Origin: Desulfomarina profundi
GTDB lineage: Bacteria > Desulfobacterota > Desulfobulbia > Desulfobulbales > Desulfocapsaceae
Assembly: GCF_019703855.1 (NCBI RefSeq)
Contig: NZ_AP024086.1
Span: forward strand, 2,438,501-2,502,500
Direction: 5' to 3'
DNA: 64,000 bases
Shown: in pieces, positions 1 through 64,000 of the stretch
Position numbering within the stretch: position 1 is the first letter of the stretch
How the letters are laid out: every line of letters begins with the position of its first letter
Notes under the pieces: model-generated
Database searches by the model: none
Told to the model about the DNA's origin: nothing
What the model saw: only the letters and a program-made list of their open reading frames with translations
Made by a program: the position numbers and the translations under genes

Positions 1-1
1 C

Positions 2-235
2 GGAGAAAAAGATGTCCTCCGGAAGGAATGGATCTTCCCTGGAACAGTGAAGGTTGTTGAACCCCTCGGAAATGAGAATCATCTGCACGTTGCAATGAAC
101 GGCGTAACATTTGTTGCCAGATGCGAAGGACGAAAAATCATTCAGAACGGAGAAAAAATAGATGTCGCTTTCAACCTTGAACAGCTCCATATTTTTGATG
201 CCGAAACAACAAGGGTTGTCTATCAGAACGGCTGA
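2..235 (+). CDS. ABC transporter ATP-binding protein, C-terminal part
   Basis: The gene enters from the left edge; only the last 77 residues are visible. An open frame runs from base 2 and stops at 235. The visible part (IFPGTVKVVEPLGNENHLHV, then a short beta-rich stretch ending LEQLHIFDAETTRVV) is typical of the TOBE/OB-fold tail of UgpC/MalK-type sugar or glycerol-phosphate importer ATPases, where LHLFD-x-TG is the usual ending. The ATPase core lies outside the window. An in-frame GTG at 47 exists, but the frame is open to its left, so it is not the true start. The helicase gene starts 15 bases downstream. Substrate cannot be told. Confidence 0.75.
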   Translation, partial: GEKDVLRKEWIFPGTVKVVEPLGNENHLHVAMNGVTFVARCEGRKIIQNGEKIDVAFNLEQLHIFDAETTRVVYQNG

Positions 236-250
236 GGCGGGACAGGCCCG

Positions 251-2635
251 ATGAACGCGACCAATCCCGAACTCGAACTCGCGCGCGAATTCCTTGCAAC
301 CACGGACTGCAATATTTTCCTGACGGGCAAGGCTGGAACCGGGAAAACAACTTTTCTGAAAAACCTGAGAAAAAGAAGCCCGAAACGCATGGTTGTCACT
401 GCCCCAACCGGAGTGGCAGCCATCAACGCCGGTGGTGTCACCCTCCATTCCTTCTTTCAATTACCTTTTAGCCCCTTTGTTCCCGGGAGCGAAGCTTTTT
501 CCCAGGGCAACCGCCGCAAATTCAGAAAGGAAAAAGTCAATATTATTAAAAGTCTTGACCTGCTTGTCATCGACGAAATCAGCATGGTACGTTCGGACAT
601 GCTGGACGGGGTAGACAGCGTTCTGCGCCAATACAGACGCTCCAGTCTGCCGTTTGGTGGAGTACAGCTGCTCATGATCGGAGACCTCCATCAACTGGCT
701 CCTGTGGTCCGGGAGAACGAATGGAGACTGCTTTCACAATATTACGACTCCCCCTATTTTTTCAGCAGTAACAGTCTGAGGAAGACAGAATTCTACACCA
801 TAGAACTACAGCATATCTATCGTCAATCGGACAAAAAATTCATTGATCTTCTCAACAAGGTCCGTGACAACAACCTGGACGAGAGCAGTCTGCAGGAACT
901 CAACAGAAGATACCTGCCCGACACCTCATCGGCGGAAAAAGAAGGCTTCATCACCCTCTGTACACATAACCGTAACGCAGACGATATTAATAGCGCCAGA
1001 CTGAACTCGCTCATCACCCCAACCCGCAGATTCGAGGCGGAAATAGTCGGTGATTTCCCTGAGCATACCTATCCGACATCCGCCCTGCTGGAACTGAAGG
1101 AAGGGGCCCAGGTCATGTTCGTCCGCAACGACAGCTCTCCTGAAAAACTCTATTTCAACGGTAAAATTGGTAAAATCCTCCACATCCGCGGAGAGGAAAT
1201 TCTGGTCAAATGTCCGGGGGATACCGAACCCATTACCGTATCACCGGAAACATGGGAAAATATCGAGTATAAACTCGACGAGGAAAACGGAGAAATCAAG
1301 GAAAACAGAATCGGCGAATTTGAACAATATCCCCTGAAACTGGCATGGGCCATAACCATTCACAAGAGCCAGGGACTCACCTTTAATCACGCCATAATTG
1401 ATGCCCGGGCCGCCTTTGCCCACGGCCAGGTTTACGTTGCCCTCAGCCGTTGCAGGACCCTGGAAGGTCTGATTCTCAGCTCTCCCCTCTCCGGATCTGC
1501 AATCAAAAGTGACCCTGCCATTGCCAGGTTTACCCGTGAAAGCCGGAAAAGCAGGCCAAACCGAAAACTCCTTGAACGTGCAGCAATCCGTTACCAGCAA
1601 CGGCTTCTGCTTGAATGCTTTACTTTCGACAAACTGCGCTACCTTCTGGGTCGTTTTACCGGCCTTGTAAAAGGCAACAGCAACATTATTCATCTGGCAG
1701 GAATCACGGACATACAGGAATTGCAGCAGACGTGTTTTACAGAAATCTGTACGGTAGGTGAAAATTTCGGCCGCCAGCTGCAGGGGTTGTTCCGGGAAGA
1801 CATACTGCCGACAAACGACAAAGTCATTGTTGAGCGAATAAACAAGGCTTCAGATTATTTCGGAGAAAAGCTGAAATCACTCCTTCTTGCACCAATCGAC
1901 AGACTTTCAATCGAGACGGACAACAAGGAACTGGGCAAACGCCTCAGGAAATTACATAAACAGGTAAAAGAAGAGGGAAGTGTAAAAGTGGCCGCAGTTG
2001 CTGTCTGTGGCCATGGCTTTTCACCAGCAGCTTACCTTCGGGCCCTGTCTGCCGCAGAACTCAACTTTCAGAAGAAAAAAGAGAAAAAACAAACTCCTTT
2101 CTATACCGAAGAAGACATTACCCATCCTGAACTTTTCCAGACTATCCGCCAGTGGCGAACGGACAGGGCAAAAAAAGATAACATCGCCCCCTTTCAGATC
2201 CTCCACCAGAAGACCCTGGTACAGATTGTCATGCACCTTCCGGAAACCCAGGCTGCCCTGCTCAAAATCAAGGGCATCGGTAAGGTTCTGGCAGAACGGT
2301 ACGGCGAAGATATCCTTGCAATGGTAAGAACCTATCGGCAAAAACATGGTATTCAATCCCCCACCCTTCCCGAGCCGGGTGGACAAGAAAAATCGAACAA
2401 ACCCAAAAAAGAAAAACCTGTCAAAAAAAACACCATTGACCTCACCCTTGAACTTTTTAATACAGGCTTGACAGTCCCGGAAATAGCAGAAAAAAGAGAA
2501 CTTGTCTCCTCCACCATTCATCGACACCTGGCTCAATGTATTGAGTTGGGAAAAATCAGAATAGAACAACTGATGCCCCCTGAAAAAATTAAAATAATCA
2601 TCGAAGCAATTGAAAAAGCCGAGACCCCCTCCTGA
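251..2635 (+). CDS. PIF1-type helicase with HRDC and C-terminal helix-turn-helix
   Basis: ATP-dependent DNA helicase of the PIF1/RecD-like SF1 group. Walker A is GKAGTGKTT (about residues 26-34), followed by TAPTGVAAINAGG and a DEIS Walker B (about 112). Conserved C-terminal helicase motifs include TIHKSQGLTF and VALSRC (about 372-400). An HRDC domain (about 620-700, with the LLKIKGIGKVLAERYG hairpin) and a RecQ-tail-like helix-turn-helix (about 725-794) follow. Expected role: unwinding structured or damaged DNA in recombination or repair. The frame stops at 2635, but the next frame carries the expected remainder of the domain up to 2721, so the C-terminus looks truncated by a one-base change. 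The start is the first ATG, 15 bases after the ABC gene. Confidence 0.85.
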   Translation: MNATNPELELAREFLATTDCNIFLTGKAGTGKTTFLKNLRKRSPKRMVVTAPTGVAAINAGGVTLHSFFQLPFSPFVPGSEAFSQGNRRKFRKEKVNIIKSLDLLVIDEISMVRSDMLDGVDSVLRQYRRSSLPFGGVQLLMIGDLHQLAPVVRENEWRLLSQYYDSPYFFSSNSLRKTEFYTIELQHIYRQSDKKFIDLLNKVRDNNLDESSLQELNRRYLPDTSSAEKEGFITLCTHNRNADDINSARLNSLITPTRRFEAEIVGDFPEHTYPTSALLELKEGAQVMFVRNDSSPEKLYFNGKIGKILHIRGEEILVKCPGDTEPITVSPETWENIEYKLDEENGEIKENRIGEFEQYPLKLAWAITIHKSQGLTFNHAIIDARAAFAHGQVYVALSRCRTLEGLILSSPLSGSAIKSDPAIARFTRESRKSRPNRKLLERAAIRYQQRLLLECFTFDKLRYLLGRFTGLVKGNSNIIHLAGITDIQELQQTCFTEICTVGENFGRQLQGLFREDILPTNDKVIVERINKASDYFGEKLKSLLLAPIDRLSIETDNKELGKRLRKLHKQVKEEGSVKVAAVAVCGHGFSPAAYLRALSAAELNFQKKKEKKQTPFYTEEDITHPELFQTIRQWRTDRAKKDNIAPFQILHQKTLVQIVMHLPETQAALLKIKGIGKVLAERYGEDILAMVRTYRQKHGIQSPTLPEPGGQEKSNKPKKEKPVKKNTIDLTLELFNTGLTVPEIAEKRELVSSTIHRHLAQCIELGKIRIEQLMPPEKIKIIIEAIEKAETPS

Positions 2636-2721
2636 GTGAAATTAAACAGGCCCTTGATGAGGAATACTCCTACGAAGAAATCAGATACGTCCAGGCCCAC
2701 CTGCAGAAAAGAGAGACCTGA
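2629..2721 (+). other. Frameshifted C-terminal tail of the helicase gene
   Basis: Reading from the last C of the C5 run at 2625-2629 gives LLSEIKQALDEEYSYEEIR and then a short helix ending at a TGA at 2719-2721. EYSYxEIR is the usual end of this HTH domain, so these bases were coding. One extra C in the run would fuse the two parts. Confidence 0.7.
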
Positions 2722-3121
2722 CCCTATCCTTTTCCTTCCCTTCTTTGTTTTTCCGGCCAGGTTCGCAACCGGCATGCCCGAACCCAATGGCTCAGCTGCC
2801 ACAAGCAATAAAAATCCGACTGCGGCCAAAAAACCTTTCGTTATGAATTTTCAGAGAAATCGAACTTCATTGACAATGGCATGCAAAGCCAGACAATATG
2901 GACATAATTATTTGAAATTAATTGTTTTTTACCATATAACAACAGAGATTGGTTGACTTATCCTTTTTTATTCAGTACTGTCTTTACCCATCATACAATT
3001 GAAGCAGAATTTACTTTCAGACTCTTTGGCGTGTCTTCACGTCATCATTCTGTTCAAAAATTACAGAACATCCCGATAACACAGACACATCCCCAGGCAC
3101 AAACTCAATCTGGAGGTCATA
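2722..3121 (+). other. Intergenic region upstream of the TAXI receptor
   Basis: No supported gene. A pyrimidine-rich stretch follows the helicase, then AT-rich sequence (2900-2960) fit for a promoter. The ribosome site GGAGGT at about 3113-3118 serves the next gene. A minus-strand frame at 2829 begins with a hydrophobic run but continues antisense into the helicase, so I do not call it. Confidence 0.4.
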
Positions 3122-4096
3122 TTGATACGAGCACTGATATTTGGTTTCTTATTGTTCTTCATTCCGATAACTCAAACCTTTGCAGCTTCCATGGGGATTG
3201 TGACCGGAAGCACAAAAGGTACTTATTATCAATTCGGACTGAACCTGGCCTCATTGCTGGAGCGCAATGATATCTCCCTGGATGTTTCAGCTTCAAATGG
3301 ATCTGTGGAAAATATTTATGCCGTCTACAAACGACCCAATACCCAACTGGGCATAGTCCAGGCCGATGTTCTCGCCTTTGTTTCCAGAGTACAAACAGAT
3401 CCGGTTTTAAAAAAAATCGCTCAAAAAATCAAAATGGTATTTCCCCTGTATAACGAAGAAATCCATCTTGTCGGCCAAAATACTCTTCAGAGCTTCTCAG
3501 ATCTTCAGGGAAAAAGGGTTGCAATTGGAAAAGAAGGGAGCGGGACCTATTTGACCGCACAGCTTCTTTTCGAAATATCGGGGATTCGGCCATCAGAAAA
3601 AATAACGATCGGGACAAATGATGCGCTTCAAGCCTTGAAGGAAGGTACAGTTGATGCCATGTTCTATGTAGCTGGCTATCCTGTAAAACTTCTCAGCAGC
3701 GAAATAACAGCTGAAGACAACCTGTCCCTGCTGTCAATACTGGACAAAGAGATCATCAACTTCTATCCCCAGACAACGATCCCTGCTGAAACTTACTCCT
3801 GGCAGCAGGAAGATGTCCCAACTGTTGCCGTCAAAGCAGTGCTTATCTCCTTTAATTTTCGCTATGCCAACTGTCAGAATGTTGGTCGGGCAGGTCAACT
3901 GATCTATGAAAACATGGACTGGTTAAAGCAACACGGTCACCCCAAATGGCTTGCAGTTGACCTCAATTACCCATTGAAAGGCTGGCAGCAATATGATTGT
4001 GTAAAGAAAAGGCTCGTGCATTCATCCTTTGTGCCCAATACAACTGATGAGGTGAATCCTGTTCTTCAGGCGATTAAAGGGGTTCTTCAGGAGTAA
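3122..4096 (+). CDS. TAXI-family TRAP transporter solute-binding protein
   Basis: Periplasmic binding protein of the TAXI/NMT1-like group, which delivers small carboxylates (classically glutamate or related acids) to a TRAP permease. A signal peptide (about residues 1-22, ending TFAAS) is followed by the family opening VTGSTKGTYYQFG. Typical motifs ENIYAVYKR, LGIVQADVLAF, LQGKRVAIGKEGSGTYLTA and GTVDAMFYVAGYPV follow. Length 324 aa is normal. The start is a TTG with a good GGAGGT about 5 bases upstream; no ATG fits the signal peptide. No TRAP membrane subunit lies next to it, so its partner is elsewhere or it acts in sensing. Confidence 0.85.
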   Translation: MIRALIFGFLLFFIPITQTFAASMGIVTGSTKGTYYQFGLNLASLLERNDISLDVSASNGSVENIYAVYKRPNTQLGIVQADVLAFVSRVQTDPVLKKIAQKIKMVFPLYNEEIHLVGQNTLQSFSDLQGKRVAIGKEGSGTYLTAQLLFEISGIRPSEKITIGTNDALQALKEGTVDAMFYVAGYPVKLLSSEITAEDNLSLLSILDKEIINFYPQTTIPAETYSWQQEDVPTVAVKAVLISFNFRYANCQNVGRAGQLIYENMDWLKQHGHPKWLAVDLNYPLKGWQQYDCVKKRLVHSSFVPNTTDEVNPVLQAIKGVLQE

Positions 4097-4210
4097 ACTG
4101 CTTTTTCAATGTAGTATTTGAAATAAAACCACAAAACCGTCACGGATCCGGGAGAACTTCCAGCAGATAATGCTCTACATTTTCAACAATGTGAATTATT
4201 AGTATTTCCC

Positions 4211-5833
4211 ATGTATCTTGAATTCTATCATCTCAACAGAGCTCCTTTTCAGATCTGCAACGATCCTGAATCTCTGTGGGAAGGAAGGAATTACACCTGT
4301 TCCCGGGATATTATCAACTACTGTCTGATGAATCCCGGTAAGACAGGTCTCATTACAGGAGATACCGGAACAGGCAAAAGTTATACAGTTCACGCTATAC
4401 TGAAATCCATGGACCGGAATATCTCAACCGCCATTATTTCAAATATTGATTTCAGTGTTGAGGATTTCTACAATCAGGTGAGGTATGCCTTTCAACTCCC
4501 CTCCCAAATGGGCAATCGTCATGAAATCATAAAATTTTTCCATAAACGGGCTACGGAGAACTTAAAAACCCTGTTAATTCTGGATGAGGTTCAACTCCTT
4601 TCCCGGGAATTAACCACCGAGATAATCCAGCTTGCAGAGATGCAGAACACCGACCCGTTCCGGCTGAGTATCTGCCTGGTAGGTCAACCGGGGAATTCAG
4701 CGATTGAAGAGTCTGCCGATATCCGGTACCATTTCGTCCCACTTTCGCTGGATAAAACAACCCGATACCTGAGACACCGCTTACAGGTTGCCGGTGCCAC
4801 CCGAGAGATTTTCACCAGGGACGCTATTTCAGCAATTTACAGGTTCTCCAGAGGCTATCCCGTCATGATTAATGCCCTCTGTGACCTGGCCCTGTACTTC
4901 GGGTGCGGTGAGCAGAAAATAATTATCGATGAGGCTGTAATCCAACAGACTATAAGAAAATTTCATTTTACTGAAAAGCAGAAAAACAGCGCTCCACGAA
5001 ACACAAGAAATGTCATACTATCAAAGAAAAAAGCCCCACTCTCCCGGAAAAAACCCACACCGGATACAGCGGAAAAAAATCAGAAAACCAAACATTTTTT
5101 CTTTAAATTCTGTATTGTTACCTTGTTACTGCTCCTGCTGGTCGAAGGAGGTTATATGTACTATAAAACCAATCCGAGATTAGCAGATGACCCATCAACC
5201 CGATTAAACACCACTGAAACCCCCTCCCCTGTCAATGACATAAAATCGCCTTTGGCACCTGCACATCAAAACAGTGATTATGACGCAATAGGATATCCAT
5301 CAGAAAATCGTCTGGAAAAAAATACCGTGGTCGTAACAGCAGCTTCATCCTTCCCCGCCGACAGCATCCTGGAAAATGACCGGAAAAAATCTGAACCCAA
5401 ACAAATTAACAGTTTGAATCTAGGTACAAAAGCAAGTGAAACAGATGCTGTTGCAGCAAATGAAACTCCTTTCAGCAAAATTCAGCCAGCAAGTACAGAT
5501 CCTGTAAACCCAATAGTTCCGATTCCTGAAACCAAAGCAAAACCGCAATCAGGCAGTATTCCCGTCCCACGATCAGATCCCAAATTAAATCTTGTACTCA
5601 AGCAAAAAAGGAACATCAAAAAGAAAAAAATTCAAACAGAAAAAACTGCCAACACTCTCCCTGAAAAAATAGCGGAAAAACGTATGAACAGGACAGCCTT
5701 TACCCACCGCCGTCCTGTTTTTGCTCCCAACCCCTCTCCTCCCAAGCGGATAAAAAAACATCCCCCTCCCCTGAAAAACAGTCTGTCCACACACAAAAAA
5801 CACCAAAAATCCAGCCAAACCCTCTGGATCTGA
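4211..5833 (+). CDS. ExeA/GspA-like AAA ATPase with one membrane segment
   Basis: Cytoplasmic AAA ATPase of the ExeA/MshM type, linked in other bacteria to secretin or pilus assembly. Opening YLEFYHLNRAPFQI is diagnostic. Walker A is GDTGTGKS (about 50-57), Walker B LLILDEVQ (about 122-129), and GQPG a sensor-like motif. One membrane helix (about 297-316) is followed by a long low-complexity, Pro/Lys/Thr-rich, probably periplasmic tail. The tail may be frameshifted: the -1 frame from about 5735 reads through to a stop at 5866-5868 and ends PLDLIDWLLKKK, more protein-like than the annotated end. No secretin or pilus genes are adjacent. Confidence 0.8.
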   Translation: MYLEFYHLNRAPFQICNDPESLWEGRNYTCSRDIINYCLMNPGKTGLITGDTGTGKSYTVHAILKSMDRNISTAIISNIDFSVEDFYNQVRYAFQLPSQMGNRHEIIKFFHKRATENLKTLLILDEVQLLSRELTTEIIQLAEMQNTDPFRLSICLVGQPGNSAIEESADIRYHFVPLSLDKTTRYLRHRLQVAGATREIFTRDAISAIYRFSRGYPVMINALCDLALYFGCGEQKIIIDEAVIQQTIRKFHFTEKQKNSAPRNTRNVILSKKKAPLSRKKPTPDTAEKNQKTKHFFFKFCIVTLLLLLLVEGGYMYYKTNPRLADDPSTRLNTTETPSPVNDIKSPLAPAHQNSDYDAIGYPSENRLEKNTVVVTAASSFPADSILENDRKKSEPKQINSLNLGTKASETDAVAANETPFSKIQPASTDPVNPIVPIPETKAKPQSGSIPVPRSDPKLNLVLKQKRNIKKKKIQTEKTANTLPEKIAEKRMNRTAFTHRRPVFAPNPSPPKRIKKHPPPLKNSLSTHKKHQKSSQTLWI

Positions 5834-5919
5834 TCGACTGGTTATTGAAAAAAAAGCACAAGCAATAAAACAGGGTGTGCCCCCGGTCGGTTTTGCAAAT
5901 TCTGCCCCGTATTTATTAT

Positions 5920-6025
5920 CAGTCCAGGCAACGCCATCTTCTACACTATTTCGGCAGTAAATACAGGTCACTACAATTTACCGCCGAAGACTTTGAAGCA
6001 GACGCCTCCTGAAATGATGAGAAAC
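5920..6025. repeat. Dispersed repeat, copy A
   Basis: About 105 bases resembling 62881-63005: shared blocks include CAGTCCAGG, TCTACACTATTT, GGCAGTAAATA and TGATGAGAAA, in the same order. It lies in the 5834-6141 gap, which holds no gene. Copy B abuts an IS remnant, so this may be a fragment of a mobile element. Confidence 0.55.
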
Positions 6026-6112
6026 GCGGGCTATCAATTCTCCAACCTGGCAGAGTTTCATGGGTAATCAGCAAATTAATTCTGTTGTAATTTTTTCAAG
6101 CATACTTTATAT

Positions 6113-6130
6113 GTTTCTATCAATAGAAAC
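6113..6130. promoter_or_regulatory. Candidate TrpR operator
   Basis: A perfect palindrome GTTTCTAT-CA-ATAGAAAC lies 11 bases before the trpR start, overlapping a plausible -10 (TTATAT near 6107) with a TTGTAA -35 at 6085. Its position fits autorepression. It is not the E. coli operator sequence, so the assignment rests on symmetry and position. Confidence 0.5.
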
Positions 6131-6141
6131 CAAAAGGACTT

Positions 6142-6429
6142 ATGGATGCCAAGAAAGAATTGATGCGGATAGTAGCAGAGCTGAAAGATGTGGATGACAT
6201 GGAGCAGCTGTGGACCGAACTCCTCACACCAAAGGAGCTGGAAGCTCTTTCTCTCAGGTGGCAGCTCCTCAGGGAACTGCACAAAGGAGAGCCCCAGAGG
6301 GCCATTGCAGCACGACACAAAATCAGCCTCTGCAAAATAACACGGGGATCAAAGATACTGAAAACAACAAACTCGGTTACTTTGAAACTTCTCAATAAAT
6401 ATTATTCGAAAAAAGGACAAAAGAGATGA
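6142..6429 (+). CDS. trpR: Trp repressor family regulator
   Basis: Small (95 aa) all-helical DNA-binding protein that represses tryptophan genes when loaded with tryptophan. Visible family features: [20 protein letters not shown] in the N-terminal half, then the helix-turn-helix [20 protein letters not shown], nearly the TrpR reading head. A Shine-Dalgarno-like AAAGGA precedes the ATG. The stop overlaps the trpB start (ATGA at 6426-6429), so the two are translationally coupled. A palindrome just upstream suggests self-regulation. TrpR is well known in gammaproteobacteria; a trpR-trpB pair is a different arrangement. Confidence 0.85.
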
Positions 6430-7643
6430 GTAACGATATTAAAAACATGGCTATGCCGGATGAAAAGGGCTATTTCGGTGAGTATGGCGGTAGCTTTATC
6501 CCTCCTGTACTGGAATCGATATTGAATGAGATTACAGCAGCCTACACCGAAATTTCCAAAGATCCGAGTTTTCATGAAGAACTCAACAACCTCTACCAGG
6601 ATTACGTGGGCAGGCCCAGTCCTATCTTTTACCTGAAAAATCTCTCGGAAAAAATCGGTGGCGGCAAAATTTTCCTCAAACGTGAAGACCTGAACCACAC
6701 GGGTGCCCATAAAATCAACCATTGCCTGGGAGAGGCCCTTCTCTGCAAGAAAATGGGCAAGAAAAAGATCATAGCAGAAACCGGCGCAGGGCAGCATGGT
6801 GTGGCCCTGGCCACCGCCGCAGTCCTTGTCGGTCTTGAATGTGATATTTACATGGGAGAAATTGATATCGTCAAAGAACACCCGAATGTCATCAGGATGA
6901 AGATTCTCGGTGCCAATGTCATACCCGTTGACCGGGGAACCAGGACCTTGAAGGATGCAGTGGATGTTGCCTTTGAAGCCTATCTCGAAGACCCTGTCAA
7001 CCAGCTGTATGCCATCGGTTCCGTTGTTGGCCCCCATCCGTTTCCCATGATGGTCAGGGATTTTCAGTCAGTTGTCGGCCGTGAGGCCAAAAAACAGTTT
7101 CAGGAACGCTATGGCAAGCTACCGGACAACCTCGTAGCCTGCGTGGGTGGCGGCTCAAATGCCATCGGTCTGTTCAGTGCCTTTCTGGAAGATGAAGACA
7201 TCTCCATTTTTGGAGTTGAACCGTCCGGCAGAGGTTTTGATGACGGGGACCATGCGGCAACCCTGACAAAAGGATCACCCGGTGTCCTCCATGGATTCAA
7301 GTCATATCTCCTTCAGGACGAAAACGGTGAACCACTGCCTGTCTACTCCGTTGCCTCAGGACTGGACTACCCGGGTGTTGGACCGCAGCACAGCCTGCTG
7401 AAGGATATCGGCAGGGTACAGTATGTAACAGCCAGCGATAAGGAAGCAATTGATGCGCTGTTTGAACTGTCCCGCACCGAGGGCATTATTCCGGCCATTG
7501 AAAGTGCCCACGCCATGGCTTTTGCAGAAAAGCTGGCAAAAGACCTCAGCCCCGATCAGACTATTCTCGTCAATCTGTCGGGAAGAGGTGACAAGGATAT
7601 AGACTTCGTCGTTGAACAATACGGCAAAGATTACGGTCTGTAA
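6426..7643 (+). CDS. trpB: Tryptophan synthase beta chain
   Basis: PLP enzyme joining indole and serine to make tryptophan. Key features: HTGAHKIN with the PLP lysine, ETGAGQHG, the phosphate-binding GGGSNAIG and C-terminal NLSGRGDKD. The 405-aa length and the short N-terminal arm ([17 protein letters not shown]) fit the TrpB1 class that works with TrpA. No trpA follows; the gene ends at a terminator, so the alpha subunit must be elsewhere or the gene works in indole salvage. Regulation by the adjacent trpR is likely. Confidence 0.95.
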
Positions 7644-7673
7644 GAGAAATAAGTACAACTCAATCCTCCCTGA

Positions 7674-7717
7674 CCCTTTCGGAAACCACGACGCGTTTCC
7701 TTAAGGGTTTCTTTTTT
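7674..7717 (+). terminator. Rho-independent terminator after trpB
   Basis: Inverted repeat CCCTT-TCGGAAAC / GTTTCC-TTAAGGG (7674-7707) followed by a T-rich run to 7717. Confidence 0.75.
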
Positions 7718-7891
7718 CACCTCGCCCATTTATGGATGCCTTGGAAAATACGAATTTTCGTTCGAGGTCAAAGAACAGGAGAAAAGGCAATTTTTCATGG
7801 TGGTCTTATATTTTTCTTGAATGGTCCAGCAGCGATGAGTAGACTTATTTTATAGTATTCCTTTCATTTCTTAAATTCTCACGAGGGCGCC

Positions 7892-8656
7892 ATGTCAATT
7901 GTTCTGTATGATGACGGAAAACATAAATGCATTAAATTTCATGACCTTACTGATTCGGGAGAAATACAGTCAAACCAGTTTCTCATCCTGGACAACAGGA
8001 GAGGACTGCTTCTGGACTGCGGAGGATATCGGGTCTACCGTGACCTGCTGGGAGCGATTGCTCACTTTATTCCCGCAGGCTGTCTCGATTATATATTTCT
8101 CTCTCACCAGGATCCCGATATAGGATCCGGCCTGAACCTGTGGTTGCCCATCTGCAAGGCACAAATCATGATTTCTGCTCTCTGGAGTCGCTTCATTCCC
8201 GCCTTCTGTGTCCGTGGGCTCTCGGAAAAGAGAGTGATGACCATTGACGATTCAGGAATGCGCTTTCAGCTTGGTGAAAGTCAGCTCATGGCAGTTCCTG
8301 GTCACTTCATGCACTCTCCTGGTAATTTTCATCTCTATGACGAAACAGCAAAAATCCTCTTCACCAGCGATCTTGGCGCATCAATCAATCCGGAGAAGGA
8401 AAAAATTACAACAGTCGAAGAGTTTAAAAAACATATTTCGTTTATGTCAGGATTCCACAATCGGTACATTCCAAGCAATCTTCTCTGTCGTAAATGGGTG
8501 GAGATGGTTCGGCAGCTGGACGTGGAAATGATCGTACCCCAGCATGGCGCACGGTTGTGCGGAAAAGAAGTTGTTGAAGAATTCTACAACTGGGTTGTGC
8601 AGGAAAAAACAGCGGCTGATGACTTTGCCGAGAACCTTTTCAAGCTTCCGGTGTAA
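7892..8656 (+). CDS. ODP-type di-iron metallo-beta-lactamase-fold protein
   Basis: MBL-fold protein of the ODP group, related to the di-iron domain of flavodiiron proteins and to oxygen-sensing ODPs. The metal motif is HQDPDIGSG (about residue 71), the HxDPD variant in place of HxHxDH. It is followed by PGHFMHSPGNFHLYD (about 134-148), TSDLGAS (about 158-164) and PQHGARLCG near the end, giving the expected metal ligands. No flavodoxin domain is fused (254 aa), so a sensor or an oxidase with a separate partner is likely. A start with RBS-like GAGGG upstream fits ATG 7892. Stand-alone gene, convergent with gdhA. Confidence 0.8.
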   Translation: MSIVLYDDGKHKCIKFHDLTDSGEIQSNQFLILDNRRGLLLDCGGYRVYRDLLGAIAHFIPAGCLDYIFLSHQDPDIGSGLNLWLPICKAQIMISALWSRFIPAFCVRGLSEKRVMTIDDSGMRFQLGESQLMAVPGHFMHSPGNFHLYDETAKILFTSDLGASINPEKEKITTVEEFKKHISFMSGFHNRYIPSNLLCRKWVEMVRQLDVEMIVPQHGARLCGKEVVEEFYNWVVQEKTAADDFAENLFKLPV

Positions 8657-8657
8657 C

Positions 8658-8697
8658 AAAAAAAACACCCGGATTTACGGTTATGCGTAAATCCGGG
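8658..8697 (-). terminator. Terminator of gdhA
   Basis: Perfect 12-bp arms CCCGGATTTACG (8668-8679) and CGTAAATCCGGG (8686-8697). On the minus strand the hairpin is followed by an eight-T run (8658-8665 complement), so it serves gdhA; the plus side lacks a T run. Confidence 0.85.
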
Positions 8698-8715
8698 GAT
8701 AATTCAGGCAGTAAA

Positions 8716-10669
<1,954 letters not shown>

Positions 10670-13621
10670 ATGACACAACACTATTCCGCAAGTCCAGCCG
10701 CTTCCCGTTTTAAACTTTTCCATGAACTCATGCAGCACAAGGTGCGGCATATTCTCCTTATCTCCACCCCCTATGAAGCGTGGATCATGGAACAGGACTG
10801 CAGGCTGTCAGAACAGATTGTCCATGAATACAGCGGGCTGAACTTGAGTCATCCCCCCGGCTGACCTGGGTTTCTTCAACTGAAGAGGCACTCACCGCCT
10901 GCGAGGAGGGCAAATTTGATTTTGTCATCATTATTGCCCAGGCAGTCAGTGATAAGATCGTCAATATAGGCAGAGCCATCAAGGAAAAACATGATATGGT
11001 GGTGGTGGTGCTCACTCACCAGGAAACCCCGCTTAAATCCCATATGCTGACAGATGGATCCCAGAGCGCCATCGACCGTATTTTTTTCTGGACAGGGCAA
11101 GCGGATATCCTGCTGGCAATCATCAAATGCATTGAAGATCAGTTCAATGTCCTGGACGATATCAACTGTGCGGATGTGAGGGTCATTCTCTTTGTGGAAG
11201 ACTCTCCCTTCTACCTCTCGGCACTGCTTCCCATTCTTTATAAAGAACTGGTCAAGGAAACTCAGGCAGTCATTGAAGACAGCCTCAACCAGGAACACCG
11301 GCTTCTGACCATGCGAGCCAGACCGAAAATCCTGCTGGCCCACACCTTTGAACAGGCCATGGCTCTTTATGAACAGTTCGAACCCAATATTCTCGGTGTA
11401 ATTTCCGATGTTCGTTACCCACGAAACAATAAACATGACGGTGAAGCGGGCTTACGTCTTCTGAAACATATCAAAAAGGAGCGGTTTGATATCCCCCTGC
11501 TGCTTACGAGTTCGGAACCCCACAATGCCGCCCGTGCCGCATCCATTCCCGCACCGTTCATCGATAAAAATGCGCCGTTTCTCAACAGGCAGATCCGTTC
11601 CTTTCTTCTCAATCACCTGGGGTTCGGTGAATTTACCTTCAGAGACCCACAGGGCAATATCCTGGCAAAGGCCGACAGTCTCCACAGCCTGGAACAGAAA
11701 ATGCAGGAAATACCCATTGAATCCTTTATCTACCATAGCCAGCGGAATGATTTTTCCCGGTTTCTCTACACCCTCACAGAAGTGGAACTTGCAGGCAAGG
11801 TAAGACCCATGCGCCATACCTCCTTCGAAACGGTGGAAATGCTCAGACAGCAACTGGTACAGATGATCAAGGAACAACGGATGCAACGCCAGAGGGGAGT
11901 TATCGTTGATTTTGACAAGAAACGGTTTGACCCTGATACGGAATTCACCAAGATCGGCAACGGCTCCCTGGGGGGAAGGCAAGGGGCTGGCGTTCTTTTC
12001 TGCCATGCTGCACCAGCACAGGGATCTGATGGAAGGTTTTTCCAATGTGGAGATCTCGGTCCCCCAGACCCTGGTACTCACCTCAGACGGTTTTGATGCC
12101 TTCATCGAGCTCAACGACCTGGGAGACCTGGCCAAGGAAGAGATCAGTGATGAAGCCATTACAAAGCAATTTCTCGAGGCCCGTTTTCCGGAACCGTTCC
12201 GTTCCGACATCCAGGCTTTTCTGAAAGTTACCTGTTACCCGCTGGCCGTCCGCTCTTCCAGTATGCTGGAAGACGCCCAGTTCAAATCCTATGCAGGACT
12301 TTACCATACATACATCCTGGCCAACGACCACCCGGATGACCGGTGCCGTCTCAACCAGATGCTTACTGCCATTAAAAAGGTCTATGCTTCCACCTATTTC
12401 CGGGCCCCGAAAGCTTTCAGCAAACGTGTCGGCAACAGAGTGGAAAGTGAAAAAATGGCGATTATCATTCAACGCGCAGTAGGCAGCCGGTATGGAGACT
12501 ATTTTTATCCCGCCCTATCCGGGGTAGTCCAGTCTCTCAATTATTATCCCTTTTCCCGGATGAAAACGGAAGACGGTATTGCCTCCATAGCTCTGGGACT
12601 CGGCAAGGCCGTCATGGAGGGAGAAAACACCTTGAGATTCTCACCAAAACATCCGGAAATACTTCCCCAGAGGTCCACTGTTGAAGATATCCTGAAGGGT
12701 TCACAAAAGAAATTTTACGCCATCACCATGAATGACCCTGACCCACAAAAGGAGATTAACGATTCAAATACCCTCAGCAGAGTAGCGGTTCATTCGGTTA
12801 CTGATCATTATCCTGTACGTTTTTTTTCCAGTACGTACAGTCCTTCCGAGCACCGTATCAGAGATTTTTATTCAAAAAACGGGCATCAGGTCATTACTTT
12901 TGCCTCTCTGCTGAAATATAACACCATCCCGTTTACTGAAATCCTGAACACATTACTCACTCTTGGCAGGGAAAAGCTCGGCTGTGCTGTGGAAATTGAG
13001 TTTGCCCTCAACCTTGCCACCAAACCTGAAGAAAAAAACCGGTTTCATGTCCTGCAGATTCGCCCCATGAGTGCCAGAGAGGAAACGCTTAAAGTCAAAA
13101 TCACAGAGAAAGAGGTGGGCAGTGCTTTCTGCGTGTCGAACCGGGGACTGGGCAATACCGTTAACCGGGAAATGTGTGATATTATTTATGTCAGGCCGGA
13201 AAACTTTGACCCGGCCAAAACCACTCAGATTGCAAGGGAAATCGGTGAAATCAACAGCGAACTTACACGGTTGAACAGAAAATACCTGCTCATAGGTCCG
13301 GGGCGCTGGGGCTCTTCGGACCATTGGCTCGGCATCCCTGTCACCTGGGAGGATATTTGTGGTGTCGGCAGTATCGTGGAAACCGTCCATAACCGCATCA
13401 ATGCCGAGCCATCCCAGGGTTCACATTTTTTTCATAACCTGACGACACTGGGTATAAACTATCTCAATGTAGACCCAACCCGGGGAGAAAAACTTGACTA
13501 TTCCTGGCTTGCGACTTTTACGTCCCGTACTGAAAGCGAATATGTCTCGCATATTCAAACAGAAACAGTGTTCACCCTGAAGGTGGACGGCCGTACCGGC
13601 CGGGCTGTAATTTTCGTCTGA
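10670..13621 (+). pseudogene. Receiver-domain / PEP-synthase-like pyruvate-binding protein, frame broken
   Basis: One gene of about 980 codons split across three frames: 10670-10858, about 10858-11975, and from about 11980 to 13621. The N-terminal third is receiver-like (VVVVLTHQET; ILFVEDSPFY; GVISDVR). The remainder resembles the PEP/pyruvate-binding half of PEP synthase: IGNGSLGGK, PLAVRSSSMLEDAQFKSYAG, and GPGRWGSSDHWLGIPV at the end. No phosphohistidine swivel domain is seen, so it is not a complete PEP synthase. An extra C at 10853-10858 and extra Gs at 11970-11975 and 11983-11986 restore a single frame and the consensus GGKARGLAFF. It is probably intact in the cell. Role unknown; phosphorelay-controlled nucleotide-dependent phosphotransfer is a guess. 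Confidence 0.75.
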
Positions 13622-13739
13622 ACAGGCAGATTACACACAAATATTCCCCGAGAATTTTTTTTTCTACGGAGTCAACACATCTTTGTGTTAGTATGATTGT
13701 ACCATCTTGACGCAATCATTTCTGACAAGGACATGGCTC

Positions 13740-14195
13740 ATGAAACTATTCTTCTCACTGGTCTCTTTTTTTCTTTTTCTTTTTCTTTCAGTCCAGACCT
13801 GCCCGGCCCGGATTGATCCACCCGTCGGTATCGTAAAAACAGTAACAGGAAAAGCGTACGTCACTGACAAAACCAGAACTTTTACAGTTCAGCTCGTACC
13901 GAATATGAAGATCTCAAAAGGGGATCTCATCAAAACCGAAGCGGACTCATCCGTCGGTCTCATCTTTGAAGACGACACGGTGATGTCCCTTGGACCCTAC
14001 AGCGAGATTACAATTGAAGATTTTCTTTTCGACCCCGTCAACAGCAAACTGGCCTTTGTGGCGAGAATGATCCACGGAACCTTTTCATTTATCAGTGGTC
14101 AGATCGCCAAACTTGCACCCAAAAAGGTCAAACTTGAAACCCCGGATGCAACACTTGGAATACGGGGAACAAAACTGCTGATTACAGTAAACTGA
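13740..14195 (+). CDS. FecR-domain periplasmic protein
   Basis: A signal peptide (residues 1-24) is followed by a FecR-like beta domain: GKAYVTDKTRTFTVQLVP, DLIKTEADSSVGLIFEDDTV, ETPDATLGIRGTKLLI. The ATG at 13740 is chosen over an upstream TTG at 13707 because it begins the signal peptide and has AAGGA upstream. It heads a set with an OmpA-like lipoprotein and a CHASE2 kinase, a grouping I associate with environmental Proteobacteria and Desulfobacterota. A role in sensing an envelope state is inferred from this context. Confidence 0.8.
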   Translation: MKLFFSLVSFFLFLFLSVQTCPARIDPPVGIVKTVTGKAYVTDKTRTFTVQLVPNMKISKGDLIKTEADSSVGLIFEDDTVMSLGPYSEITIEDFLFDPVNSKLAFVARMIHGTFSFISGQIAKLAPKKVKLETPDATLGIRGTKLLITVN

Positions 14196-14226
14196 AACAA
14201 AACTTGCACACTTCCAGACAATTATC

Positions 14227-14838
14227 ATGAATAAAAACAGACTGTTAAAGACAATTACCATTTTTCTGCTGCTCCTGCTGGTCATGTCGGGATGTGCCCG
14301 TAAAACAACCGTAATTCTCCTCCCAGACCCGAACGGCAAAGTGGGACATGTTGTTGTCAGCAATACCGCGGGTTCTCTTGAAATCAATAAACCTGGAGAA
14401 GCAGCAACCATTGCCGGACATGAATCACAACCGACTTCACCAGGGATACTCTCTGCCACCGAAATCGATGAAAAATATGGGCAGATTCTTTCTGTCCTCC
14501 CCGCTCCACCAAAGCACTTTATTCTTTATTTTTACCGGGATTCCACCCAACTGACGACACCTTCACTTACAATAATGAAAGCCGTTCTTACAGCAATAAA
14601 GGAGGAAAAATCCCAGGATATAAGCGTGATTGGTCATTCGGACACAGCGGGTGACCGAAAGTATAACCTTCTTCTCTCCACACGAAGAGCCCAGGCCATT
14701 GCAGAACTTCTTGCTAAAAACGGTATAAAACGATCCAGGATAAATACAACTTCTCATGGTGAAGAAAATCCGTTGATCAAGACCGCTGACAATGTCAGTG
14801 AACCAAAAAACAGAAGAGTAGAAGTTATTGTCAGATAG
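14227..14838 (+). CDS. OmpA-like peptidoglycan-associated lipoprotein
   Basis: A lipoprotein signal with lipobox VMSGC places Cys at about residue 23. The C-terminal OmpA/Pal domain shows VIGHSDTAGDRKYNLLLSTR, then RAQAIAELL and the peptidoglycan-binding NRRVEVIV. 203 aa in all. It probably tethers the outer membrane to the cell wall. The last bases overlap an alternative TTG start of the following kinase, suggesting coupling. Confidence 0.85.
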   Translation: MNKNRLLKTITIFLLLLLVMSGCARKTTVILLPDPNGKVGHVVVSNTAGSLEINKPGEAATIAGHESQPTSPGILSATEIDEKYGQILSVLPAPPKHFILYFYRDSTQLTTPSLTIMKAVLTAIKEEKSQDISVIGHSDTAGDRKYNLLLSTRRAQAIAELLAKNGIKRSRINTTSHGEENPLIKTADNVSEPKNRRVEVIVR

Positions 14839-14848
14839 CTTTTTTCTC

Positions 14849-17797
14849 ATGAAGAAAATTCCCGCAACTGCCGCTCCATCTTCAAACAACACTTCTCTGT
14901 TTAAAACACTGCTGCTGAACAGCATGTTGCTTATTTTTGTCCTTTCTGCCGGCTACCTGTTTTCACCGGGGATTATCAAATCACTCAGCCTCAAAACAAC
15001 TGATATTATTCTCTCAAATGTAAAAAACAAAAATCATCCCCTGGAAATTCTGGTTGTTGATATTGATGAAAAAAGTCTGAAAAAATACGGCCAGTGGCCG
15101 TGGCCACGGTATCGAATGGCTTTTTTACTGGAAAAAATTTCTGCAGGTGGTGCAAAAAGTATCGGCATAGACATTCTTTTTCCCGAAAAGGACAGAACGT
15201 CACCGATTATCTGGCAGAAAACTCTGGAAGAAGATTTTGGTCTGTCCATTGATATAAGCGGCCTCCCGGAAAAATACCTCGACAATGACATTCTCCTGGC
15301 AAAAGTTCTGTCAAACGGCCCTTTTGTGACCGGATATGAGTTTCTTTTTAAACGGACAAACGGATCGGGACACAACTGTAATCTTCAACCGGTTTCACTG
15401 ATGCTGAAAAAAACAGCATCCGGCCGGCAACCAGCCTTACATCTCCTGGAAGCAAAAGGAGTTATCTGCAACTGCATTCCCCTCAATACAACAGTCCCCC
15501 TGTCGGGTTTTCTGAATGGTGCTCCGGATTTTGATGGTTTTTTCAGAAGACTGCCCCTCTTGGTACAATACAATGGCAGACTCTACCCGTCATTCACTCT
15601 GGCCATGCTCATGCAGTTCAAAGGAGAAAAGGTTATAACAGTCAAAAAAAGCAGTACCGGTATTGTCACTCTTTTTCTTGGCAATTTACGCATTCCAACC
15701 GACGATCGGGGCAACTTCCTTTTGGGTCCTCCTGTTTCAAATGGAAGAAAAAACATCCCGGCCATCGATATACTCGAAGATCGCTTCTCCCCCGATCTAT
15801 TCAATAATAAAATTGTCATCGTGGGATCAACCGCTTCGGGCCTGACGCAATACTACCCTACCGTCTTCAGAGCCGATATGAGCCTGCTTGACCTGCATAA
15901 ATATTCATTGGACTCCATCCTGGCAAAAACACCCACAATACGGACACCACTTTTTAATCTGTATGAAGTCGCCACTGCAATTGTTCTTTGCATGATATTG
16001 CTTGCCGGTGTCGTCATACTCGACACTTTTTTCTCAACAGTTCTTTTCCTGCTCTGTCTTTTCTCATGCTGGCTTGCCGCCATACTTGTATACCGGACCA
16101 GCGGTTATCTCTTTTCCCCATTCTTTCCGACAATATTGCTGATCATTCATTTCAGCCTGCTGCACCTGCTCAGGTTCAGATATTTCCAGATAAGGGCAAA
16201 AACCGAGACCAGGGAAACATTCTCCCTGCTGCAGGACAGGGAAAAAACCCTTCGTTCAATTCTTACAACCATACCGGATATCATTTTCCGATTGGATCAA
16301 AACAACCGAATAACTTTTATCAGTCATGCCATCACAGCCTACGGACTGTCCCCAAAAACACTCACAGGTCAGTCTATTTTTGACTTTATTACCCCGGAAG
16401 ATCACGAAAAGGCAAAAAAACGGCTCAATGAACGAAAAAAGGGCGACCAAAACCTGCTGGAAATGGAACTCTGCCTGCTCGTTACACTCAAAAACAGTCC
16501 CGATGGGGAAAAAAAACGACATTTCAATATTTCAGCAGAAGGCATTTATGAAGGGCAAAACGGAGATTCTCAGGTCTATGTCGGCCTGCAGGGAATAGCT
16601 AGAGATGTTACGGTCCGTAAAAAACTTGAAATACAACTCCTGCAGGCCCAAAAAATGGAAGTTATTGGAAATCTTGCCGCCGGGATAGCTCACGACCTGA
16701 ACAATATCCTCAGCGGACTTGTCAGTTACCCGGATCTGTTGCTGCTGGAGGTCCCCAAGGATGGTTCTCTTTATAAAAAAATTGCCATTATCCAGAAATC
16801 CGGACAAAAAGCTGCAACTATTGTCCAGGATCTCCTTGTTCTGGCCAGAAGGAGCGTCAGCACGGATACAGTCTGCAATATCAATATAATCATTGAAGAC
16901 TATCTCAATTCACCGGAATTCGGGCATATCATTTCCAGTTATCCGAAAATTGATATTGTCCGCCAGCTTGACGGGAACCTGAAGAACATCCATGGATCCG
17001 ATGTTCAGCTCTCCAAAGTCATAATGAATATGCTGATAAATGCCACCGAGGCAATTGCAGACAGTGGAAAAATATCCATAACTACGGCAAATACTCTTCT
17101 GCGAAACGCTTTGAACGGTTATGAAACTATCCCACCGGGCCTATATGTCTCGGTTTCCGTTTCTGACAGTGGCACCGGCATCCACCCGGAAGACCTTGAC
17201 AAATTGTTCGAACCGTTCTTTACAAAGAAAAGAATGGGCAGAAGCGGTACCGGTCTTGGAATGACCATAATCTGGACCACGGTAAAAGACCATGGCGGTT
17301 ATATTGATATCCAGAGTACCCAGGGTGAAGGAACGACCCTGACCCTCTATTTTCCTGCCACAGACCATGTTGTCCCACCCGGAAAAAAAGAACTCGTTCT
17401 GGAAGACCATACCGGAACTGAAACCCTTCTGGTCGTCGATGATATCAAGGAACAGCTCGAAATCGCTACCAATATGCTCACCAGACTGGGTTACCATGTC
17501 CTCACCGCGTCAAGCGGAGAAGAAGCCATAAAAATAATAGAAGATACGAAAATTGATCTGGTTATTCTTGATATGATCATGCCCTCCGGTCTTGACGGTC
17601 TTGAAACCTACGAAAAAATGATCCGTATCCGGCCTGGCCAGAAAGCGATCATTACCTCCGGCTTTTCAGAATCTGATCGTGTCAGAAAATTGCAGCAGTT
17701 GGGGGCAGGAAAATATCTGGCCAAGCCCTATACCATGGAACAGCTCTGCATTGCCATTCGAGAAACCCTGGATGCAAGAACAAGAGAAAACACATAA
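14849..17797 (+). CDS. CHASE2-PAS hybrid sensor histidine kinase with receiver domain
   Basis: Membrane sensor kinase of about 982 aa. In order: an N-terminal membrane helix; an extracytoplasmic CHASE2 domain (about 35-335, with VVDIDEKSLKKYGQWPWPR and VGSTASGL); a cluster of membrane helices (about 370-440); a PAS domain (about 465-600); HisKA with the H-box AGIAHDLNNILSGL; HATPase_c (NATEAIADSG, DSGTGIHPEDL, GTGLGMTIIW); and a C-terminal receiver with VVDD, LDMIMP (phospho-Asp) and the conserved K of AKPY. The ATG at 14849 is chosen; an in-frame TTG at 14828 overlapping the previous stop is possible. Signal unknown; linked to the FecR and OmpA genes before it. Confidence 0.88.
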   Translation: MKKIPATAAPSSNNTSLFKTLLLNSMLLIFVLSAGYLFSPGIIKSLSLKTTDIILSNVKNKNHPLEILVVDIDEKSLKKYGQWPWPRYRMAFLLEKISAGGAKSIGIDILFPEKDRTSPIIWQKTLEEDFGLSIDISGLPEKYLDNDILLAKVLSNGPFVTGYEFLFKRTNGSGHNCNLQPVSLMLKKTASGRQPALHLLEAKGVICNCIPLNTTVPLSGFLNGAPDFDGFFRRLPLLVQYNGRLYPSFTLAMLMQFKGEKVITVKKSSTGIVTLFLGNLRIPTDDRGNFLLGPPVSNGRKNIPAIDILEDRFSPDLFNNKIVIVGSTASGLTQYYPTVFRADMSLLDLHKYSLDSILAKTPTIRTPLFNLYEVATAIVLCMILLAGVVILDTFFSTVLFLLCLFSCWLAAILVYRTSGYLFSPFFPTILLIIHFSLLHLLRFRYFQIRAKTETRETFSLLQDREKTLRSILTTIPDIIFRLDQNNRITFISHAITAYGLSPKTLTGQSIFDFITPEDHEKAKKRLNERKKGDQNLLEMELCLLVTLKNSPDGEKKRHFNISAEGIYEGQNGDSQVYVGLQGIARDVTVRKKLEIQLLQAQKMEVIGNLAAGIAHDLNNILSGLVSYPDLLLLEVPKDGSLYKKIAIIQKSGQKAATIVQDLLVLARRSVSTDTVCNINIIIEDYLNSPEFGHIISSYPKIDIVRQLDGNLKNIHGSDVQLSKVIMNMLINATEAIADSGKISITTANTLLRNALNGYETIPPGLYVSVSVSDSGTGIHPEDLDKLFEPFFTKKRMGRSGTGLGMTIIWTTVKDHGGYIDIQSTQGEGTTLTLYFPATDHVVPPGKKELVLEDHTGTETLLVVDDIKEQLEIATNMLTRLGYHVLTASSGEEAIKIIEDTKIDLVILDMIMPSGLDGLETYEKMIRIRPGQKAIITSGFSESDRVRKLQQLGAGKYLAKPYTMEQLCIAIRETLDARTRENT

Positions 17798-18368
17798 TAC
17801 ACTCATCACCTTTGCCCTGCAGTCAGGGGCAACAAAAGCGGCAATTCTCCCTGCCGGAAGTGTCAGGGTGGAAAACAGGCTGGCATCTTTCTGCCATAGC
17901 CCCAAATGTCCATACTGGGGTCAATCCGCCAGTTGTCCTCCCCATGTCTCAGGCCCCTCCGGGTTCAGAGAAATGCTGAAAACCTGCTCCATTGTCCTGG
18001 TTATCCGCCTCGAAATCGACTCATCTTCTCTCCATGGAGAAGAAAGGCCCTTTGTCATGCGCCTTCTCCACGAGACAGTGGCGAAAACTGAACAAAAGGC
18101 AGCAGAACTTGGTTTTTCAGGGGCACGCGGGTTTGCTGGAGGATCCTGCAAACCAAGTTTCTGTGGAGACAAAGAAAACTGCCGGGCAATTGAAAAAGGC
18201 AGTTGCCGGTTCCCGGAACAGACCCGTCCTTCATTATCAGGCTACGGTGTAAACGTTGGAAACCTGATGAAAGACGCGGGCTGGTCTACCGATCTCTTCA
18301 ATCATGAAGACGATCAGAAAGGCCGCCTCGCCTGGGTCGCCGGCCTGATCCTGCTGCCTGAAAGCTGA
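17772..18368 (+). CDS. DUF2284 metal-binding protein
   Basis: A cysteine-rich protein of the DUF2284 group: CHSPKCPYWGQSASCPPH near residue 40, then a later cluster (GGSCKPSFCGDKENC, GSCRFPEQTRPS) and YGVNVGNLMKDAGW at the end. The cysteines suggest a bound metal or Fe-S cluster; the function is not known. ATG 17772 overlaps the kinase end by 26 bases. Longer in-frame starts lie fully inside the kinase and have no family match. Confidence 0.75.
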   Translation: MQEQEKTHNTLITFALQSGATKAAILPAGSVRVENRLASFCHSPKCPYWGQSASCPPHVSGPSGFREMLKTCSIVLVIRLEIDSSSLHGEERPFVMRLLHETVAKTEQKAAELGFSGARGFAGGSCKPSFCGDKENCRAIEKGSCRFPEQTRPSLSGYGVNVGNLMKDAGWSTDLFNHEDDQKGRLAWVAGLILLPES

Positions 18369-18429
18369 TCTTGACTTTAATCATTTTTACCTGTAATTGT
18401 TTGAGCAGTTTTCAGATACTTTAAAACCT

Positions 18430-18640
18430 GGATCCTGCACTTCGCAGAATATGCACCAGGTAAAAGTTTAATAGGGAATCCGGTGCAAATCCGGAACGGG
18501 CCCGCCGCTGTAACCGGGGACGAACGTTGCAATCATGTCACTGCCTTTTATCCAGGGCGGGAAGGCGCAACAGGAGAATGATCCGGGAGTCAGAAGACCT
18601 GTCTGAAACAGGAAAATGCCGGATTTCGTGGAAAGAATAA
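18430..18640 (+). promoter_or_regulatory. Cobalamin riboswitch
   Basis: Clear consensus segments in order: AATAGGGAATCCGGTGCAAA, then GCCGCTGTAACCGGGGACG, the GGCGGGAAGGC element, and the B12 box GGGAGTCAGAAGACCTG. It precedes a strong terminator and the DUF3450-TonB operon, so adenosylcobalamin should lower operon expression. Confidence 0.92.
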
Positions 18641-18671
18641 CGGTATAGATGAATTCGAGGACAAACCAGGG

Positions 18672-18711
18672 ATCCCGGATCAATTACATAATTGATCCGG
18701 GATTTTTTTTT
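18672..18711 (+). terminator. Riboswitch-associated intrinsic terminator
   Basis: Perfect 14-bp arms ATCCCGGATCAATT (18672-18685) and AATTGATCCGGGAT (18690-18703), loop ACAT, then a nine-T run. It sits between the B12 aptamer and the first operon gene, the layout of a transcription-attenuation switch. Confidence 0.9.
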
Positions 18712-18754
18712 GCCCCTGCTATTCCGCACAACAAACAACCGGAGAGTTACGACA

Positions 18755-19519
18755 ATGCCCATGCTCCCTTTGCTGATTATCTGCCTTGTCCTGATCCTGC
18801 CGTATTCAGGACAGGCTAGTGAAACCGAACAGAAAATTATAGCTCCTGTCAAACAGTCCATTGCCGTTCTGCAAAAAGACCAGAAAAAACGGGAACAATG
18901 GCAGAAAGAAAAAGAGAAACTGGCTGAACAACTTCAGGTTCTGCGGGAACAGCAGAAGCAATTGAAAGAACAGAAAAAAGATCTGATAAAAACGAACAGT
19001 CTTTACAAAGAACGGATCGCTGTAAAGAGAAAACAAATTACTGATATCAATCAAATCAATGAACAGATAGTACCTTTTCTGCAGGAGATCCTTGCAAAAA
19101 CCAGGAAAATGATTGAAAACGACAACCTGCCCTTTCTCATGGCAGAAAGAATCAACCGTCTTGAACGACTCGAAAAATCACTGAAAAACCCGGAAGAAAC
19201 CATCAGTGGGAAGTACAGAAAAATGATGGAAACCCTCCTTGTTGAAGCTGAATATGGTTTCACCGTAGAAACCGGGCAGGAATTTATCGATCTTAACGGA
19301 CAGCGCCTTCTGGTCAACTGTTTTCGCCTGGGTCGTCTCAACCTCTTTTACCTGACACTGGATGAACAGGACTGCGGTTTTTTCAATGTGGCAAAACAGT
19401 GCTGGCAATCACTGCCGGCCGATCATCTCAACCAAATCAGAACTGCCGTTGCTATAGCCGCAAAACGGCAACCAGCGGAACTCCTTAACCTGCCGGTAGG
19501 GAGGATAGTGAGCAAATGA
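18755..19519 (+). CDS. DUF3450 periplasmic coiled-coil protein
   Basis: First gene of the TonB operon. A signal peptide (MPMLPLLIICLVLILPYSG) is followed by a long charged coiled coil (about 30-115) and a small C-terminal domain. Size and organisation match DUF3450 proteins, which in Vibrio-type TonB2 systems sit beside TtpC, ExbB2, ExbD2 and TonB2. ATG 18755 is chosen for the signal peptide and GGAGAG at 18741; the frame is open further upstream into the terminator. The stop overlaps the next ATG (ATGA). Confidence 0.8.
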   Translation: MPMLPLLIICLVLILPYSGQASETEQKIIAPVKQSIAVLQKDQKKREQWQKEKEKLAEQLQVLREQQKQLKEQKKDLIKTNSLYKERIAVKRKQITDINQINEQIVPFLQEILAKTRKMIENDNLPFLMAERINRLERLEKSLKNPEETISGKYRKMMETLLVEAEYGFTVETGQEFIDLNGQRLLVNCFRLGRLNLFYLTLDEQDCGFFNVAKQCWQSLPADHLNQIRTAVAIAAKRQPAELLNLPVGRIVSK

Positions 19520-20954
19520 AACTGAAAATTATACCTTTTCTGTTTTTACCTGTTCTGTTTCTTTGTCTCGTTTCTTCACTGTTTGCTGGGGATATGCGGA
19601 AACTTGACATACAGGCTCGTGAAATCAAAGAAAAAATGATCCTGCAGGCTGCTAAGGAAAAACGTTTGGCCGAACGGATTGCCCTGGAAAACCAAGCGAA
19701 AATACTCAAAGACAGAACCGCTCTCAGAAAGGCCGTAACCAGACTGAAGGATCAGAACCGCTACTTGAAACAGAAGATTGACAACCTCACGGCAAGACAG
19801 GTTGAGCTGGACAGAGAGGAAAAACAACTCAGCCGAAAACTGAACGAAACCAGCGGGGTAATGCGGGAACTCGTGGGGCCATCCGCATCAGCAGCCGGGA
19901 TATTGACACGCTCCTGGCCGGGAGTAATGCACCTCCACCTGGTAATAAAAAACATTTCAACCCGACAAATTCACCGTCAACGGCAGAAGGCTTCCCCGGC
20001 ATGGATGATATCCGCGCCATGGCAACGACTCTTTTTGCCGTCATTGAGGCCAGTGGCGAAGTCACTTGGCATCAGGGGGCGATAGTCAACCGGGAAGGCA
20101 GGAAATCAGAAGCTGACATCCTCCTGCTTGGCCCTTTTACCGCTCTATACAAACTGGGGGAAGAAATCGGTTTTCTCAACTACACAGCGAAGAGTGATAC
20201 ATACTACGCCCTTTCCCATCTTCCTAAACAACAGATGCGGAAAACCATCAAACACTACATGGCCGGAGAAGGCGATACAGTGACAATGGATATTTCCAGA
20301 GGAGCCGCCCTGCGTCAACTCACCCACGAACTCAGCCTGCTGGATCAGATTCCGAAAGGCGGCCCCATCATCTGGCCCATTCTCATAATCTTCGCCATCG
20401 GTATTCTCATTATATTCGAACGACTCTTTTTTCTTTTTCGCATCCGCTGTAACGGTAACGATCTCGTCAAAAGAATAGAGGATTCAGCAATCGCAGATAC
20501 CTGGAAAAACGCCATTACATTCATTAAAAAGATGCGAAAAAAACCAATGGCAAGGGTTCTTGAAGCCGGTCTTCTCTCCCACCAGGAAGCAAGAGAAAAT
20601 CTGGAAAACAGTCTCCAGGAGGCAATTCTCAAGGAAATTCCCCCTATGGAGCGTTTTCTTTCCACTCTTGGTATGCTTGCGGCCATTGCACCGCTCCTCG
20701 GTCTCCTCGGTACAGTCACCGGTATGATCGAGACTTTTCACATCATCACCCTCTACGGGACAGGTGATCCACGGCTTATGTCCGGTGGCATCTCGGAAGC
20801 CCTGGTGACCACCATGCTCGGCCTTTCCGTCGCTATCCCGCTGATGCTGGCCCAGACCCTGCTGAACCGCTCTGTGGACCGTCACATCGGGGAACTGGAA
20901 GAAAAAGCGGTCACCCTGGTGAATATCATCCAGAAATACAGGAACACACAATGA
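19516..20954 (+). pseudogene. TtpC-like MotA/TolQ/ExbB proton-channel protein, frame broken once
   Basis: Large ExbB-type subunit: a signal peptide, a periplasmic coiled coil (about 25-110), a linker domain, then the proton-channel helices (GPIIWPILIIFAIGILIIFE; LSTLGMLAAIAPLLGLLGTV). This layout is that of TtpC, needed for TonB2 function in Vibrio. The frame breaks at GGGG 19875-19878: one extra G converts VG-PSAS to VGAIRISSRDIDTLLAGS and joins the 5' part to the frame ending at 20954. The downstream part is fully conserved, so the protein is probably intact in the cell. Confidence 0.8.
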
Positions 20955-21562
20955 AAGAACTGCTCCTGCTTCAATACAGTCAACTGATCGAATATATTGA
21001 TGCCGGTGGTATGATCATCGTGCCGTTGATCGTAGTCAGCCTGCTCATGTGGCTGCTGATCATCAACCGGACACTTTTTTTCAGACGCCTCCACCGAAAG
21101 AATATGCCCACCGCCGTCGCCCTGGAACATATCAGGGAAAACCGCTTTCCCGATCCCGGGCCGTACCGGGGTGCTGTTGCTCTCCTTGTTTCACGTTTTC
21201 TGGAAAAACGCAGCAACAACAAAGCCCTTGACCGTCTTATCCTTGATGAAACCGTCCTCGTCATTAATCGCTCTCTTGACGACTACCTGGCCACTATAGG
21301 GGCACTGGCAGCCATCGCTCCTCTCCTGGGGTTGCTGGGGACCGTTACGGGTATGATCGCCACCTTTGACATCCTCTCGTTTTTCGGAACCGGTAACGCC
21401 AAAGGGATGGCCGGTGGAATCTCCGAAGCCCTGATCACCACCCAGACCGGGCTGCTGGTTGCCATCCCCGGACTCTACATGAAAGGATTTCTCGAACGAC
21501 GTTCAGCCAACCTGAAACAACGTATTGCCCGGGTCGGCTATTACCTGAGGAGACAACTCTGA
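20951..21562 (+). CDS. exbB: ExbB-type proton channel subunit
   Basis: MotA/TolQ/ExbB protein, 203 aa, inner membrane. An N-terminal helix (AGGMIIVPLIVVSLLMWLLI) is followed by the signature pair ATIGALAAIAPLLGLLGTVT and GISEALITTQTGLLVAIPGL. With ExbD it converts the proton gradient into TonB movement. Four-base overlap with the preceding gene and one-base overlap with exbD show a single operon. Confidence 0.9.
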   Translation: MKELLLLQYSQLIEYIDAGGMIIVPLIVVSLLMWLLIINRTLFFRRLHRKNMPTAVALEHIRENRFPDPGPYRGAVALLVSRFLEKRSNNKALDRLILDETVLVINRSLDDYLATIGALAAIAPLLGLLGTVTGMIATFDILSFFGTGNAKGMAGGISEALITTQTGLLVAIPGLYMKGFLERRSANLKQRIARVGYYLRRQL

Positions 21563-21981
21563 TGCTGAATATCTCAGCGGCCCGGCGTGCCGCCAGAACA
21601 ACACCGGAACTGAACATCGCCCCACTGATCGACATGGTCTTTATTCTTCTCATCTTTTTTCTCGTCAACACCAGTTTTGTCAAGGAAACGGGGATCAAGG
21701 TCAACCGTCCTGCAGCAACTACCGCCACATCCCTGGATAAGGCAATGATCCTGGTGGCAATTGACGAAAACAACCGCATCTTCATGGACAATCGGGAGAT
21801 TGATTTCCGCGCGGTTCGCGCCAACGTGGAAAGGGCACTTGCCGAAAATCCAGAAGGTGGAGTGGTTGTCATAGCAGACAAAAAAAGCAGCAGCGGTATG
21901 GCAATCCGGGTAATGGACAGCTGTCGGACGGCGGGAGCCGAAAACGTCTCACTTGCAGCCGCTGTACCGAAGGGCAGGTAA
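21562..21981 (+). CDS. exbD: ExbD-type TonB energy subunit
   Basis: 139 aa with one N-terminal membrane helix preceded by the charged motif PELNIAPLIDMVFILLIFFL, which contains the conserved membrane aspartate. The C-terminal periplasmic domain has VVVIADKKSSSGMAIRVMD. Partner of ExbB; immediately followed by tonB. Confidence 0.9.
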   Translation: MLNISAARRAARTTPELNIAPLIDMVFILLIFFLVNTSFVKETGIKVNRPAATTATSLDKAMILVAIDENNRIFMDNREIDFRAVRANVERALAENPEGGVVVIADKKSSSGMAIRVMDSCRTAGAENVSLAAAVPKGR

Positions 21982-21982
21982 A

Positions 21983-22672
21983 ATGAAAAGGTTCAACAGG
22001 AAAATGCCCCTACAGAGCAATACAACCACCTGGATTCTCTCGGTCCTGTCGGCTCTGTTCCTGAACATGTTCTTCTTCCTTGGTATCCCGAACCTTGTGC
22101 ACGACAAGGGTTCCCCGCACACCATAGAATCGATGGTTTCCGGAGTACAGTTTCTTCGCCTTAAACCCCATGAGCAACCGCCACCACCACAAAAAAAGAA
22201 AAAAAAAGAACCTGAAAAAAAGCCGAAGAAAAAAAAAGCGGTGCCACGTCACAACAGGGCAGTGGTTCAAAATCTGACCCTGCCATTCCAGTTGAATCCG
22301 AGACTGCCCGCGGGACCTTCCAGCCTTGAACTGCCACCCCTGAAATCCTCATCCTCTTTGAATCCCGGTGATATCCCGAAAGTCTTCCAGGTGGGACAAC
22401 TGGACAGCAGCCTTACCCCCCTGGTCCGCATTCCACCAATGTATCCCATGCGGGCACGACGCCGGGGAATCGAAGGCTGGGTGAAAGTCAAGTTTATTGT
22501 CAACAACAGGGGAAATGTCACAAATATTGTTATTCTGAAGGCACAGCCTGAACGGATTTTCAATGAAGCAGTCAGACGATGCCTGCGCCAGTGGCGTTTT
22601 CGCCCTGGTACTGTCGGCGGAATAGTGGTCGATGCGGAAATTACAACAACGATACGTTTTAAACTGGAATAG
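21983..22672 (+). CDS. tonB: TonB family protein
   Basis: A membrane anchor (about 15-33) is followed by a Pro/Lys-rich rod (PPPPQKKKKKEPEKKPKKKK) and a C-terminal TonB box-binding domain with PPMYPMRARRRGIEGWVKVK and the closing V-x-A-E-I-T-T-T-I-R-F. It transmits energy to outer-membrane receptors. ATG 21983 has AGGGCAGG upstream and lies one base after the exbD stop; a longer frame overlaps exbD. Given the upstream B12 riboswitch, cobalamin receptors are the likely clients. Confidence 0.9.
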   Translation: MKRFNRKMPLQSNTTTWILSVLSALFLNMFFFLGIPNLVHDKGSPHTIESMVSGVQFLRLKPHEQPPPPQKKKKKEPEKKPKKKKAVPRHNRAVVQNLTLPFQLNPRLPAGPSSLELPPLKSSSSLNPGDIPKVFQVGQLDSSLTPLVRIPPMYPMRARRRGIEGWVKVKFIVNNRGNVTNIVILKAQPERIFNEAVRRCLRQWRFRPGTVGGIVVDAEITTTIRFKLE

Positions 22673-22676
22673 AACG

Positions 22677-24008
22677 ATGAAAAAAGTCTTCTGCCATCTT
22701 TTTCTCAGCCTGACCATACTCCTCTTTTTTCTTTTCCCGGCGGCTTCGGCAAAGGCACAAGACCACCTGCCCATAGCCGTGCGGCTCGTGCTCTCACGCC
22801 TGGCACCACTCCTGGAAAACCGGGAGTATAAAAAAGGCGTAGACCTGCTGCGTACCTTCCTGCAGAGATGCACTCCCGGCAACGAGAAATCACCCGACCT
22901 CGATACGGTCTGTTCTCACCCTGAAATAATCTTTTCACTGGGTAACTGTTACCTCCTCCAGGAACAGTACGATAAAGCGATTGCTGCCTATCGTCAAACC
23001 GTCAGGCGGGCTCCGAACCATCCCTCGGCATGGCTCAATCTGGCACGGGCATTGTATGAAAAACAAAATTATCCTGAAGCGGCTTCCTGTTTCATGAGGG
23101 GGTATGACACAGGATCACCCAAGGATCCGCAGCTCCTTTATTATGCCTCAGCCTGCCACCTCATGGCCGGGAAAAACGAGAAGGCCCTCAAGATTCTTGA
23201 ACGTCTTTTCCGGACATATCCAGGGTCAATAAAACCTGAATGGAAAGAATACATGGTTCACGCCCTGCTGGCAACCAGCCAGCCCCTTCGTGCTCTTCCC
23301 TATATAAAAGAACTGGCAGACGGCTACAGGGGGGAAAAACAGATCCGCTGGCAGGAGATCCTGCTCTACCATTACCTCCGGCTCGACATGGAAGAAAAGT
23401 CCCTGGCACTGGCCCGCAGGCTGGCGATCCAGTCACCCTCCGTCAGTAACTGGTGGAAGGCCCTCACCCATATTCATCTCAACAGGGGCGAATACAGGGA
23501 CGGCCTCACGGCACTGACAATTTACAGCTTTCTTACCTCTCTGGACGATGATGAAAAAAAACTGTATGCGGACCTGAACCTGCAGCTGGGCATTCCCATA
23601 AGGGCCCTGCCCATCTATGAACAATTCCTCACACGAAAAATGGACAAACAACTGCTGCGACAGGTAGTTACCATCTACAGCCGTCAGGGTAAAATCAAAA
23701 AAGCTCTGGAACATCTCAATGCAGTCTCCCTGGGAAAGAAAGATATTCCCCTTCTTCGTCTCAAGGGTGAATTGCTGTATGCACAGAAAAAATTCAACCA
23801 GGCTGAAAAAATATTCAAAAAAATTGTGGAACTGGACAAAAACCATGCAGGCCCCGCCCTGCTGATGGCAGGATATGCCGCCTGGCAGGCAGGAGACATT
23901 GAAAATGCCATAGGCCATTTCAAAAGAGCCTCAGTATTTAAAAAACAGAAAAAACAGGCGCTAATTGTCCTGGCCCAACTCATACAGACAATACCGGCAC
24001 ACCCATAA
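22677..24008 (+). CDS. TPR-repeat protein of the TonB operon
   Basis: Exported protein (signal peptide ending about residue 26, PAASAKAQ) with repeated tetratricopeptide helices, for example AIAAYRQTVRRAPNHPSAWL, NLARALYEKQNYPEAASCF and NQAEKIFKKIVELDKNHAGP. TPR proteins of this type close DUF3450/TonB operons. ATG 22677 follows the tonB stop by four bases. Likely a periplasmic scaffold for the TonB machine. Confidence 0.85.
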   Translation: MKKVFCHLFLSLTILLFFLFPAASAKAQDHLPIAVRLVLSRLAPLLENREYKKGVDLLRTFLQRCTPGNEKSPDLDTVCSHPEIIFSLGNCYLLQEQYDKAIAAYRQTVRRAPNHPSAWLNLARALYEKQNYPEAASCFMRGYDTGSPKDPQLLYYASACHLMAGKNEKALKILERLFRTYPGSIKPEWKEYMVHALLATSQPLRALPYIKELADGYRGEKQIRWQEILLYHYLRLDMEEKSLALARRLAIQSPSVSNWWKALTHIHLNRGEYRDGLTALTIYSFLTSLDDDEKKLYADLNLQLGIPIRALPIYEQFLTRKMDKQLLRQVVTIYSRQGKIKKALEHLNAVSLGKKDIPLLRLKGELLYAQKKFNQAEKIFKKIVELDKNHAGPALLMAGYAAWQAGDIENAIGHFKRASVFKKQKKQALIVLAQLIQTIPAHP

Positions 24009-24039
24009 CAGGTTATAAGTGCAACCGACCCTCCATTTC

Positions 24040-24800
24040 AATACCCCAAAAAAAAAGCAGCGGAACTGCTGAAACTCGAGCAAAATGATATTTTATACAA
24101 GAATTATTTCAGTTTCTCTCCGGATAAGCAACCGAACGGAAATCCATCCAGGTCACGATGCTCCGAGTTGAGACAACAGGTACTGCTCGAACCTCAGCAT
24201 TTTGAGTGGATTCTTCAGGTGGTCGATGGCAACCTGATTGACACGGAAATAACCATGACCGCCATAAATCTCAAATCCGACATGGTTCTGCAGGTTCTCA
24301 TACGCGATATCACGGAATAAAACATACCCAGGAAATACTGATCCAGACCGAAAAGATGATGGCCGTGGGGGGACTTTATTGTCCGGCGCCTGGGTACGAC
24401 CTGAAAAAAAGATATGATTTCAAGAAAATCACCATTCAGCACCATTTTAAAAAACCGGAAAAGTATGCTGTGCCGGAACGGAGATCGGCCAGGTTTTTCT
24501 GAATATCATCAAAAACGCAGCACAGGCCATGTCAACCGTGGATTTACCGGAGAACATCCTGAAATTATGCTGGTAACAAAACAGGAACATGATTGGGTCA
24601 CGGTGACTATCAGTGATAATGGCCCCGGAATCAATCCGACAATTCAACAATTAATCTTTGAACCGTTTTTCTCGACCAAACCGGTGGGGGGAAGGGACGG
24701 GACTCCACACCATAACGGCAAAATAGACGTGAGCAGTGAACCTGGACAGGGCACCAGTTTTACGATCCGGTTGCCGCTCGGAAACACATTACCGGAATAG
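24040..24800 (+). pseudogene. Degraded PAS/histidine kinase remnant
   Basis: Pieces of a sensor kinase in different frames: a PAS-like stretch (LEPQHFEWILQVVDGNLIDT to VLIRDITE, near 24190-24318), then a kinase ATPase fragment (VTVTISDNGPGINPTIQQLI, FEPFFSTKP) ending GTSFTIRLPLG. The GLGL segment after FFSTKP is deleted, the histidine region is missing, and stops interrupt the middle. The only feature in this stretch; it has no ORF spanning the domains. Confidence 0.7.
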
Positions 24801-24991
24801 TACTGTCATTTCTCCTTCTGCTGAAACTGCAACAACTGTCGAAAGGAATCAGAAGCCGTGCATAATTCATAGAGAACCTGTTGCAAAGATATGGAGGCAG
24901 GAGTATAAGGTTCACGTATGTATAAAAGAATTTTTCAACAATATTACCATCTGGGACATGCTGTTCCCATCCTGTCAAGGAGTTATAAATA

Positions 24992-25978
24992 ATGGCAAAA
25001 AATCTACTCGATCAGTTGAAGGAAATGACTGTAGTCGTCGCCGACACAGGAGACCTGCAGGCAATTGGAACCTATACCCCGCGGGACGCAACAACCAACC
25101 CGTCTCTTATAACTGCTGCGGCTCAAATGGAGCAATACCAGGATATTGTAGATAACACGCTGAAAGAAGCGAGGAAATCAGCTGGAGAGAACGGCTCTAC
25201 CGAAGAAGTAGTCACCTTGGCGTTCGACCGGCTGGCAGTCGCCTTCGGCCTGAAAATCCTCGATATCATTCCAGGCCGCGTTTCCACCGAAGTTGATGCC
25301 CGCCTCTCTTACGACAAGGAAGGTACAATTGCCAAGGCACGGGAAATAATAGCACAATACGAGGCAAACAATATCTCACGGGAAAGAATTCTTATTAAAA
25401 TTGCTGCGACCTGGGAGGGTATCAGAGCCGCAGAAATCCTGGAAAAAGAAGGTATTCACTGTAATCTCACTCTTCTGTTCGGCATCCACCAGGCCATCGC
25501 CTGTGCGGAGGCCGGTGTCACCCTTATTTCTCCCTTTGTCGGCCGCATTCTTGACTGGTACAAAAAAGACACGGGCAGAGATTCCTATCCGGCCAATGAA
25601 GACCCTGGTGTCGTTTCGGTAACAGCCATTTATAATTATTACAAAAAATTTGGTTATTCCACTGAAGTGATGGGGGCAAGTTTCAGAAATATCGATGAAA
25701 TTGCGGAACTGGCGGGTGTCGACCTGCTGACCATTTCACCGGCGCTGCTGGAAGAGCTCCACTCCACCGAAAGAGAACTGCCTCGGAAACTTGACCCGGC
25801 AAGCGCAGCACAAGCTGATATTGAAAAAGTTGTAATGACCAGAGAAACCTTTGATAAACTCCACAGGGAAAACCGGATGGCAACAGAATGCCTGACAAAC
25901 GGTATTAAAGGATTTACAGATGCTCTTGTTGCACTGGAAGAACTGCTCACCAAGAGACTTGCAAAGCTGGAAGGATAA
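24992..25978 (+). CDS. tal: Transaldolase
   Basis: Transfers dihydroxyacetone units between sugar phosphates in the non-oxidative pentose phosphate pathway. Signatures: [26 protein letters not shown] near residue 36, the Schiff-base lysine in [16 protein letters not shown] (about 131), and GASFRN near 229. Length 328 aa fits class 1 TalB-type enzymes. AAGGAG lies about 9 bases before the ATG. Monocistronic, with a terminator-like hairpin downstream. Confidence 0.93.
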
Positions 25979-25987
25979 TAAATCACT

Positions 25988-26017
25988 CCCCTGCTGTCTG
26001 CACACGACAGCAGGGGG
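25988..26017 (+). terminator. Hairpin between transaldolase and paaK
   Basis: Arms CCCCTGCTGTC and GACAGCAGGGG around TGCACAC, between two convergent genes. No strong T run on the plus side, so efficiency is uncertain. Confidence 0.55.
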
Positions 26018-26034
26018 TTACGTGCGGTCTAAAC

Positions 26035-27333
26035 TTACAATTCCCGTCGATCCACCACCCGATCACCCTTACCGTTGAATCGCTCCAGGGTTCGTTCCTC
26101 CACCAGTTTCACATTAACTCCGATACCCAGCTCGGAAGCCATCCGTTTCTTGATCATATCAACGAAAGCCCGCTGTTTTTTCATGGCATCAAAGAAAATT
26201 CCTTCCACCACCTCCACCATCACGGTGAGTTTGTCTTCATTGTTTTCACGTTCGACAATCAACCGGTAATGGGGTTCTGTTCCCTCAATATCAAAGAGAA
26301 TAGACTCGATCTGGGTGGGAAAGACGTTGACTCCTTTTATAATCAGCATGTCGTCGGATCGGCCCAGCATGCGATGCATGCGGACAAAGGTCCGGCCGCA
26401 GGGACAAGGCTCGGGCAGCAGCCTGGTCAGATCGCGGGTACGGTAACGGATAACGGGAAAGGCCTCCTTTGTCAGGGTGGTAATAACCAGTTCCCCTACC
26501 TCTCCCGGTTTGACCGGTTCCAGGGTTTCCGGATCGAGTATTTCAATAAAAAAATGATCTTCATTCACATGGAGACCGTCACACTCCTGGCATTCTCCCG
26601 CAACACCCGGTCCCATGATTTCCGAAAGTCCGTAATTATCGGTGGCCCTGATCCCCAGGCGGTCGTTGATCTCCTGCCGCATGGCCTCGGACCAGGGCTC
26701 GGCCCCGAACAGACCGAAACGAAGAGAGAGCCCGTTGGGATTGATCCCCATGTCCATCATGACATCTGCCATTTTCAGAGCGTAGGACGGGGTGCAGACC
26801 AGGGCCGTGGTCTTGAAATCCTGCATGATCTGGATCTGCCTTTTTGTATTGCCGGCAGAAATGGGAATAACCGAAGCTCCCAACCGCTCCGCTCCGTAGT
26901 GAAGACCAAAGCCACCGGTAAACAGACCATAACCGAAGGCGATCTGAATAACATCATCCGCCGTCACTCCGGCCCCGCAAAGGATTCTGGCCACAAGATT
27001 GGACCAGTTGACAATATCGTTTTTGGAATAGCCGACCACCGTAGCCATTCCTGTTGTACCGGAAGAGGAATGAACCCGGACAACATCCCGCAGGGGGATA
27101 GCAAACAGGCCGTACGGGTAGTTTTCCCGTAGATCCTGCTTCATTGTAAAGGGAAAACGACGCAGGTCGTCAAGGCTGTTCACCCTGGTCGCATCCAGCT
27201 TTTCTTCACTGAATTTGTTCCTGTAAAACGGCACGGTGGTGGCAACCCGCTGCAGGGTTTTCTGTAATCGCTCCAGCTGCAGGGCCTCCAGTTCCGGCCG
27301 AGGTAAACATTCCTTTTTCTGTTCCCAGTACAT
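26035..27333 (-). CDS. paaK: Phenylacetate-CoA ligase (paralogue 1)
   Basis: AMP-forming aryl-acid CoA ligase, 432 aa. Motifs: [18 protein letters not shown] (ATP loop), [45 protein letters not shown]. Activates phenylacetate or related aryl acids to CoA thioesters. A close paralogue lies upstream in the same direction with an ACT-domain gene between them, beside iorAB. The pair suggests interconversion of aryl acids and arylpyruvates for aromatic amino acid use or synthesis. Confidence 0.9.
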
Positions 27334-27365
27334 AAGTAATTATCCGTATTTCTAATTTCTTTTAT

Positions 27366-27422
27366 AACCAGCAGGGCTGGACCAGATGGCTCAACGCTGG
27401 TCTAACCAGCAGTGCTGGACCA
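27366..27422. repeat. Short hairpin-forming direct repeat
   Basis: Two 19-bp copies (27366-27384 and 27404-27422) of AACCAGCAGxGCTGGACCA differing at one base; each is itself an inverted repeat (CCAGC/GCTGG). Located in the 195-bp leader of the downstream paaK; regulatory meaning unknown. Confidence 0.5.
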
Positions 27423-27527
27423 AATTATGGATCACAGCCACAACGAACGATGAAAGTGATACGATTGCTCATGTTTTTTTCTTCACTTTCATATAAAGTA
27501 ATGAAAATCCCAACGGCGGCAAAAACA

Positions 27528-27959
27528 CTACAGAGCGCAAATCTGTTCACCGCTCAGCAGGGTAAAACCATCCTTCTGCAGGGAGGCAATGGCCTCGTCC
27601 ATCTTCTCAAAGCGGAAAATCAGTACCGCATTTTCACCACTCTTATTCACAAAGGCGTACATGTACTCCACGTTCAACCCAGCCTTGTGAATAGCCTTCA
27701 GTACAGTGGCCAGTCCTCCAACCTCATCGGCAACCTCCACCGCCAGTACCGAGGTTTTGCCCACGGTAAAACCGCCATTCATCAACACTTCACGTGCCTT
27801 TTCCACATCATTGACAATGAGTCGCAGGATACCGAAATCGGCGGTATCAGCAACGGAAAGGGCCCGGATATTAATATTGGCATCGGCAAGAATGGTCATG
27901 ATCTCCGCCAGTCTTCCCGACTTGTTCTCCAAAAAAACCGCTATCTGTTCAACACGCAT
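27528..27959 (-). CDS. Tandem ACT-domain protein
   Basis: 143 aa made of two ACT-like repeats: [20 protein letters not shown] with later [10 protein letters not shown], then [20 protein letters not shown] and later [11 protein letters not shown] domains bind amino acids. Encoded 16 bases after the second paaK in the same operon, so it probably senses an aromatic amino acid and tunes the pathway. No enzyme domain is attached. Confidence 0.85.
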
Positions 27960-27975
27960 GGATACCCTCCACTCA

Positions 27976-29286
27976 TCAAATTTTACGATTATCGATCACT
28001 CGCTGCGCCTTGCCTTCGCTGCGCTGAATTGTCTTCGGTTCCACCAGCTTAACTTTACAGGTTACTCCCAGCAGGCTTTTTACTTCCGCCTGGATTTTGC
28101 GGGTGAGGTTTTCCAGGACGCGAATTTCATCGGAGAAGAGTCCCTCGCTCACTTCAACCTGGACGGTCATGGTATCGAGATTGCCTTCACGTTCCACCAC
28201 GATCTGGTAATGGGGTTCCACCCCTTCAACACCCATGAGTACATGCTCCACCTGGGATGGAAAAACATTGACCCCGCGGATAATCAGCATATCATCAGTA
28301 CGTCCGGTCACCTTCTCCATGCGGACCAGGGTACGACCACAGGCGCACTGCTCGTAGATGAGCCGGGAGATATCCTTGGTCCGATAGCGGATAATAGGAA
28401 AAGCCTCCTTGGTCAGGGTGGTGAATACCAGCTCACCCTGTTCCCCTGGGGGCAGAATTTCTCCGGTATCGGGATCGATGATTTCCGGCAGAAAATGGTC
28501 CTCAAAAATATGCATCCCCATATTGGAGTGGAGACATTCCTGGGCCACTCCCGGTCCCATTACCTCGGAAAGTCCATAGATATCTACAGCCCTGAGATTG
28601 AGTTTTCTCTCCACCTCCTCCCGCATATTCTCGCTCCACGGCTCGGCCCCGAAGATGCCGACCCGCAGAGAAAGGGAGGATGGATCGATATCCATGGAAT
28701 CCATGGCATCGGCCAGGTTCAGGGCATAGGAGGGTGTGGACAGCAGCACGGTGGATTTGAAATCCCTCATCAAGGTTATCTGCCGTTTACTGTTGCCACC
28801 GGAAACCGGAATAACCGTGGCCCCCAGCCGCTCAATACCGTAATGGGCTCCCAGCCCCCCGGTAAAAAGCCCGTAGCCGTAGGCATTCTGCACCATATCT
28901 TCCCTGGTCGCCCCGGCACAGCAGAGCGCCCTGGCCATGATACCGGCCCAGAGTTCAATGTCTTTGCGGGTGTACCCCACAACTGTCGGTTTGCCGGTGG
29001 TGCCGGAAGAGGCATGGATACGGACAACTTCATCCAGGGGTACTGTAAAGAGGCCGAAGGGGTAGTTGTCCCGCAGATCGTTTTTCACGGTAAAGGGGAG
29101 TTTCTGCAGATCGGCCAGGGACTGAATATCTTCCGGCTTCACCCCGGCCTCATCCATCTTGGTGCGATAAGGGGCAACGGTTTTATATACCCTGGCGACC
29201 AGATGCTGCAACCGCCTGAGCTGAATGGACTCCAGCCCCACCCGTGGCAGGGTCTCTATCTCTTCTTCCCAATACTTAACTGTCAT
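27976..29286 (-). CDS. paaK: Phenylacetate-CoA ligase (paralogue 2)
   Basis: 436-aa AMP-forming ligase with the same motifs as the neighbouring paralogue: [64 protein letters not shown]. It lies 14 bases after iorB on the same strand, directly linking CoA activation of aryl acids to the 2-oxoacid oxidoreductase. The two paralogues may differ in side-chain preference. Confidence 0.9.
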
Positions 29287-29300
29287 ACCTCTTTCCTCGC

Positions 29301-29885
29301 CTATTGTTGGTTTGCTTTTTGTCCCGCTTCGAAGGCCTGCAGATTCACGTCCATGAATTTTGCCGGCACCCGACTCCTGATGATATCACCGAACAGTTCA
29401 GAATCCACCGGCAGAAAAGGGGCAATAGCCCCGACCATTGCCACATTCGCGGTCCTCACCTCGCCGACGGCCTTTGCAATCCCAAATGCATCAACAGGAA
29501 CAACCACAACGCCACGTTCCCGGAGTGTATCAAGCAGGCCTTCCGGATAGACAGCTTGTCCTGTAGCCACAGAAGGTGGCAGAATTTTCTGGGTATTGAC
29601 GATGACCTTGCTGCCACCATGGAGATACGGCAAATACCGGACTGCCTCCATCATCTCAAATGCCACAAGAATATCGGCCTTTCCCGGCTCAATGAGCGGC
29701 GAATAAACTTTATCTCCATAGCGGAGCTGAGCCGTAACCGAGCCACCCCGCTGGGCCATGCCGTGGACTTCACTTTTTTTGGCATCAAACCCGGCAGCCA
29801 GCAGGCTGTACGCCGTAATCTCACTGGCAAGCAGAATTCCCTGGCCCCCTACCCCTGAAAAGAGGATGTTTCCCTGTTCTTTCAT
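29301..29885 (-). CDS. iorB: Indolepyruvate:ferredoxin oxidoreductase beta subunit
   Basis: 194-aa gamma-type domain of 2-oxoacid:ferredoxin oxidoreductases: [13 protein letters not shown] near the N-terminus, [17 protein letters not shown], and [12 protein letters not shown]. With IorA it oxidatively decarboxylates arylpyruvates to aryl-acetyl-CoA, or the reverse with reduced ferredoxin. Its start overlaps the iorA stop (ATGA), the usual order. Confidence 0.92.
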
Positions 29886-31692
29886 TTTTTCCCCTCCCCT
29901 CGGGTAATTGCATTGAACTTACAGAGTGACGCGCACTGGCCGCAATCATTACAGAGAATTTCATCGATTTTGGAAATCCCCTTCTGCTTTTTACGATAGC
30001 CACGCCTTTCCGCCTCACCTTCCCCGAACACAGTCCAGCTGATGGCCGGGCAGCCGAGACGGATACAGGACATACAGCCGACACAGTTCTCCTGGTTCGT
30101 AAAATAGGATACGGGTTTGCGCTCTTTCATCTCCGGCAGCAGCACACAGGGTGCACGGGAGATAACAACAGACGGCTCTTCAAGAGCCACGGCTTTTTTC
30201 AGCACCTCTCGTGTCTCCGGTACCTCGTGGGGATTGACGGTGAATACATGTTTTACTCCTACAGCCCGACACAATGCCTCCAGATCAAGCTGATTTGCCG
30301 GTTCTCCTTTCATGGAATAGCCGGATGCCGGATTCTGCTGCTGGCCGGTCATGGCAGTAATTCTGTTGTCGAGAATAATCAGGGTGGAAGCCGAATTGTT
30401 ATAGACCGTATTGATCAGGCCGGTAATACCGGAATGGATAAAGGTGGAATCACCGATAACGGAGACCACTTTATCATGAGCCCCATCCCCCACCGCCTTG
30501 GCAATACCATGGGCTATGGAGACTGACGCACCCATGCAGACACAGGAATCCATGGAAGACAGCGGCGGCAGAAATCCCAGGGTATAGCAACCGATATCCC
30601 CGGATACAAAAAGTTTCATCCGGGAAAGATTGAAAAAGATACCCCGGTGGGGACAACCCGCGCACATATTTGGTGGCCGCAGGGGCAGCTCAGCCTCTTC
30701 AAAAAGATCAGGCCCGCTACCGGGAACAATGGCCTCCCGGATAATCGCGGTATTCAGTTCTCCCTGGTTCGGAATCAGTTCTTTGCCGGTGCAGGTAATA
30801 CCCATGGCCTTGATATGGGTTTCAAGAAAGGGATCCAGTTCCTCCACCACGAACAGTTCATCAACCGTGGCCGCAAATTCGCGGATCTTTTTTTCCGGTA
30901 GCGGCCAGCACATACCGAGCTTTAAAACCGCTGCCTCGGGAAAGGCCTCTTTCACGTAGAGATAGGCAACTCCGGCGGTAATAAACCCTTTTTTTGTATC
31001 CCCCTGCTCAATAGTGTTGAATTCGTCGGTTTCGGCCATTTCCCGGCACTGTGCCATCCGCTCTTCCATATAGGCACGACGCTTGCGGGCCATCCCCGGA
31101 AGCATCACCTGCTTGGCGGGATTTTTTGTTATTTCGGCCTGAGCAACTTCCGCCCGCTCCCGTTTCTCCACAACTCCCTTCACATGGGCAATACGGGTTG
31201 TGATGCGGACAATGACCGGAGTGTCCAGGTTCTCGCTCAGCTCAAAGGCCGTTTTGATCATCTCCTTGGCTTCCATGGGATCGGAGGGTTCCAGCATGGG
31301 CAGTTTGGCGGCAAATGCGTAGTTGCGGTTATCCTGCTCGTTCTGTGAAGAGTGCATCTCCGGGTCATCAGCACAGAGGATGACAAGCCCTCCCTTGACG
31401 CCGGTATAGGACGCGGTAAAAAGAGGATCGGCCGCGACATTCAGCCCCACATGCTTCATGGTGGCAAGAGCCCTGCTCCCGGCAAAACTTGCGCCGATGG
31501 CAACTTCCAGGCCCACTTTTTCATTGGGTGCCCATTCCGTATAAACCCCGTCGTAACGGGAGAGGTTTTCCATGATCTCCGTAGAAGGCGTTCCCGGGTA
31601 GCCCGAAGCGACTGTAACCCCCGCTTCCCAGGCCCCAGGGCGATTGCTTCATTTCCGGACATCCAGAGTGCGTTTTTATTTTGTGTTGTCAC
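29882..31692 (-). pseudogene. iorA: Indolepyruvate:ferredoxin oxidoreductase alpha subunit, frame broken near the start
   Basis: Large TPP- and Fe-S-containing subunit. The main frame (stop at 29882) shows NEKVGLEVAIGASFAGSRAL, the TPP site GDIGCYTLG / CVCMGASVSIAHG / VIGDSTFIHSG, and two C-terminal 4Fe-4S motifs (CVGCMSCIRLGCP; CNDCGQCASLC). The N-terminus (MTTQNKNALWMSGNEAIALG) lies in another frame. One extra G in the G4 run (31633-31636 on plus) joins them through AWEAGVTVASGYPGTPSTEI, the expected sequence. The 563-residue frame alone lacks the N-terminal pyruvate-binding region. Likely intact in the organism. Confidence 0.85.
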
Positions 31693-31986
31693 TGTATCTC
31701 CTGATTTTCTGATTGCCGGGCCCCGACAAGGCCACTTTTTATCAATTTAAAAAGAACGTTAAAGACTACTCCGAAACCCGGTAATCCGGCAAGTTTTTTT
31801 TCAGGGAAAAGGGAGTACCGGTCCACAGATAATTACGGTTCCGAGCCTCAATATTTTTGACAATGGGAAGAGCACCCCCTACTGTATATATACTTACATT
31901 TTAATTGTTTTACCTGTATTGCAGGTTTTTATATTTTCAGTAACTTTTTTCATATTACCTATTATTATTTTTGGAGGAATGAGACA

Positions 31987-32661
31987 ATGTATATAGGCAG
32001 AATCATGCACACAAACCTGATCACAGTCCCACCCGAGGCCTCGCTTGCAAAGGCCCAGGCATTGATGGAAGAACATGCCATTGAACACCTGCTTGTAACC
32101 GATGAAAACAAAAAGCTCGTAGGAATACTCTCCGACCGGGACCTGAAGCAGTACTGGGCCTCTCCCGCGACATCCCTTTCAGCCCATGAGCTGAATTACC
32201 TGCTGGACAAGGTGACGGTAGATATGATCATGATCCGGACCGTGGTAACCGTCACCCCGGCAACTACCATCGAACGGGCGGCTTACATCATGCAGCAGTA
32301 CCGGATAAGCGCCCTGCCGGTGATGGAAAATGAAAACCTGGTGGGAATTATTACCGGAGTCGATGTTCTTGAGATACTCTTCAAGGCCATCGGTATCAGT
32401 GAGGAGAGTGTTCGTCTGGGGGTCTTTGTCAATGACAGTATCGGCCAGCTCGCCAAAGTGACGGGAGTGCTCAAAGATGCCGGTGTCAATATCCAGAGTC
32501 TTCTCTGCTGGCCGGAAAAGGATCATTCGGGAATAACCCAGATGGTTTTCAGGGTGGCGGCATCAGAAAGCGACAAGGCCATCCGGGCCCTGAACCAAAA
32601 CGGCCTGCAGGTCACAACCCGGTACGAAAAAGATATCACGCCCTTTCTACCGAAGGACTGA
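31987..32661 (+). CDS. CBS-pair and ACT domain protein
   Basis: Two CBS motifs (IMHTNLITVPPEASLAKAQA and DMIMIRTVVTVTPATTIERA, each with G[IV]L/IT closing) followed by an ACT domain (VFVNDSIGQLAKVTGVLKDA, GVNIQSLLCW). 224 aa, cytoplasmic, AcuB-like in layout. Such proteins bind adenosine nucleotides and amino acids. Divergent from iorA, which suggests it reads cell energy and amino acid state for that operon. GGAGG lies 7 bases before the ATG. Confidence 0.85.
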   Translation: MYIGRIMHTNLITVPPEASLAKAQALMEEHAIEHLLVTDENKKLVGILSDRDLKQYWASPATSLSAHELNYLLDKVTVDMIMIRTVVTVTPATTIERAAYIMQQYRISALPVMENENLVGIITGVDVLEILFKAIGISEESVRLGVFVNDSIGQLAKVTGVLKDAGVNIQSLLCWPEKDHSGITQMVFRVAASESDKAIRALNQNGLQVTTRYEKDITPFLPKD

Positions 32662-32687
32662 TATTGCCAACCAGCAGAGCCGGGCCT

Positions 32688-33710
32688 TCACATCAGGAAG
32701 AACCGGCTCTTTTTCTTTTTGTTGCCTTGAACAATTGCCTTTTCAGTTTCTGGTGCCGAAAACCAGTTTCCCCCGAGGTGTCCTGCCAGCCCGACACAGG
32801 CCAGCATGACTCCAGCCACCCCCAGGTAAATCCACTTCATGGGGGAGTCAGGGGCGATCACACCGGGATCAAGGACCTTCCAGAAAACCAGAATATTGGC
32901 TCCTGCCAGAATAAAGAGGGCGCAGAGTATTTTTATGATAAATATCGCACTCCTGGCTCCCCGGTATCTTTTCTGCCACTCCAGGTAGCCGGTAAAAATG
33001 ACAAGGGGAAGGGAAATCAACACAACAACGAGATTATAATAGGCGGCCGTCTCCATTCCCGCCAGGTTAAAGACAAGGAAAAGAGCAAGAAAAACCACGG
33101 AAACGGGAAAAATACCGTTGGGAAAATGGGCCGAAATGGGATGAAGATGATGGCTAACCATCTGATCCGTCAGCCAGCCGAAAAAAGTTCGTCTCTGTTT
33201 TTCCTTTCCGACTTTCCCCTCTTTCTGTTCTTCAACTTCTCCTTCTTCCACAGCCTCGGGAAGTGGGCCTATTGTTTTGCCGTCGGCATCAATTTCAACA
33301 AACAACCGGGCGGGAACATGGCAGACGGGGCATTTCTCCGGTGGCTCGGGCCCTTCATGCACATATCCGCACACGGTACACTTCCAGCGTTTATTCTCCC
33401 CTGCACCTTCCGATTCACTTTCCTCCTGCTCTTCGACCATTTTTTCAAACATCTCGACAAAAGCACCGCAGACCGGACATATTTCCGGAGGCTGCGAGCC
33501 GGTATGGATAAAACCGCAGACCGTGCATCGCCACCGGGTTGTTTCATCCCCCTTTCCAGCCTCTTTGACTCCTGCCGTTCCGGAAGTTTCGGGCTGTGTT
33601 TCGGTTTTTTCTATAAATTTTTCCTGTGGTGCCTCACAGACCGGGCATTTTTCGGGAGGTTCTTCTCCTTCATGAATATAACCACAGACAGTGCATTCCC
33701 ATTTTTTCAT
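32688..33710 (-). CDS. Membrane protein with three rubredoxin-like domains
   Basis: 340 aa. Three repeats of W-x-CTVCG-[YF]-[IV]-H-x-G-x2-PPE-x-CPVC (about residues 3-22, 58-77, 105-124), each providing four cysteines for one iron, are joined by acidic linkers. Then a [11 protein letters not shown] motif and about four membrane helices (DUF2231-like) follow. The start at 33710 is supported by GGAGTCAGGA and because the first rubredoxin begins there. Likely an inner-membrane electron-transfer protein; partner unknown. It is the last ordinary gene before the integron integrase. Confidence 0.8.
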
Positions 33711-33817
33711 TCCTGACTCCAGATGATTATTTACAGCTTTTTCAGAAATAGTTTTTCCATCCTGCCCTGATATCAATCATTTTATCGTTTTGCAGGACTG
33801 CATGTTGCTAAGATATC

Positions 33818-34870
33818 TTATTTATCCTTTTTTTTCTTTGATTTTCGTGCGTAGAGACGATCCAGAGGGTTCTGCAGGGCTTTGATATCCTTTTTCATCA
33901 CATGGGTGTATATTTCAGTTGTCTTCACATCGGCATGGCCCAGCAGATCCTGGAGAACACGGATATTGGTACCGGTTTCCAGCATATTGGTGGCAAAGGA
34001 GTGGCGCAATGTATGGACGGTCACCCGCTTATCCAGTTTTGCCTTCCGGGCAGCTCTTTTTACCGCCTTCTGCAACCCGGACTCCAGGACATGATGCCTT
34101 CTCTCCCTGCCGCTCCGGGGGTCAATTGACCGGGAACGGGCAGGAAACACATATTGCCAGACCGTTTCCCGGGCCGCATTTTTATATTTTTTGGCAATCG
34201 CTCCGGGCAGGTACACTTCTCCGAACCCTTCGGCCAGATCCCTGCTGTGAAGCTCTTTTACGCGGTCAATATGTTCACGCAGTTCTTCACTGACGCACTG
34301 CGGAAGGTAGGTGATCCTGTCCTTTCCTCCTTTTCCGGAGCGGACATAGATATTATTATTGGCAAAATCCACATCCTGAATACGAAGCCTTATGCATTCC
34401 ATCAGCCGCATACCGGAACCGTAGATCAGTTCCGCCATCAACAGATGAGTTCCGCTCATATGGTGAAAAACTCTCTCAACCTCTTCAACTGACAGCACAG
34501 TGGGTGGATGAACTTTGCGTTTGGCCCGAATGGGGGCTATGGAATTATCAAGGGGGTCCTGCAGAACATCGCGGTAAAGAAAGACAAGGGCATTCAATGC
34601 CTGTTTCTGAGTGGAAGCTGACACCTTTTCCCTGCTTGCCAGATGCGAGAGAAAGCGCTCAACCTCCCTTGCCCCCATATCACGGGGATGCCGCTTCTTA
34701 TTATAGAAAATAATATAACGGAGAATCCATTGACAATAGGTCTTTTCTGTTGACAGTGCGTAATGATAATATCGCATGGTTTCACGCACTTGGTCAAGCA
34801 GCTTCAATTTTCTGTTTGGGACGAATTTTCTCTTGCTTTCCATGTTAGGCATGATAATATCAGTTATCAT
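33818..34870 (-). CDS. intI: Integron integrase (IntI-type tyrosine recombinase)
   Basis: 350-aa tyrosine recombinase. Catalytic set: R in GSGMRLMECIRLRIQDVD, HTLRHSFATNML, LLGHADVKTTEIYTHV (H and Tyr). The IntI-specific insertion that distinguishes integron integrases from XerC/D is present (about 210-255: VYLPGAIAKKYKNAARETVW, QYVFPARS, DPRSGRERRHHV). It cuts attI and folded attC bottom strands to capture cassettes. It points away from the array, the classic layout. The start is uncertain: Met codons at 34870, 34852 and 34843 are all possible, without a clear ribosome site. Confidence 0.93.
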   Translation of the reverse strand: MITDIIMPNMESKRKFVPNRKLKLLDQVRETMRYYHYALSTEKTYCQWILRYIIFYNKKRHPRDMGAREVERFLSHLASREKVSASTQKQALNALVFLYRDVLQDPLDNSIAPIRAKRKVHPPTVLSVEEVERVFHHMSGTHLLMAELIYGSGMRLMECIRLRIQDVDFANNNIYVRSGKGGKDRITYLPQCVSEELREHIDRVKELHSRDLAEGFGEVYLPGAIAKKYKNAARETVWQYVFPARSRSIDPRSGRERRHHVLESGLQKAVKRAARKAKLDKRVTVHTLRHSFATNMLETGTNIRVLQDLLGHADVKTTEIYTHVMKKDIKALQNPLDRLYARKSKKKKDK

Positions 34871-34871
34871 G
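34850..34871. promoter_or_regulatory. Palindrome over the intI start
   Basis: Perfect 8-bp arms CATGATAA and TTATCATG separated by six bases, covering the most distal intI start codon. Could be a repressor or integrase binding site; no known motif recognised. Confidence 0.35.
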
Positions 34872-35004
34872 GAAAATTTAAAGTAAAATGCTATGCATGG
34901 ACATTTTTTTCCAGTTTTACCCTCTTGATATGAGTTTAGGTGGAAAACTGGTCCAGATATAGGGTAATATGATGTCTGGTGTCCATGTATTAATACTGTT
35001 AGTG
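34871..35004. other. attI region and junction with cassette 1
   Basis: Noncoding interval between intI and the first cassette. The junction is ACTGTTAGTG with GTT at 34998-35000. GTTAGTG is complementary to the R'' box CACTAAC of attC1, which fixes the cassette boundary. The interval should also hold the intI promoter and possibly a cassette promoter; I could not place one with confidence. Confidence 0.7.
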
Positions 35005-35020
35005 AACATAAAAAAACGAT

Positions 35021-35812
35021 ATGGAAATATTTCTTATTTTAGCAACAATCATCGGAGGTATCGTTGGAGTCATCCAAATCTTCAAATGGATTAAACCAAT
35101 AAATTTACCCATCCCCAGAAATAAAACAAAAACTATAAGCATAACATTACAAGCAAATAAAAATGGTAGTTTTGATTTTAATGAAACAGAAATCAAAAGA
35201 ATATCTAAAGAATTGCTTTTCTTTCTTCGCAATAAAGAACAAATACAAATTCAATATGTTATACCACAACACAATGATGCAAGAAGGAAGTACAAAAAAC
35301 TAGAGAAACAGAAAAACCTATCACAAGCTGATATAGAGCAAAGAAATTCACTCCAGAAATATTTTAAATCGTTAGATGGAAAGTTAGCAAAATTATCACG
35401 AATTATTATTTCAGTGTACTCTCAAGCTGATTCTGTTTACGCAACCTATGGGGATGAATCATTTTCTGATATATTAATAGGCATCTTGGATCGTTTTAAA
35501 AAATCCTCTCTTGTGACTGGAACCAAAATTGATGTTTGGCGTGAAAAAAATAAAAGATTTACAACCGCAATATATCTGACGGATGAGGAATTAGAACGGA
35601 CTTTATCAAAGCTAAATCTTAAAAGCCGCCAAGGGTTAGCATTTGGCCCCAACAATTATTTTGCGTTAGAATTACCACTTCATATTATTTTAAAGAAATT
35701 AATCCCAGAGGTTGCTTTCCATCTAATGTGGTTGTCTGAAAGGGAAGGCAATCCTATTGAACAGTATTCTGATAACTATAACTTATTAGATTGGTGCATA
35801 GGGTTAGGATAA
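35021..35812 (+). CDS. Cassette 1: hypothetical protein with N-terminal membrane helix
   Basis: 263 aa, not recognised. A short N-terminal hydrophobic segment (ILATIIGGIVGVIQIFKWI) precedes a Lys/Asn-rich soluble part with a coiled-coil-prone stretch (about 88-115). Codon use is strongly AT-rich compared with genes left of 33.8 kb, as expected for an acquired cassette. The only gene between the attI junction and attC1, on the strand expected for cassette expression. No start motif beyond an ATG 20 bases after the junction. Confidence 0.7.
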   Translation: MEIFLILATIIGGIVGVIQIFKWIKPINLPIPRNKTKTISITLQANKNGSFDFNETEIKRISKELLFFLRNKEQIQIQYVIPQHNDARRKYKKLEKQKNLSQADIEQRNSLQKYFKSLDGKLAKLSRIIISVYSQADSVYATYGDESFSDILIGILDRFKKSSLVTGTKIDVWREKNKRFTTAIYLTDEELERTLSKLNLKSRQGLAFGPNNYFALELPLHIILKKLIPEVAFHLMWLSEREGNPIEQYSDNYNLLDWCIGLG

Positions 35813-35818
35813 AAAAAT

Positions 35819-35942
35819 CACTAACAAATCAATTAACCTGACCCGCAACTCGTCGGCGAATTTTCGTGTAAATTCAACATAATAGCCGTTAACAAAGTTA
35901 ATCGGTAGCTGCACGGCGGGCAGGTTATCTCAAACGTTCAAG
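35819..35942. other. attC1
   Basis: R'' CACTAAC (35819-35825) matches the cassette start GTTAGTG. L'' CCTGACCCGC and L' GCGGGCAGG form the inner arms; R' is GTTCAAG at 35936, whose last four bases belong to the inserted IS. A typical ~120-bp attC, closely similar to attC3. Confidence 0.88.
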
Positions 35943-37786
35943 CTGTAGAAAAAGTCAACAAAACAAATTAACTACTGAATAATACGTGTAAAAATGTTAT
36001 ACTGCTGTCGCAAATTGATCGAAATACCCCTTACCTTCGATAAATGGAGCTGCAATGGCACGGTATAAACCTTATTCCTATGCTCAGGGCAAGTTCATTC
36101 CCATCCATTTTGCAAATCAGATCCTTCCCGGCACATTTGAATATACGCTGAATTATCTCATTGATCATGAACTTGATCTTTCCATCTTTAATGATCGCTA
36201 TCACAATGATGATTCCGGTGCCCCGGCCTATGATCCGAAGATTCTGCTTAAAATCATTCTCTTTGCCTATTCCAGAGGGATTGTGAGCAGCCGTAAAATA
36301 GAGAGAGCCTGTCGTGAGAATGTAATCTTTATGGCACTGTCTGCCGACAGTCGTCCCCATTTCACCACAATTGCAGATTTTATTTCCAGCATGGACAAGG
36401 AAATAGTCTCACTGTTTCTTGAAGTACTTCTGGTTTGCGATGAACAGAAATTGATCGGCAGAGAGATGTTTGCCATTGACGGCTGCAAAATGCCCAGCAA
36501 CGCCTCTGTTACCTGGAGCGGAACCAGGGCTGATTTTCAGAAAAAAGTAACGAAGATGGAAACAGCTATAGCAAATATGGTCAACCACCATCATATGAAT
36601 GACCAGGAAAAGAGTGATGAAAATATCAAAGAGAAAAAAGAAAAATATGTAAAATCCCTGCGTAAAAATATAAAGAAGGTACGGAAATGGCTGGATAATA
36701 ATGATGATCGGAGAGGAAAAGGCAAAAGACCTGTCAAATCCAATATTACCGACAATGAATCCGCCAAGATGAAGACCTCAAAAGGTGTTATCCAGGGCTA
36801 TAACGGTGTTACCGCCGTGGACAGTAAAACCCAGGTGATAGTAGCCGCCGAAGCCTATGGTCAAGGCAGTGAGCAGGACCTGCTGGAACCGATGATAGAC
36901 AAAATCAGCGAAAATTTACAGGAAACCGGAAAAGACAACGATGTCTTTAAAGATGCAAAACTCCTGGCAGACAGCGGATACCATGCAAATAAAAATATGG
37001 AGATGCTGGCAGAAAAAGAGATAGACGCGTATGTAGCCGATAACCAGTTCAGAAAACGGGATCCCAGGTTCAAAGATTACGGCAGATATAAGGATCGAAC
37101 AAGAAAAGAACGGGCCAAACGAGAAGGCAGAAAGAACCTCTTTGTACCTGCTGATTTTACCTTTCCCGAAGATCTGAGTTACTGTATCTGTCCTGCCGGG
37201 AAACGGCTCTATAGAAGTGGTGGGAATATCTTTACCAAAGGCCATCATTCTGTCCGGTTCCAGGCACCCCAATCCGCCTGTGTTCCCTGCAAACTGAGGT
37301 CAAAATGTCTTCGCTATCCTGATCGCACCAAAACACGTCAGGTTGCCTATTTTACTGGGCGCATGGATAAAAAGAAGAAAACCAGTTGTGCAGAAAAGAT
37401 GAAGCGAAAAATAGATTCAGCCGCTGGCAGGGCCATCTATTCCATGCGATTGGCAATAGGAGAACCACCTTTTGCCCATATCAGATCAACAATCGGTCTG
37501 AACAGGTTCACCCTGAGATCGAAAAAGAAGGTGAATATCCAGTGGAACCTTTTCTGCATTATCCATAACCTTAAAAAGGTGCATGCATATGGAATGGGTT
37601 TTGTGTAGATTGCTGGAAAATGGTTAGGAAAAGCTGGAAATTGGTGAGATAAATTGCTTTATTGAGGATGTTAGAGAAAAAAGTAATTTTACATCAGGAT
37701 ATTTTTTGAATTGTTTTGAAATTTGAATTTTTTTGAAAAGATATGTGGGAAAATTGCAGTTGCCTGGGCTGTTTTTCTACATGCTC
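35939..37786 (+). mobile_element. IS1182-family element, copy 1
   Basis: 1,848 bp, flanked by GTT on both sides (35936-35938 and 37787-37789). Ends carry inverted repeats AGC(A)TGTAGAAAAA. It sits in the crossover triplet of attC1. Nucleotide sequence matches copy 4 wherever I compared. Confidence 0.88.
36055..37608 (+). CDS. IS1182-family transposase, copy 1
   Basis: 517-aa DDE transposase. An N-terminal DUF772-type domain (YDPKILLKIILFAYSRGI, SSRKIERACREN), the catalytic core (MFAIDGCKMPSNASVTWSG; LLADSGYH; the late Glu region) and the cysteine-rich segment ACVPCKLRSKCLRYP are typical of IS1182. GGAG is 7 bases before the ATG. Protein identical to copy 4; a few substitutions separate it from copies 2 and 3 (for example SLRKN against SLCKN). 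It appears intact. Confidence 0.9.
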   Translation: MARYKPYSYAQGKFIPIHFANQILPGTFEYTLNYLIDHELDLSIFNDRYHNDDSGAPAYDPKILLKIILFAYSRGIVSSRKIERACRENVIFMALSADSRPHFTTIADFISSMDKEIVSLFLEVLLVCDEQKLIGREMFAIDGCKMPSNASVTWSGTRADFQKKVTKMETAIANMVNHHHMNDQEKSDENIKEKKEKYVKSLRKNIKKVRKWLDNNDDRRGKGKRPVKSNITDNESAKMKTSKGVIQGYNGVTAVDSKTQVIVAAEAYGQGSEQDLLEPMIDKISENLQETGKDNDVFKDAKLLADSGYHANKNMEMLAEKEIDAYVADNQFRKRDPRFKDYGRYKDRTRKERAKREGRKNLFVPADFTFPEDLSYCICPAGKRLYRSGGNIFTKGHHSVRFQAPQSACVPCKLRSKCLRYPDRTKTRQVAYFTGRMDKKKKTSCAEKMKRKIDSAAGRAIYSMRLAIGEPPFAHIRSTIGLNRFTLRSKKKVNIQWNLFCIIHNLKKVHAYGMGFV

Positions 37787-37789
37787 GTT

Positions 37790-39637
37790 CAAGCTGTAGA
37801 AAAAGTCAACAAAACAAATTAACTACTGAATAATACATGTAAAAATGTTATACTGCTGTCGCAAATTGATCGAAATACCCCTTACCTTCGATAAATGGAG
37901 CTGCAATGGCACGGTATAAACCTTATTCCTATGCTCAGGGCAAGTTCATTCCCATCCATTTTGCAAATCAGATTCTTCCCGGCACATTTGAATATACGCT
38001 GAATTATCTCATTGATCATGAACTTGATCTATCCATCTTTAACGATCGCTATCACAATGATGATTCCGGTGCCCCGGCCTATGATCCGAAGATTCTGCTT
38101 AAAATCATTCTCTTTGCCTATTCCAGAGGGATTGTGAGCAGCCGTAAAATAGAGAGAGCCTGTCGTGAGAATGTAATCTTTATGGCACTGTCTGCCGACA
38201 GCCGTCCCCATTTCACCACAATTGCAGATTTTATTTCCAGCATGGACAAGGAAATAGTCTCACTGTTTCTTGAAGTACTTCTGGTTTGCGATGAACAGAA
38301 ATTGATCGGCAGAGAGATGTTTGCCATTGACGGCTGCAAAATGCCCAGTAATGCCTCTGTTACCTGGAGCGGAACCAGGGCTGATTTTCAGAAAAAAGTA
38401 ACGAAGATGGAAACAGCTATAGCAAATATGGTCAACCACCATCATATGAATGACCAGGAAAAGAGTGATGAAAATATCAAAGAGAAAAAAGAAAAATATG
38501 TAAAATCCCTGTGTAAAAATATAAAGAAGGTACGGAAATGGCTGGATAATAATGATGATCGGAGAGGAAAAGGCAAAAGACCTGTCAAATCCAATATTAC
38601 CGACAATGAGTCCGCCAAGATGAAGACCTCAAAAGGTGTTATCCAGGGTTATAACGGAGTCACCGCCGTGGACAGCAAAACCCAGGTGATAGTAGCCGCC
38701 GAAGCCTATGGTCAAGGCAGTGAGCAGGACCTGCTTGAACCGATGATAGACAAAATCAGCGAAAATTTACAGGAAACCGGAAAAGACGACGATGTCTTTA
38801 AAGATGCAAAACTCCTTGCAGACAGCGGATACCATACAAACAAAAATATGGAGATGCTGGCGGAAAAACAAATAGACGCGTATGTAGCCGATAACCAGTT
38901 CAGAAAACGGGATCCCAGGTTCAAAGATTACGGTAGATATAAGGATCGAACAAGAAAAGAACGGGCCAAACGAGAAGGCAGAAAGAACCTCTTTGTACCT
39001 GCTGATTTTACCTTTCCCAAAGATCTGAGTTACTGCATCTGTCCTGCCGGGAAACGGCTCTATAGAAGTGGTGGTAATATATTTACAAAAGGACATCATT
39101 CTGTCCGGTTCCAGGCACCCCAATCCGCCTGTGTTCCCTGCAAACTGAGATCAAAATGTCTTCGTTATCCCGATCGCACCAAAACACGCCAGGTTGCCTA
39201 TTTTACCGGGCGCATGGATAAAAAGAAGAAAACCAGTTGCGCAGAGAAGATGAAAAGAAAAATAGACTCAGCCGCTGGCAGGGCCATCTATTCCATGCGA
39301 TTGGCAATAGGAGAACCACCTTTTGCCCATATCAGATCAACAATCGGTCTGAACAGATTTACCCTGAGATCGAAAAAGAAGGTGAATATCCAGTGGAACC
39401 TTTTCTGCATTATCCATAACCTTAAAAAGGTGCATGCATATGGAATGGGTTTTGTGTAGATTGCTGGAAAATGGTTAGGAAAAGCTGGAAATTGGTGAGA
39501 TAAATTGCTTTATTGAGGATGTTAGAGAAAAAAGTAATTTTACATCAGGATATTTTTTGAATTGTTTTGAAATTTGAATTTTTTTGAAAAGATATGTGGG
39601 AAAATTGCAGTTGCCTGGGCTGTTTTTCTACATGCTC
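37790..39637 (+). mobile_element. IS1182-family element, copy 2
   Basis: 1,848 bp directly after copy 1, sharing the GTT at 37787-37789 and ending at GTT 39638-39640. Same orientation and ends as copy 1. Confidence 0.88.
37906..39459 (+). CDS. IS1182-family transposase, copy 2
   Basis: 517 aa, same architecture as copy 1 with scattered substitutions (DDDVF, HTNKN, QIDAY, PKDLS). Differs from copy 3 at one residue near the C-terminus (RSKKK here, RSRKK there). Intact frame and ribosome site, so it could supply active transposase. The near-identity to copy 3 suggests a recent tandem insertion or duplication. Confidence 0.9.
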   Translation: MARYKPYSYAQGKFIPIHFANQILPGTFEYTLNYLIDHELDLSIFNDRYHNDDSGAPAYDPKILLKIILFAYSRGIVSSRKIERACRENVIFMALSADSRPHFTTIADFISSMDKEIVSLFLEVLLVCDEQKLIGREMFAIDGCKMPSNASVTWSGTRADFQKKVTKMETAIANMVNHHHMNDQEKSDENIKEKKEKYVKSLCKNIKKVRKWLDNNDDRRGKGKRPVKSNITDNESAKMKTSKGVIQGYNGVTAVDSKTQVIVAAEAYGQGSEQDLLEPMIDKISENLQETGKDDDVFKDAKLLADSGYHTNKNMEMLAEKQIDAYVADNQFRKRDPRFKDYGRYKDRTRKERAKREGRKNLFVPADFTFPKDLSYCICPAGKRLYRSGGNIFTKGHHSVRFQAPQSACVPCKLRSKCLRYPDRTKTRQVAYFTGRMDKKKKTSCAEKMKRKIDSAAGRAIYSMRLAIGEPPFAHIRSTIGLNRFTLRSKKKVNIQWNLFCIIHNLKKVHAYGMGFV

Positions 39638-39640
39638 GTT

Positions 39641-41467
39641 CAAGCTGTAGAAAAAGTCAACAAAACAAATTAACTACTGAATAATACATGTAAAAATGTT
39701 ATACTGCTGTCGCAAATTGATCGAAATACCCCTTACCTTCGATAAATGGAGCTGCAATGGCACGGTATAAACCTTATTCCTATGCTCAGGGCAAGTTCAT
39801 TCCCATCCATTTTGCAAATCAGATTCTTCCCGGCACATTTGAATATACGCTGAATTATCTCATTGATCATGAACTTGATCTATCCATCTTTAACGATCGC
39901 TATCACAATGATGATTCCGGTGCCCCGGCCTATGATCCGAAGATTCTGCTTAAAATCATTCTCTTTGCCTATTCCAGAGGGATTGTGAGCAGCCGTAAAA
40001 TAGAGAGAGCCTGTCGTGAGAATGTAATCTTTATGGCACTGTCTGCCGACAGCCGTCCCCATTTCACCACAATTGCAGATTTTATTTCCAGCATGGACAA
40101 GGAAATAGTCTCACTGTTTCTTGAAGTACTTCTGGTTTGCGATGAACAGAAATTGATCGGCAGAGAGATGTTTGCCATTGACGGCTGCAAAATGCCCAGT
40201 AATGCCTCTGTTACCTGGAGCGGAACCAGGGCTGATTTTCAGAAAAAAGTAACGAAGATGGAAACAGCTATAGCAAATATGGTCAACCACCATCATATGA
40301 ATGACCAGGAAAAGAGTGATGAAAATATCAAAGAGAAAAAAGAAAAATATGTAAAATCCCTGTGTAAAAATATAAAGAAGGTACGGAAATGGCTGGATAA
40401 TAATGATGATCGGAGAGGAAAAGGCAAAAGACCTGTCAAATCCAATATTACCGACAATGAGTCCGCCAAGATGAAGACCTCAAAAGGTGTTATCCAGGGT
40501 TATAACGGAGTCACCGCCGTGGACAGCAAAACCCAGGTGATAGTAGCCGCCGAAGCCTATGGTCAAGGCAGTGAGCAGGACCTGCTTGAACCGATGATAG
40601 ACAAAATCAGCGAAAATTTACAGGAAACCGGAAAAGACGACGATGTCTTTAAAGATGCAAAACTCCTTGCAGACAGCGGATACCATACAAACAAAAATAT
40701 GGAGATGCTGGCGGAAAAACAAATAGACGCGTATGTAGCCGATAACCAGTTCAGAAAACGGGATCCCAGGTTCAAAGATTACGGTAGATATAAGGATCGA
40801 ACAAGAAAAGAACGGGCCAAACGAGAAGGCAGAAAGAACCTCTTTGTACCTGCTGATTTTACCTTTCCCAAAGATCTGAGTTACTGCATCTGTCCTGCCG
40901 GGAAACGGCTCTATAGAAGTGGTGGTAATATATTTACAAAAGGACATCATTCTGTCCGGTTCCAGGCACCCCAATCCGCCTGTGTTCCCTGCAAACTGAG
41001 ATCAAAATGTCTTCGTTATCCCGATCGCACCAAAACACGCCAGGTTGCCTATTTTACCGGGCGCATGGATAAAAAGAAGAAAACCAGTTGCGCAGAGAAG
41101 ATGAAAAGAAAAATAGACTCAGCCGCTGGCAGGGCCATCTATTCCATGCGATTGGCAATAGGAGAACCACCTTTTGCCCATATCAGATCAACAATCGGTC
41201 TGAACAGATTTACCCTGAGATCCCGAAAAAAGGTGAATATCCAGTGGAACCTTTTCTGCATTATCCATAACCTTAAAAAGGTTCATGCATATGGAATGGG
41301 TTTTGTGTAGATTACTGGAAAATGGTGAGATAAATTGCTTTACTGAGGATGTTAGAGAAAAAAGTAATTTTACATCATGATATTTTTTGAATTGTTTTGA
41401 AATTTGAATTTTTTTGAAAAGATATGTGGGAAAATTGCAGTTGCCTGGGCTGTTTTTCTACATGCTC
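39641..41467 (+). mobile_element. IS1182-family element, copy 3
   Basis: Third tandem copy, 1,827 bp: a 21-bp deletion lies in the 3' noncoding part (after 41310). Ends at GTT 41468-41470, which is the first triplet of cassette 2. Confidence 0.88.
39757..41310 (+). CDS. IS1182-family transposase, copy 3
   Basis: 517 aa, intact, nearly identical to copy 2; the difference is Lys to Arg at RSRKK with local silent changes. The conserved end IHNLKKVHAYGMGFV is retained. The downstream 21-bp deletion does not touch the gene or the right-end repeat. Confidence 0.9.
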   Translation: MARYKPYSYAQGKFIPIHFANQILPGTFEYTLNYLIDHELDLSIFNDRYHNDDSGAPAYDPKILLKIILFAYSRGIVSSRKIERACRENVIFMALSADSRPHFTTIADFISSMDKEIVSLFLEVLLVCDEQKLIGREMFAIDGCKMPSNASVTWSGTRADFQKKVTKMETAIANMVNHHHMNDQEKSDENIKEKKEKYVKSLCKNIKKVRKWLDNNDDRRGKGKRPVKSNITDNESAKMKTSKGVIQGYNGVTAVDSKTQVIVAAEAYGQGSEQDLLEPMIDKISENLQETGKDDDVFKDAKLLADSGYHTNKNMEMLAEKQIDAYVADNQFRKRDPRFKDYGRYKDRTRKERAKREGRKNLFVPADFTFPKDLSYCICPAGKRLYRSGGNIFTKGHHSVRFQAPQSACVPCKLRSKCLRYPDRTKTRQVAYFTGRMDKKKKTSCAEKMKRKIDSAAGRAIYSMRLAIGEPPFAHIRSTIGLNRFTLRSRKKVNIQWNLFCIIHNLKKVHAYGMGFV

Positions 41468-41520
41468 GTTGGCAGTATCTAAATAAAAGTAAACAAAGAA
41501 TGAATGAAACAGGGGGGAAA

Positions 41521-41700
41521 ATGATATCCTGCAAAAAATGTGGCAAGGAGATTTCTGGAAACGATATCTATATCTATGAAGGTAATCAGATGTGCGATGA
41601 TTGTGCGATGAAAGCGGGTCTATTCCCTCTTGAGCATACAGGGTCACGCCGAGACAAAATTTCAGAGAGAGGAAGACATCTTACTATTCCAAAGTCTTAA
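41521..41700 (+). CDS. Cassette 2: small zinc-ribbon protein
   Basis: 59 aa with two CxxC pairs (CKKCGKEI and CDDC), a compact zinc ribbon. ATG 41521 has a strong GGGGGGA ribosome site; a longer frame runs back into the IS and is an artefact. Sole gene of the cassette bounded by GTTGGCAG (41468) and attC2. Function unknown. Confidence 0.7.
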   Translation: MISCKKCGKEISGNDIYIYEGNQMCDDCAMKAGLFPLEHTGSRRDKISERGRHLTIPKS

Positions 41701-41794
41701 GAAGTTGAATGTTTAACAACTTCAACCCATTGTCTTTAAAGTAGTATAATGATAAATGGGAAAAAATGAGAATTGATGTTTGTGTATGATCAAA

Positions 41795-41921
41795 CTGCCA
41801 ACAAATCGATTCACTGGATTGCAGGGGACTCTGCCGCTTTGAAAAATTTTGGTTTAACGAAATTATTAACATAAATAAGGTTTCTGGAAAATCCCTGCAA
41901 CCAGTGATCTTGGCGTTAGCC
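41795..41921. other. attC2
   Basis: R'' CTGCCAAC (41795-41802) is the exact complement of the cassette start GTTGGCAG at 41468, on the far side of IS copies 1-3. Inner arms TCACTGG...TTGCAGGG and TCCCTGCAACCAGTGA; R' GTTAGCC at 41915. Confidence 0.88.
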
Positions 41922-41973
41922 TTCCAAATTCCCACCGTAAACCATTCTTGAAACACTCTGTTCATCAATTTTA

Positions 41974-42037
41974 TTGACAAAATAATCTTTTCAACCTATT
42001 GTGAACATGTTCACTAAGGAATCACGTTCACAATAGG
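41974..42037 (+). promoter_or_regulatory. Promoter and operator of the TetR cassette
   Basis: -35 TTGACA (41974), 17-bp spacer, -10 TATTGT (41997). Overlapping it are 12-bp arms CCTATTGTGAAC (41995-42006) and GTTCACAATAGG (42026-42037), plus an inner GAACATGTTC. The TetR start is 8 bases on, so autorepression is likely. Confidence 0.75.
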
Positions 42038-42044
42038 CGCTTAT

Positions 42045-42647
42045 ATGACCAATAAAAAGAAAATATCCCACAGGCAGTCACAAAAAGAAGATACGAGACG
42101 ACTTATCCTTGATTCAGCATATCTCTTGTTTGCCAAAAATGGTTATGCAAAGACAACAATGCGTGCGTTAGCGGATCAGGCAGGGATAGGTCTGGGTACC
42201 ATCTTTAAACATTTCCCAGACAAGCCTTCGCTGCTTGCAGCCGCATTTCAAGATGACCTTAGTATAATAATTCAACAATCATTCAATGAGCTACCTGAGT
42301 CAGGACTGAAAAAGCAGCTTCTTCACATCACAAAGTGCCTCTACTCTTTTTATGCTGAAAAACCTAAATTATCACGAACACTTATAAAGGAAGTTCTGTT
42401 TTTAGAGGGTGAGCATGGAAAAATTCTAGACGCACAAATAGACATGTTCCTGAACGAAATTTGTGGATTGCTAAATAAAGCAAAAGAAAACGGTGAAATA
42501 AACAAAAATATAAATGTACACGATGGCGCTGTAGCGTTTTGGTCATTCTATTTTACTGTTCTTCTTATGGGACTTAAACAGCCCTCATTTGAGATTGATA
42601 TTCAACTTAATATTATCGAGAAACTCATAGAAAATTACTTTTATTAA
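42045..42647 (+). CDS. Cassette 3: TetR/AcrR-family regulator
   Basis: 200 aa. The N-terminal helix-turn-helix is canonical: RRLILDSAYLLFAKNGYAKT, then TMRALADQAGIGLGTIFKHF. The C-terminal half is a ligand-binding helical domain. It lies directly behind a promoter overlapped by an inverted repeat, and overlaps the following methyltransferase gene by the GGAGG ribosome site. It probably represses both genes until an unknown ligand appears. AT-rich codons. Confidence 0.88.
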   Translation: MTNKKKISHRQSQKEDTRRLILDSAYLLFAKNGYAKTTMRALADQAGIGLGTIFKHFPDKPSLLAAAFQDDLSIIIQQSFNELPESGLKKQLLHITKCLYSFYAEKPKLSRTLIKEVLFLEGEHGKILDAQIDMFLNEICGLLNKAKENGEINKNINVHDGAVAFWSFYFTVLLMGLKQPSFEIDIQLNIIEKLIENYFY

Positions 42648-42661
42648 TGGAGGTCAATATC

Positions 42662-43309
42662 ATGGACTATAGACAAGCAGCAAATGAAAGAAAATATGAT
42701 TTTGCGGCATCGAGTTATGATTTTATTGCATTCATTATGAGCCTTGGCCAAGCTAATAAAATATACCAAAAAATTGCTGAGAAGATCGACCAGAAAACAT
42801 CCAAAAATATTGTTGAATTAGGCTGTGGCCCGGCATCTGTTATTCCAGCAATCGTTAATGGTACAGATGATTCTACCCAAATTACAGGAATTGATTTTTC
42901 TGCAAAAATGATAGAAATAGCAAATCGCAAAAAACAGATAAATAACTGGGGGAATGTGGAATTTGAATGTTTGGATATGTATAATTTCAAATGCCCAAAA
43001 CCTGTTGATACAGTAATTTTCTGCCTTGCTTTAACAGCTATACCAGATTCAACAAGAGCCCTAGAAAAATCCCTATCTATTCTAAGTCCAGGCGGACAGC
43101 TGATAATCATCGACTCAATACCTCTTAACACTAGGTGGTGGCACCCATTTACAAATATTTATATCTATCTGAAATCATTAGTTGTTGGGGCAAAGCCTAC
43201 AAGGAAAATACTTCCGTTTATACACAGAAATATGGTAGATGTTGAAATTGAAGAAATGGCCTATGGTGTTTATACAGTCATAAATGCAAGAAAACCCAAG
43301 TCGGCGTGA
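42662..43309 (+). CDS. Cassette 3: class I SAM-dependent methyltransferase
   Basis: 215 aa. SAM motif I VELGCGPASVIPAI, motif II GIDFSAKMIEIANRK, then FCLALTAIPDS and LSPGGQLIIIDS, the usual Rossmann order. An N-terminal YDFAASSYDFIAF stretch resembles UbiE-like enzymes. ATG 42662 has GGAGGT 7 bases upstream; an earlier ATG at 42647 would place the ribosome site inside the gene. Likely a regulated modification or resistance enzyme; substrate unknown. Confidence 0.82.
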   Translation: MDYRQAANERKYDFAASSYDFIAFIMSLGQANKIYQKIAEKIDQKTSKNIVELGCGPASVIPAIVNGTDDSTQITGIDFSAKMIEIANRKKQINNWGNVEFECLDMYNFKCPKPVDTVIFCLALTAIPDSTRALEKSLSILSPGGQLIIIDSIPLNTRWWHPFTNIYIYLKSLVVGAKPTRKILPFIHRNMVDVEIEEMAYGVYTVINARKPKSA

Positions 43310-43340
43310 GTTTGTGTGCAAACAAAGCAACCTAAAAATA

Positions 43341-43463
43341 GGCTAACCAGTCAATTAACCTGACCCGCAACTCGTCGGCGAAATTTCTGTATATTCAAGT
43401 ATATAGCCGCAAATAAAGTTAATCGGTAGCTGCACGGCGGGCAGGTTATCTCAATCGTTATGT
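43341..43463. other. attC3
   Basis: R'' GGCTAAC (43341-43347) pairs with cassette start GTTAGCC (41915). Inner arms CCTGACCCGC / GCGGGCAGG as in attC1; R' GTTATGT at 43457. Confidence 0.9.
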
Positions 43464-43478
43464 CTTCAGGAGAACCAA

Positions 43479-44588
43479 ATGTCTTTAGGTAAATTTGAAG
43501 CGATTTATTATCCATATTTTGAACCTCCTGTTGATTGGTTAAAGACTTATTTACTTTTTTATGATCGTATAAAAAGTATTATCCCTGAGGGTGCAAATTA
43601 TAATTTTTCAGATAGTTTAAATAAAATATTGGATAGTTGCCCTGATTGTTTTTCCTCAATATCTCCAGGGATAAATGATATAAAAATAAATACGATTAAT
43701 TTTGATATATTAGAACAAACTTTCAATTACATATCCTCTCAGAACAAACATAACAACGAAAGAACGATAGTACTTGATAAACAAGGAAGCATATCAATAA
43801 GTGGTTTTTCATTCCTTCACCAGGATAAAGTAAGTGAGAATGTAAGAATATTATTAAGAAAATACAATTTAGTTGATAAAGATGGTTCTAATATATTGTC
43901 AGATATCCAAAATGGACAATACATCATTGTTAATGAAAATGCTTGTGATCTAATTGTATCCAATGTCGCATCAAATTTATCAAAAAAATATGGCCTACCA
44001 TCGCTCACAGATAAATTATTGTTTAATTCCTTTAATAATATTTCTGAGTTATCAACTTATTCTGGTTCAGGATCATCCAATATGTTGGCATCATCTGTAA
44101 TTAATCTATTGGTTCCAGATAACATATCTTTGCTAAGCGAAAAAGATTATTTAGAACTAAAACAAGCCTTTAATGATTTAAAAGTACCATTTCATAGGCT
44201 TATAAAAGAGCAATTTAATCTTTACAGCTTAAATGATATTCATGATGAAAATGAACTAAAAGAAAAGGTTAAGAGTATATCAATAGAATTCAGCAAAGAA
44301 TATTCAAAGTTTCGACAAACAAGATGGATTAAAAAATTTAAAAAATGGGGGCCTATTGGTATTGGTAGCCTATTTACTCTGGCAGGTGCTACATTCTCAA
44401 ATCCTATAATTGCAATTTCTAGTGCAGCAACATCCATCACAATACAAATAATTTCTGAATCCAAATTGTTAAAGTCACCACAAAATAATAAAAGTGAGGT
44501 TTATAGTTTACTTGCTTCACTTGAAGATAAAATTCTGTATAAAACGATATCAAATGAGTTATTAATTGAAAATGAAATCTGGACATAA
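43479..44588 (+). CDS. Cassette 4: uncharacterised 369-aa protein
   Basis: Opening MSLGKFEAIYYPYFEPPVDW and the length recall the DUF6236 group found in integrons, but I cannot confirm it. Mostly helical and Asn/Ser/Ile rich, with one hydrophobic segment (about 290-325, GPIGIGSLFTLAGATFSNPI) that could insert in a membrane. AGGAG precedes the ATG. The stop codon lies within the R'' box of attC4, a typical compact cassette. Function unknown. Confidence 0.7.
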   Translation: MSLGKFEAIYYPYFEPPVDWLKTYLLFYDRIKSIIPEGANYNFSDSLNKILDSCPDCFSSISPGINDIKINTINFDILEQTFNYISSQNKHNNERTIVLDKQGSISISGFSFLHQDKVSENVRILLRKYNLVDKDGSNILSDIQNGQYIIVNENACDLIVSNVASNLSKKYGLPSLTDKLLFNSFNNISELSTYSGSGSSNMLASSVINLLVPDNISLLSEKDYLELKQAFNDLKVPFHRLIKEQFNLYSLNDIHDENELKEKVKSISIEFSKEYSKFRQTRWIKKFKKWGPIGIGSLFTLAGATFSNPIIAISSAATSITIQIISESKLLKSPQNNKSEVYSLLASLEDKILYKTISNELLIENEIWT

Positions 44589-44714
44589 CAATGGTATTCA
44601 CCTGACCACAAGCACGACCCGGTTTTGGCAAATGTCCCAGTAAATCGTAGCGTTATATCCGTGTCAAAGCTGGTCGGTAAATCTGCTTGTGTCAGGTGAT
44701 ACCGGTCGTTCAAG
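44582..44714. other. attC4
   Basis: R'' GACATAAC (44582-44589) exactly complements GTTATGTC at 43457. Inner arms CACCTGACCACAAGC / GCTTGTGTCAGGTG; the crossover GTT at 44708-44710 is followed directly by IS copy 4. Confidence 0.9.
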
Positions 44715-46558
44715 CTGTAGAAAAAGTCAACAAAACAAATTAACTACTGAATAATACGTGTAAAAATGTTATACTGCTGTCGCAAATTGATCGAAATACC
44801 CCTTACCTTCGATAAATGGAGCTGCAATGGCACGGTATAAACCTTATTCCTATGCTCAGGGCAAGTTCATTCCCATCCATTTTGCAAATCAGATCCTTCC
44901 CGGCACATTTGAATATACGCTGAATTATCTCATTGATCATGAACTTGATCTTTCCATCTTTAATGATCGCTATCACAATGATGATTCCGGTGCCCCGGCC
45001 TATGATCCGAAGATTCTGCTTAAAATCATTCTCTTTGCCTATTCCAGAGGGATTGTGAGCAGCCGTAAAATAGAGAGAGCCTGTCGTGAGAATGTAATCT
45101 TTATGGCACTGTCTGCCGACAGTCGTCCCCATTTCACCACAATTGCAGATTTTATTTCCAGCATGGACAAGGAAATAGTCTCACTGTTTCTTGAAGTACT
45201 TCTGGTTTGCGATGAACAGAAATTGATCGGCAGAGAGATGTTTGCCATTGACGGCTGCAAAATGCCCAGCAACGCCTCTGTTACCTGGAGCGGAACCAGG
45301 GCTGATTTTCAGAAAAAAGTAACGAAGATGGAAACAGCTATAGCAAATATGGTCAACCACCATCATATGAATGACCAGGAAAAGAGTGATGAAAATATCA
45401 AAGAGAAAAAAGAAAAATATGTAAAATCCCTGCGTAAAAATATAAAGAAGGTACGGAAATGGCTGGATAATAATGATGATCGGAGAGGAAAAGGCAAAAG
45501 ACCTGTCAAATCCAATATTACCGACAATGAATCCGCCAAGATGAAGACCTCAAAAGGTGTTATCCAGGGCTATAACGGTGTTACCGCCGTGGACAGTAAA
45601 ACCCAGGTGATAGTAGCCGCCGAAGCCTATGGTCAAGGCAGTGAGCAGGACCTGCTGGAACCGATGATAGACAAAATCAGCGAAAATTTACAGGAAACCG
45701 GAAAAGACAACGATGTCTTTAAAGATGCAAAACTCCTGGCAGACAGCGGATACCATGCAAATAAAAATATGGAGATGCTGGCAGAAAAAGAGATAGACGC
45801 GTATGTAGCCGATAACCAGTTCAGAAAACGGGATCCCAGGTTCAAAGATTACGGCAGATATAAGGATCGAACAAGAAAAGAACGGGCCAAACGAGAAGGC
45901 AGAAAGAACCTCTTTGTACCTGCTGATTTTACCTTTCCCGAAGATCTGAGTTACTGTATCTGTCCTGCCGGGAAACGGCTCTATAGAAGTGGTGGGAATA
46001 TCTTTACCAAAGGCCATCATTCTGTCCGGTTCCAGGCACCCCAATCCGCCTGTGTTCCCTGCAAACTGAGGTCAAAATGTCTTCGCTATCCTGATCGCAC
46101 CAAAACACGTCAGGTTGCCTATTTTACTGGGCGCATGGATAAAAAGAAGAAAACCAGTTGTGCAGAAAAGATGAAGCGAAAAATAGATTCAGCCGCTGGC
46201 AGGGCCATCTATTCCATGCGATTGGCAATAGGAGAACCACCTTTTGCCCATATCAGATCAACAATCGGTCTGAACAGGTTCACCCTGAGATCGAAAAAGA
46301 AGGTGAATATCCAGTGGAACCTTTTCTGCATTATCCATAACCTTAAAAAGGTGCATGCATATGGAATGGGTTTTGTGTAGATTGCTGGAAAATGGTTAGG
46401 AAAAGCTGGAAATTGGTGAGATAAATTGCTTTATTGAGGATGTTAGAGAAAAAAGTAATTTTACATCAGGATATTTTTTGAATTGTTTTGAAATTTGAAT
46501 TTTTTTGAAAAGATATGTGGGAAAATTGCAGTTGCCTGGGCTGTTTTTCTACATGCTC
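44711..46558 (+). mobile_element. IS1182-family element, copy 4
   Basis: 1,848 bp between GTT 44708-44710 and GTT 46559-46561; the right GTT opens cassette 5 (GTTGGAC). Same orientation as copies 1-3 and the same sequence as copy 1. Confidence 0.9.
44827..46380 (+). CDS. IS1182-family transposase, copy 4
   Basis: 517 aa, identical protein to copy 1 although 8.8 kb away and inserted in a different attC. This shows a recent move of that version rather than slow divergence. Domains as in copy 1; intact. Confidence 0.9.
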   Translation: MARYKPYSYAQGKFIPIHFANQILPGTFEYTLNYLIDHELDLSIFNDRYHNDDSGAPAYDPKILLKIILFAYSRGIVSSRKIERACRENVIFMALSADSRPHFTTIADFISSMDKEIVSLFLEVLLVCDEQKLIGREMFAIDGCKMPSNASVTWSGTRADFQKKVTKMETAIANMVNHHHMNDQEKSDENIKEKKEKYVKSLRKNIKKVRKWLDNNDDRRGKGKRPVKSNITDNESAKMKTSKGVIQGYNGVTAVDSKTQVIVAAEAYGQGSEQDLLEPMIDKISENLQETGKDNDVFKDAKLLADSGYHANKNMEMLAEKEIDAYVADNQFRKRDPRFKDYGRYKDRTRKERAKREGRKNLFVPADFTFPEDLSYCICPAGKRLYRSGGNIFTKGHHSVRFQAPQSACVPCKLRSKCLRYPDRTKTRQVAYFTGRMDKKKKTSCAEKMKRKIDSAAGRAIYSMRLAIGEPPFAHIRSTIGLNRFTLRSKKKVNIQWNLFCIIHNLKKVHAYGMGFV

Positions 46559-46720
46559 GTTGGACTAAGCTGTGCAAACTAACTATTTGTAATTATTCAA
46601 CTTGTACAATAGATCCTTAACTGTTAGACTGTTGTCGGCAGGCGAATTTATAAAGGTTAATTGACCGCCATATTATGAAAAGTATGAGGTGGTCGGTCAG
46701 AGAAACAGAAGGTTCACTTT

Positions 46721-47657
46721 ATGCAACTTGTCGCTCAAGACTCAACTGCACCCTTTCCAGGACTTTTCACTTCATCCTCTTCCTCTGCAACATTCCCGGG
46801 CGAAGTTATAAGCCCACCCGCGAACCGACTCATTGATTTGGTATCAAAGTATTATCCGGTAGTCGAACACATTTACTGCTGCCCAAACAGGCACAGCAGG
46901 CAGCTTTTATCATGGCAATATGCCACACTTCCGACCTTGGAGGGCATGTGGAACAGTGTCCGAGTGGTCATGTCGAGCGCATTTATTATAACTCTTGCGG
47001 TCATCGATTTTGTCCGCGTTGTGCGGCCAGAATACGACACAAGTGGTTGCTCGCCCGTGAAGCAAAACTGCTCCCGGTGCGTCATTATCACACTATTTTC
47101 ACCCTGGCCCACACATTCAATGCCTTGTGGTATTACAATCATCGAACGATGGGCGACCTTTTGTTCCATAGCGGGGTTAATGCACTCAAGGCGTTGCTTG
47201 CCGATCCCCGGTGGCTGGGAGCCGAAGTGGGAATCACGGCTACACTTGAGACCTGGGACGACCGAATGCTCTTTCATCCCCATCTGCACTGCATGGTGAC
47301 CGGCGGGGGGCTGACAGCGGAAGGGGACTGGATAGATGTAGCAAATCCAAACTGCCTGATTGCCGTAAAACCCTTAATGTATGAATTTCGCAAACGGTTT
47401 TGTCAGAGATTGAAACAGCTGTTAAAGGATGACAAGTTGACCCTTCCCGGAGAGACAACCAAACGCCAATGGCTTTCCCGGCTCAATAAAATAAACAGGA
47501 GGAACTGGACTGTATTCATCGCGAAGCAGCCTGAAAATGGTGGACCAACAGCGATTGATATCCTGCGTTATCTGTCTGAGGATGTCGCGGGTGGTCCACT
47601 GTCCAGTGACCGGCTTGTTCCGCAATCATCTGAATTCTCCGCGACTCAGTTAGCATA
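46721..47657 (+). pseudogene. IS91-like transposase, 5' part
   Basis: Replicative (Y2/HUH-type) transposase of the IS91 group. A zinc-binding domain C-x4-H-x8-CGHRFCPRC (residues of the frame from 46912) is followed by LPVRHYHTIFTLAHTFNALW and the HUH motif HPHLHCMVTGGG. The extreme N-terminus (from 46721) lies in another frame; one more T at 46872-46874 would join them. The gene is cut at 47657 by an IS66 element and resumes at 53461. Not functional as it stands. Confidence 0.8.
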
Positions 47658-47676
47658 TCTTAATTGTAAGCGCTCA

Positions 47677-49278
47677 TCAGACCCCACTCGGGACATCCGG
47701 TATCACAAGATCCTTTCCAGACAAATACATCGGAAGGAGGTTTTTGTAGTCTGCGGTGGTTTTAGCAAAGGGTAATTTCTCAAGGAGAAAGCGGAGGTAC
47801 GCGTACGGTTCCAAACCGTTGGCCTTGGCTGTTTCTATCAAGCTGTAAAGTCCAGCGCTCGCCATTGCCCCTTCCACTGTACCAGCAAAGAGCCAGTTCT
47901 TCCTGCCAACCACAAATGGCCGGATGGCATTCTCAGCCAGGTTGTTGTCCGGTGTCATCTGCGGATGGTCGATAAAGACTTTTAACCTCTCCCACTGCCC
48001 CAATGTATATTTTACCGCCTTACCAAGAAGACTTTTAGGCGTCACGTGGATGGCTTTTTTGCCGAGCCATTTGTAAAAATTGTCCAGAACCTTTTTTGTC
48101 TTCTCCTGTCTCATAGCGAGCAGTTCTGAGCTGGAGAGATTTTGTTTGGCTGCCTCACGTTCCAACCTGTAAATTTTTGAGATAAAGCCGAGAGCCACGT
48201 CAACACTTCCAGCCTTTTTCTGCTTTTGTGCGCCCTTCTGGGCGTCGGTGAACTTACGTCGGGCATGTGCCCAACAGGCGGCATGCACGATTTTCGACTC
48301 AGTATCCAGGAAATCATACCCCTTGTAGCCGTCGGATTGCACCACACCGCGATAGCCTCGCAAGAGATCACGAGCCACATCAGAAGATCTGTTTGGGGCG
48401 TAATGGTAGAGCAATCCCGGTCGTACGGGCGCACCTCCCCGACAAACCCACATGTACGACTTGGTTGTTGGAGAGCGACCGGGTTCCTTCAGCACCTGGA
48501 CCGTGGTCTCGTCGATATTGATCAAGGGACCGGAACGAATTTCCTGCTGCAACAGCTCGATCAGCGGTTGGCAGCGGTCGGCGATTTTCATTGCCCAGTG
48601 ACACATCGAGGCCCGTGGAATCTCTGCACCAATTCTTTTGAACTGGGCCTCCTGGCGGTAAAACGGCAACGCATCACAGAATTTTGCGGTGAGGATGTAG
48701 GCGATGAGGCCCGCAGTGGCGATGCCTTTATCGATAATCTGTTTCGGTGGAGGTGCTATCTTGACCACAGCTCCTTCCGTCTCCACACCTTCGCAGGACC
48801 TGCAGGCATACTTTGGTCGAACATGTCGGATTACCCTGATAACGGCTGGGATGATATCCAGTTTTTCAGAAACCTCTTCACCTATGCGATGCAGAGCTGC
48901 GCCACAGTCGCAGACTTTGTCTTCTTCGGGGATGTCGTGGAGAACCTCAACCCTGGGCAGGTCCACCGGCAACTTTTTGCGGCCCGGCTTCTTGCGAGAA
49001 TGAACCTTGACCTCAATCTCTTCCGAATCTTCCTTGTCTGCGCCGTCAATATCCGGCTCAGGCATGTCGAAGAGAGGAAGCTGTACCGCACCATTATCCG
49101 AGGTGCGCTTTTCGCTCTTCTTACCGTACATCTGGGCCCGAAGCAGACGCAACTGTTCATGAAGAAGATTGATCTCCTTCTCGTAGCTCCGTCTGGTTTC
49201 AAGCAAGATCTGCTTGAGTTGTTCCGGGTCGTTCGGTAAGTTTTTCTCCTTGGATATCATGCTGAAAACATAGCACAA
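47677..49278 (-). CDS. tnpC: IS66 transposase TnpC
   Basis: 533-aa IS66 DDE transposase: an N-terminal coiled coil, a zinc-finger region (CDCGAALHRIGEE; YACRSCEG), the catalytic core (LINIDETTVQVLKEPGR, VVQSDGYKGYDFL, HAACWAHARRKF) and the late NNLAENAIRPFVVGRKNWLF containing the catalytic Glu. The gene ends 11 bases inside the element's left repeat. It appears complete. Confidence 0.93.
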   Translation of the reverse strand: MCYVFSMISKEKNLPNDPEQLKQILLETRRSYEKEINLLHEQLRLLRAQMYGKKSEKRTSDNGAVQLPLFDMPEPDIDGADKEDSEEIEVKVHSRKKPGRKKLPVDLPRVEVLHDIPEEDKVCDCGAALHRIGEEVSEKLDIIPAVIRVIRHVRPKYACRSCEGVETEGAVVKIAPPPKQIIDKGIATAGLIAYILTAKFCDALPFYRQEAQFKRIGAEIPRASMCHWAMKIADRCQPLIELLQQEIRSGPLINIDETTVQVLKEPGRSPTTKSYMWVCRGGAPVRPGLLYHYAPNRSSDVARDLLRGYRGVVQSDGYKGYDFLDTESKIVHAACWAHARRKFTDAQKGAQKQKKAGSVDVALGFISKIYRLEREAAKQNLSSSELLAMRQEKTKKVLDNFYKWLGKKAIHVTPKSLLGKAVKYTLGQWERLKVFIDHPQMTPDNNLAENAIRPFVVGRKNWLFAGTVEGAMASAGLYSLIETAKANGLEPYAYLRFLLEKLPFAKTTADYKNLLPMYLSGKDLVIPDVPSGV

Positions 49279-49323
49279 AAATAGCTTTTATACCAGAAAA
49301 ACAACCACTTGAATCAAGAAAAA

Positions 49324-49644
49324 TCAACTAACAGAATTGTACTCCAACTGCCGATGAGCCTGTCGAATATCCAGTCCGCTGAGCAGCCATTGCAAAGCTG
49401 ACTGGTTGATCTCAATCACATCCTGTTCGGTGTCCGGCCAGCAGAAAACATCTTGTTCCAATCTCTTCATCCAGATACAAAATCCGTTGCCAGACCAGTA
49501 AAGGATTTTGACCATGTCCTTTCTTCGGTTACAAAACGCGAAGAGGCTTTCAGAAAAGAGATCAAGCTCGAACTCTTCCTCTACGATAAGCGACAGTCCG
49601 TTGATTGATTTCCTCATGTCCGTAGCGCCGGCGGCAATAAACAC
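49324..49644 (-). CDS. tnpB: IS66 accessory protein TnpB, N-terminus disturbed
   Basis: IS66 Orf2/TnpB, normally about 115 aa. Core FIAAGATDMRKSINGLSLIV and later CNRRKDMVKILYWSGNGFCI, WMKRLEQ are present. The expected leader (LRLTRTIDTR) lies just upstream in another frame: two bases appear missing around 49650, leaving only an internal GTG start. TnpB helps transposition; here it may be shortened. The nested transposon lies between this gene and tnpA. Confidence 0.8.
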   Translation of the reverse strand: MFIAAGATDMRKSINGLSLIVEEEFELDLFSESLFAFCNRRKDMVKILYWSGNGFCIWMKRLEQDVFCWPDTEQDVIEINQSALQWLLSGLDIRQAHRQLEYNSVS

Positions 49645-49791
49645 CCTAGTCGATGGTCCTGGTGAGCCGAAGCACGATTAATGATGGAACGTTTTTCGAG
49701 TTATTTGATGTTTGGTGCCGTAGTAGATATACAACCCCTCGGCTGCGCCTCTGGTTCGTAGGTTTTTTAAGGCATGGGGGAAGCTCGAGCT

Positions 49792-49837
49792 TAGAAAAAA
49801 AGGTGGGGAGCCCGAAGACTCCCCGGACGGTTTTTTC
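49792..49837. terminator. Bidirectional terminator of the nested transposon
   Basis: GGGGAG (49805) / CTCCCC (49819) hairpin with A7 on the left and T6 on the right, so it can end transcripts from either side, including the minus-strand transposase operon. Confidence 0.75.
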
Positions 49838-49948
49838 TAATCCGTCGCTCCCATCTGGCTATCCCTTGGCGGGTTGCTCCTCAGCAGAGCCCGCCTCCGT
49901 TTCGCCAGACCTTTGTACCTGCCAAAAGCAGGAGTGACTTTTGTTAAT

Positions 49949-50779
49949 TTAACGTGATCTTTTTTTTTGTGGTGTGGGGGAATACATTTCCAGAAAGAGT
50001 TGTTCATCAAGCTGAGTAAGCTCACGTTGCGCTGCGGTGGTAAGCAGTTCTGCTGCCATGACATTGAGTAGTCTCAAATTGCCGGCACTATGTTCCACAA
50101 GTGCCGACATAAGTGGTTTTGTCATTAACTGAGGTGCTCCGGCTTGTTTCAGACAATACTCCAGATAATTTCTCAGTTCTTTTTTGTCATATGGTGAAAG
50201 TATTCTTCTAAACCTGATACGACTTCCCAGAGCAAGAAGATTATTGCTCCGAAAACGTTCAGGAAGAGTGAGATCCCCGCAAAGAATAACAGTCAGTAAA
50301 CATTCTGAATCAAACTGAGCACTCCCCATCAACCGCAATTCATTGAGGTTACAGGTCACCATTTCCTGAGCCTCGTCAATCAGGAGTATTGGTCTGAACA
50401 AAGTTGATGTAATATGCTGTCGCCACCTTTCCCGGAGAGCTTTAAATCCACCGTATCTGTTGGATGGGGTAAGATTGACACCAAAGAGATCCCCCATCTC
50501 ACGGTAAAAGTCTGCAATACTTGATTGAGGTCTTTCCATAACACCAACCACGACGTTTTCCAACCGTTCAAGTTTATGGGAAAGATATTGAAGATTTTTT
50601 GATTTACCAAGCCCGGGTTCTCCGGCCATGAGTGCGAATCCGCCATCCATGACCAGATTTTCAATTTGAAAGAGGAAGGTATCTATTCCCGGTGCCGGCC
50701 ATAAAGAGTGTACTGGAATGTTGGGAAGAAACGGATTCCATTTCAGACCGAACAGTGCAAGAAGACGCTTATTATTCAT
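49949..50779 (-). CDS. ExeA/TnsC-like AAA ATPase of nested transposon
   Basis: 276 aa from ATG 50779, chosen because it begins the family opening (LLALFGLKWNPFLPNIPV) and overlaps the transposase stop by eight bases. Walker A is AGEPGLGKS, Walker B ILLIDEAQEM, followed by a sensor-like CGDLTLPERF. In Tn7, Mu and IS21 systems an ATPase of this kind selects targets and activates the DDE transposase. The longer frame upstream overlaps the transposase and is discarded. Confidence 0.82.
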   Translation of the reverse strand: MNNKRLLALFGLKWNPFLPNIPVHSLWPAPGIDTFLFQIENLVMDGGFALMAGEPGLGKSKNLQYLSHKLERLENVVVGVMERPQSSIADFYREMGDLFGVNLTPSNRYGGFKALRERWRQHITSTLFRPILLIDEAQEMVTCNLNELRLMGSAQFDSECLLTVILCGDLTLPERFRSNNLLALGSRIRFRRILSPYDKKELRNYLEYCLKQAGAPQLMTKPLMSALVEHSAGNLRLLNVMAAELLTTAAQRELTQLDEQLFLEMYSPTPQKKRSR

Positions 50780-52217
50780 GGTCTGCCTCCATTGGAATAA
50801 AGGCAGGAGGGAGTCCGGTGGCTGCATAATCAGCCAGTAATTTACGCAATAGCGGTGGATAGGGGTCTGTGTCGATATCAGCTTCAGGCAAGGCCACAAG
50901 AGGAGCCAGTGTTCTTCGCAATCCGTCACTGTTTTTGATCTTGTCCTGAGGGTAAATTTTCGCAAGCAAAGTTGAATCTCTCTCGTCTACCAGCCAGGCG
51001 TGGCAAAGATTCCAGCTTTGATATCGTACATATAGTCGGTCAAAGTGGCGGAACCTGGATGGAACTTCAAATCGAACACCTTTGATCTGTAAAGTAGAGT
51101 CACTTTTTCGCTGGGCACGATTTTCCTGAACAGTAAAAGAAAAAACCATCTTTTCACGCTCAGGAGCAGGGCGTGCACCATCTGGTCCCGCCAGCATTTT
51201 CTCCACAGGGGAACAGTTGATCTCCTGGTGGCGTTTTCGGTTATACTCCATCTCCGACCAAGCCTGTGTGGCATAATTCAACGTCTCAAGCGTCAAGGGT
51301 TCTACCCGTGACAGCATGGACATCAGCCGTCCTTCCAACTGTCCCCAGAAGGATTCCTGTTTGCCATTTTGATAAGGACTATACGGCAATGTCCGGTCGT
51401 GTTTTATGCTCAAGCCCAGTAGGCCATTTGTTGTTTCGCGGGCGATCATTGCCGCACCATTATCCGTCATTAAACTGCGGGGTAATCCCCGTTTCATAAA
51501 GGCCTGCAACATACCATGATGCAACACTTCCGCTGTTTCCTGATAATACCACTGGATATGGCAACATAATCGGGAACAGTCATCAAGTATGCAGAGTGCT
51601 ATCGGAGTATGCCATTCTCCGTTACTATCAGCTACCCGTAGTTTGCCCTTATGGAAATCCAGATGCCAAAGTCCGTGGACATGGGACGCCTCGTAACTTC
51701 TTACTTCCATCTGTTCAAGATGTTCTTCTGCCTTGTATTGTCCTTTGGTTTTGTTACGGGGTGACCGCTTCTTGTACCACCCTCTTTCTTTCATGCGTCG
51801 GCGAACACTGGCATAAGATGGAGGTTTACTCAGCTCTGGCTTTTCTTCAATTAATGCCAGAAGATTGTCGGTATGGAGCCGATAACTCCAATGGGGAAAG
51901 CTGCAATACTGTTTCCCGAGTTCGATCAGCATCTGCGCAGAAAGAGCTGTTTTCTTCCCGAGATCTGAACGGGGTTTTCGTTCCATATCTCCCACAGGAT
52001 CGTTACCGTTCAACGCTTTGTAGTACCAACGCTCAATGGTGGAAGCACCAAAGGTAACAAACCCATCTTTGCATGGGTGCTGATACCGTCGGCTCGCAAG
52101 TATTTTAAGTTTTCTGCCAAGTTCTCCCGGCTCGGGAGGACTGGCAAGCAGTCCTCCTATGATGGAAAAACGGAGTTGTGCCCAGGAATGCAGGCGGGAC
52201 TCGCTATTCTTGTTCAT
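50772..52217 (-). CDS. DDE (rve/Mu-type) transposase of nested transposon
   Basis: 481 aa from ATG 52217 (AGGAG 7 bases upstream; the frame before it is unrelated). N-terminal DNA-binding part, then an integrase core: first Asp in LWHLDFHKGKLRV, second in RSLMTDNGAAM, Glu in SPYQNGKQESFWGQLEG. A Mu-transposase-like C-terminal barrel (GVRFEVPSRFRHFDRLYVRY) follows. Together with the overlapping ATPase it resembles TnsB-TnsC or IstA-IstB pairs but carries an extra zinc protein. Confidence 0.85.
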   Translation of the reverse strand: MNKNSESRLHSWAQLRFSIIGGLLASPPEPGELGRKLKILASRRYQHPCKDGFVTFGASTIERWYYKALNGNDPVGDMERKPRSDLGKKTALSAQMLIELGKQYCSFPHWSYRLHTDNLLALIEEKPELSKPPSYASVRRRMKERGWYKKRSPRNKTKGQYKAEEHLEQMEVRSYEASHVHGLWHLDFHKGKLRVADSNGEWHTPIALCILDDCSRLCCHIQWYYQETAEVLHHGMLQAFMKRGLPRSLMTDNGAAMIARETTNGLLGLSIKHDRTLPYSPYQNGKQESFWGQLEGRLMSMLSRVEPLTLETLNYATQAWSEMEYNRKRHQEINCSPVEKMLAGPDGARPAPEREKMVFSFTVQENRAQRKSDSTLQIKGVRFEVPSRFRHFDRLYVRYQSWNLCHAWLVDERDSTLLAKIYPQDKIKNSDGLRRTLAPLVALPEADIDTDPYPPLLRKLLADYAATGLPPAFIPMEADHE

Positions 52218-52321
52218 GATATGGCTCCTGTCTGGTTTATGAGCATAGTCTGCTCGTTTTTGGACAAAAACCAATTTACAGGGAGAGGACAAAAGAAGAA
52301 GTCCCCAACTTTTGCGGGGAG

Positions 52322-52891
52322 TTACTGCTCCATCACTGTTCCTGTCGCCAGCAGTACGAGACAATTGAGAATTGCGTTTGAGGAGGATTTTTTGGTTTCG
52401 AGATAATGACCCACCAAAGATCCAGGCAAAGTGTGATTTGTAACAGCAGGATGAATAGAACCACGTATTGTTTGCCAGAGTTGACTTTTAGGGAAAATCT
52501 CACGAAAATACGTCAACCACTTGCTGATTGTTTTCCTGTCTGCTCCAAGCATTTTTGACACCATGTTTTTACTGTATTCCTGTGGTTTGCTTTGGTTTAG
52601 TGTGGTTACAATCAATATAACTACTCTGAAATACACCCGCCGATCCATGAATAGAGTCGATTTCGGTAAGGTTCTACGACGACAATTCTCTTTACTGCAA
52701 CAGAGACTGAACCGTACAGAGTACTCTTCAGGAAGATCAGGCCCACCGCGTGGCTGACGTTGGTAATTGGAATAATGCTGAGGGCTACCACAATAGGGAC
52801 AACCGGCTTTATGCTGCTGATCAGCCAAATCTATGTCTATATGGTGAAGAAGCTTAAAAAGGTTGGTGCTTTGAAGTAATTCTGGTATCAT
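52322..52891 (-). CDS. Zinc-ribbon / helix-turn-helix protein of nested transposon
   Basis: 189 aa, first gene of the minus-strand trio. Two cysteine pairs (AGCPYCGSPQHY and CCSKENCRRR) form a zinc ribbon. A central helical region SKNMVSKMLGADRKTISKWL looks like a helix-turn-helix. It could bind the transposon ends, like an insertion-site or end-binding factor. I do not recognise a named family. AGGA precedes the ATG. Confidence 0.65.
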   Translation of the reverse strand: MIPELLQSTNLFKLLHHIDIDLADQQHKAGCPYCGSPQHYSNYQRQPRGGPDLPEEYSVRFSLCCSKENCRRRTLPKSTLFMDRRVYFRVVILIVTTLNQSKPQEYSKNMVSKMLGADRKTISKWLTYFREIFPKSQLWQTIRGSIHPAVTNHTLPGSLVGHYLETKKSSSNAILNCLVLLATGTVMEQ

Positions 52892-53036
52892 TTTCCTGCC
52901 TTAGTGTTTTAGGCAGGAACCCTCTCGGGGTATTTGCGCGATACGTGAGGGGGTTCCTTACCTTTCCATCACTTATCTTGCACATTTTAACTCTATTTTC
53001 CATCATTTATTTTGGCCACTCTCAGTCCTGGCCGCA

Positions 53037-53372
53037 TCATCTTGTCTGCTCCAGAACGCAGATTACGGCCTTGAGATCTGAAGGGGAAAAACCCGGGCAA
53101 ATCTCAAGACGGAAATCGTTATACTCCAGAATCAGATTACCTGTAGCCCTGCTTTCTGTTGGCGGAGCAGCAGATGGCGCAGGTACGGTTAAAGGGTGGA
53201 AACGAACATCCTGGGTCTGCGTTTCCAGCTTTCGCTTCCAGTAGCAAAATGTCGCCAAAGCAATGTTGCGGCGTTGGCAATACTTTTTCTGGCTCAAGCC
53301 GCTCTTTCGCCAGCCTCCGATATGAGCACGCCAATAGGTTTTCTTGGTGGAAATGTCCTGGTCTGTTCTCAT
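53037..53372 (-). CDS. tnpA: IS66 TnpA-type DNA-binding protein
   Basis: 111 aa: YWRAHIGGWRKSGLSQKKYC, then RRNIALATFCYWKRKL is the usual TnpA helix-turn-helix, followed by a variable linker and a short conserved end (LEICPGFSPSDLKAVI). First gene of IS66, reading toward tnpB on the minus strand but now separated from it by the nested transposon. Confidence 0.88.
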   Translation of the reverse strand: MRTDQDISTKKTYWRAHIGGWRKSGLSQKKYCQRRNIALATFCYWKRKLETQTQDVRFHPLTVPAPSAAPPTESRATGNLILEYNDFRLEICPGFSPSDLKAVICVLEQTR

Positions 53373-53460
53373 GAGTGCGCCTCCGTTTTGGGTTTGGCGT
53401 ACTCAAACATGATTGGCAGAGAAAAATAAGAAGTGGTCTGTTAACCGCTTACTCTTAATT

Positions 53461-53918
53461 CAACACCTTTGACTGAGGCCCGGCTGCATGAGGCGCCTGA
53501 GGGTGAGGTCAGCTTTACCTGGGGAAAGTATGATCCACTTACCCAAAAACGGGAGCGAACAGAAATCGAGACGTTGCCCATAACTGAATTTTTGCAACGA
53601 TATCTTCAGCACGTACCACCGTCAGGCTATCAGACAATCCGTCATTATGGGCTCTATACCAGTGCCAGGAAGACTGCTTACGAACAGTGTGCGGAACTGC
53701 TGGCTGTCCGTAACCCTCTGGTATCTCAGGAAACCTGTGACGAACTGAGCATCGGCAATGATTCCTGGATTGCCGATCATACCTGCCCTGTATGCGGAAA
53801 GCCACTCATGGTGACCCAACATTTACCATCAACCCTGACCGGGCTGGTTGTCAAGCGTCCACCGCTGGGCACGGTCACTGTTCAGTTTCCAACTCCGAGG
53901 TGTGCATATGTTTCTTGA
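53461..53918 (+). pseudogene. IS91-like transposase, 3' part
   Basis: Continuation of the transposase interrupted at 47657. Removing the IS66 and one TCTTAATT copy gives a continuous frame LAYLN-STPLTEARLHEAPE. Content is the C-terminal part of the family: FLQRYLQHVPPSGYQTIRHY (the catalytic-Tyr region), GLYTS, and a final CPVCGKPL. The stop is at 53918; about 240 bases of noncoding element end follow before attC5. Confidence 0.8.
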
Positions 53919-54157
53919 CCTTGTCATGCCCCTCATTGGATCACGAAGAGCAGATACCTTTGGTGAAATACGTCTACTACCCCTGTTATGGCAAAGAAAC
54001 AAAGAGTTGTCTTCCCCTTTCCGTGCGCATTCCTGCATTTCCTTGACCTGGATAGTCTGCGTATGGCATACTTTTGATCGCTGTAAGAAGTTATGGATTA
54101 AAGCAATCTCTATAGGGAGGTTAGTAGCTGTGGCGAAAGTTGTGATGTAGATCGACC

Positions 54158-54287
54158 GTCCAACACGACGTTGAAGCAGTCCAAAACAGCAAGAGGTAGA
54201 TTAAGAAGGGGTACCTCGCTTCCAAAGATGAGGTGATGCAAAGGTGTGTGTTGCCGACTGTTTTGGCAGCTTAACTCAACGTTACAT
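54158..54287. other. attC5
   Basis: R'' GTCCAAC (54158-54164) complements GTTGGAC at 46559, on the far side of the 7.6-kb IS91/IS66 complex. Inner arms GCAGTCCAAAACAG / CTGTTTTGGCAGC; TTAACTCAAC precedes R' GTTACAT at 54281. Confidence 0.85.
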
Positions 54288-54324
54288 GCCACATACAATA
54301 GAAATATCCTACTGAGGTTAAGAA

Positions 54325-54591
54325 ATGAAAGATCAAGTCGAAGTTGAAATTAAAATCCTCAAAGATGGTGATGAGATAGTAGGTCTTTGGGAAAATAGAA
54401 TTCTAGTAAAGCATAAAGATGGCTGTGCCGAATTTTTCATATTAGAGATTGATAATAATGGACATCCCAGACTTAATAATAAAACATGGAAAGTAACAAA
54501 AGGCGATGGTGAAATCCATATTACTAAGAAAGAACAAAGTGGTAAAAATCAGATAAAATCTGGAAAGCCACCGAAGGTAATTACTTTCTGA
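54325..54591 (+). CDS. Cassette 6, gene 1: 88-aa hypothetical protein
   Basis: Small acidic/basic mixed protein (MKDQVEVEIKILKDGDEIVG) with likely beta-strand content and a lysine-rich tail. No family recognised. It opens a tight three-gene set (10-bp gap to the next gene) inside one cassette. A ribosome site (GAGG) precedes the ATG. Confidence 0.65.
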   Translation: MKDQVEVEIKILKDGDEIVGLWENRILVKHKDGCAEFFILEIDNNGHPRLNNKTWKVTKGDGEIHITKKEQSGKNQIKSGKPPKVITF

Positions 54592-54601
54592 GGGATGGTG
54601 T

Positions 54602-54877
54602 ATGGCTTGTTCAAAATGTGGAAAAACTGGGCATAATGCTAGATCTTGCCCAGAAAATAGAAGCAGTCAAAAAAAGATTATTAATGGTCGTGATCGAATG
54701 ATTATTGCAATTGATAATACTGATGAAGAGAGTTTGAATAAAATTGCTGCATTAGTAATGGAAGCTAAAAGGAAAATTGATCCAAATGCCCGTGGTACAA
54801 TTGTTCTTGGGGATGAAAATTCTCTACCCCATAAGGTACTTCAATTGCTAGAAAATAGTGGAAATACAGATGAGTAA
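54602..54877 (+). CDS. Cassette 6, gene 2: CCHC zinc-knuckle protein
   Basis: 91 aa. The first residues MACSKCGKTGHNARSCPE form a zinc knuckle, C-x2-C-x4-H-x4-C, the retroviral nucleocapsid type that binds single-stranded nucleic acid and is uncommon in bacteria. The rest (about 30-91) is a small folded region with IIAIDNTDEESLNKIAALV. It lies between an 88-aa protein and an HNH nuclease and overlaps the latter, which suggests that the knuckle helps the nuclease find its target. Confidence 0.75.
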   Translation: MACSKCGKTGHNARSCPENRSSQKKIINGRDRMIIAIDNTDEESLNKIAALVMEAKRKIDPNARGTIVLGDENSLPHKVLQLLENSGNTDE

Positions 54878-55100
54878 AGGCAGACCATCCAGTCACATTA
54901 AAGCTCAAAAGGAAGTAAAAGAGCGTGAAGGATATATGTGTTTACGCTGTGGGGGTGTTTTTAAAGACTCACACGGACATCACCTCCTATATTATAGCGA
55001 GGGTGGCCCAGCAAACTACCAGACAATGGCAACCATGTGCCCTGGTTGCCATAGAAAGTATCACTCAAAAAAAGCTAATATAGATATTATCCGATTTTAA
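54870..55100 (+). CDS. Cassette 6, gene 3: HNH endonuclease
   Basis: 76 aa from ATG 54870 (an in-frame GTG at 54858 is an alternative); overlaps the preceding stop. HNH fold: CLRCGG, HGHHLLYYSEGGPANYQ (the histidine pair and Asn), and MCPGCHRKYH, with four cysteines for a structural zinc. A stand-alone minimal nuclease; with the zinc-knuckle gene it could be a defence or mobile-element module. The cassette ends 4 bases later at an attC R'' box. Confidence 0.78.
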   Translation: MSKGRPSSHIKAQKEVKEREGYMCLRCGGVFKDSHGHHLLYYSEGGPANYQTMATMCPGCHRKYHSKKANIDIIRF

Positions 55101-55103
55101 CGA

Positions 55104-55115
55104 GCATGTAATCTG
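55104..55115. other. attC6, left half
   Basis: R'' GCATGTAATC resembles the complement of the cassette start GTTACATGC (54281). The site is then split by a group II intron; its other half is at 60545-60595. Confidence 0.65.
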
Positions 55116-55188
55116 GTAAGGGCTGATTTTTCTTCAGCCCTCCCCACACCACCCCACAAGCGGGTCCGCATAGGGCGGTTCATCAAGG

Positions 55189-55881
55189 TTATTTCGGATT
55201 ATCCGGGTAATGAATTTTCACCCACTGATCTTTGACAGATATCAATCCCTGTTCATACAGCCATTTATTGGTCATACCAGCTTGGGTTGCGAGGGTACGG
55301 GCACAGTGCCAGGGCCCTTTGCGACTCAATGCAGTGAGAATGGCCTCTCTTTTGAATGTTCCCAGTTTAAGAAGGTTTCGAACTTTAGTACGGGTGTATC
55401 GCCACTGTTTCCAGTAGCACATCCGTAAACGTCTGCGAAGCCATTCATCTATTTCCGGGATAGGACGATAGTACTCCGAAATCCCGTAGTAGTTCATCCA
55501 ACCTCGTACGTATTCCGCTAACTTCTTCAACCGGTAGTCCATGGAGACAAACCAGCTCCTTCCTGTAAAAAGACGGATTCTTCTTTTAAACTCACGGAAG
55601 GATTTCTCACTCCAACGGATCTTTCCCCGGACAAAGATAAATCCCAGGAATCCGCACTGGTCAACTGGAGCAACCTTGCTTTTCTTCTCGTTGATTTCAA
55701 GCTTGAGCTTGTTGGTAAGAAACCTTCGAATACTGGCCATCACCCTTTTGCCTGCCCGGAGACTTTTTACCATGATAATGGCATCGTCTGCGTATCGGCT
55801 GAAACGATGACCTCGTTTTTCCAGTTCCTTGTCAAAATCATCGAGCAGAATGTTTGCCAGCAGTGGTGAAAGCGGGCCTCC
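55189..55881 (-). pseudogene. Group II intron reverse transcriptase, C-terminal part
   Basis: Resumes at GGPLSPLLANILLDDF and contains the catalytic RYADDAIIM, the maturase/thumb region (LGFIFVRGKIRWSEKSFREF) and the end KGPWHCARTLATQAGMTNKW. No endonuclease domain follows. Separated from its N-terminal part by the RIT element, so the maturase cannot be made as one chain. Confidence 0.85.
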
Positions 55882-55970
55882 TTATGCAAAGTTCTCGATT
55901 ATGCAAAGTAAATCTCTAACGATTTAAAATTTCTATACTTCTGCTTGATTTACTTTGCATAATACCATGA

Positions 55971-56990
55971 CTACTTCAGACTTGAAAGCCAATCAAGCAA
56001 TGTGGTATCCTTGCTCCAATCAGGAAGATTATTATCAACCAGATCAGGATATGCCTTCTCGATAGCCTGGCGTTTCAATTCGGTATCACATTTTGCGTAG
56101 GTCTCCGTGGTTTTGATATCCTCATGGCCAAGAAAATCCCTGATATAAATGAGGTTGACACCAGCCTGCAGCAGGTGCATGGCCTTGCTGTGACGAAACA
56201 TGTGTGGTGTCACTTTTTGGGGAACGCTCGCTGAACTCCTTTTTGCAAAACCAACATATCGGGAGATTATATAGGCAATACCCTCCTTAGTGAGCTTATT
56301 TCGCTGCTTATTGGTAAAGAGGGGATAATCCTTTTTCCAATCTTTTTGCAGGGAATGCTCCTTAAAATAATGTTTGAGCAACGCCAAAGTGTTTTTCATC
56401 AATGGATTCCTGCGGACTTTATTGCCTTTTCCTGTGAGAACAAGCACAGCTGGATTGTCCAGAATAACATCCCGTACTTTGAGATCGACTAATTCCTGTA
56501 CCCTGCATGCGGAATCGTAAAGGACACTTAAAAGCGTTAGATCTCTCCTACCTTTTACTGTCATTTTATCCGGCTGTGACAATAAAAGTTTCATTGTTTC
56601 CGGTGTCAGATACGGTATCAATGGCTTGGGTGCCTTCTTGACGGGCAGAGAAATCACCTTCTGGTAATGAAGGATTCCAGCAGGTTCTTCGTATTGGGCA
56701 TACCTGAAGAAGGAATGTATGGCTGCAAGCCTTTGGTTACGGGTTGCAATACAACATTTACGCTCCTCTTCAATCCATTGGAGAAAATCAGCAATTATTA
56801 CATGGGTCAGCATGGTCATGCTGAGCATTTCGACAGGTATCTTTTTCTGTTCACGACAATAACGAAGCAGCAATTTAAAGGTATCACGGTAGGATGCTAT
56901 CGTGTTGTTGCTGGCATTTTTCTGTCGAGGCAGATATACAGAGAGGAATGCAGTAAGGTGAGTTGCAAAATCAGTAGGTTGCATCGTCAT
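55971..56990 (-). CDS. RIT tyrosine recombinase C
   Basis: Third gene of the trio, 339 aa from ATG 56990 (overlapping the previous gene by 20 bases). N-terminal SAM-like core-binding domain, then the catalytic set: R in DSACRVQELVDLKVRD, HMFRHSKAMHLL, LGHEDIKTTETYAK. Phage-integrase family. In RIT elements all three recombinases are conserved together and presumably act as one complex. Confidence 0.85.
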   Translation of the reverse strand: MTMQPTDFATHLTAFLSVYLPRQKNASNNTIASYRDTFKLLLRYCREQKKIPVEMLSMTMLTHVIIADFLQWIEEERKCCIATRNQRLAAIHSFFRYAQYEEPAGILHYQKVISLPVKKAPKPLIPYLTPETMKLLLSQPDKMTVKGRRDLTLLSVLYDSACRVQELVDLKVRDVILDNPAVLVLTGKGNKVRRNPLMKNTLALLKHYFKEHSLQKDWKKDYPLFTNKQRNKLTKEGIAYIISRYVGFAKRSSASVPQKVTPHMFRHSKAMHLLQAGVNLIYIRDFLGHEDIKTTETYAKCDTELKRQAIEKAYPDLVDNNLPDWSKDTTLLDWLSSLK

Positions 56991-57963
56991 CACCCTCCAG
57001 TCGAGGAATAATGTCAGGATAACAACCTTCAAGCGTGATGGATATATTCGGAAATACATCGGCTGTAAGTCTGAGGTAATAAGCTGTTTCCTGAAAGGAA
57101 TCGTGTCCCATATATGTTTTCAGAACAGGAAGATATGTGCCAAGATCTTTTCCTTGGATTACCCATTTCTTCAGGCAGTGGCAGGCATATGTGTGACGAA
57201 AATCCTGTACTCTTGGCCCCTTCCCTCTTCCTCCATGAGAGATGCCGGCTCTCCACAAGAATCGTCTGAAATTATGGTAGACATTTCCTACTGTCATTGG
57301 TTTCCCGTTTAGTCCAGGGAAAAACCAATCAGATCCTTTTGAGAGTCTATGCATATTTTCAGAGAACCTCCTGCATCGACTCGTAAGGTTGTCTGACATC
57401 ACAACCAATCGGCTGTTGTCCTTTTTTGAATGACAAATACTGAGTATACCGGTCTCCACATCCACATCTTCAACTTTCAAGAGCCTTGCTTCAGAAGATC
57501 GAAGACCGCAGGCATAAACCATCCGGAAGAATAGTGGCATGATCAGGTGACGGTCTGGACATCCACTGACGAAGCAACATTGATCTATCTGGTGAAAAAA
57601 CCGTTGCAGTTCATCTTCGGTATAGATATAGATGTGGGGGACATACTGCCGTGCTGCCGGATAATATCCTTTTGGGATGATATATGCGCCAATCCCAATA
57701 CCTTCCATATACATGGCAAGTTGCCGCAGGATAGAAGATCTTGCACACTGATTTGCTTGAGTCTCATAGTCTTTTTTTGAACACCACTTGAGTACTATTT
57801 CTTTTGAGAGAGTTGATGAACCGGGATATTTTTCAGCAGAAAAGGCGGAAAATCGTACCAGGTGCCTTGCTTCTGCCTCATATTTATATCCAACCGCTTG
57901 TTTCAACTGGACATGGTTGTTGATGTGCTCTGCAAATGGTCCCCTGAACATATAATCATTCAT
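56971..57963 (-). CDS. RIT tyrosine recombinase B
   Basis: Middle gene, 330 aa from ATG 57963, which overlaps the stop of the first gene by four bases (ATGA). Catalytic set: R in CGLRSSEARLLKVEDVD, VQDFRHTYACHCL, MGHDSFQETAYYLR with Tyr. A glycine-rich loop SHGGRGKGPR precedes the HxxR-like box, in which His is replaced by Asp (DFRH), a variant seen in some members. Confidence 0.83.
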   Translation of the reverse strand: MNDYMFRGPFAEHINNHVQLKQAVGYKYEAEARHLVRFSAFSAEKYPGSSTLSKEIVLKWCSKKDYETQANQCARSSILRQLAMYMEGIGIGAYIIPKGYYPAARQYVPHIYIYTEDELQRFFHQIDQCCFVSGCPDRHLIMPLFFRMVYACGLRSSEARLLKVEDVDVETGILSICHSKKDNSRLVVMSDNLTSRCRRFSENMHRLSKGSDWFFPGLNGKPMTVGNVYHNFRRFLWRAGISHGGRGKGPRVQDFRHTYACHCLKKWVIQGKDLGTYLPVLKTYMGHDSFQETAYYLRLTADVFPNISITLEGCYPDIIPRLEGDDDATY

Positions 57964-59189
57964 GAGCCCACCTCCGGAGTATCCAGGCAGCATTGCTTCA
58001 GTTTTTTGACGTCCACTTTCAAATACACTGCAGTGGAGCTCGTGTCCGTATGACCCAGAATATCCGAGATAACAGCGAGAGGAGTGTCATGCTCAAGCAT
58101 TTTTGAAGCCATGGTATGGCGAAGAGAATGCATGCCACGGTGTTTCTTCAATGTAGGCAGATGTGCAATCCGCATATAAGAGTGGATTATTTGATGCAGG
58201 TGATCTCCCTCAGCAAAAGGCAGAAATGGAGCCAAATGCCTTATAAAAAGGATAGGAGAATCTACTTTTGGCCTGCCGTATTTCAGATAGTCAATAACAG
58301 CCCATCCAACTTCGGCAGGAATCGGTAGGGTTATTGTTTCTCTTGTCTTTGACTGGACAAATGACAGTGTCTTTGTTTCCCAGTGGAAGCAATCAAAAGT
58401 GAGATTTTTAATATCGGTAACTCTCAGGCCCAACATGCAGGCAAGGAGGATAATGGCATAATCCCTTTTTCCCTTTGGATTTCCTCGATCAATGGCGCCT
58501 ATCAGTGCCTCCAACTCTTCTTTCGTCCAGACAGAGGGGATGCGTGTCTGTTTACGAGCTTGAATCATTGGTGTCTTAGACGCCAAATCAGTTTCCAGGA
58601 TGTCTTGTTCCTGCAGATATCTTAAAAAAGCACGTATAGAGCAGATATTTTGCTCCACAGTTTTATAGGTGTATCCGGCCAGAGTTCGTATGTACCGGTT
58701 GATTATAGGTAGATCGATATTATGGCAGTCACGGGTTCCCTGGGAAACAAGAAAATCCATGAATCGTTCCGATTGTTTCACATAATGATCTACGGTTACT
58801 TTGGAATAATCCTTGTACTCACAGTATATTTTAAAACCTTTACTGATATCTTGAAAATAGGAATCTGTAAGTAGTTTCTTATGCTTATAGTACCGTCTGA
58901 GAACGGTTCGGTGGAGCTGGAAATCTCCAATCATACGAATGATTCGAAGTTCCTGTGTGTCTTTCTGAGAGAGCGTTTTGTCAAAATCCTTTTCAAGGAT
59001 CTGGTAATGGTGTTCGACGTAGTTTATTCCAAGCTGCTCGGAATAAAAGATCTCATCTTGCTTTTCTGCAAATTGAATGAGTTTTTTCCAACGGTTGCGG
59101 TAAAAAATCATGGAGCCTTCAGTGTAACCGAGCCTCAGTAACTCATGCTCCAACTCTTGTAGCAGTTCTTTTAATGGCTTCTTTAGCAT
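57960..59189 (-). CDS. RIT tyrosine recombinase A
   Basis: First gene of the trio, 409 aa. AAGGAGAT ribosome site 8 bases before the ATG. Long N-terminal arm, core-binding domain, then R in LGLRVTDIKNLTFD, MHSLRHTMASKML and LGHTDTSSTAVYLK. The largest of the three, as usual for the lead RIT recombinase. Reads away from the right-end TTATGCAAAG array, which may also be its regulatory region. Confidence 0.85.
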   Translation of the reverse strand: MLKKPLKELLQELEHELLRLGYTEGSMIFYRNRWKKLIQFAEKQDEIFYSEQLGINYVEHHYQILEKDFDKTLSQKDTQELRIIRMIGDFQLHRTVLRRYYKHKKLLTDSYFQDISKGFKIYCEYKDYSKVTVDHYVKQSERFMDFLVSQGTRDCHNIDLPIINRYIRTLAGYTYKTVEQNICSIRAFLRYLQEQDILETDLASKTPMIQARKQTRIPSVWTKEELEALIGAIDRGNPKGKRDYAIILLACMLGLRVTDIKNLTFDCFHWETKTLSFVQSKTRETITLPIPAEVGWAVIDYLKYGRPKVDSPILFIRHLAPFLPFAEGDHLHQIIHSYMRIAHLPTLKKHRGMHSLRHTMASKMLEHDTPLAVISDILGHTDTSSTAVYLKVDVKKLKQCCLDTPEVGS

Positions 59190-59355
59190 AAAAATATCTC
59201 CTTTATGATGATTTATTGAGCTTTTGCTCTGTCATCATTACCGGAGATTATGCTGAGTAAATCAATATGAAGCCATTGAACTATGGTTAATTTTATAGTT
59301 TACTTTGCATAATTACTTACTTTGCATAAGGAGGCTTATGCAAAGCTTTGCATAA

Positions 59356-60002
59356 CCCACCCTGAGGAGTTCCCTCTTCGGAGTGAACGGCGTCACCTTC
59401 GATCATTACTCCACATCTCAAATATCCGCGTATCAGTTTGAGTACGCGTTTATCCTTGATGCGCTCTGCCAGTCGGCTCATGAGTCGGTCATGATTTACC
59501 CGGTCGAAGAACTTGGAGAGATCCATATCAACGACATAGGTGTAGCCATCAACCATATAGTCCTTCCCTTGCATTACCGCCTGGTGGGCAGTTCTGCCCG
59601 GCCTGAATCCATAACTGTTTTCAGAAAAGAAGGGTTCCCATATTCGTCCCAGTACCTGGGATATGGCCTGCTGGATAAATCTGTCCAACACCGTGGGGAT
59701 GCCAAGTAAACGAACACCGCCATCCGGCTTGGGAATTTCTTTCCTTTTAACCGGCTGCGGTTTAAATGCCCCCTTGAGCAAGTCTTGTTTGATCTTTGGC
59801 CAGTGGGTTTTAAGGTGATCACGGAGCTGATCGGTTTTCATTCCGTCAACACCGGGGCACCCTTGTTCCCACAGACCCTTTCCCATGCCCGGATGAGGTT
59901 ACCACGTTCGAGCATAGCCTCCATTAACCGGTCACTTCTTCCCAGACGTTCGGCTGCCCGTGACGCTGCAAATAGTTCCATCTGCTGTGGCGATCCATTC
60001 AC
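59356..60002 (-). pseudogene. Group II intron reverse transcriptase, N-terminal part
   Basis: Starts at GTG 60002 with AGGAGGT upstream (NGSPQQMELFAASRAAERLG). Contains the RT motifs GVRLLGIPTVLDRFIQQAI, SYGFRPGRTAHQAV, YVVDMDLSKFFDRVNHD and stops at GTPQGG where the RIT element begins. A frameshift at 59852-59857 separates NKGAP from GVDGMKTDQL; one more G or C restores it. Not functional. Confidence 0.8.
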
Positions 60003-60544
60003 AAGTACACACCTCCTACTTATCATTATCATTTACCTGAAGATTTTTTTTTCTTCAGGCACCGTTCGGGCCTTGACTGGTGTGAGTCCTCTCGGCTTTC
60101 GGTTTCACCAAGCTCGTTTCACCAGCTACTATGCCCTCTGCTGACTTCTCCGTGAGCGATCAGAGGCGGTCGCCCGTCTCTCAGCCGAAATTCCGTCGCA
60201 CGCGACTTCTCAAGCGGCACTCAGGAGACCTCCCGGGGTAAACACATGTCTTTCAGTGCGTGAATGCCGGGTTTACGGATACGCCTTATAATGGATAGAG
60301 GACTTTATCTTGTTGTGCAGACTCGTCCCGACGTATGCGCCTTATACCCGATTCCTGTTCGTCACCCCGCACTTTCGCGGTACCTAATATTTCAGGCGGC
60401 TTCCTCCAGAAGCATTGTCACCAATACTCCCTTGCCTACCGCTATACCCTTCACCTCCATCCGGTTGGGTTTAAGACTTGCCAAGTGCCTGATACTACAT
60501 TACACTTGACTCACTTTTAAGAACATGTGCCGTGCCCGGCACAC

Positions 60545-60595
60545 ACAAATAGATGCTTGCAATACCGGGATACTTGTCCTACAGACTCGTTGGCC
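60545..60595. other. attC6, right half
   Basis: Sequence after the intron 5' end, closing with CTACAGACTC and the crossover GTTGGCC (GTT 60589-60591). The outer arms AACGAGCATGTA (55099) and CTACAGACTCGTT are partly complementary. Confidence 0.6.
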
Positions 60596-60664
60596 TTGAG
60601 AAAATGTCTTGACAACATGCCCTCTCAAGTGTACAGTTAGATGTGCATTCAAGGAGGGTATATT

Positions 60665-60898
60665 ATGAAAACAGTGACATTCACAGATTTTAGAAAAAAG
60701 GCGTCTGTCTTTCTTACAGAAGTGGAGCATGGTGAAAGTATAGTGCTCTTACGACGTGGAAAGCCTATTGCTGAAGTAATTCCCTTCTCCGATAGGGCAC
60801 GACAAACGCCATCTTGGAAACGGTCAGGCATTCGTTTGCAAATTCAAGGGAGCGATCTATCATCAGCCATTTTGGAAGAACGTGAGTCTGAATCATGA
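60665..60898 (+). CDS. Cassette 7: Phd/YefM-type antitoxin
   Basis: 77 aa: TVTFTDFRKKASVFLTEVEH, then GESIVLLRRGKPIAEVIPFS is the Phd/YefM fold. It binds DNA to repress the operon and neutralises the toxin through its C-terminal tail. AGGAGGGT precedes ATG 60665. Its stop overlaps the toxin start (ATGA), the standard coupling. Toxin-antitoxin cassettes are common in chromosomal integrons, where they are thought to stabilise the array. Confidence 0.88.
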   Translation: MKTVTFTDFRKKASVFLTEVEHGESIVLLRRGKPIAEVIPFSDRARQTPSWKRSGIRLQIQGSDLSSAILEERESES

Positions 60899-61311
60899 AA
60901 CTCTTTGTCGATTCATCCGCTTTTGCCAAAAGATATGTGTTAGAGGACGGCAGCGATATTGTAGAGGAGCTTTTGCAAAAAGCGTCACAGTTAGCATTGT
61001 GTACGATCTTGGTGCCCGAAATAATTTCCGGACTGAATCGAAGACGGAGAGAACAAGTCTTATCGCAAAATGATTATCGCAAAATCAAAAAACAATTGTT
61101 GGAAGACGTGCATGATGCAATTGTACTTCAGGTGACTCCTGCTGTGATTTCACGTTCGGTAAGATTATTGGAAAACAATATTCTGCGAGCCATGGATGCA
61201 TTGCATGTTGCCAGTGCATTAGAATGGCAGGCAGAGTTATTTGCTACTGCCGATAAAAGGCAATTGAAAGCCGCAAAAAATGCTGGACTGCTCACGGAAT
61301 ATATCGGCTAA
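60895..61311 (+). CDS. Cassette 7: PIN-domain toxin (VapC-like)
   Basis: 138 aa PIN nuclease: first acid in KLFVDSSAFAKRYV, a second in VPEIISGLNRRRRE, the third in LRAMDALHVASAL and the fourth in LFATADKRQLKAAK, the four-acid Mg site of RNA-cleaving VapC toxins. Paired with a Phd-type antitoxin rather than a VapB, a known mix. AT-rich. Confidence 0.88.
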   Translation: MKLFVDSSAFAKRYVLEDGSDIVEELLQKASQLALCTILVPEIISGLNRRRREQVLSQNDYRKIKKQLLEDVHDAIVLQVTPAVISRSVRLLENNILRAMDALHVASALEWQAELFATADKRQLKAAKNAGLLTEYIG

Positions 61312-61314
61312 TCG

Positions 61315-61322
61315 GGATAGAA
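61315..61322. other. attC7, R'' remnant
   Basis: GGCTAATC resembles the complement of cassette start GTTGGCC (60589); weak on its own. The rest of this attC is replaced by an intron fragment and an IS end. Confidence 0.4.
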
Positions 61323-61395
61323 CTCCCCATTGCTGAGGAGCCCCACACCACCCGGCATACGGACCGCGTACCAGGGCGGTTCGGCTGACCAGGAA
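61323..61395 (-). mobile_element. Group II intron 3' remnant
   Basis: On the minus strand AACCGCCCTGGTACGCGG, then GTCCGTATGCCGGGTGGTGT parallels domain V of the full intron at 55116, followed by a domain VI-like hairpin (GGGGCTCCTCAGC / GGGGAGTT). No ORF remains. It lies where an attC should be. Confidence 0.65.
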
Positions 61396-61443
61396 ATCAG
61401 TATCCCGGAAAACAGAGTCCCCTGTCGAATTGCAGAATTTTAG

Positions 61444-61462
61444 ATGGTTTTTTTACAGGCTC
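61444..61462 (+). repeat. IS1182-type right-end remnant
   Basis: GGTTTTTTTACAGGCTC just before GTT 61463, matching the right end of the remnant at 63338-63353. An inverted ACAGGCTCGTT / AACGAGCCTGT pair spans the cassette 8 start. Confidence 0.5.
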
Positions 61463-61509
61463 GTTCGCTTACCAAACGAGCCTGTAACGATTTTGCGTAT
61501 CATGAATGA

Positions 61510-62670
61510 TTGACAAAAGATATTCTGTATCTTAATATGAATCAAAAAGATACGGAAATAATTATGACCAAACCTTTCATACCCCCTGAATTACCACTCC
61601 AGAATGTTGCTTGGGAAGACCTGCTGCCAAGCATTATAAAAGCAAATACATCTTTGGCAAATTTCAACGGACTTCTTAAAACCATACGAAATCCTATAAT
61701 ATTTTTGAGTCCTCTCATGACACAAGAGGCTGTCTTGTCGTCCCGTATTGAGGGTACACAGGCATCTTTCAGCGACATACTTGAATACGAAGCTGCTCCT
61801 AAAAGAATCAAAAATAATTATAACGACATAGAAGAAGTCATAAATTATCGGGAGGCATTAAAATATGCAGAGTTTGAGCTCGCCAAACGCCCTATCTGCT
61901 TAAATCTTATCAGAGAAATTCATGCCATATTACTCAAAGGCGTTAGGGGTGCAAGCAAATCCCGTGGAGAATTCAGAAAAATCCAAAATTGGATTGGCCC
62001 ACCAGGGTCTACAATTAAAACTGCTTCATTTGTTCCACCATCACCTGAAAATTTGCTTATCCACCTGTCAAATTGGGAGAAATATTGCCACTACGACGAA
62101 AAAGACAGGCTTGTTCAGTTAGCAATCATTCACGCACAATTTGAAATTATCCATCCGTTTTTGGATGGCAATGGCAGGGTTGGCAGAATTCTAATCCCTT
62201 TGTTTTTGAAAGAGAAAGAACTTCTTAAATATCCATCATTGTATATTAGTGAATTTTTTGAGAAAAATAGAAAAGAATATTATCGCAAATTGCGGAGTAT
62301 CACAGAGAAAGGAGATTGGAACAATTGGATTAAATATTTCCTTTTGGGGATAATTGCTCAAGCTGAAACCAATACAAAACGGGCAAAGCTGGTAGCAAAT
62401 TTATACGAAGAACTTAAGTATACAATTCAGCAGGTTACAAAATCAAGGGCTTCAATCCAGATTCAGGATTTTCTTTTTTCAAAAATCATGTTTCAAACAC
62501 CTGATTTCACAAAAGAGTCAGGCTTATCCAAGCCGCACGCTGCAAGAATTCTCAAAAATCTTATGGAGCATGATATTGTAAAAATAATCTCTCCAGCAAA
62601 AGGAAGAAGGCCTGCTATTTATGGCTTTAGTGGGCTCATGGAAATAATAGAAAGCGAACAAGCCAATTAA
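61510..62670 (+). CDS. Cassette 8: Fic-domain protein with winged helix
   Basis: Fic-fold enzyme, family activity AMPylation of target proteins. The active motif HPFLDGNGRVGR is complete (about 218-229). An N-terminal inhibitory helix SSRIEGT ([ST]xxxE[GN]) marks a class II, self-inhibited Fic. A C-terminal winged-helix (ESGLSKPHAARILKNLMEHD) suggests DNA or partner binding. 386 aa from TTG 61510; ATG 61537 and 61564 are possible starts. The stop falls within the attC8 box. Possible regulatory or toxin-like role. Confidence 0.85.
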   Translation: MTKDILYLNMNQKDTEIIMTKPFIPPELPLQNVAWEDLLPSIIKANTSLANFNGLLKTIRNPIIFLSPLMTQEAVLSSRIEGTQASFSDILEYEAAPKRIKNNYNDIEEVINYREALKYAEFELAKRPICLNLIREIHAILLKGVRGASKSRGEFRKIQNWIGPPGSTIKTASFVPPSPENLLIHLSNWEKYCHYDEKDRLVQLAIIHAQFEIIHPFLDGNGRVGRILIPLFLKEKELLKYPSLYISEFFEKNRKEYYRKLRSITEKGDWNNWIKYFLLGIIAQAETNTKRAKLVANLYEELKYTIQQVTKSRASIQIQDFLFSKIMFQTPDFTKESGLSKPHAARILKNLMEHDIVKIISPAKGRRPAIYGFSGLMEIIESEQAN

Positions 62671-62790
62671 CCTGACCGCAGGTCTTCGACGAATTTTCGT
62701 GTATATTCAACTAAACGACCGCCGTCTGAAAGTGAAACGTCTGAAAGACGGTGGCTTTAACCACGGGCCTAACCCGCAGTTCTCATGAAC
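62652..62790. other. attC8, degraded
   Basis: R'' AAGCGAAC (62652-62659) exactly complements GTTCGCTT at 61463. CAATTAACCTGACC and ATTTTCGTGTA follow as in attC1, but the L'/R' half is replaced by unrelated sequence with a CCGTCT/AGACGG hairpin. Confidence 0.7.
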
Positions 62791-62880
62791 ATTGTGTCAA
62801 TTTTGAGAATAACTGTAGAGCACAAACAATGAGACAATTATCAGTGACCCAGAAAAATTTACACAATGTTCACCCAAAGT

Positions 62881-63005
62881 CAGTCCAGGTGACGCCATTT
62901 TCTACACTATTTTGGCAGTAAATATAGATCACCATAATTCACTGCCCGGTAAGTGAAGACTCCGAGAACTTTGAACCTGACGTCGCCTGAACTGATGAGA
63001 AATCC
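62881..63005. repeat. Dispersed repeat, copy B
   Basis: Partner of 5920-6025, with the same ordered blocks. It directly abuts the IS remnant to its right, so it probably marks a second insertion or a hybrid element end. Confidence 0.55.
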
Positions 63006-63013
63006 GGTTTAGG

Positions 63014-63353
63014 CATTGGTGAACCACCATTTGCCCATATCCGCTCCATAATCGGCCTGGACAGATTTACCCTGAGATCCAAAAAAAAGATAAACATCCA
63101 ATGGAACCTGTTCTGTATAATCCATAACCTGAAAAAGGTGCATGCATATGGAACAGGTTTCGTGTAAATTGTCAGGATATGAAGGCAGTGGATATAAACA
63201 GGAGAGCAATGGACAACCAGACTGCTTTTTGATGTTATTTTTGAGAAATAATTACCAGATTATCTGAGATAATTTGCTTGAAAACGGTATTGAAATTTTT
63301 GGAAATTCAACCTGTGAAAATTACTGTATTATTGGTGGTTTTTCTACAGGCTC
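63014..63353 (+). mobile_element. IS1182-type element, 3' remnant
   Basis: Encodes the transposase end IGEPPFAHIRSIIGLDRFTL, then NLKKVHAYGTGFV with stop at 63165-63167, homologous to copies 1-4 but diverged. It ends GGTTTTTCTACAGGCTC before GTT 63354-63356. The 5' four fifths are missing. Confidence 0.85.
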
Positions 63354-63397
63354 GTTTGATGAATGATCGGCAAACGAATTGGGTATAGACTGTCGCA

Positions 63398-64000
63398 ATG
63401 AAAAGAATCCACGCTTTTGAAATAAACGATCAACCATGGTGTCCAATTATATTCAGGAACATGATCACTGAATATCTACAGTTTATTGCCAGAACTTTCA
63501 GGATTTATGATGGTGTAATACCCAGTATTGAAAAGGTGCTGTCAAAAACCGGTTCTGACAGTATTGTAGACTTGTGTTCCGGAGCTTCCGGGCCCTGGTC
63601 TCACCTGCTTAGACATACTGACAGGATCGATGTTGTTCTTACGGACAAATACCCCAACCTGGCTTCTTTTGAACGTATTTCAGCGGATTCAGGTGGCAGA
63701 ATCAGTTTTTCCCGCGATTCTGTTGATGCCACAGATGTTCCCGAAAAATATGATGGCATGAGAACCATCTTTACCGGCCTGCATCACTTTCACCCCGAAC
63801 CGGCCAGAAAAATTCTCCAGGATGCCGCGGAAAAAGGCAGGGCTATCGGTATTTTTGAGTTTACGGAGCACAGTCTGCCCGCTATTCTTTCTGCTCTGCT
63901 GGGGATTCCCCTGATGGTTCTCCTCTTTACCCCTTTCATAACACCATTTAAACTGTCGAGACTGTTCTGGACTTATATTATTCCTGTTACACCACTGCTG
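63398..64000 (+). CDS. Methyltransferase-like membrane protein, partial
   Basis: 201 codons open to the right edge. A SAM-type motif VDLCSGASGPWSHLL (about 57-71) and VVLTDKYPN suggest a class I methyltransferase fold. A hydrophobic C-terminal stretch (about 158-185, ALLGIPLMVLLFTPFITPF) implies membrane contact. Base composition is like the left chromosome rather than the cassettes, so this may mark the far side of the integron. ATG 63398 lies 42 bases after the last GTT junction. Confidence 0.6.
   Translation, partial: MKRIHAFEINDQPWCPIIFRNMITEYLQFIARTFRIYDGVIPSIEKVLSKTGSDSIVDLCSGASGPWSHLLRHTDRIDVVLTDKYPNLASFERISADSGGRISFSRDSVDATDVPEKYDGMRTIFTGLHHFHPEPARKILQDAAEKGRAIGIFEFTEHSLPAILSALLGIPLMVLLFTPFITPFKLSRLFWTYIIPVTPLL

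What the first reader, a model, noticed from the sequence alone, without database searches (positions are those of the whole stretch)
35936..46561. IS1182-type element that inserts exactly at the attC crossover triplet
Four copies (35939, 37790, 39641, 44711) are bounded by GTT on both sides, all in one orientation. Copies 1 and 4 occupy two different attC sites (attC1 and attC4) at the same position, G-TT of R'. attC-targeting is established for IS1111-type elements and some group II introns; I do not know of it for IS1182-type transposases. The repeated GTT (or CGTT) would be a 3-4 bp target duplication.
Basis: partly seen in the sequence, partly recalled or inferred. Interest (0 to 1): 0.85.

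Follow-up and report, generated by a model that had tools for sequence, protein, structure and literature searches.

The report
Jumping gene that targets integron attC
A little-known branch of cut-and-paste bacterial jumping genes inserts almost only at one exact three-base spot, the edge of the hairpin sites (attC) that integrons use to shuffle gene cassettes, so it colonises gene-capture systems without necessarily destroying them.

Summary
The four window copies are an IS1182-type element of 1,848 bp (copy 3 has a 21-bp deletion), flanked by duplicated GTT. Two sit at attC1 and attC4; two are stacked in tandem behind copy 1. Eight left ends in this genome lie at attC; one fragment lies behind another element's right end. 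In about 30 other genomes, homologues do the same: of 50 independent non-tandem left junctions, 47 score as attC, against 21% of CGTT control sites (AUC 0.92, p = 4e-24). At right junctions, 25 of 54 carry a 7-mer whose exact complement opens the next attC (3.8 expected), so the element lies on the cassette boundary. The target duplication is 3 bp (GTT), not 4; the C on the right belongs to the terminal repeat. The elements form one deep clade apart from other IS1182 members, whose targets seen here are CTAG or other non-attC sites; a small inner branch uses TGC. attC targeting was known for IS1111-type DEDD elements and group IIC-attC introns; I found no report of it for a DDE, IS1182-type enzyme. 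Whether the enzyme reads folded attC or a short duplex motif is unresolved.

The parts
33818..34870 (-). integron integrase gene intI, 350 aa
   Evidence: TIGR02249 432.9 bits; Pfam Phage_integrase
34998..35004 (+). R' box GTTAGTG at the start of cassette 1 (complement of attC1 R'' CACTAAC)
   Evidence: sequence; position
35819..35938 (+). attC1, R'' CACTAAC to GTT; occupied at its GTT by copy 1
   Evidence: attC score 17.2; extrahelical base on the 5' arm
35939..37786 (+). IS copy 1 (1848 bp); transposase 36055-37608; newest copy, attC-proximal
37787..37789 (+). GTT between copies 1 and 2
37790..39637 (+). IS copy 2 (40 substitutions from copy 1)
39641..41467 (+). IS copy 3 (48 substitutions and a 21-bp deletion against copy 1)
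41468..41474 (+). GTTGGCA, R' of cassette 2, restored by the GTT duplication; complement of attC2 R'' TGCCAAC
41796..41917 (+). attC2, empty
   Evidence: sequence; positions
43341..43459 (+). attC3, empty, about 90% identical to attC1
44583..44710 (+). attC4, R'' ACATAAC to GTT; occupied at its GTT by copy 4
   Evidence: attC score 24.0
44711..46558 (+). IS copy 4 (identical to copy 1); transposase 44827-46380
46559..46565 (+). GTTGGAC, R'-like 7-mer restored to the right of copy 4

Best explanation
This is a mobile insertion sequence of a distinct IS1182-type clade. Its DDE transposase inserts directly 3' of the GTT triplet of the R' box of integron attC sites and makes a 3-bp GTT duplication, almost always with its left end (the one upstream of the transposase gene) towards the attC hairpin. 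Shown: the exact junctions, the GTT duplication, the attC polarity (R' side, not R''), and repetition across about 30 genomes at targets of unrelated sequence. Suggested by two cases: because the attC arms and GTT stay intact on the left, the target is regenerated, and later copies insert again at the same attC and push older copies away. Inferred: that the transposase itself chooses the site; that it recognises attC by hairpin polarity plus CGTT rather than by a long sequence; that the interrupted attC may stay usable, since GTT plus the first four IS bases often reads GTTRRRY; and that the IS becomes the 5' part of the next cassette and could ride with it in IntI-driven excision.
For: 47 of 50 left junctions score as attC against 21% of 1161 CGTT controls, p = 4e-24. 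Extra base on the 5' arm 36 against 6, the normal attC polarity. The right-junction 7-mer has its complement R'' downstream in 25 of 54 loci, 3.8 expected. 62 of 64 right flanks start GTT and 46 of 52 left flanks end CGTT; variant targets show a true 3-bp duplication. One identical element used seven attCs that share only CGTT and a few bases. Empty sibling attCs run through the same GTT. Newest copy is attC-proximal in the window stack and in L009. One clade in the tree. Other IS1182 members sit at CTAG or other non-attC sites.
Against: No transposition was observed. Three of 50 junctions score below 10 and are called decayed attC by eye only. Control CGTT sites come from integron-rich loci, so the score alone is not clean. 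A small branch of the clade (L098, L101, L106) uses TGC and not attC. One element (L117) is inverted. Five of 24 sampled genomes with the element show no intI, though many assemblies are incomplete.
Confidence: 0.9

Rival explanations
1. The integron integrase places the element: an excised IS circle with a GTT at its end-to-end junction recombines with attC as a secondary site, giving attC-GTT-IS-GTT.
For: The junction is at the IntI crossover triplet and has IntI-like polarity. intI is more common in genomes with the element, 19 of 24 against 116 of 219, p = 0.011. Orientation is nearly constant.
Against: L077 has TTT on both sides, whereas recombination with a GTT circle would leave GTT on the right. 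A typical 15-bp IR pair and DDE transposase are present. Related IS1182 elements make their own duplications at CTAG.
Confidence: 0.06
2. The enzyme simply prefers a short duplex sequence (CGTT with a T.A at the L' box), which attC sites happen to carry; folding plays no part.
For: CGTT in 46 of 52 left flanks; T.A at -14/-12 recurs in 6 of 7 sites of the same element.
Against: The pattern T.A-N7-CGTT occurs 32 times in this window alone, near chance expectation, yet the direct hits are at attC. CGTT control sites lack attC structure in most cases. As a version of the best explanation in which attC is read as duplex, it remains open; as a claim that attC is incidental, it is unlikely.
Confidence: 0.25
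3. Survivorship: the element inserts widely, but only insertions at cassette boundaries persist because they are harmless.
For: Cassette boundaries are non-coding.
Against: Selection would not give base-exact junctions after the same triplet, on the same side of attC, in some 50 independent cases. Other IS1182 elements of the same bacterial class sit at CTAG and other non-attC sites.
Confidence: 0.02

Closest known systems
IS1111-attC group (ISKpn4, ISPst6; [quoted passage not shown]
   Same: Insertion sequences that target one end of attC sites of integron cassettes.
   Different: IS1111 uses a DEDD transposase guided by a seekRNA (PMC11187229). The present element has a DDE transposase, terminal inverted repeats and a 3-bp duplication, and its targets share too little sequence for a guide RNA of that kind to be likely.
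IS1272 (IS1182 family; PMC5678879)
   Same: Same broad family by literature; targets stem-loops of unrelated sequence.
   Different: IS1272 replaces the stem-loop and leaves no duplication; the present clade inserts beside the hairpin, keeps it and duplicates GTT.
IS1182 family elements at CTAG (ISKpn6, ISAzo1, L118-L121, L125)
   Same: DUF772/DDE transposase; similar IR start GAGnnTG.
   Different: Flanked by CTAG, not GTT, and not at attC; deep separate branch.
Group IIC-attC introns
   Same: Mobile elements that insert at attC (general knowledge).
   Different: Ribozyme and reverse transcriptase; no Rfam match at 30000-60000, and the encoded protein is a transposase.

Membership tests
IS1182 family | IS1182-type transposase (NCBIfam NF033551) | tested here: inconclusive
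   264.2 bits against the 270 cut-off for the window protein; homologues in G183 and G087 pass it
IS1182 family | DUF772 plus DDE transposase domains, terminal inverted repeats | tested here: met
   PF05598, PF13751, PF01609; 15-bp repeats
IS1182 family | CTAG-type palindromic target, as in the named members examined here | tested here: not met
   GTT at attC against CTAG for L118-L121, L125, ISAzo1, ISKpn6; the family is reported as heterogeneous in targets
IS1111-attC group | DEDD (IS110/IS1111-type) transposase | tested here: not met
   only DDE transposase families match
IS1111-attC group | Insertion at attC | tested here: met
IS1111-attC group | seekRNA from a long non-coding region | not testable with these tools
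   no RNA data; targets of identical copies share little beyond CGTT, which speaks against guide pairing
Integron gene cassette | Own attC at the 3' end | tested here: not met
   right ends are IR-CTC|GTT and none of the tandem junctions scores as attC
Group IIC-attC intron | Group II ribozyme | tested here: not met
   no Rfam match at 30000-60000

The most novel reading that the evidence does not exclude
A DDE transposase has independently evolved recognition of folded (hairpin) attC DNA, with IntI-like polarity and no RNA guide. It regenerates its own target so that copies stack at one attC, and it travels as a passenger of integron cassettes.
Probability: 0.35. Interest if true: 0.82.

Novelty: new variant of a known kind. 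Interest (0 to 1): 0.68.

Why it matters
It adds a second IS lineage, unrelated to IS1111, that homes to attC with base accuracy, in cassette arrays of environmental bacteria and in Pseudoalteromonas and Catenovulum replicons. It offers a simple one-gene system in which structure-guided target choice by a DDE transposase, proposed before for IS1272, can be tested directly. It also explains recurrent transposases at cassette boundaries and gives a new end-marker for annotating attC sites.

Tried and rejected
A first attC scorer with fixed short offsets was too strict, and a second with a 46-nt minimum missed short attCs such as L059 and L096; both were replaced by the score. The AlphaFold2 model from a four-sequence alignment was useless (mean pLDDT 38.7), so no fold search was made. 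Viral contigs held no relative. A 4-bp CGTT duplication was rejected by L061 and L021. The element as a gene cassette was rejected because it has no attC of its own. Literature searches for IS1182 with attC gave only incidental co-mentions; Tetu and Holmes 2008 is not held.

Full report
WHAT IS THERE. The window holds an integron: intI at 33818-34870 on the - strand (TIGR02249, 432.9 bits), then cassettes separated by attC1 (35819-35938), attC2 (41796-41917), attC3 (43341-43459) and attC4 (44583-44710). Four copies of one insertion sequence lie in it: three head to tail behind attC1 (35939, 37790, 39641) and one behind attC4 (44711). The element has 15-bp terminal repeats and is 1848 bp long (copy 3 is 1827 bp), flanked by GTT on each side. 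The 517-aa protein carries DUF772 and DDE transposase domains. Its best NCBIfam model is IS1182 (264.2 bits, just under the 270 cut-off).

EXACT ENDS. In most homologues the ends are close to GAGnCTGTAGAAAAA and its inverse, with ...CGTT on the left and GTT... on the right. Three variant targets fix the duplication at 3 bp: L061 has GGTT on the left but CTC|GTT on the right; L021 has TGTT on the left but CTC|GTT on the right; L077 has TTT on both sides. The insertion lies after the triplet, not between G and TT.

OWN GENOME. The genome carries further copies and left-end fragments. L009, L010 and L011 are identical to window copies 1 and 4 (0/1848 differences). Together with L012, L014 and L017 they have an attC hairpin ending CGTT on the left; L013 lies behind another element's right end. 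Seven distinct attCs used by this element share only CGTT and a few L'-box bases, with 35% mean identity over the 26 nt before CGTT. A long sequence match, or a guide RNA pairing with the target, is therefore unlikely.

OTHER GENOMES. Homologues were gathered from genome contigs, from samples of the same order, class and phylum, and from plasmids. After removing duplicates, tandem copies and the TGC branch, 50 left junctions remained, eight of them from the own genome. An attC score (AAC, then a stem near both ends, then the triplet) was at least 10 in 47 of 50, and in 21% of 1161 CGTT sites elsewhere in the same loci, which themselves contain real attCs (AUC 0.92, p = 4e-24). The three low scorers (L060, L078, L087) look like truncated or decayed attCs by eye. 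Two further tests do not rest on that score alone. First, the unpaired extra base typical of attC lies on the 5' arm in 36 cases and on the 3' arm in 6 (p = 3e-6), so the element sits at R' and not at R''. Second, the 7-mer starting at the right GTT has its exact complement (R'') downstream in 25 of 54 loci, against 3.8 expected from other junctions' 7-mers. In the window, GTTGGCA after copy 3 matches TGCCAAC of attC2. The element therefore lies on the cassette boundary.

EMPTY SITES. attC3 in the window is about 90% identical to attC1 and runs uninterrupted through the same GTT. Similar attCs in G110, G218, G019, G020 and G101 are also uninterrupted there. An identical empty cassette pair was not found.

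STACKING. In the window stack, the attC-proximal copy 1 is the one identical to the other recent copies, while copies 2 and 3 carry 40 and 48 differences. In L009 an identical copy is proximal and an old left-end remnant is distal. Repeated insertion at the attC itself predicts this order, since the hairpin and GTT remain on the left; insertion into the right end of an older copy predicts the reverse. Only these two cases are informative.

ORIENTATION. Nearly all elements have the left end towards attC. One, in Catenovulum (L117), is inverted at an attC with the same GTT junctions. Orientation is a strong bias, not an absolute rule; selection for transcription with the cassettes could contribute.

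RELATIVES AND CONTRAST. A tree of 54 transposases puts the attC elements in one group (SH-aLRT 100) separated by a long branch from 20 other IS1182 proteins (quick method, long branches flagged). Inside it, L098 and L101 (and L106 by its flanks) target TGC and not attC; their exact position is unsure, so one loss or two gains of attC targeting cannot be told apart. Outside it, elements with clear ends sit at CTAG (L118-L121, L125, ISAzo1, ISKpn6) or other sites; ISPpu20 lies between the arms of a terminator-like inverted repeat. IS1272 of the same family replaces stem-loops of unrelated sequence without a duplication (PMC5678879), and that paper cites Siguier et al. for palindrome targeting in the family. 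Hairpin preference may therefore be old in the family and attC specialisation newer.

MECHANISM. Most likely the transposase, holding the two ends of the element, recognises attC at the R' side, makes staggered cuts flanking GTT and joins the ends, and repair duplicates GTT. Shown: junctions, duplication, polarity, repeated use. Inferred: that hairpin structure is what is read. A duplex R'-L' code is not excluded, since T.A at -14/-12 recurs; but T.A-N7-CGTT occurs 32 times in this window and so is not sufficient alone. GTT plus the first four IS bases reads GTTRRRY in 34 of 52, so the upstream attC may remain usable; the GAG start is shared with non-attC relatives, so this may be coincidence. 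By position, the IS becomes the 5' part of the next cassette and could be carried by IntI; I saw no IS-cassette junction repeated behind different attCs.

HOST. intI is present in 19 of 24 sampled genomes with the element and 116 of 219 without (p = 0.011). Titles of related records (Desulfurivibrio, Desulfobulbaceae, Deltaproteobacteria) suggest a Desulfobacterota-type host. This is inference.

LITERATURE AND NOVELTY. attC targeting is established for IS1111-type elements such as ISKpn4 and ISPst6, where a seekRNA guides target choice (PMC11187229). In the open-access library I found no paper describing it for IS1182-type elements; subscription papers and ISfinder could not be checked. I rate it a new variant of a known kind.

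Noticed in passing
62655-62720 and 63012-63171: An attC1-like half-site and, some 300 bp on, a remnant of a related transposase (about 84% identical DNA): probably another old, decayed insertion near an attC at the far end of the window.
   Followed up: partly
46912-47775: IS91-family transposase gene directly after the last attC and IS copy 4, at the end of the array.
   Followed up: no
42045-43309: Cassette 3 carries two genes, a TetR-type regulator and a UbiE-like methyltransferase.
   Followed up: no
L149 (pWW53), ISPpu20: An ordinary IS1182 element lies between the arms of a terminator-like inverted repeat, another hint of hairpin preference in the family.
   Followed up: no
L117 (Catenovulum adriaticum plasmid), right flank: The only element found inverted at an attC: the right end faces the hairpin, with the same GTT junctions.
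   Followed up: partly
L098, L101, L106 left ends: A branch of the same clade shares a different target...CTTGC on the left and (T)TGCC on the right, in place of attC.
   Followed up: no
L104, left junction: The target is an almost perfect palindrome of about 100 nt with AAC and GTT at its feet, a possible attC variant or a non-attC hairpin.
   Followed up: no
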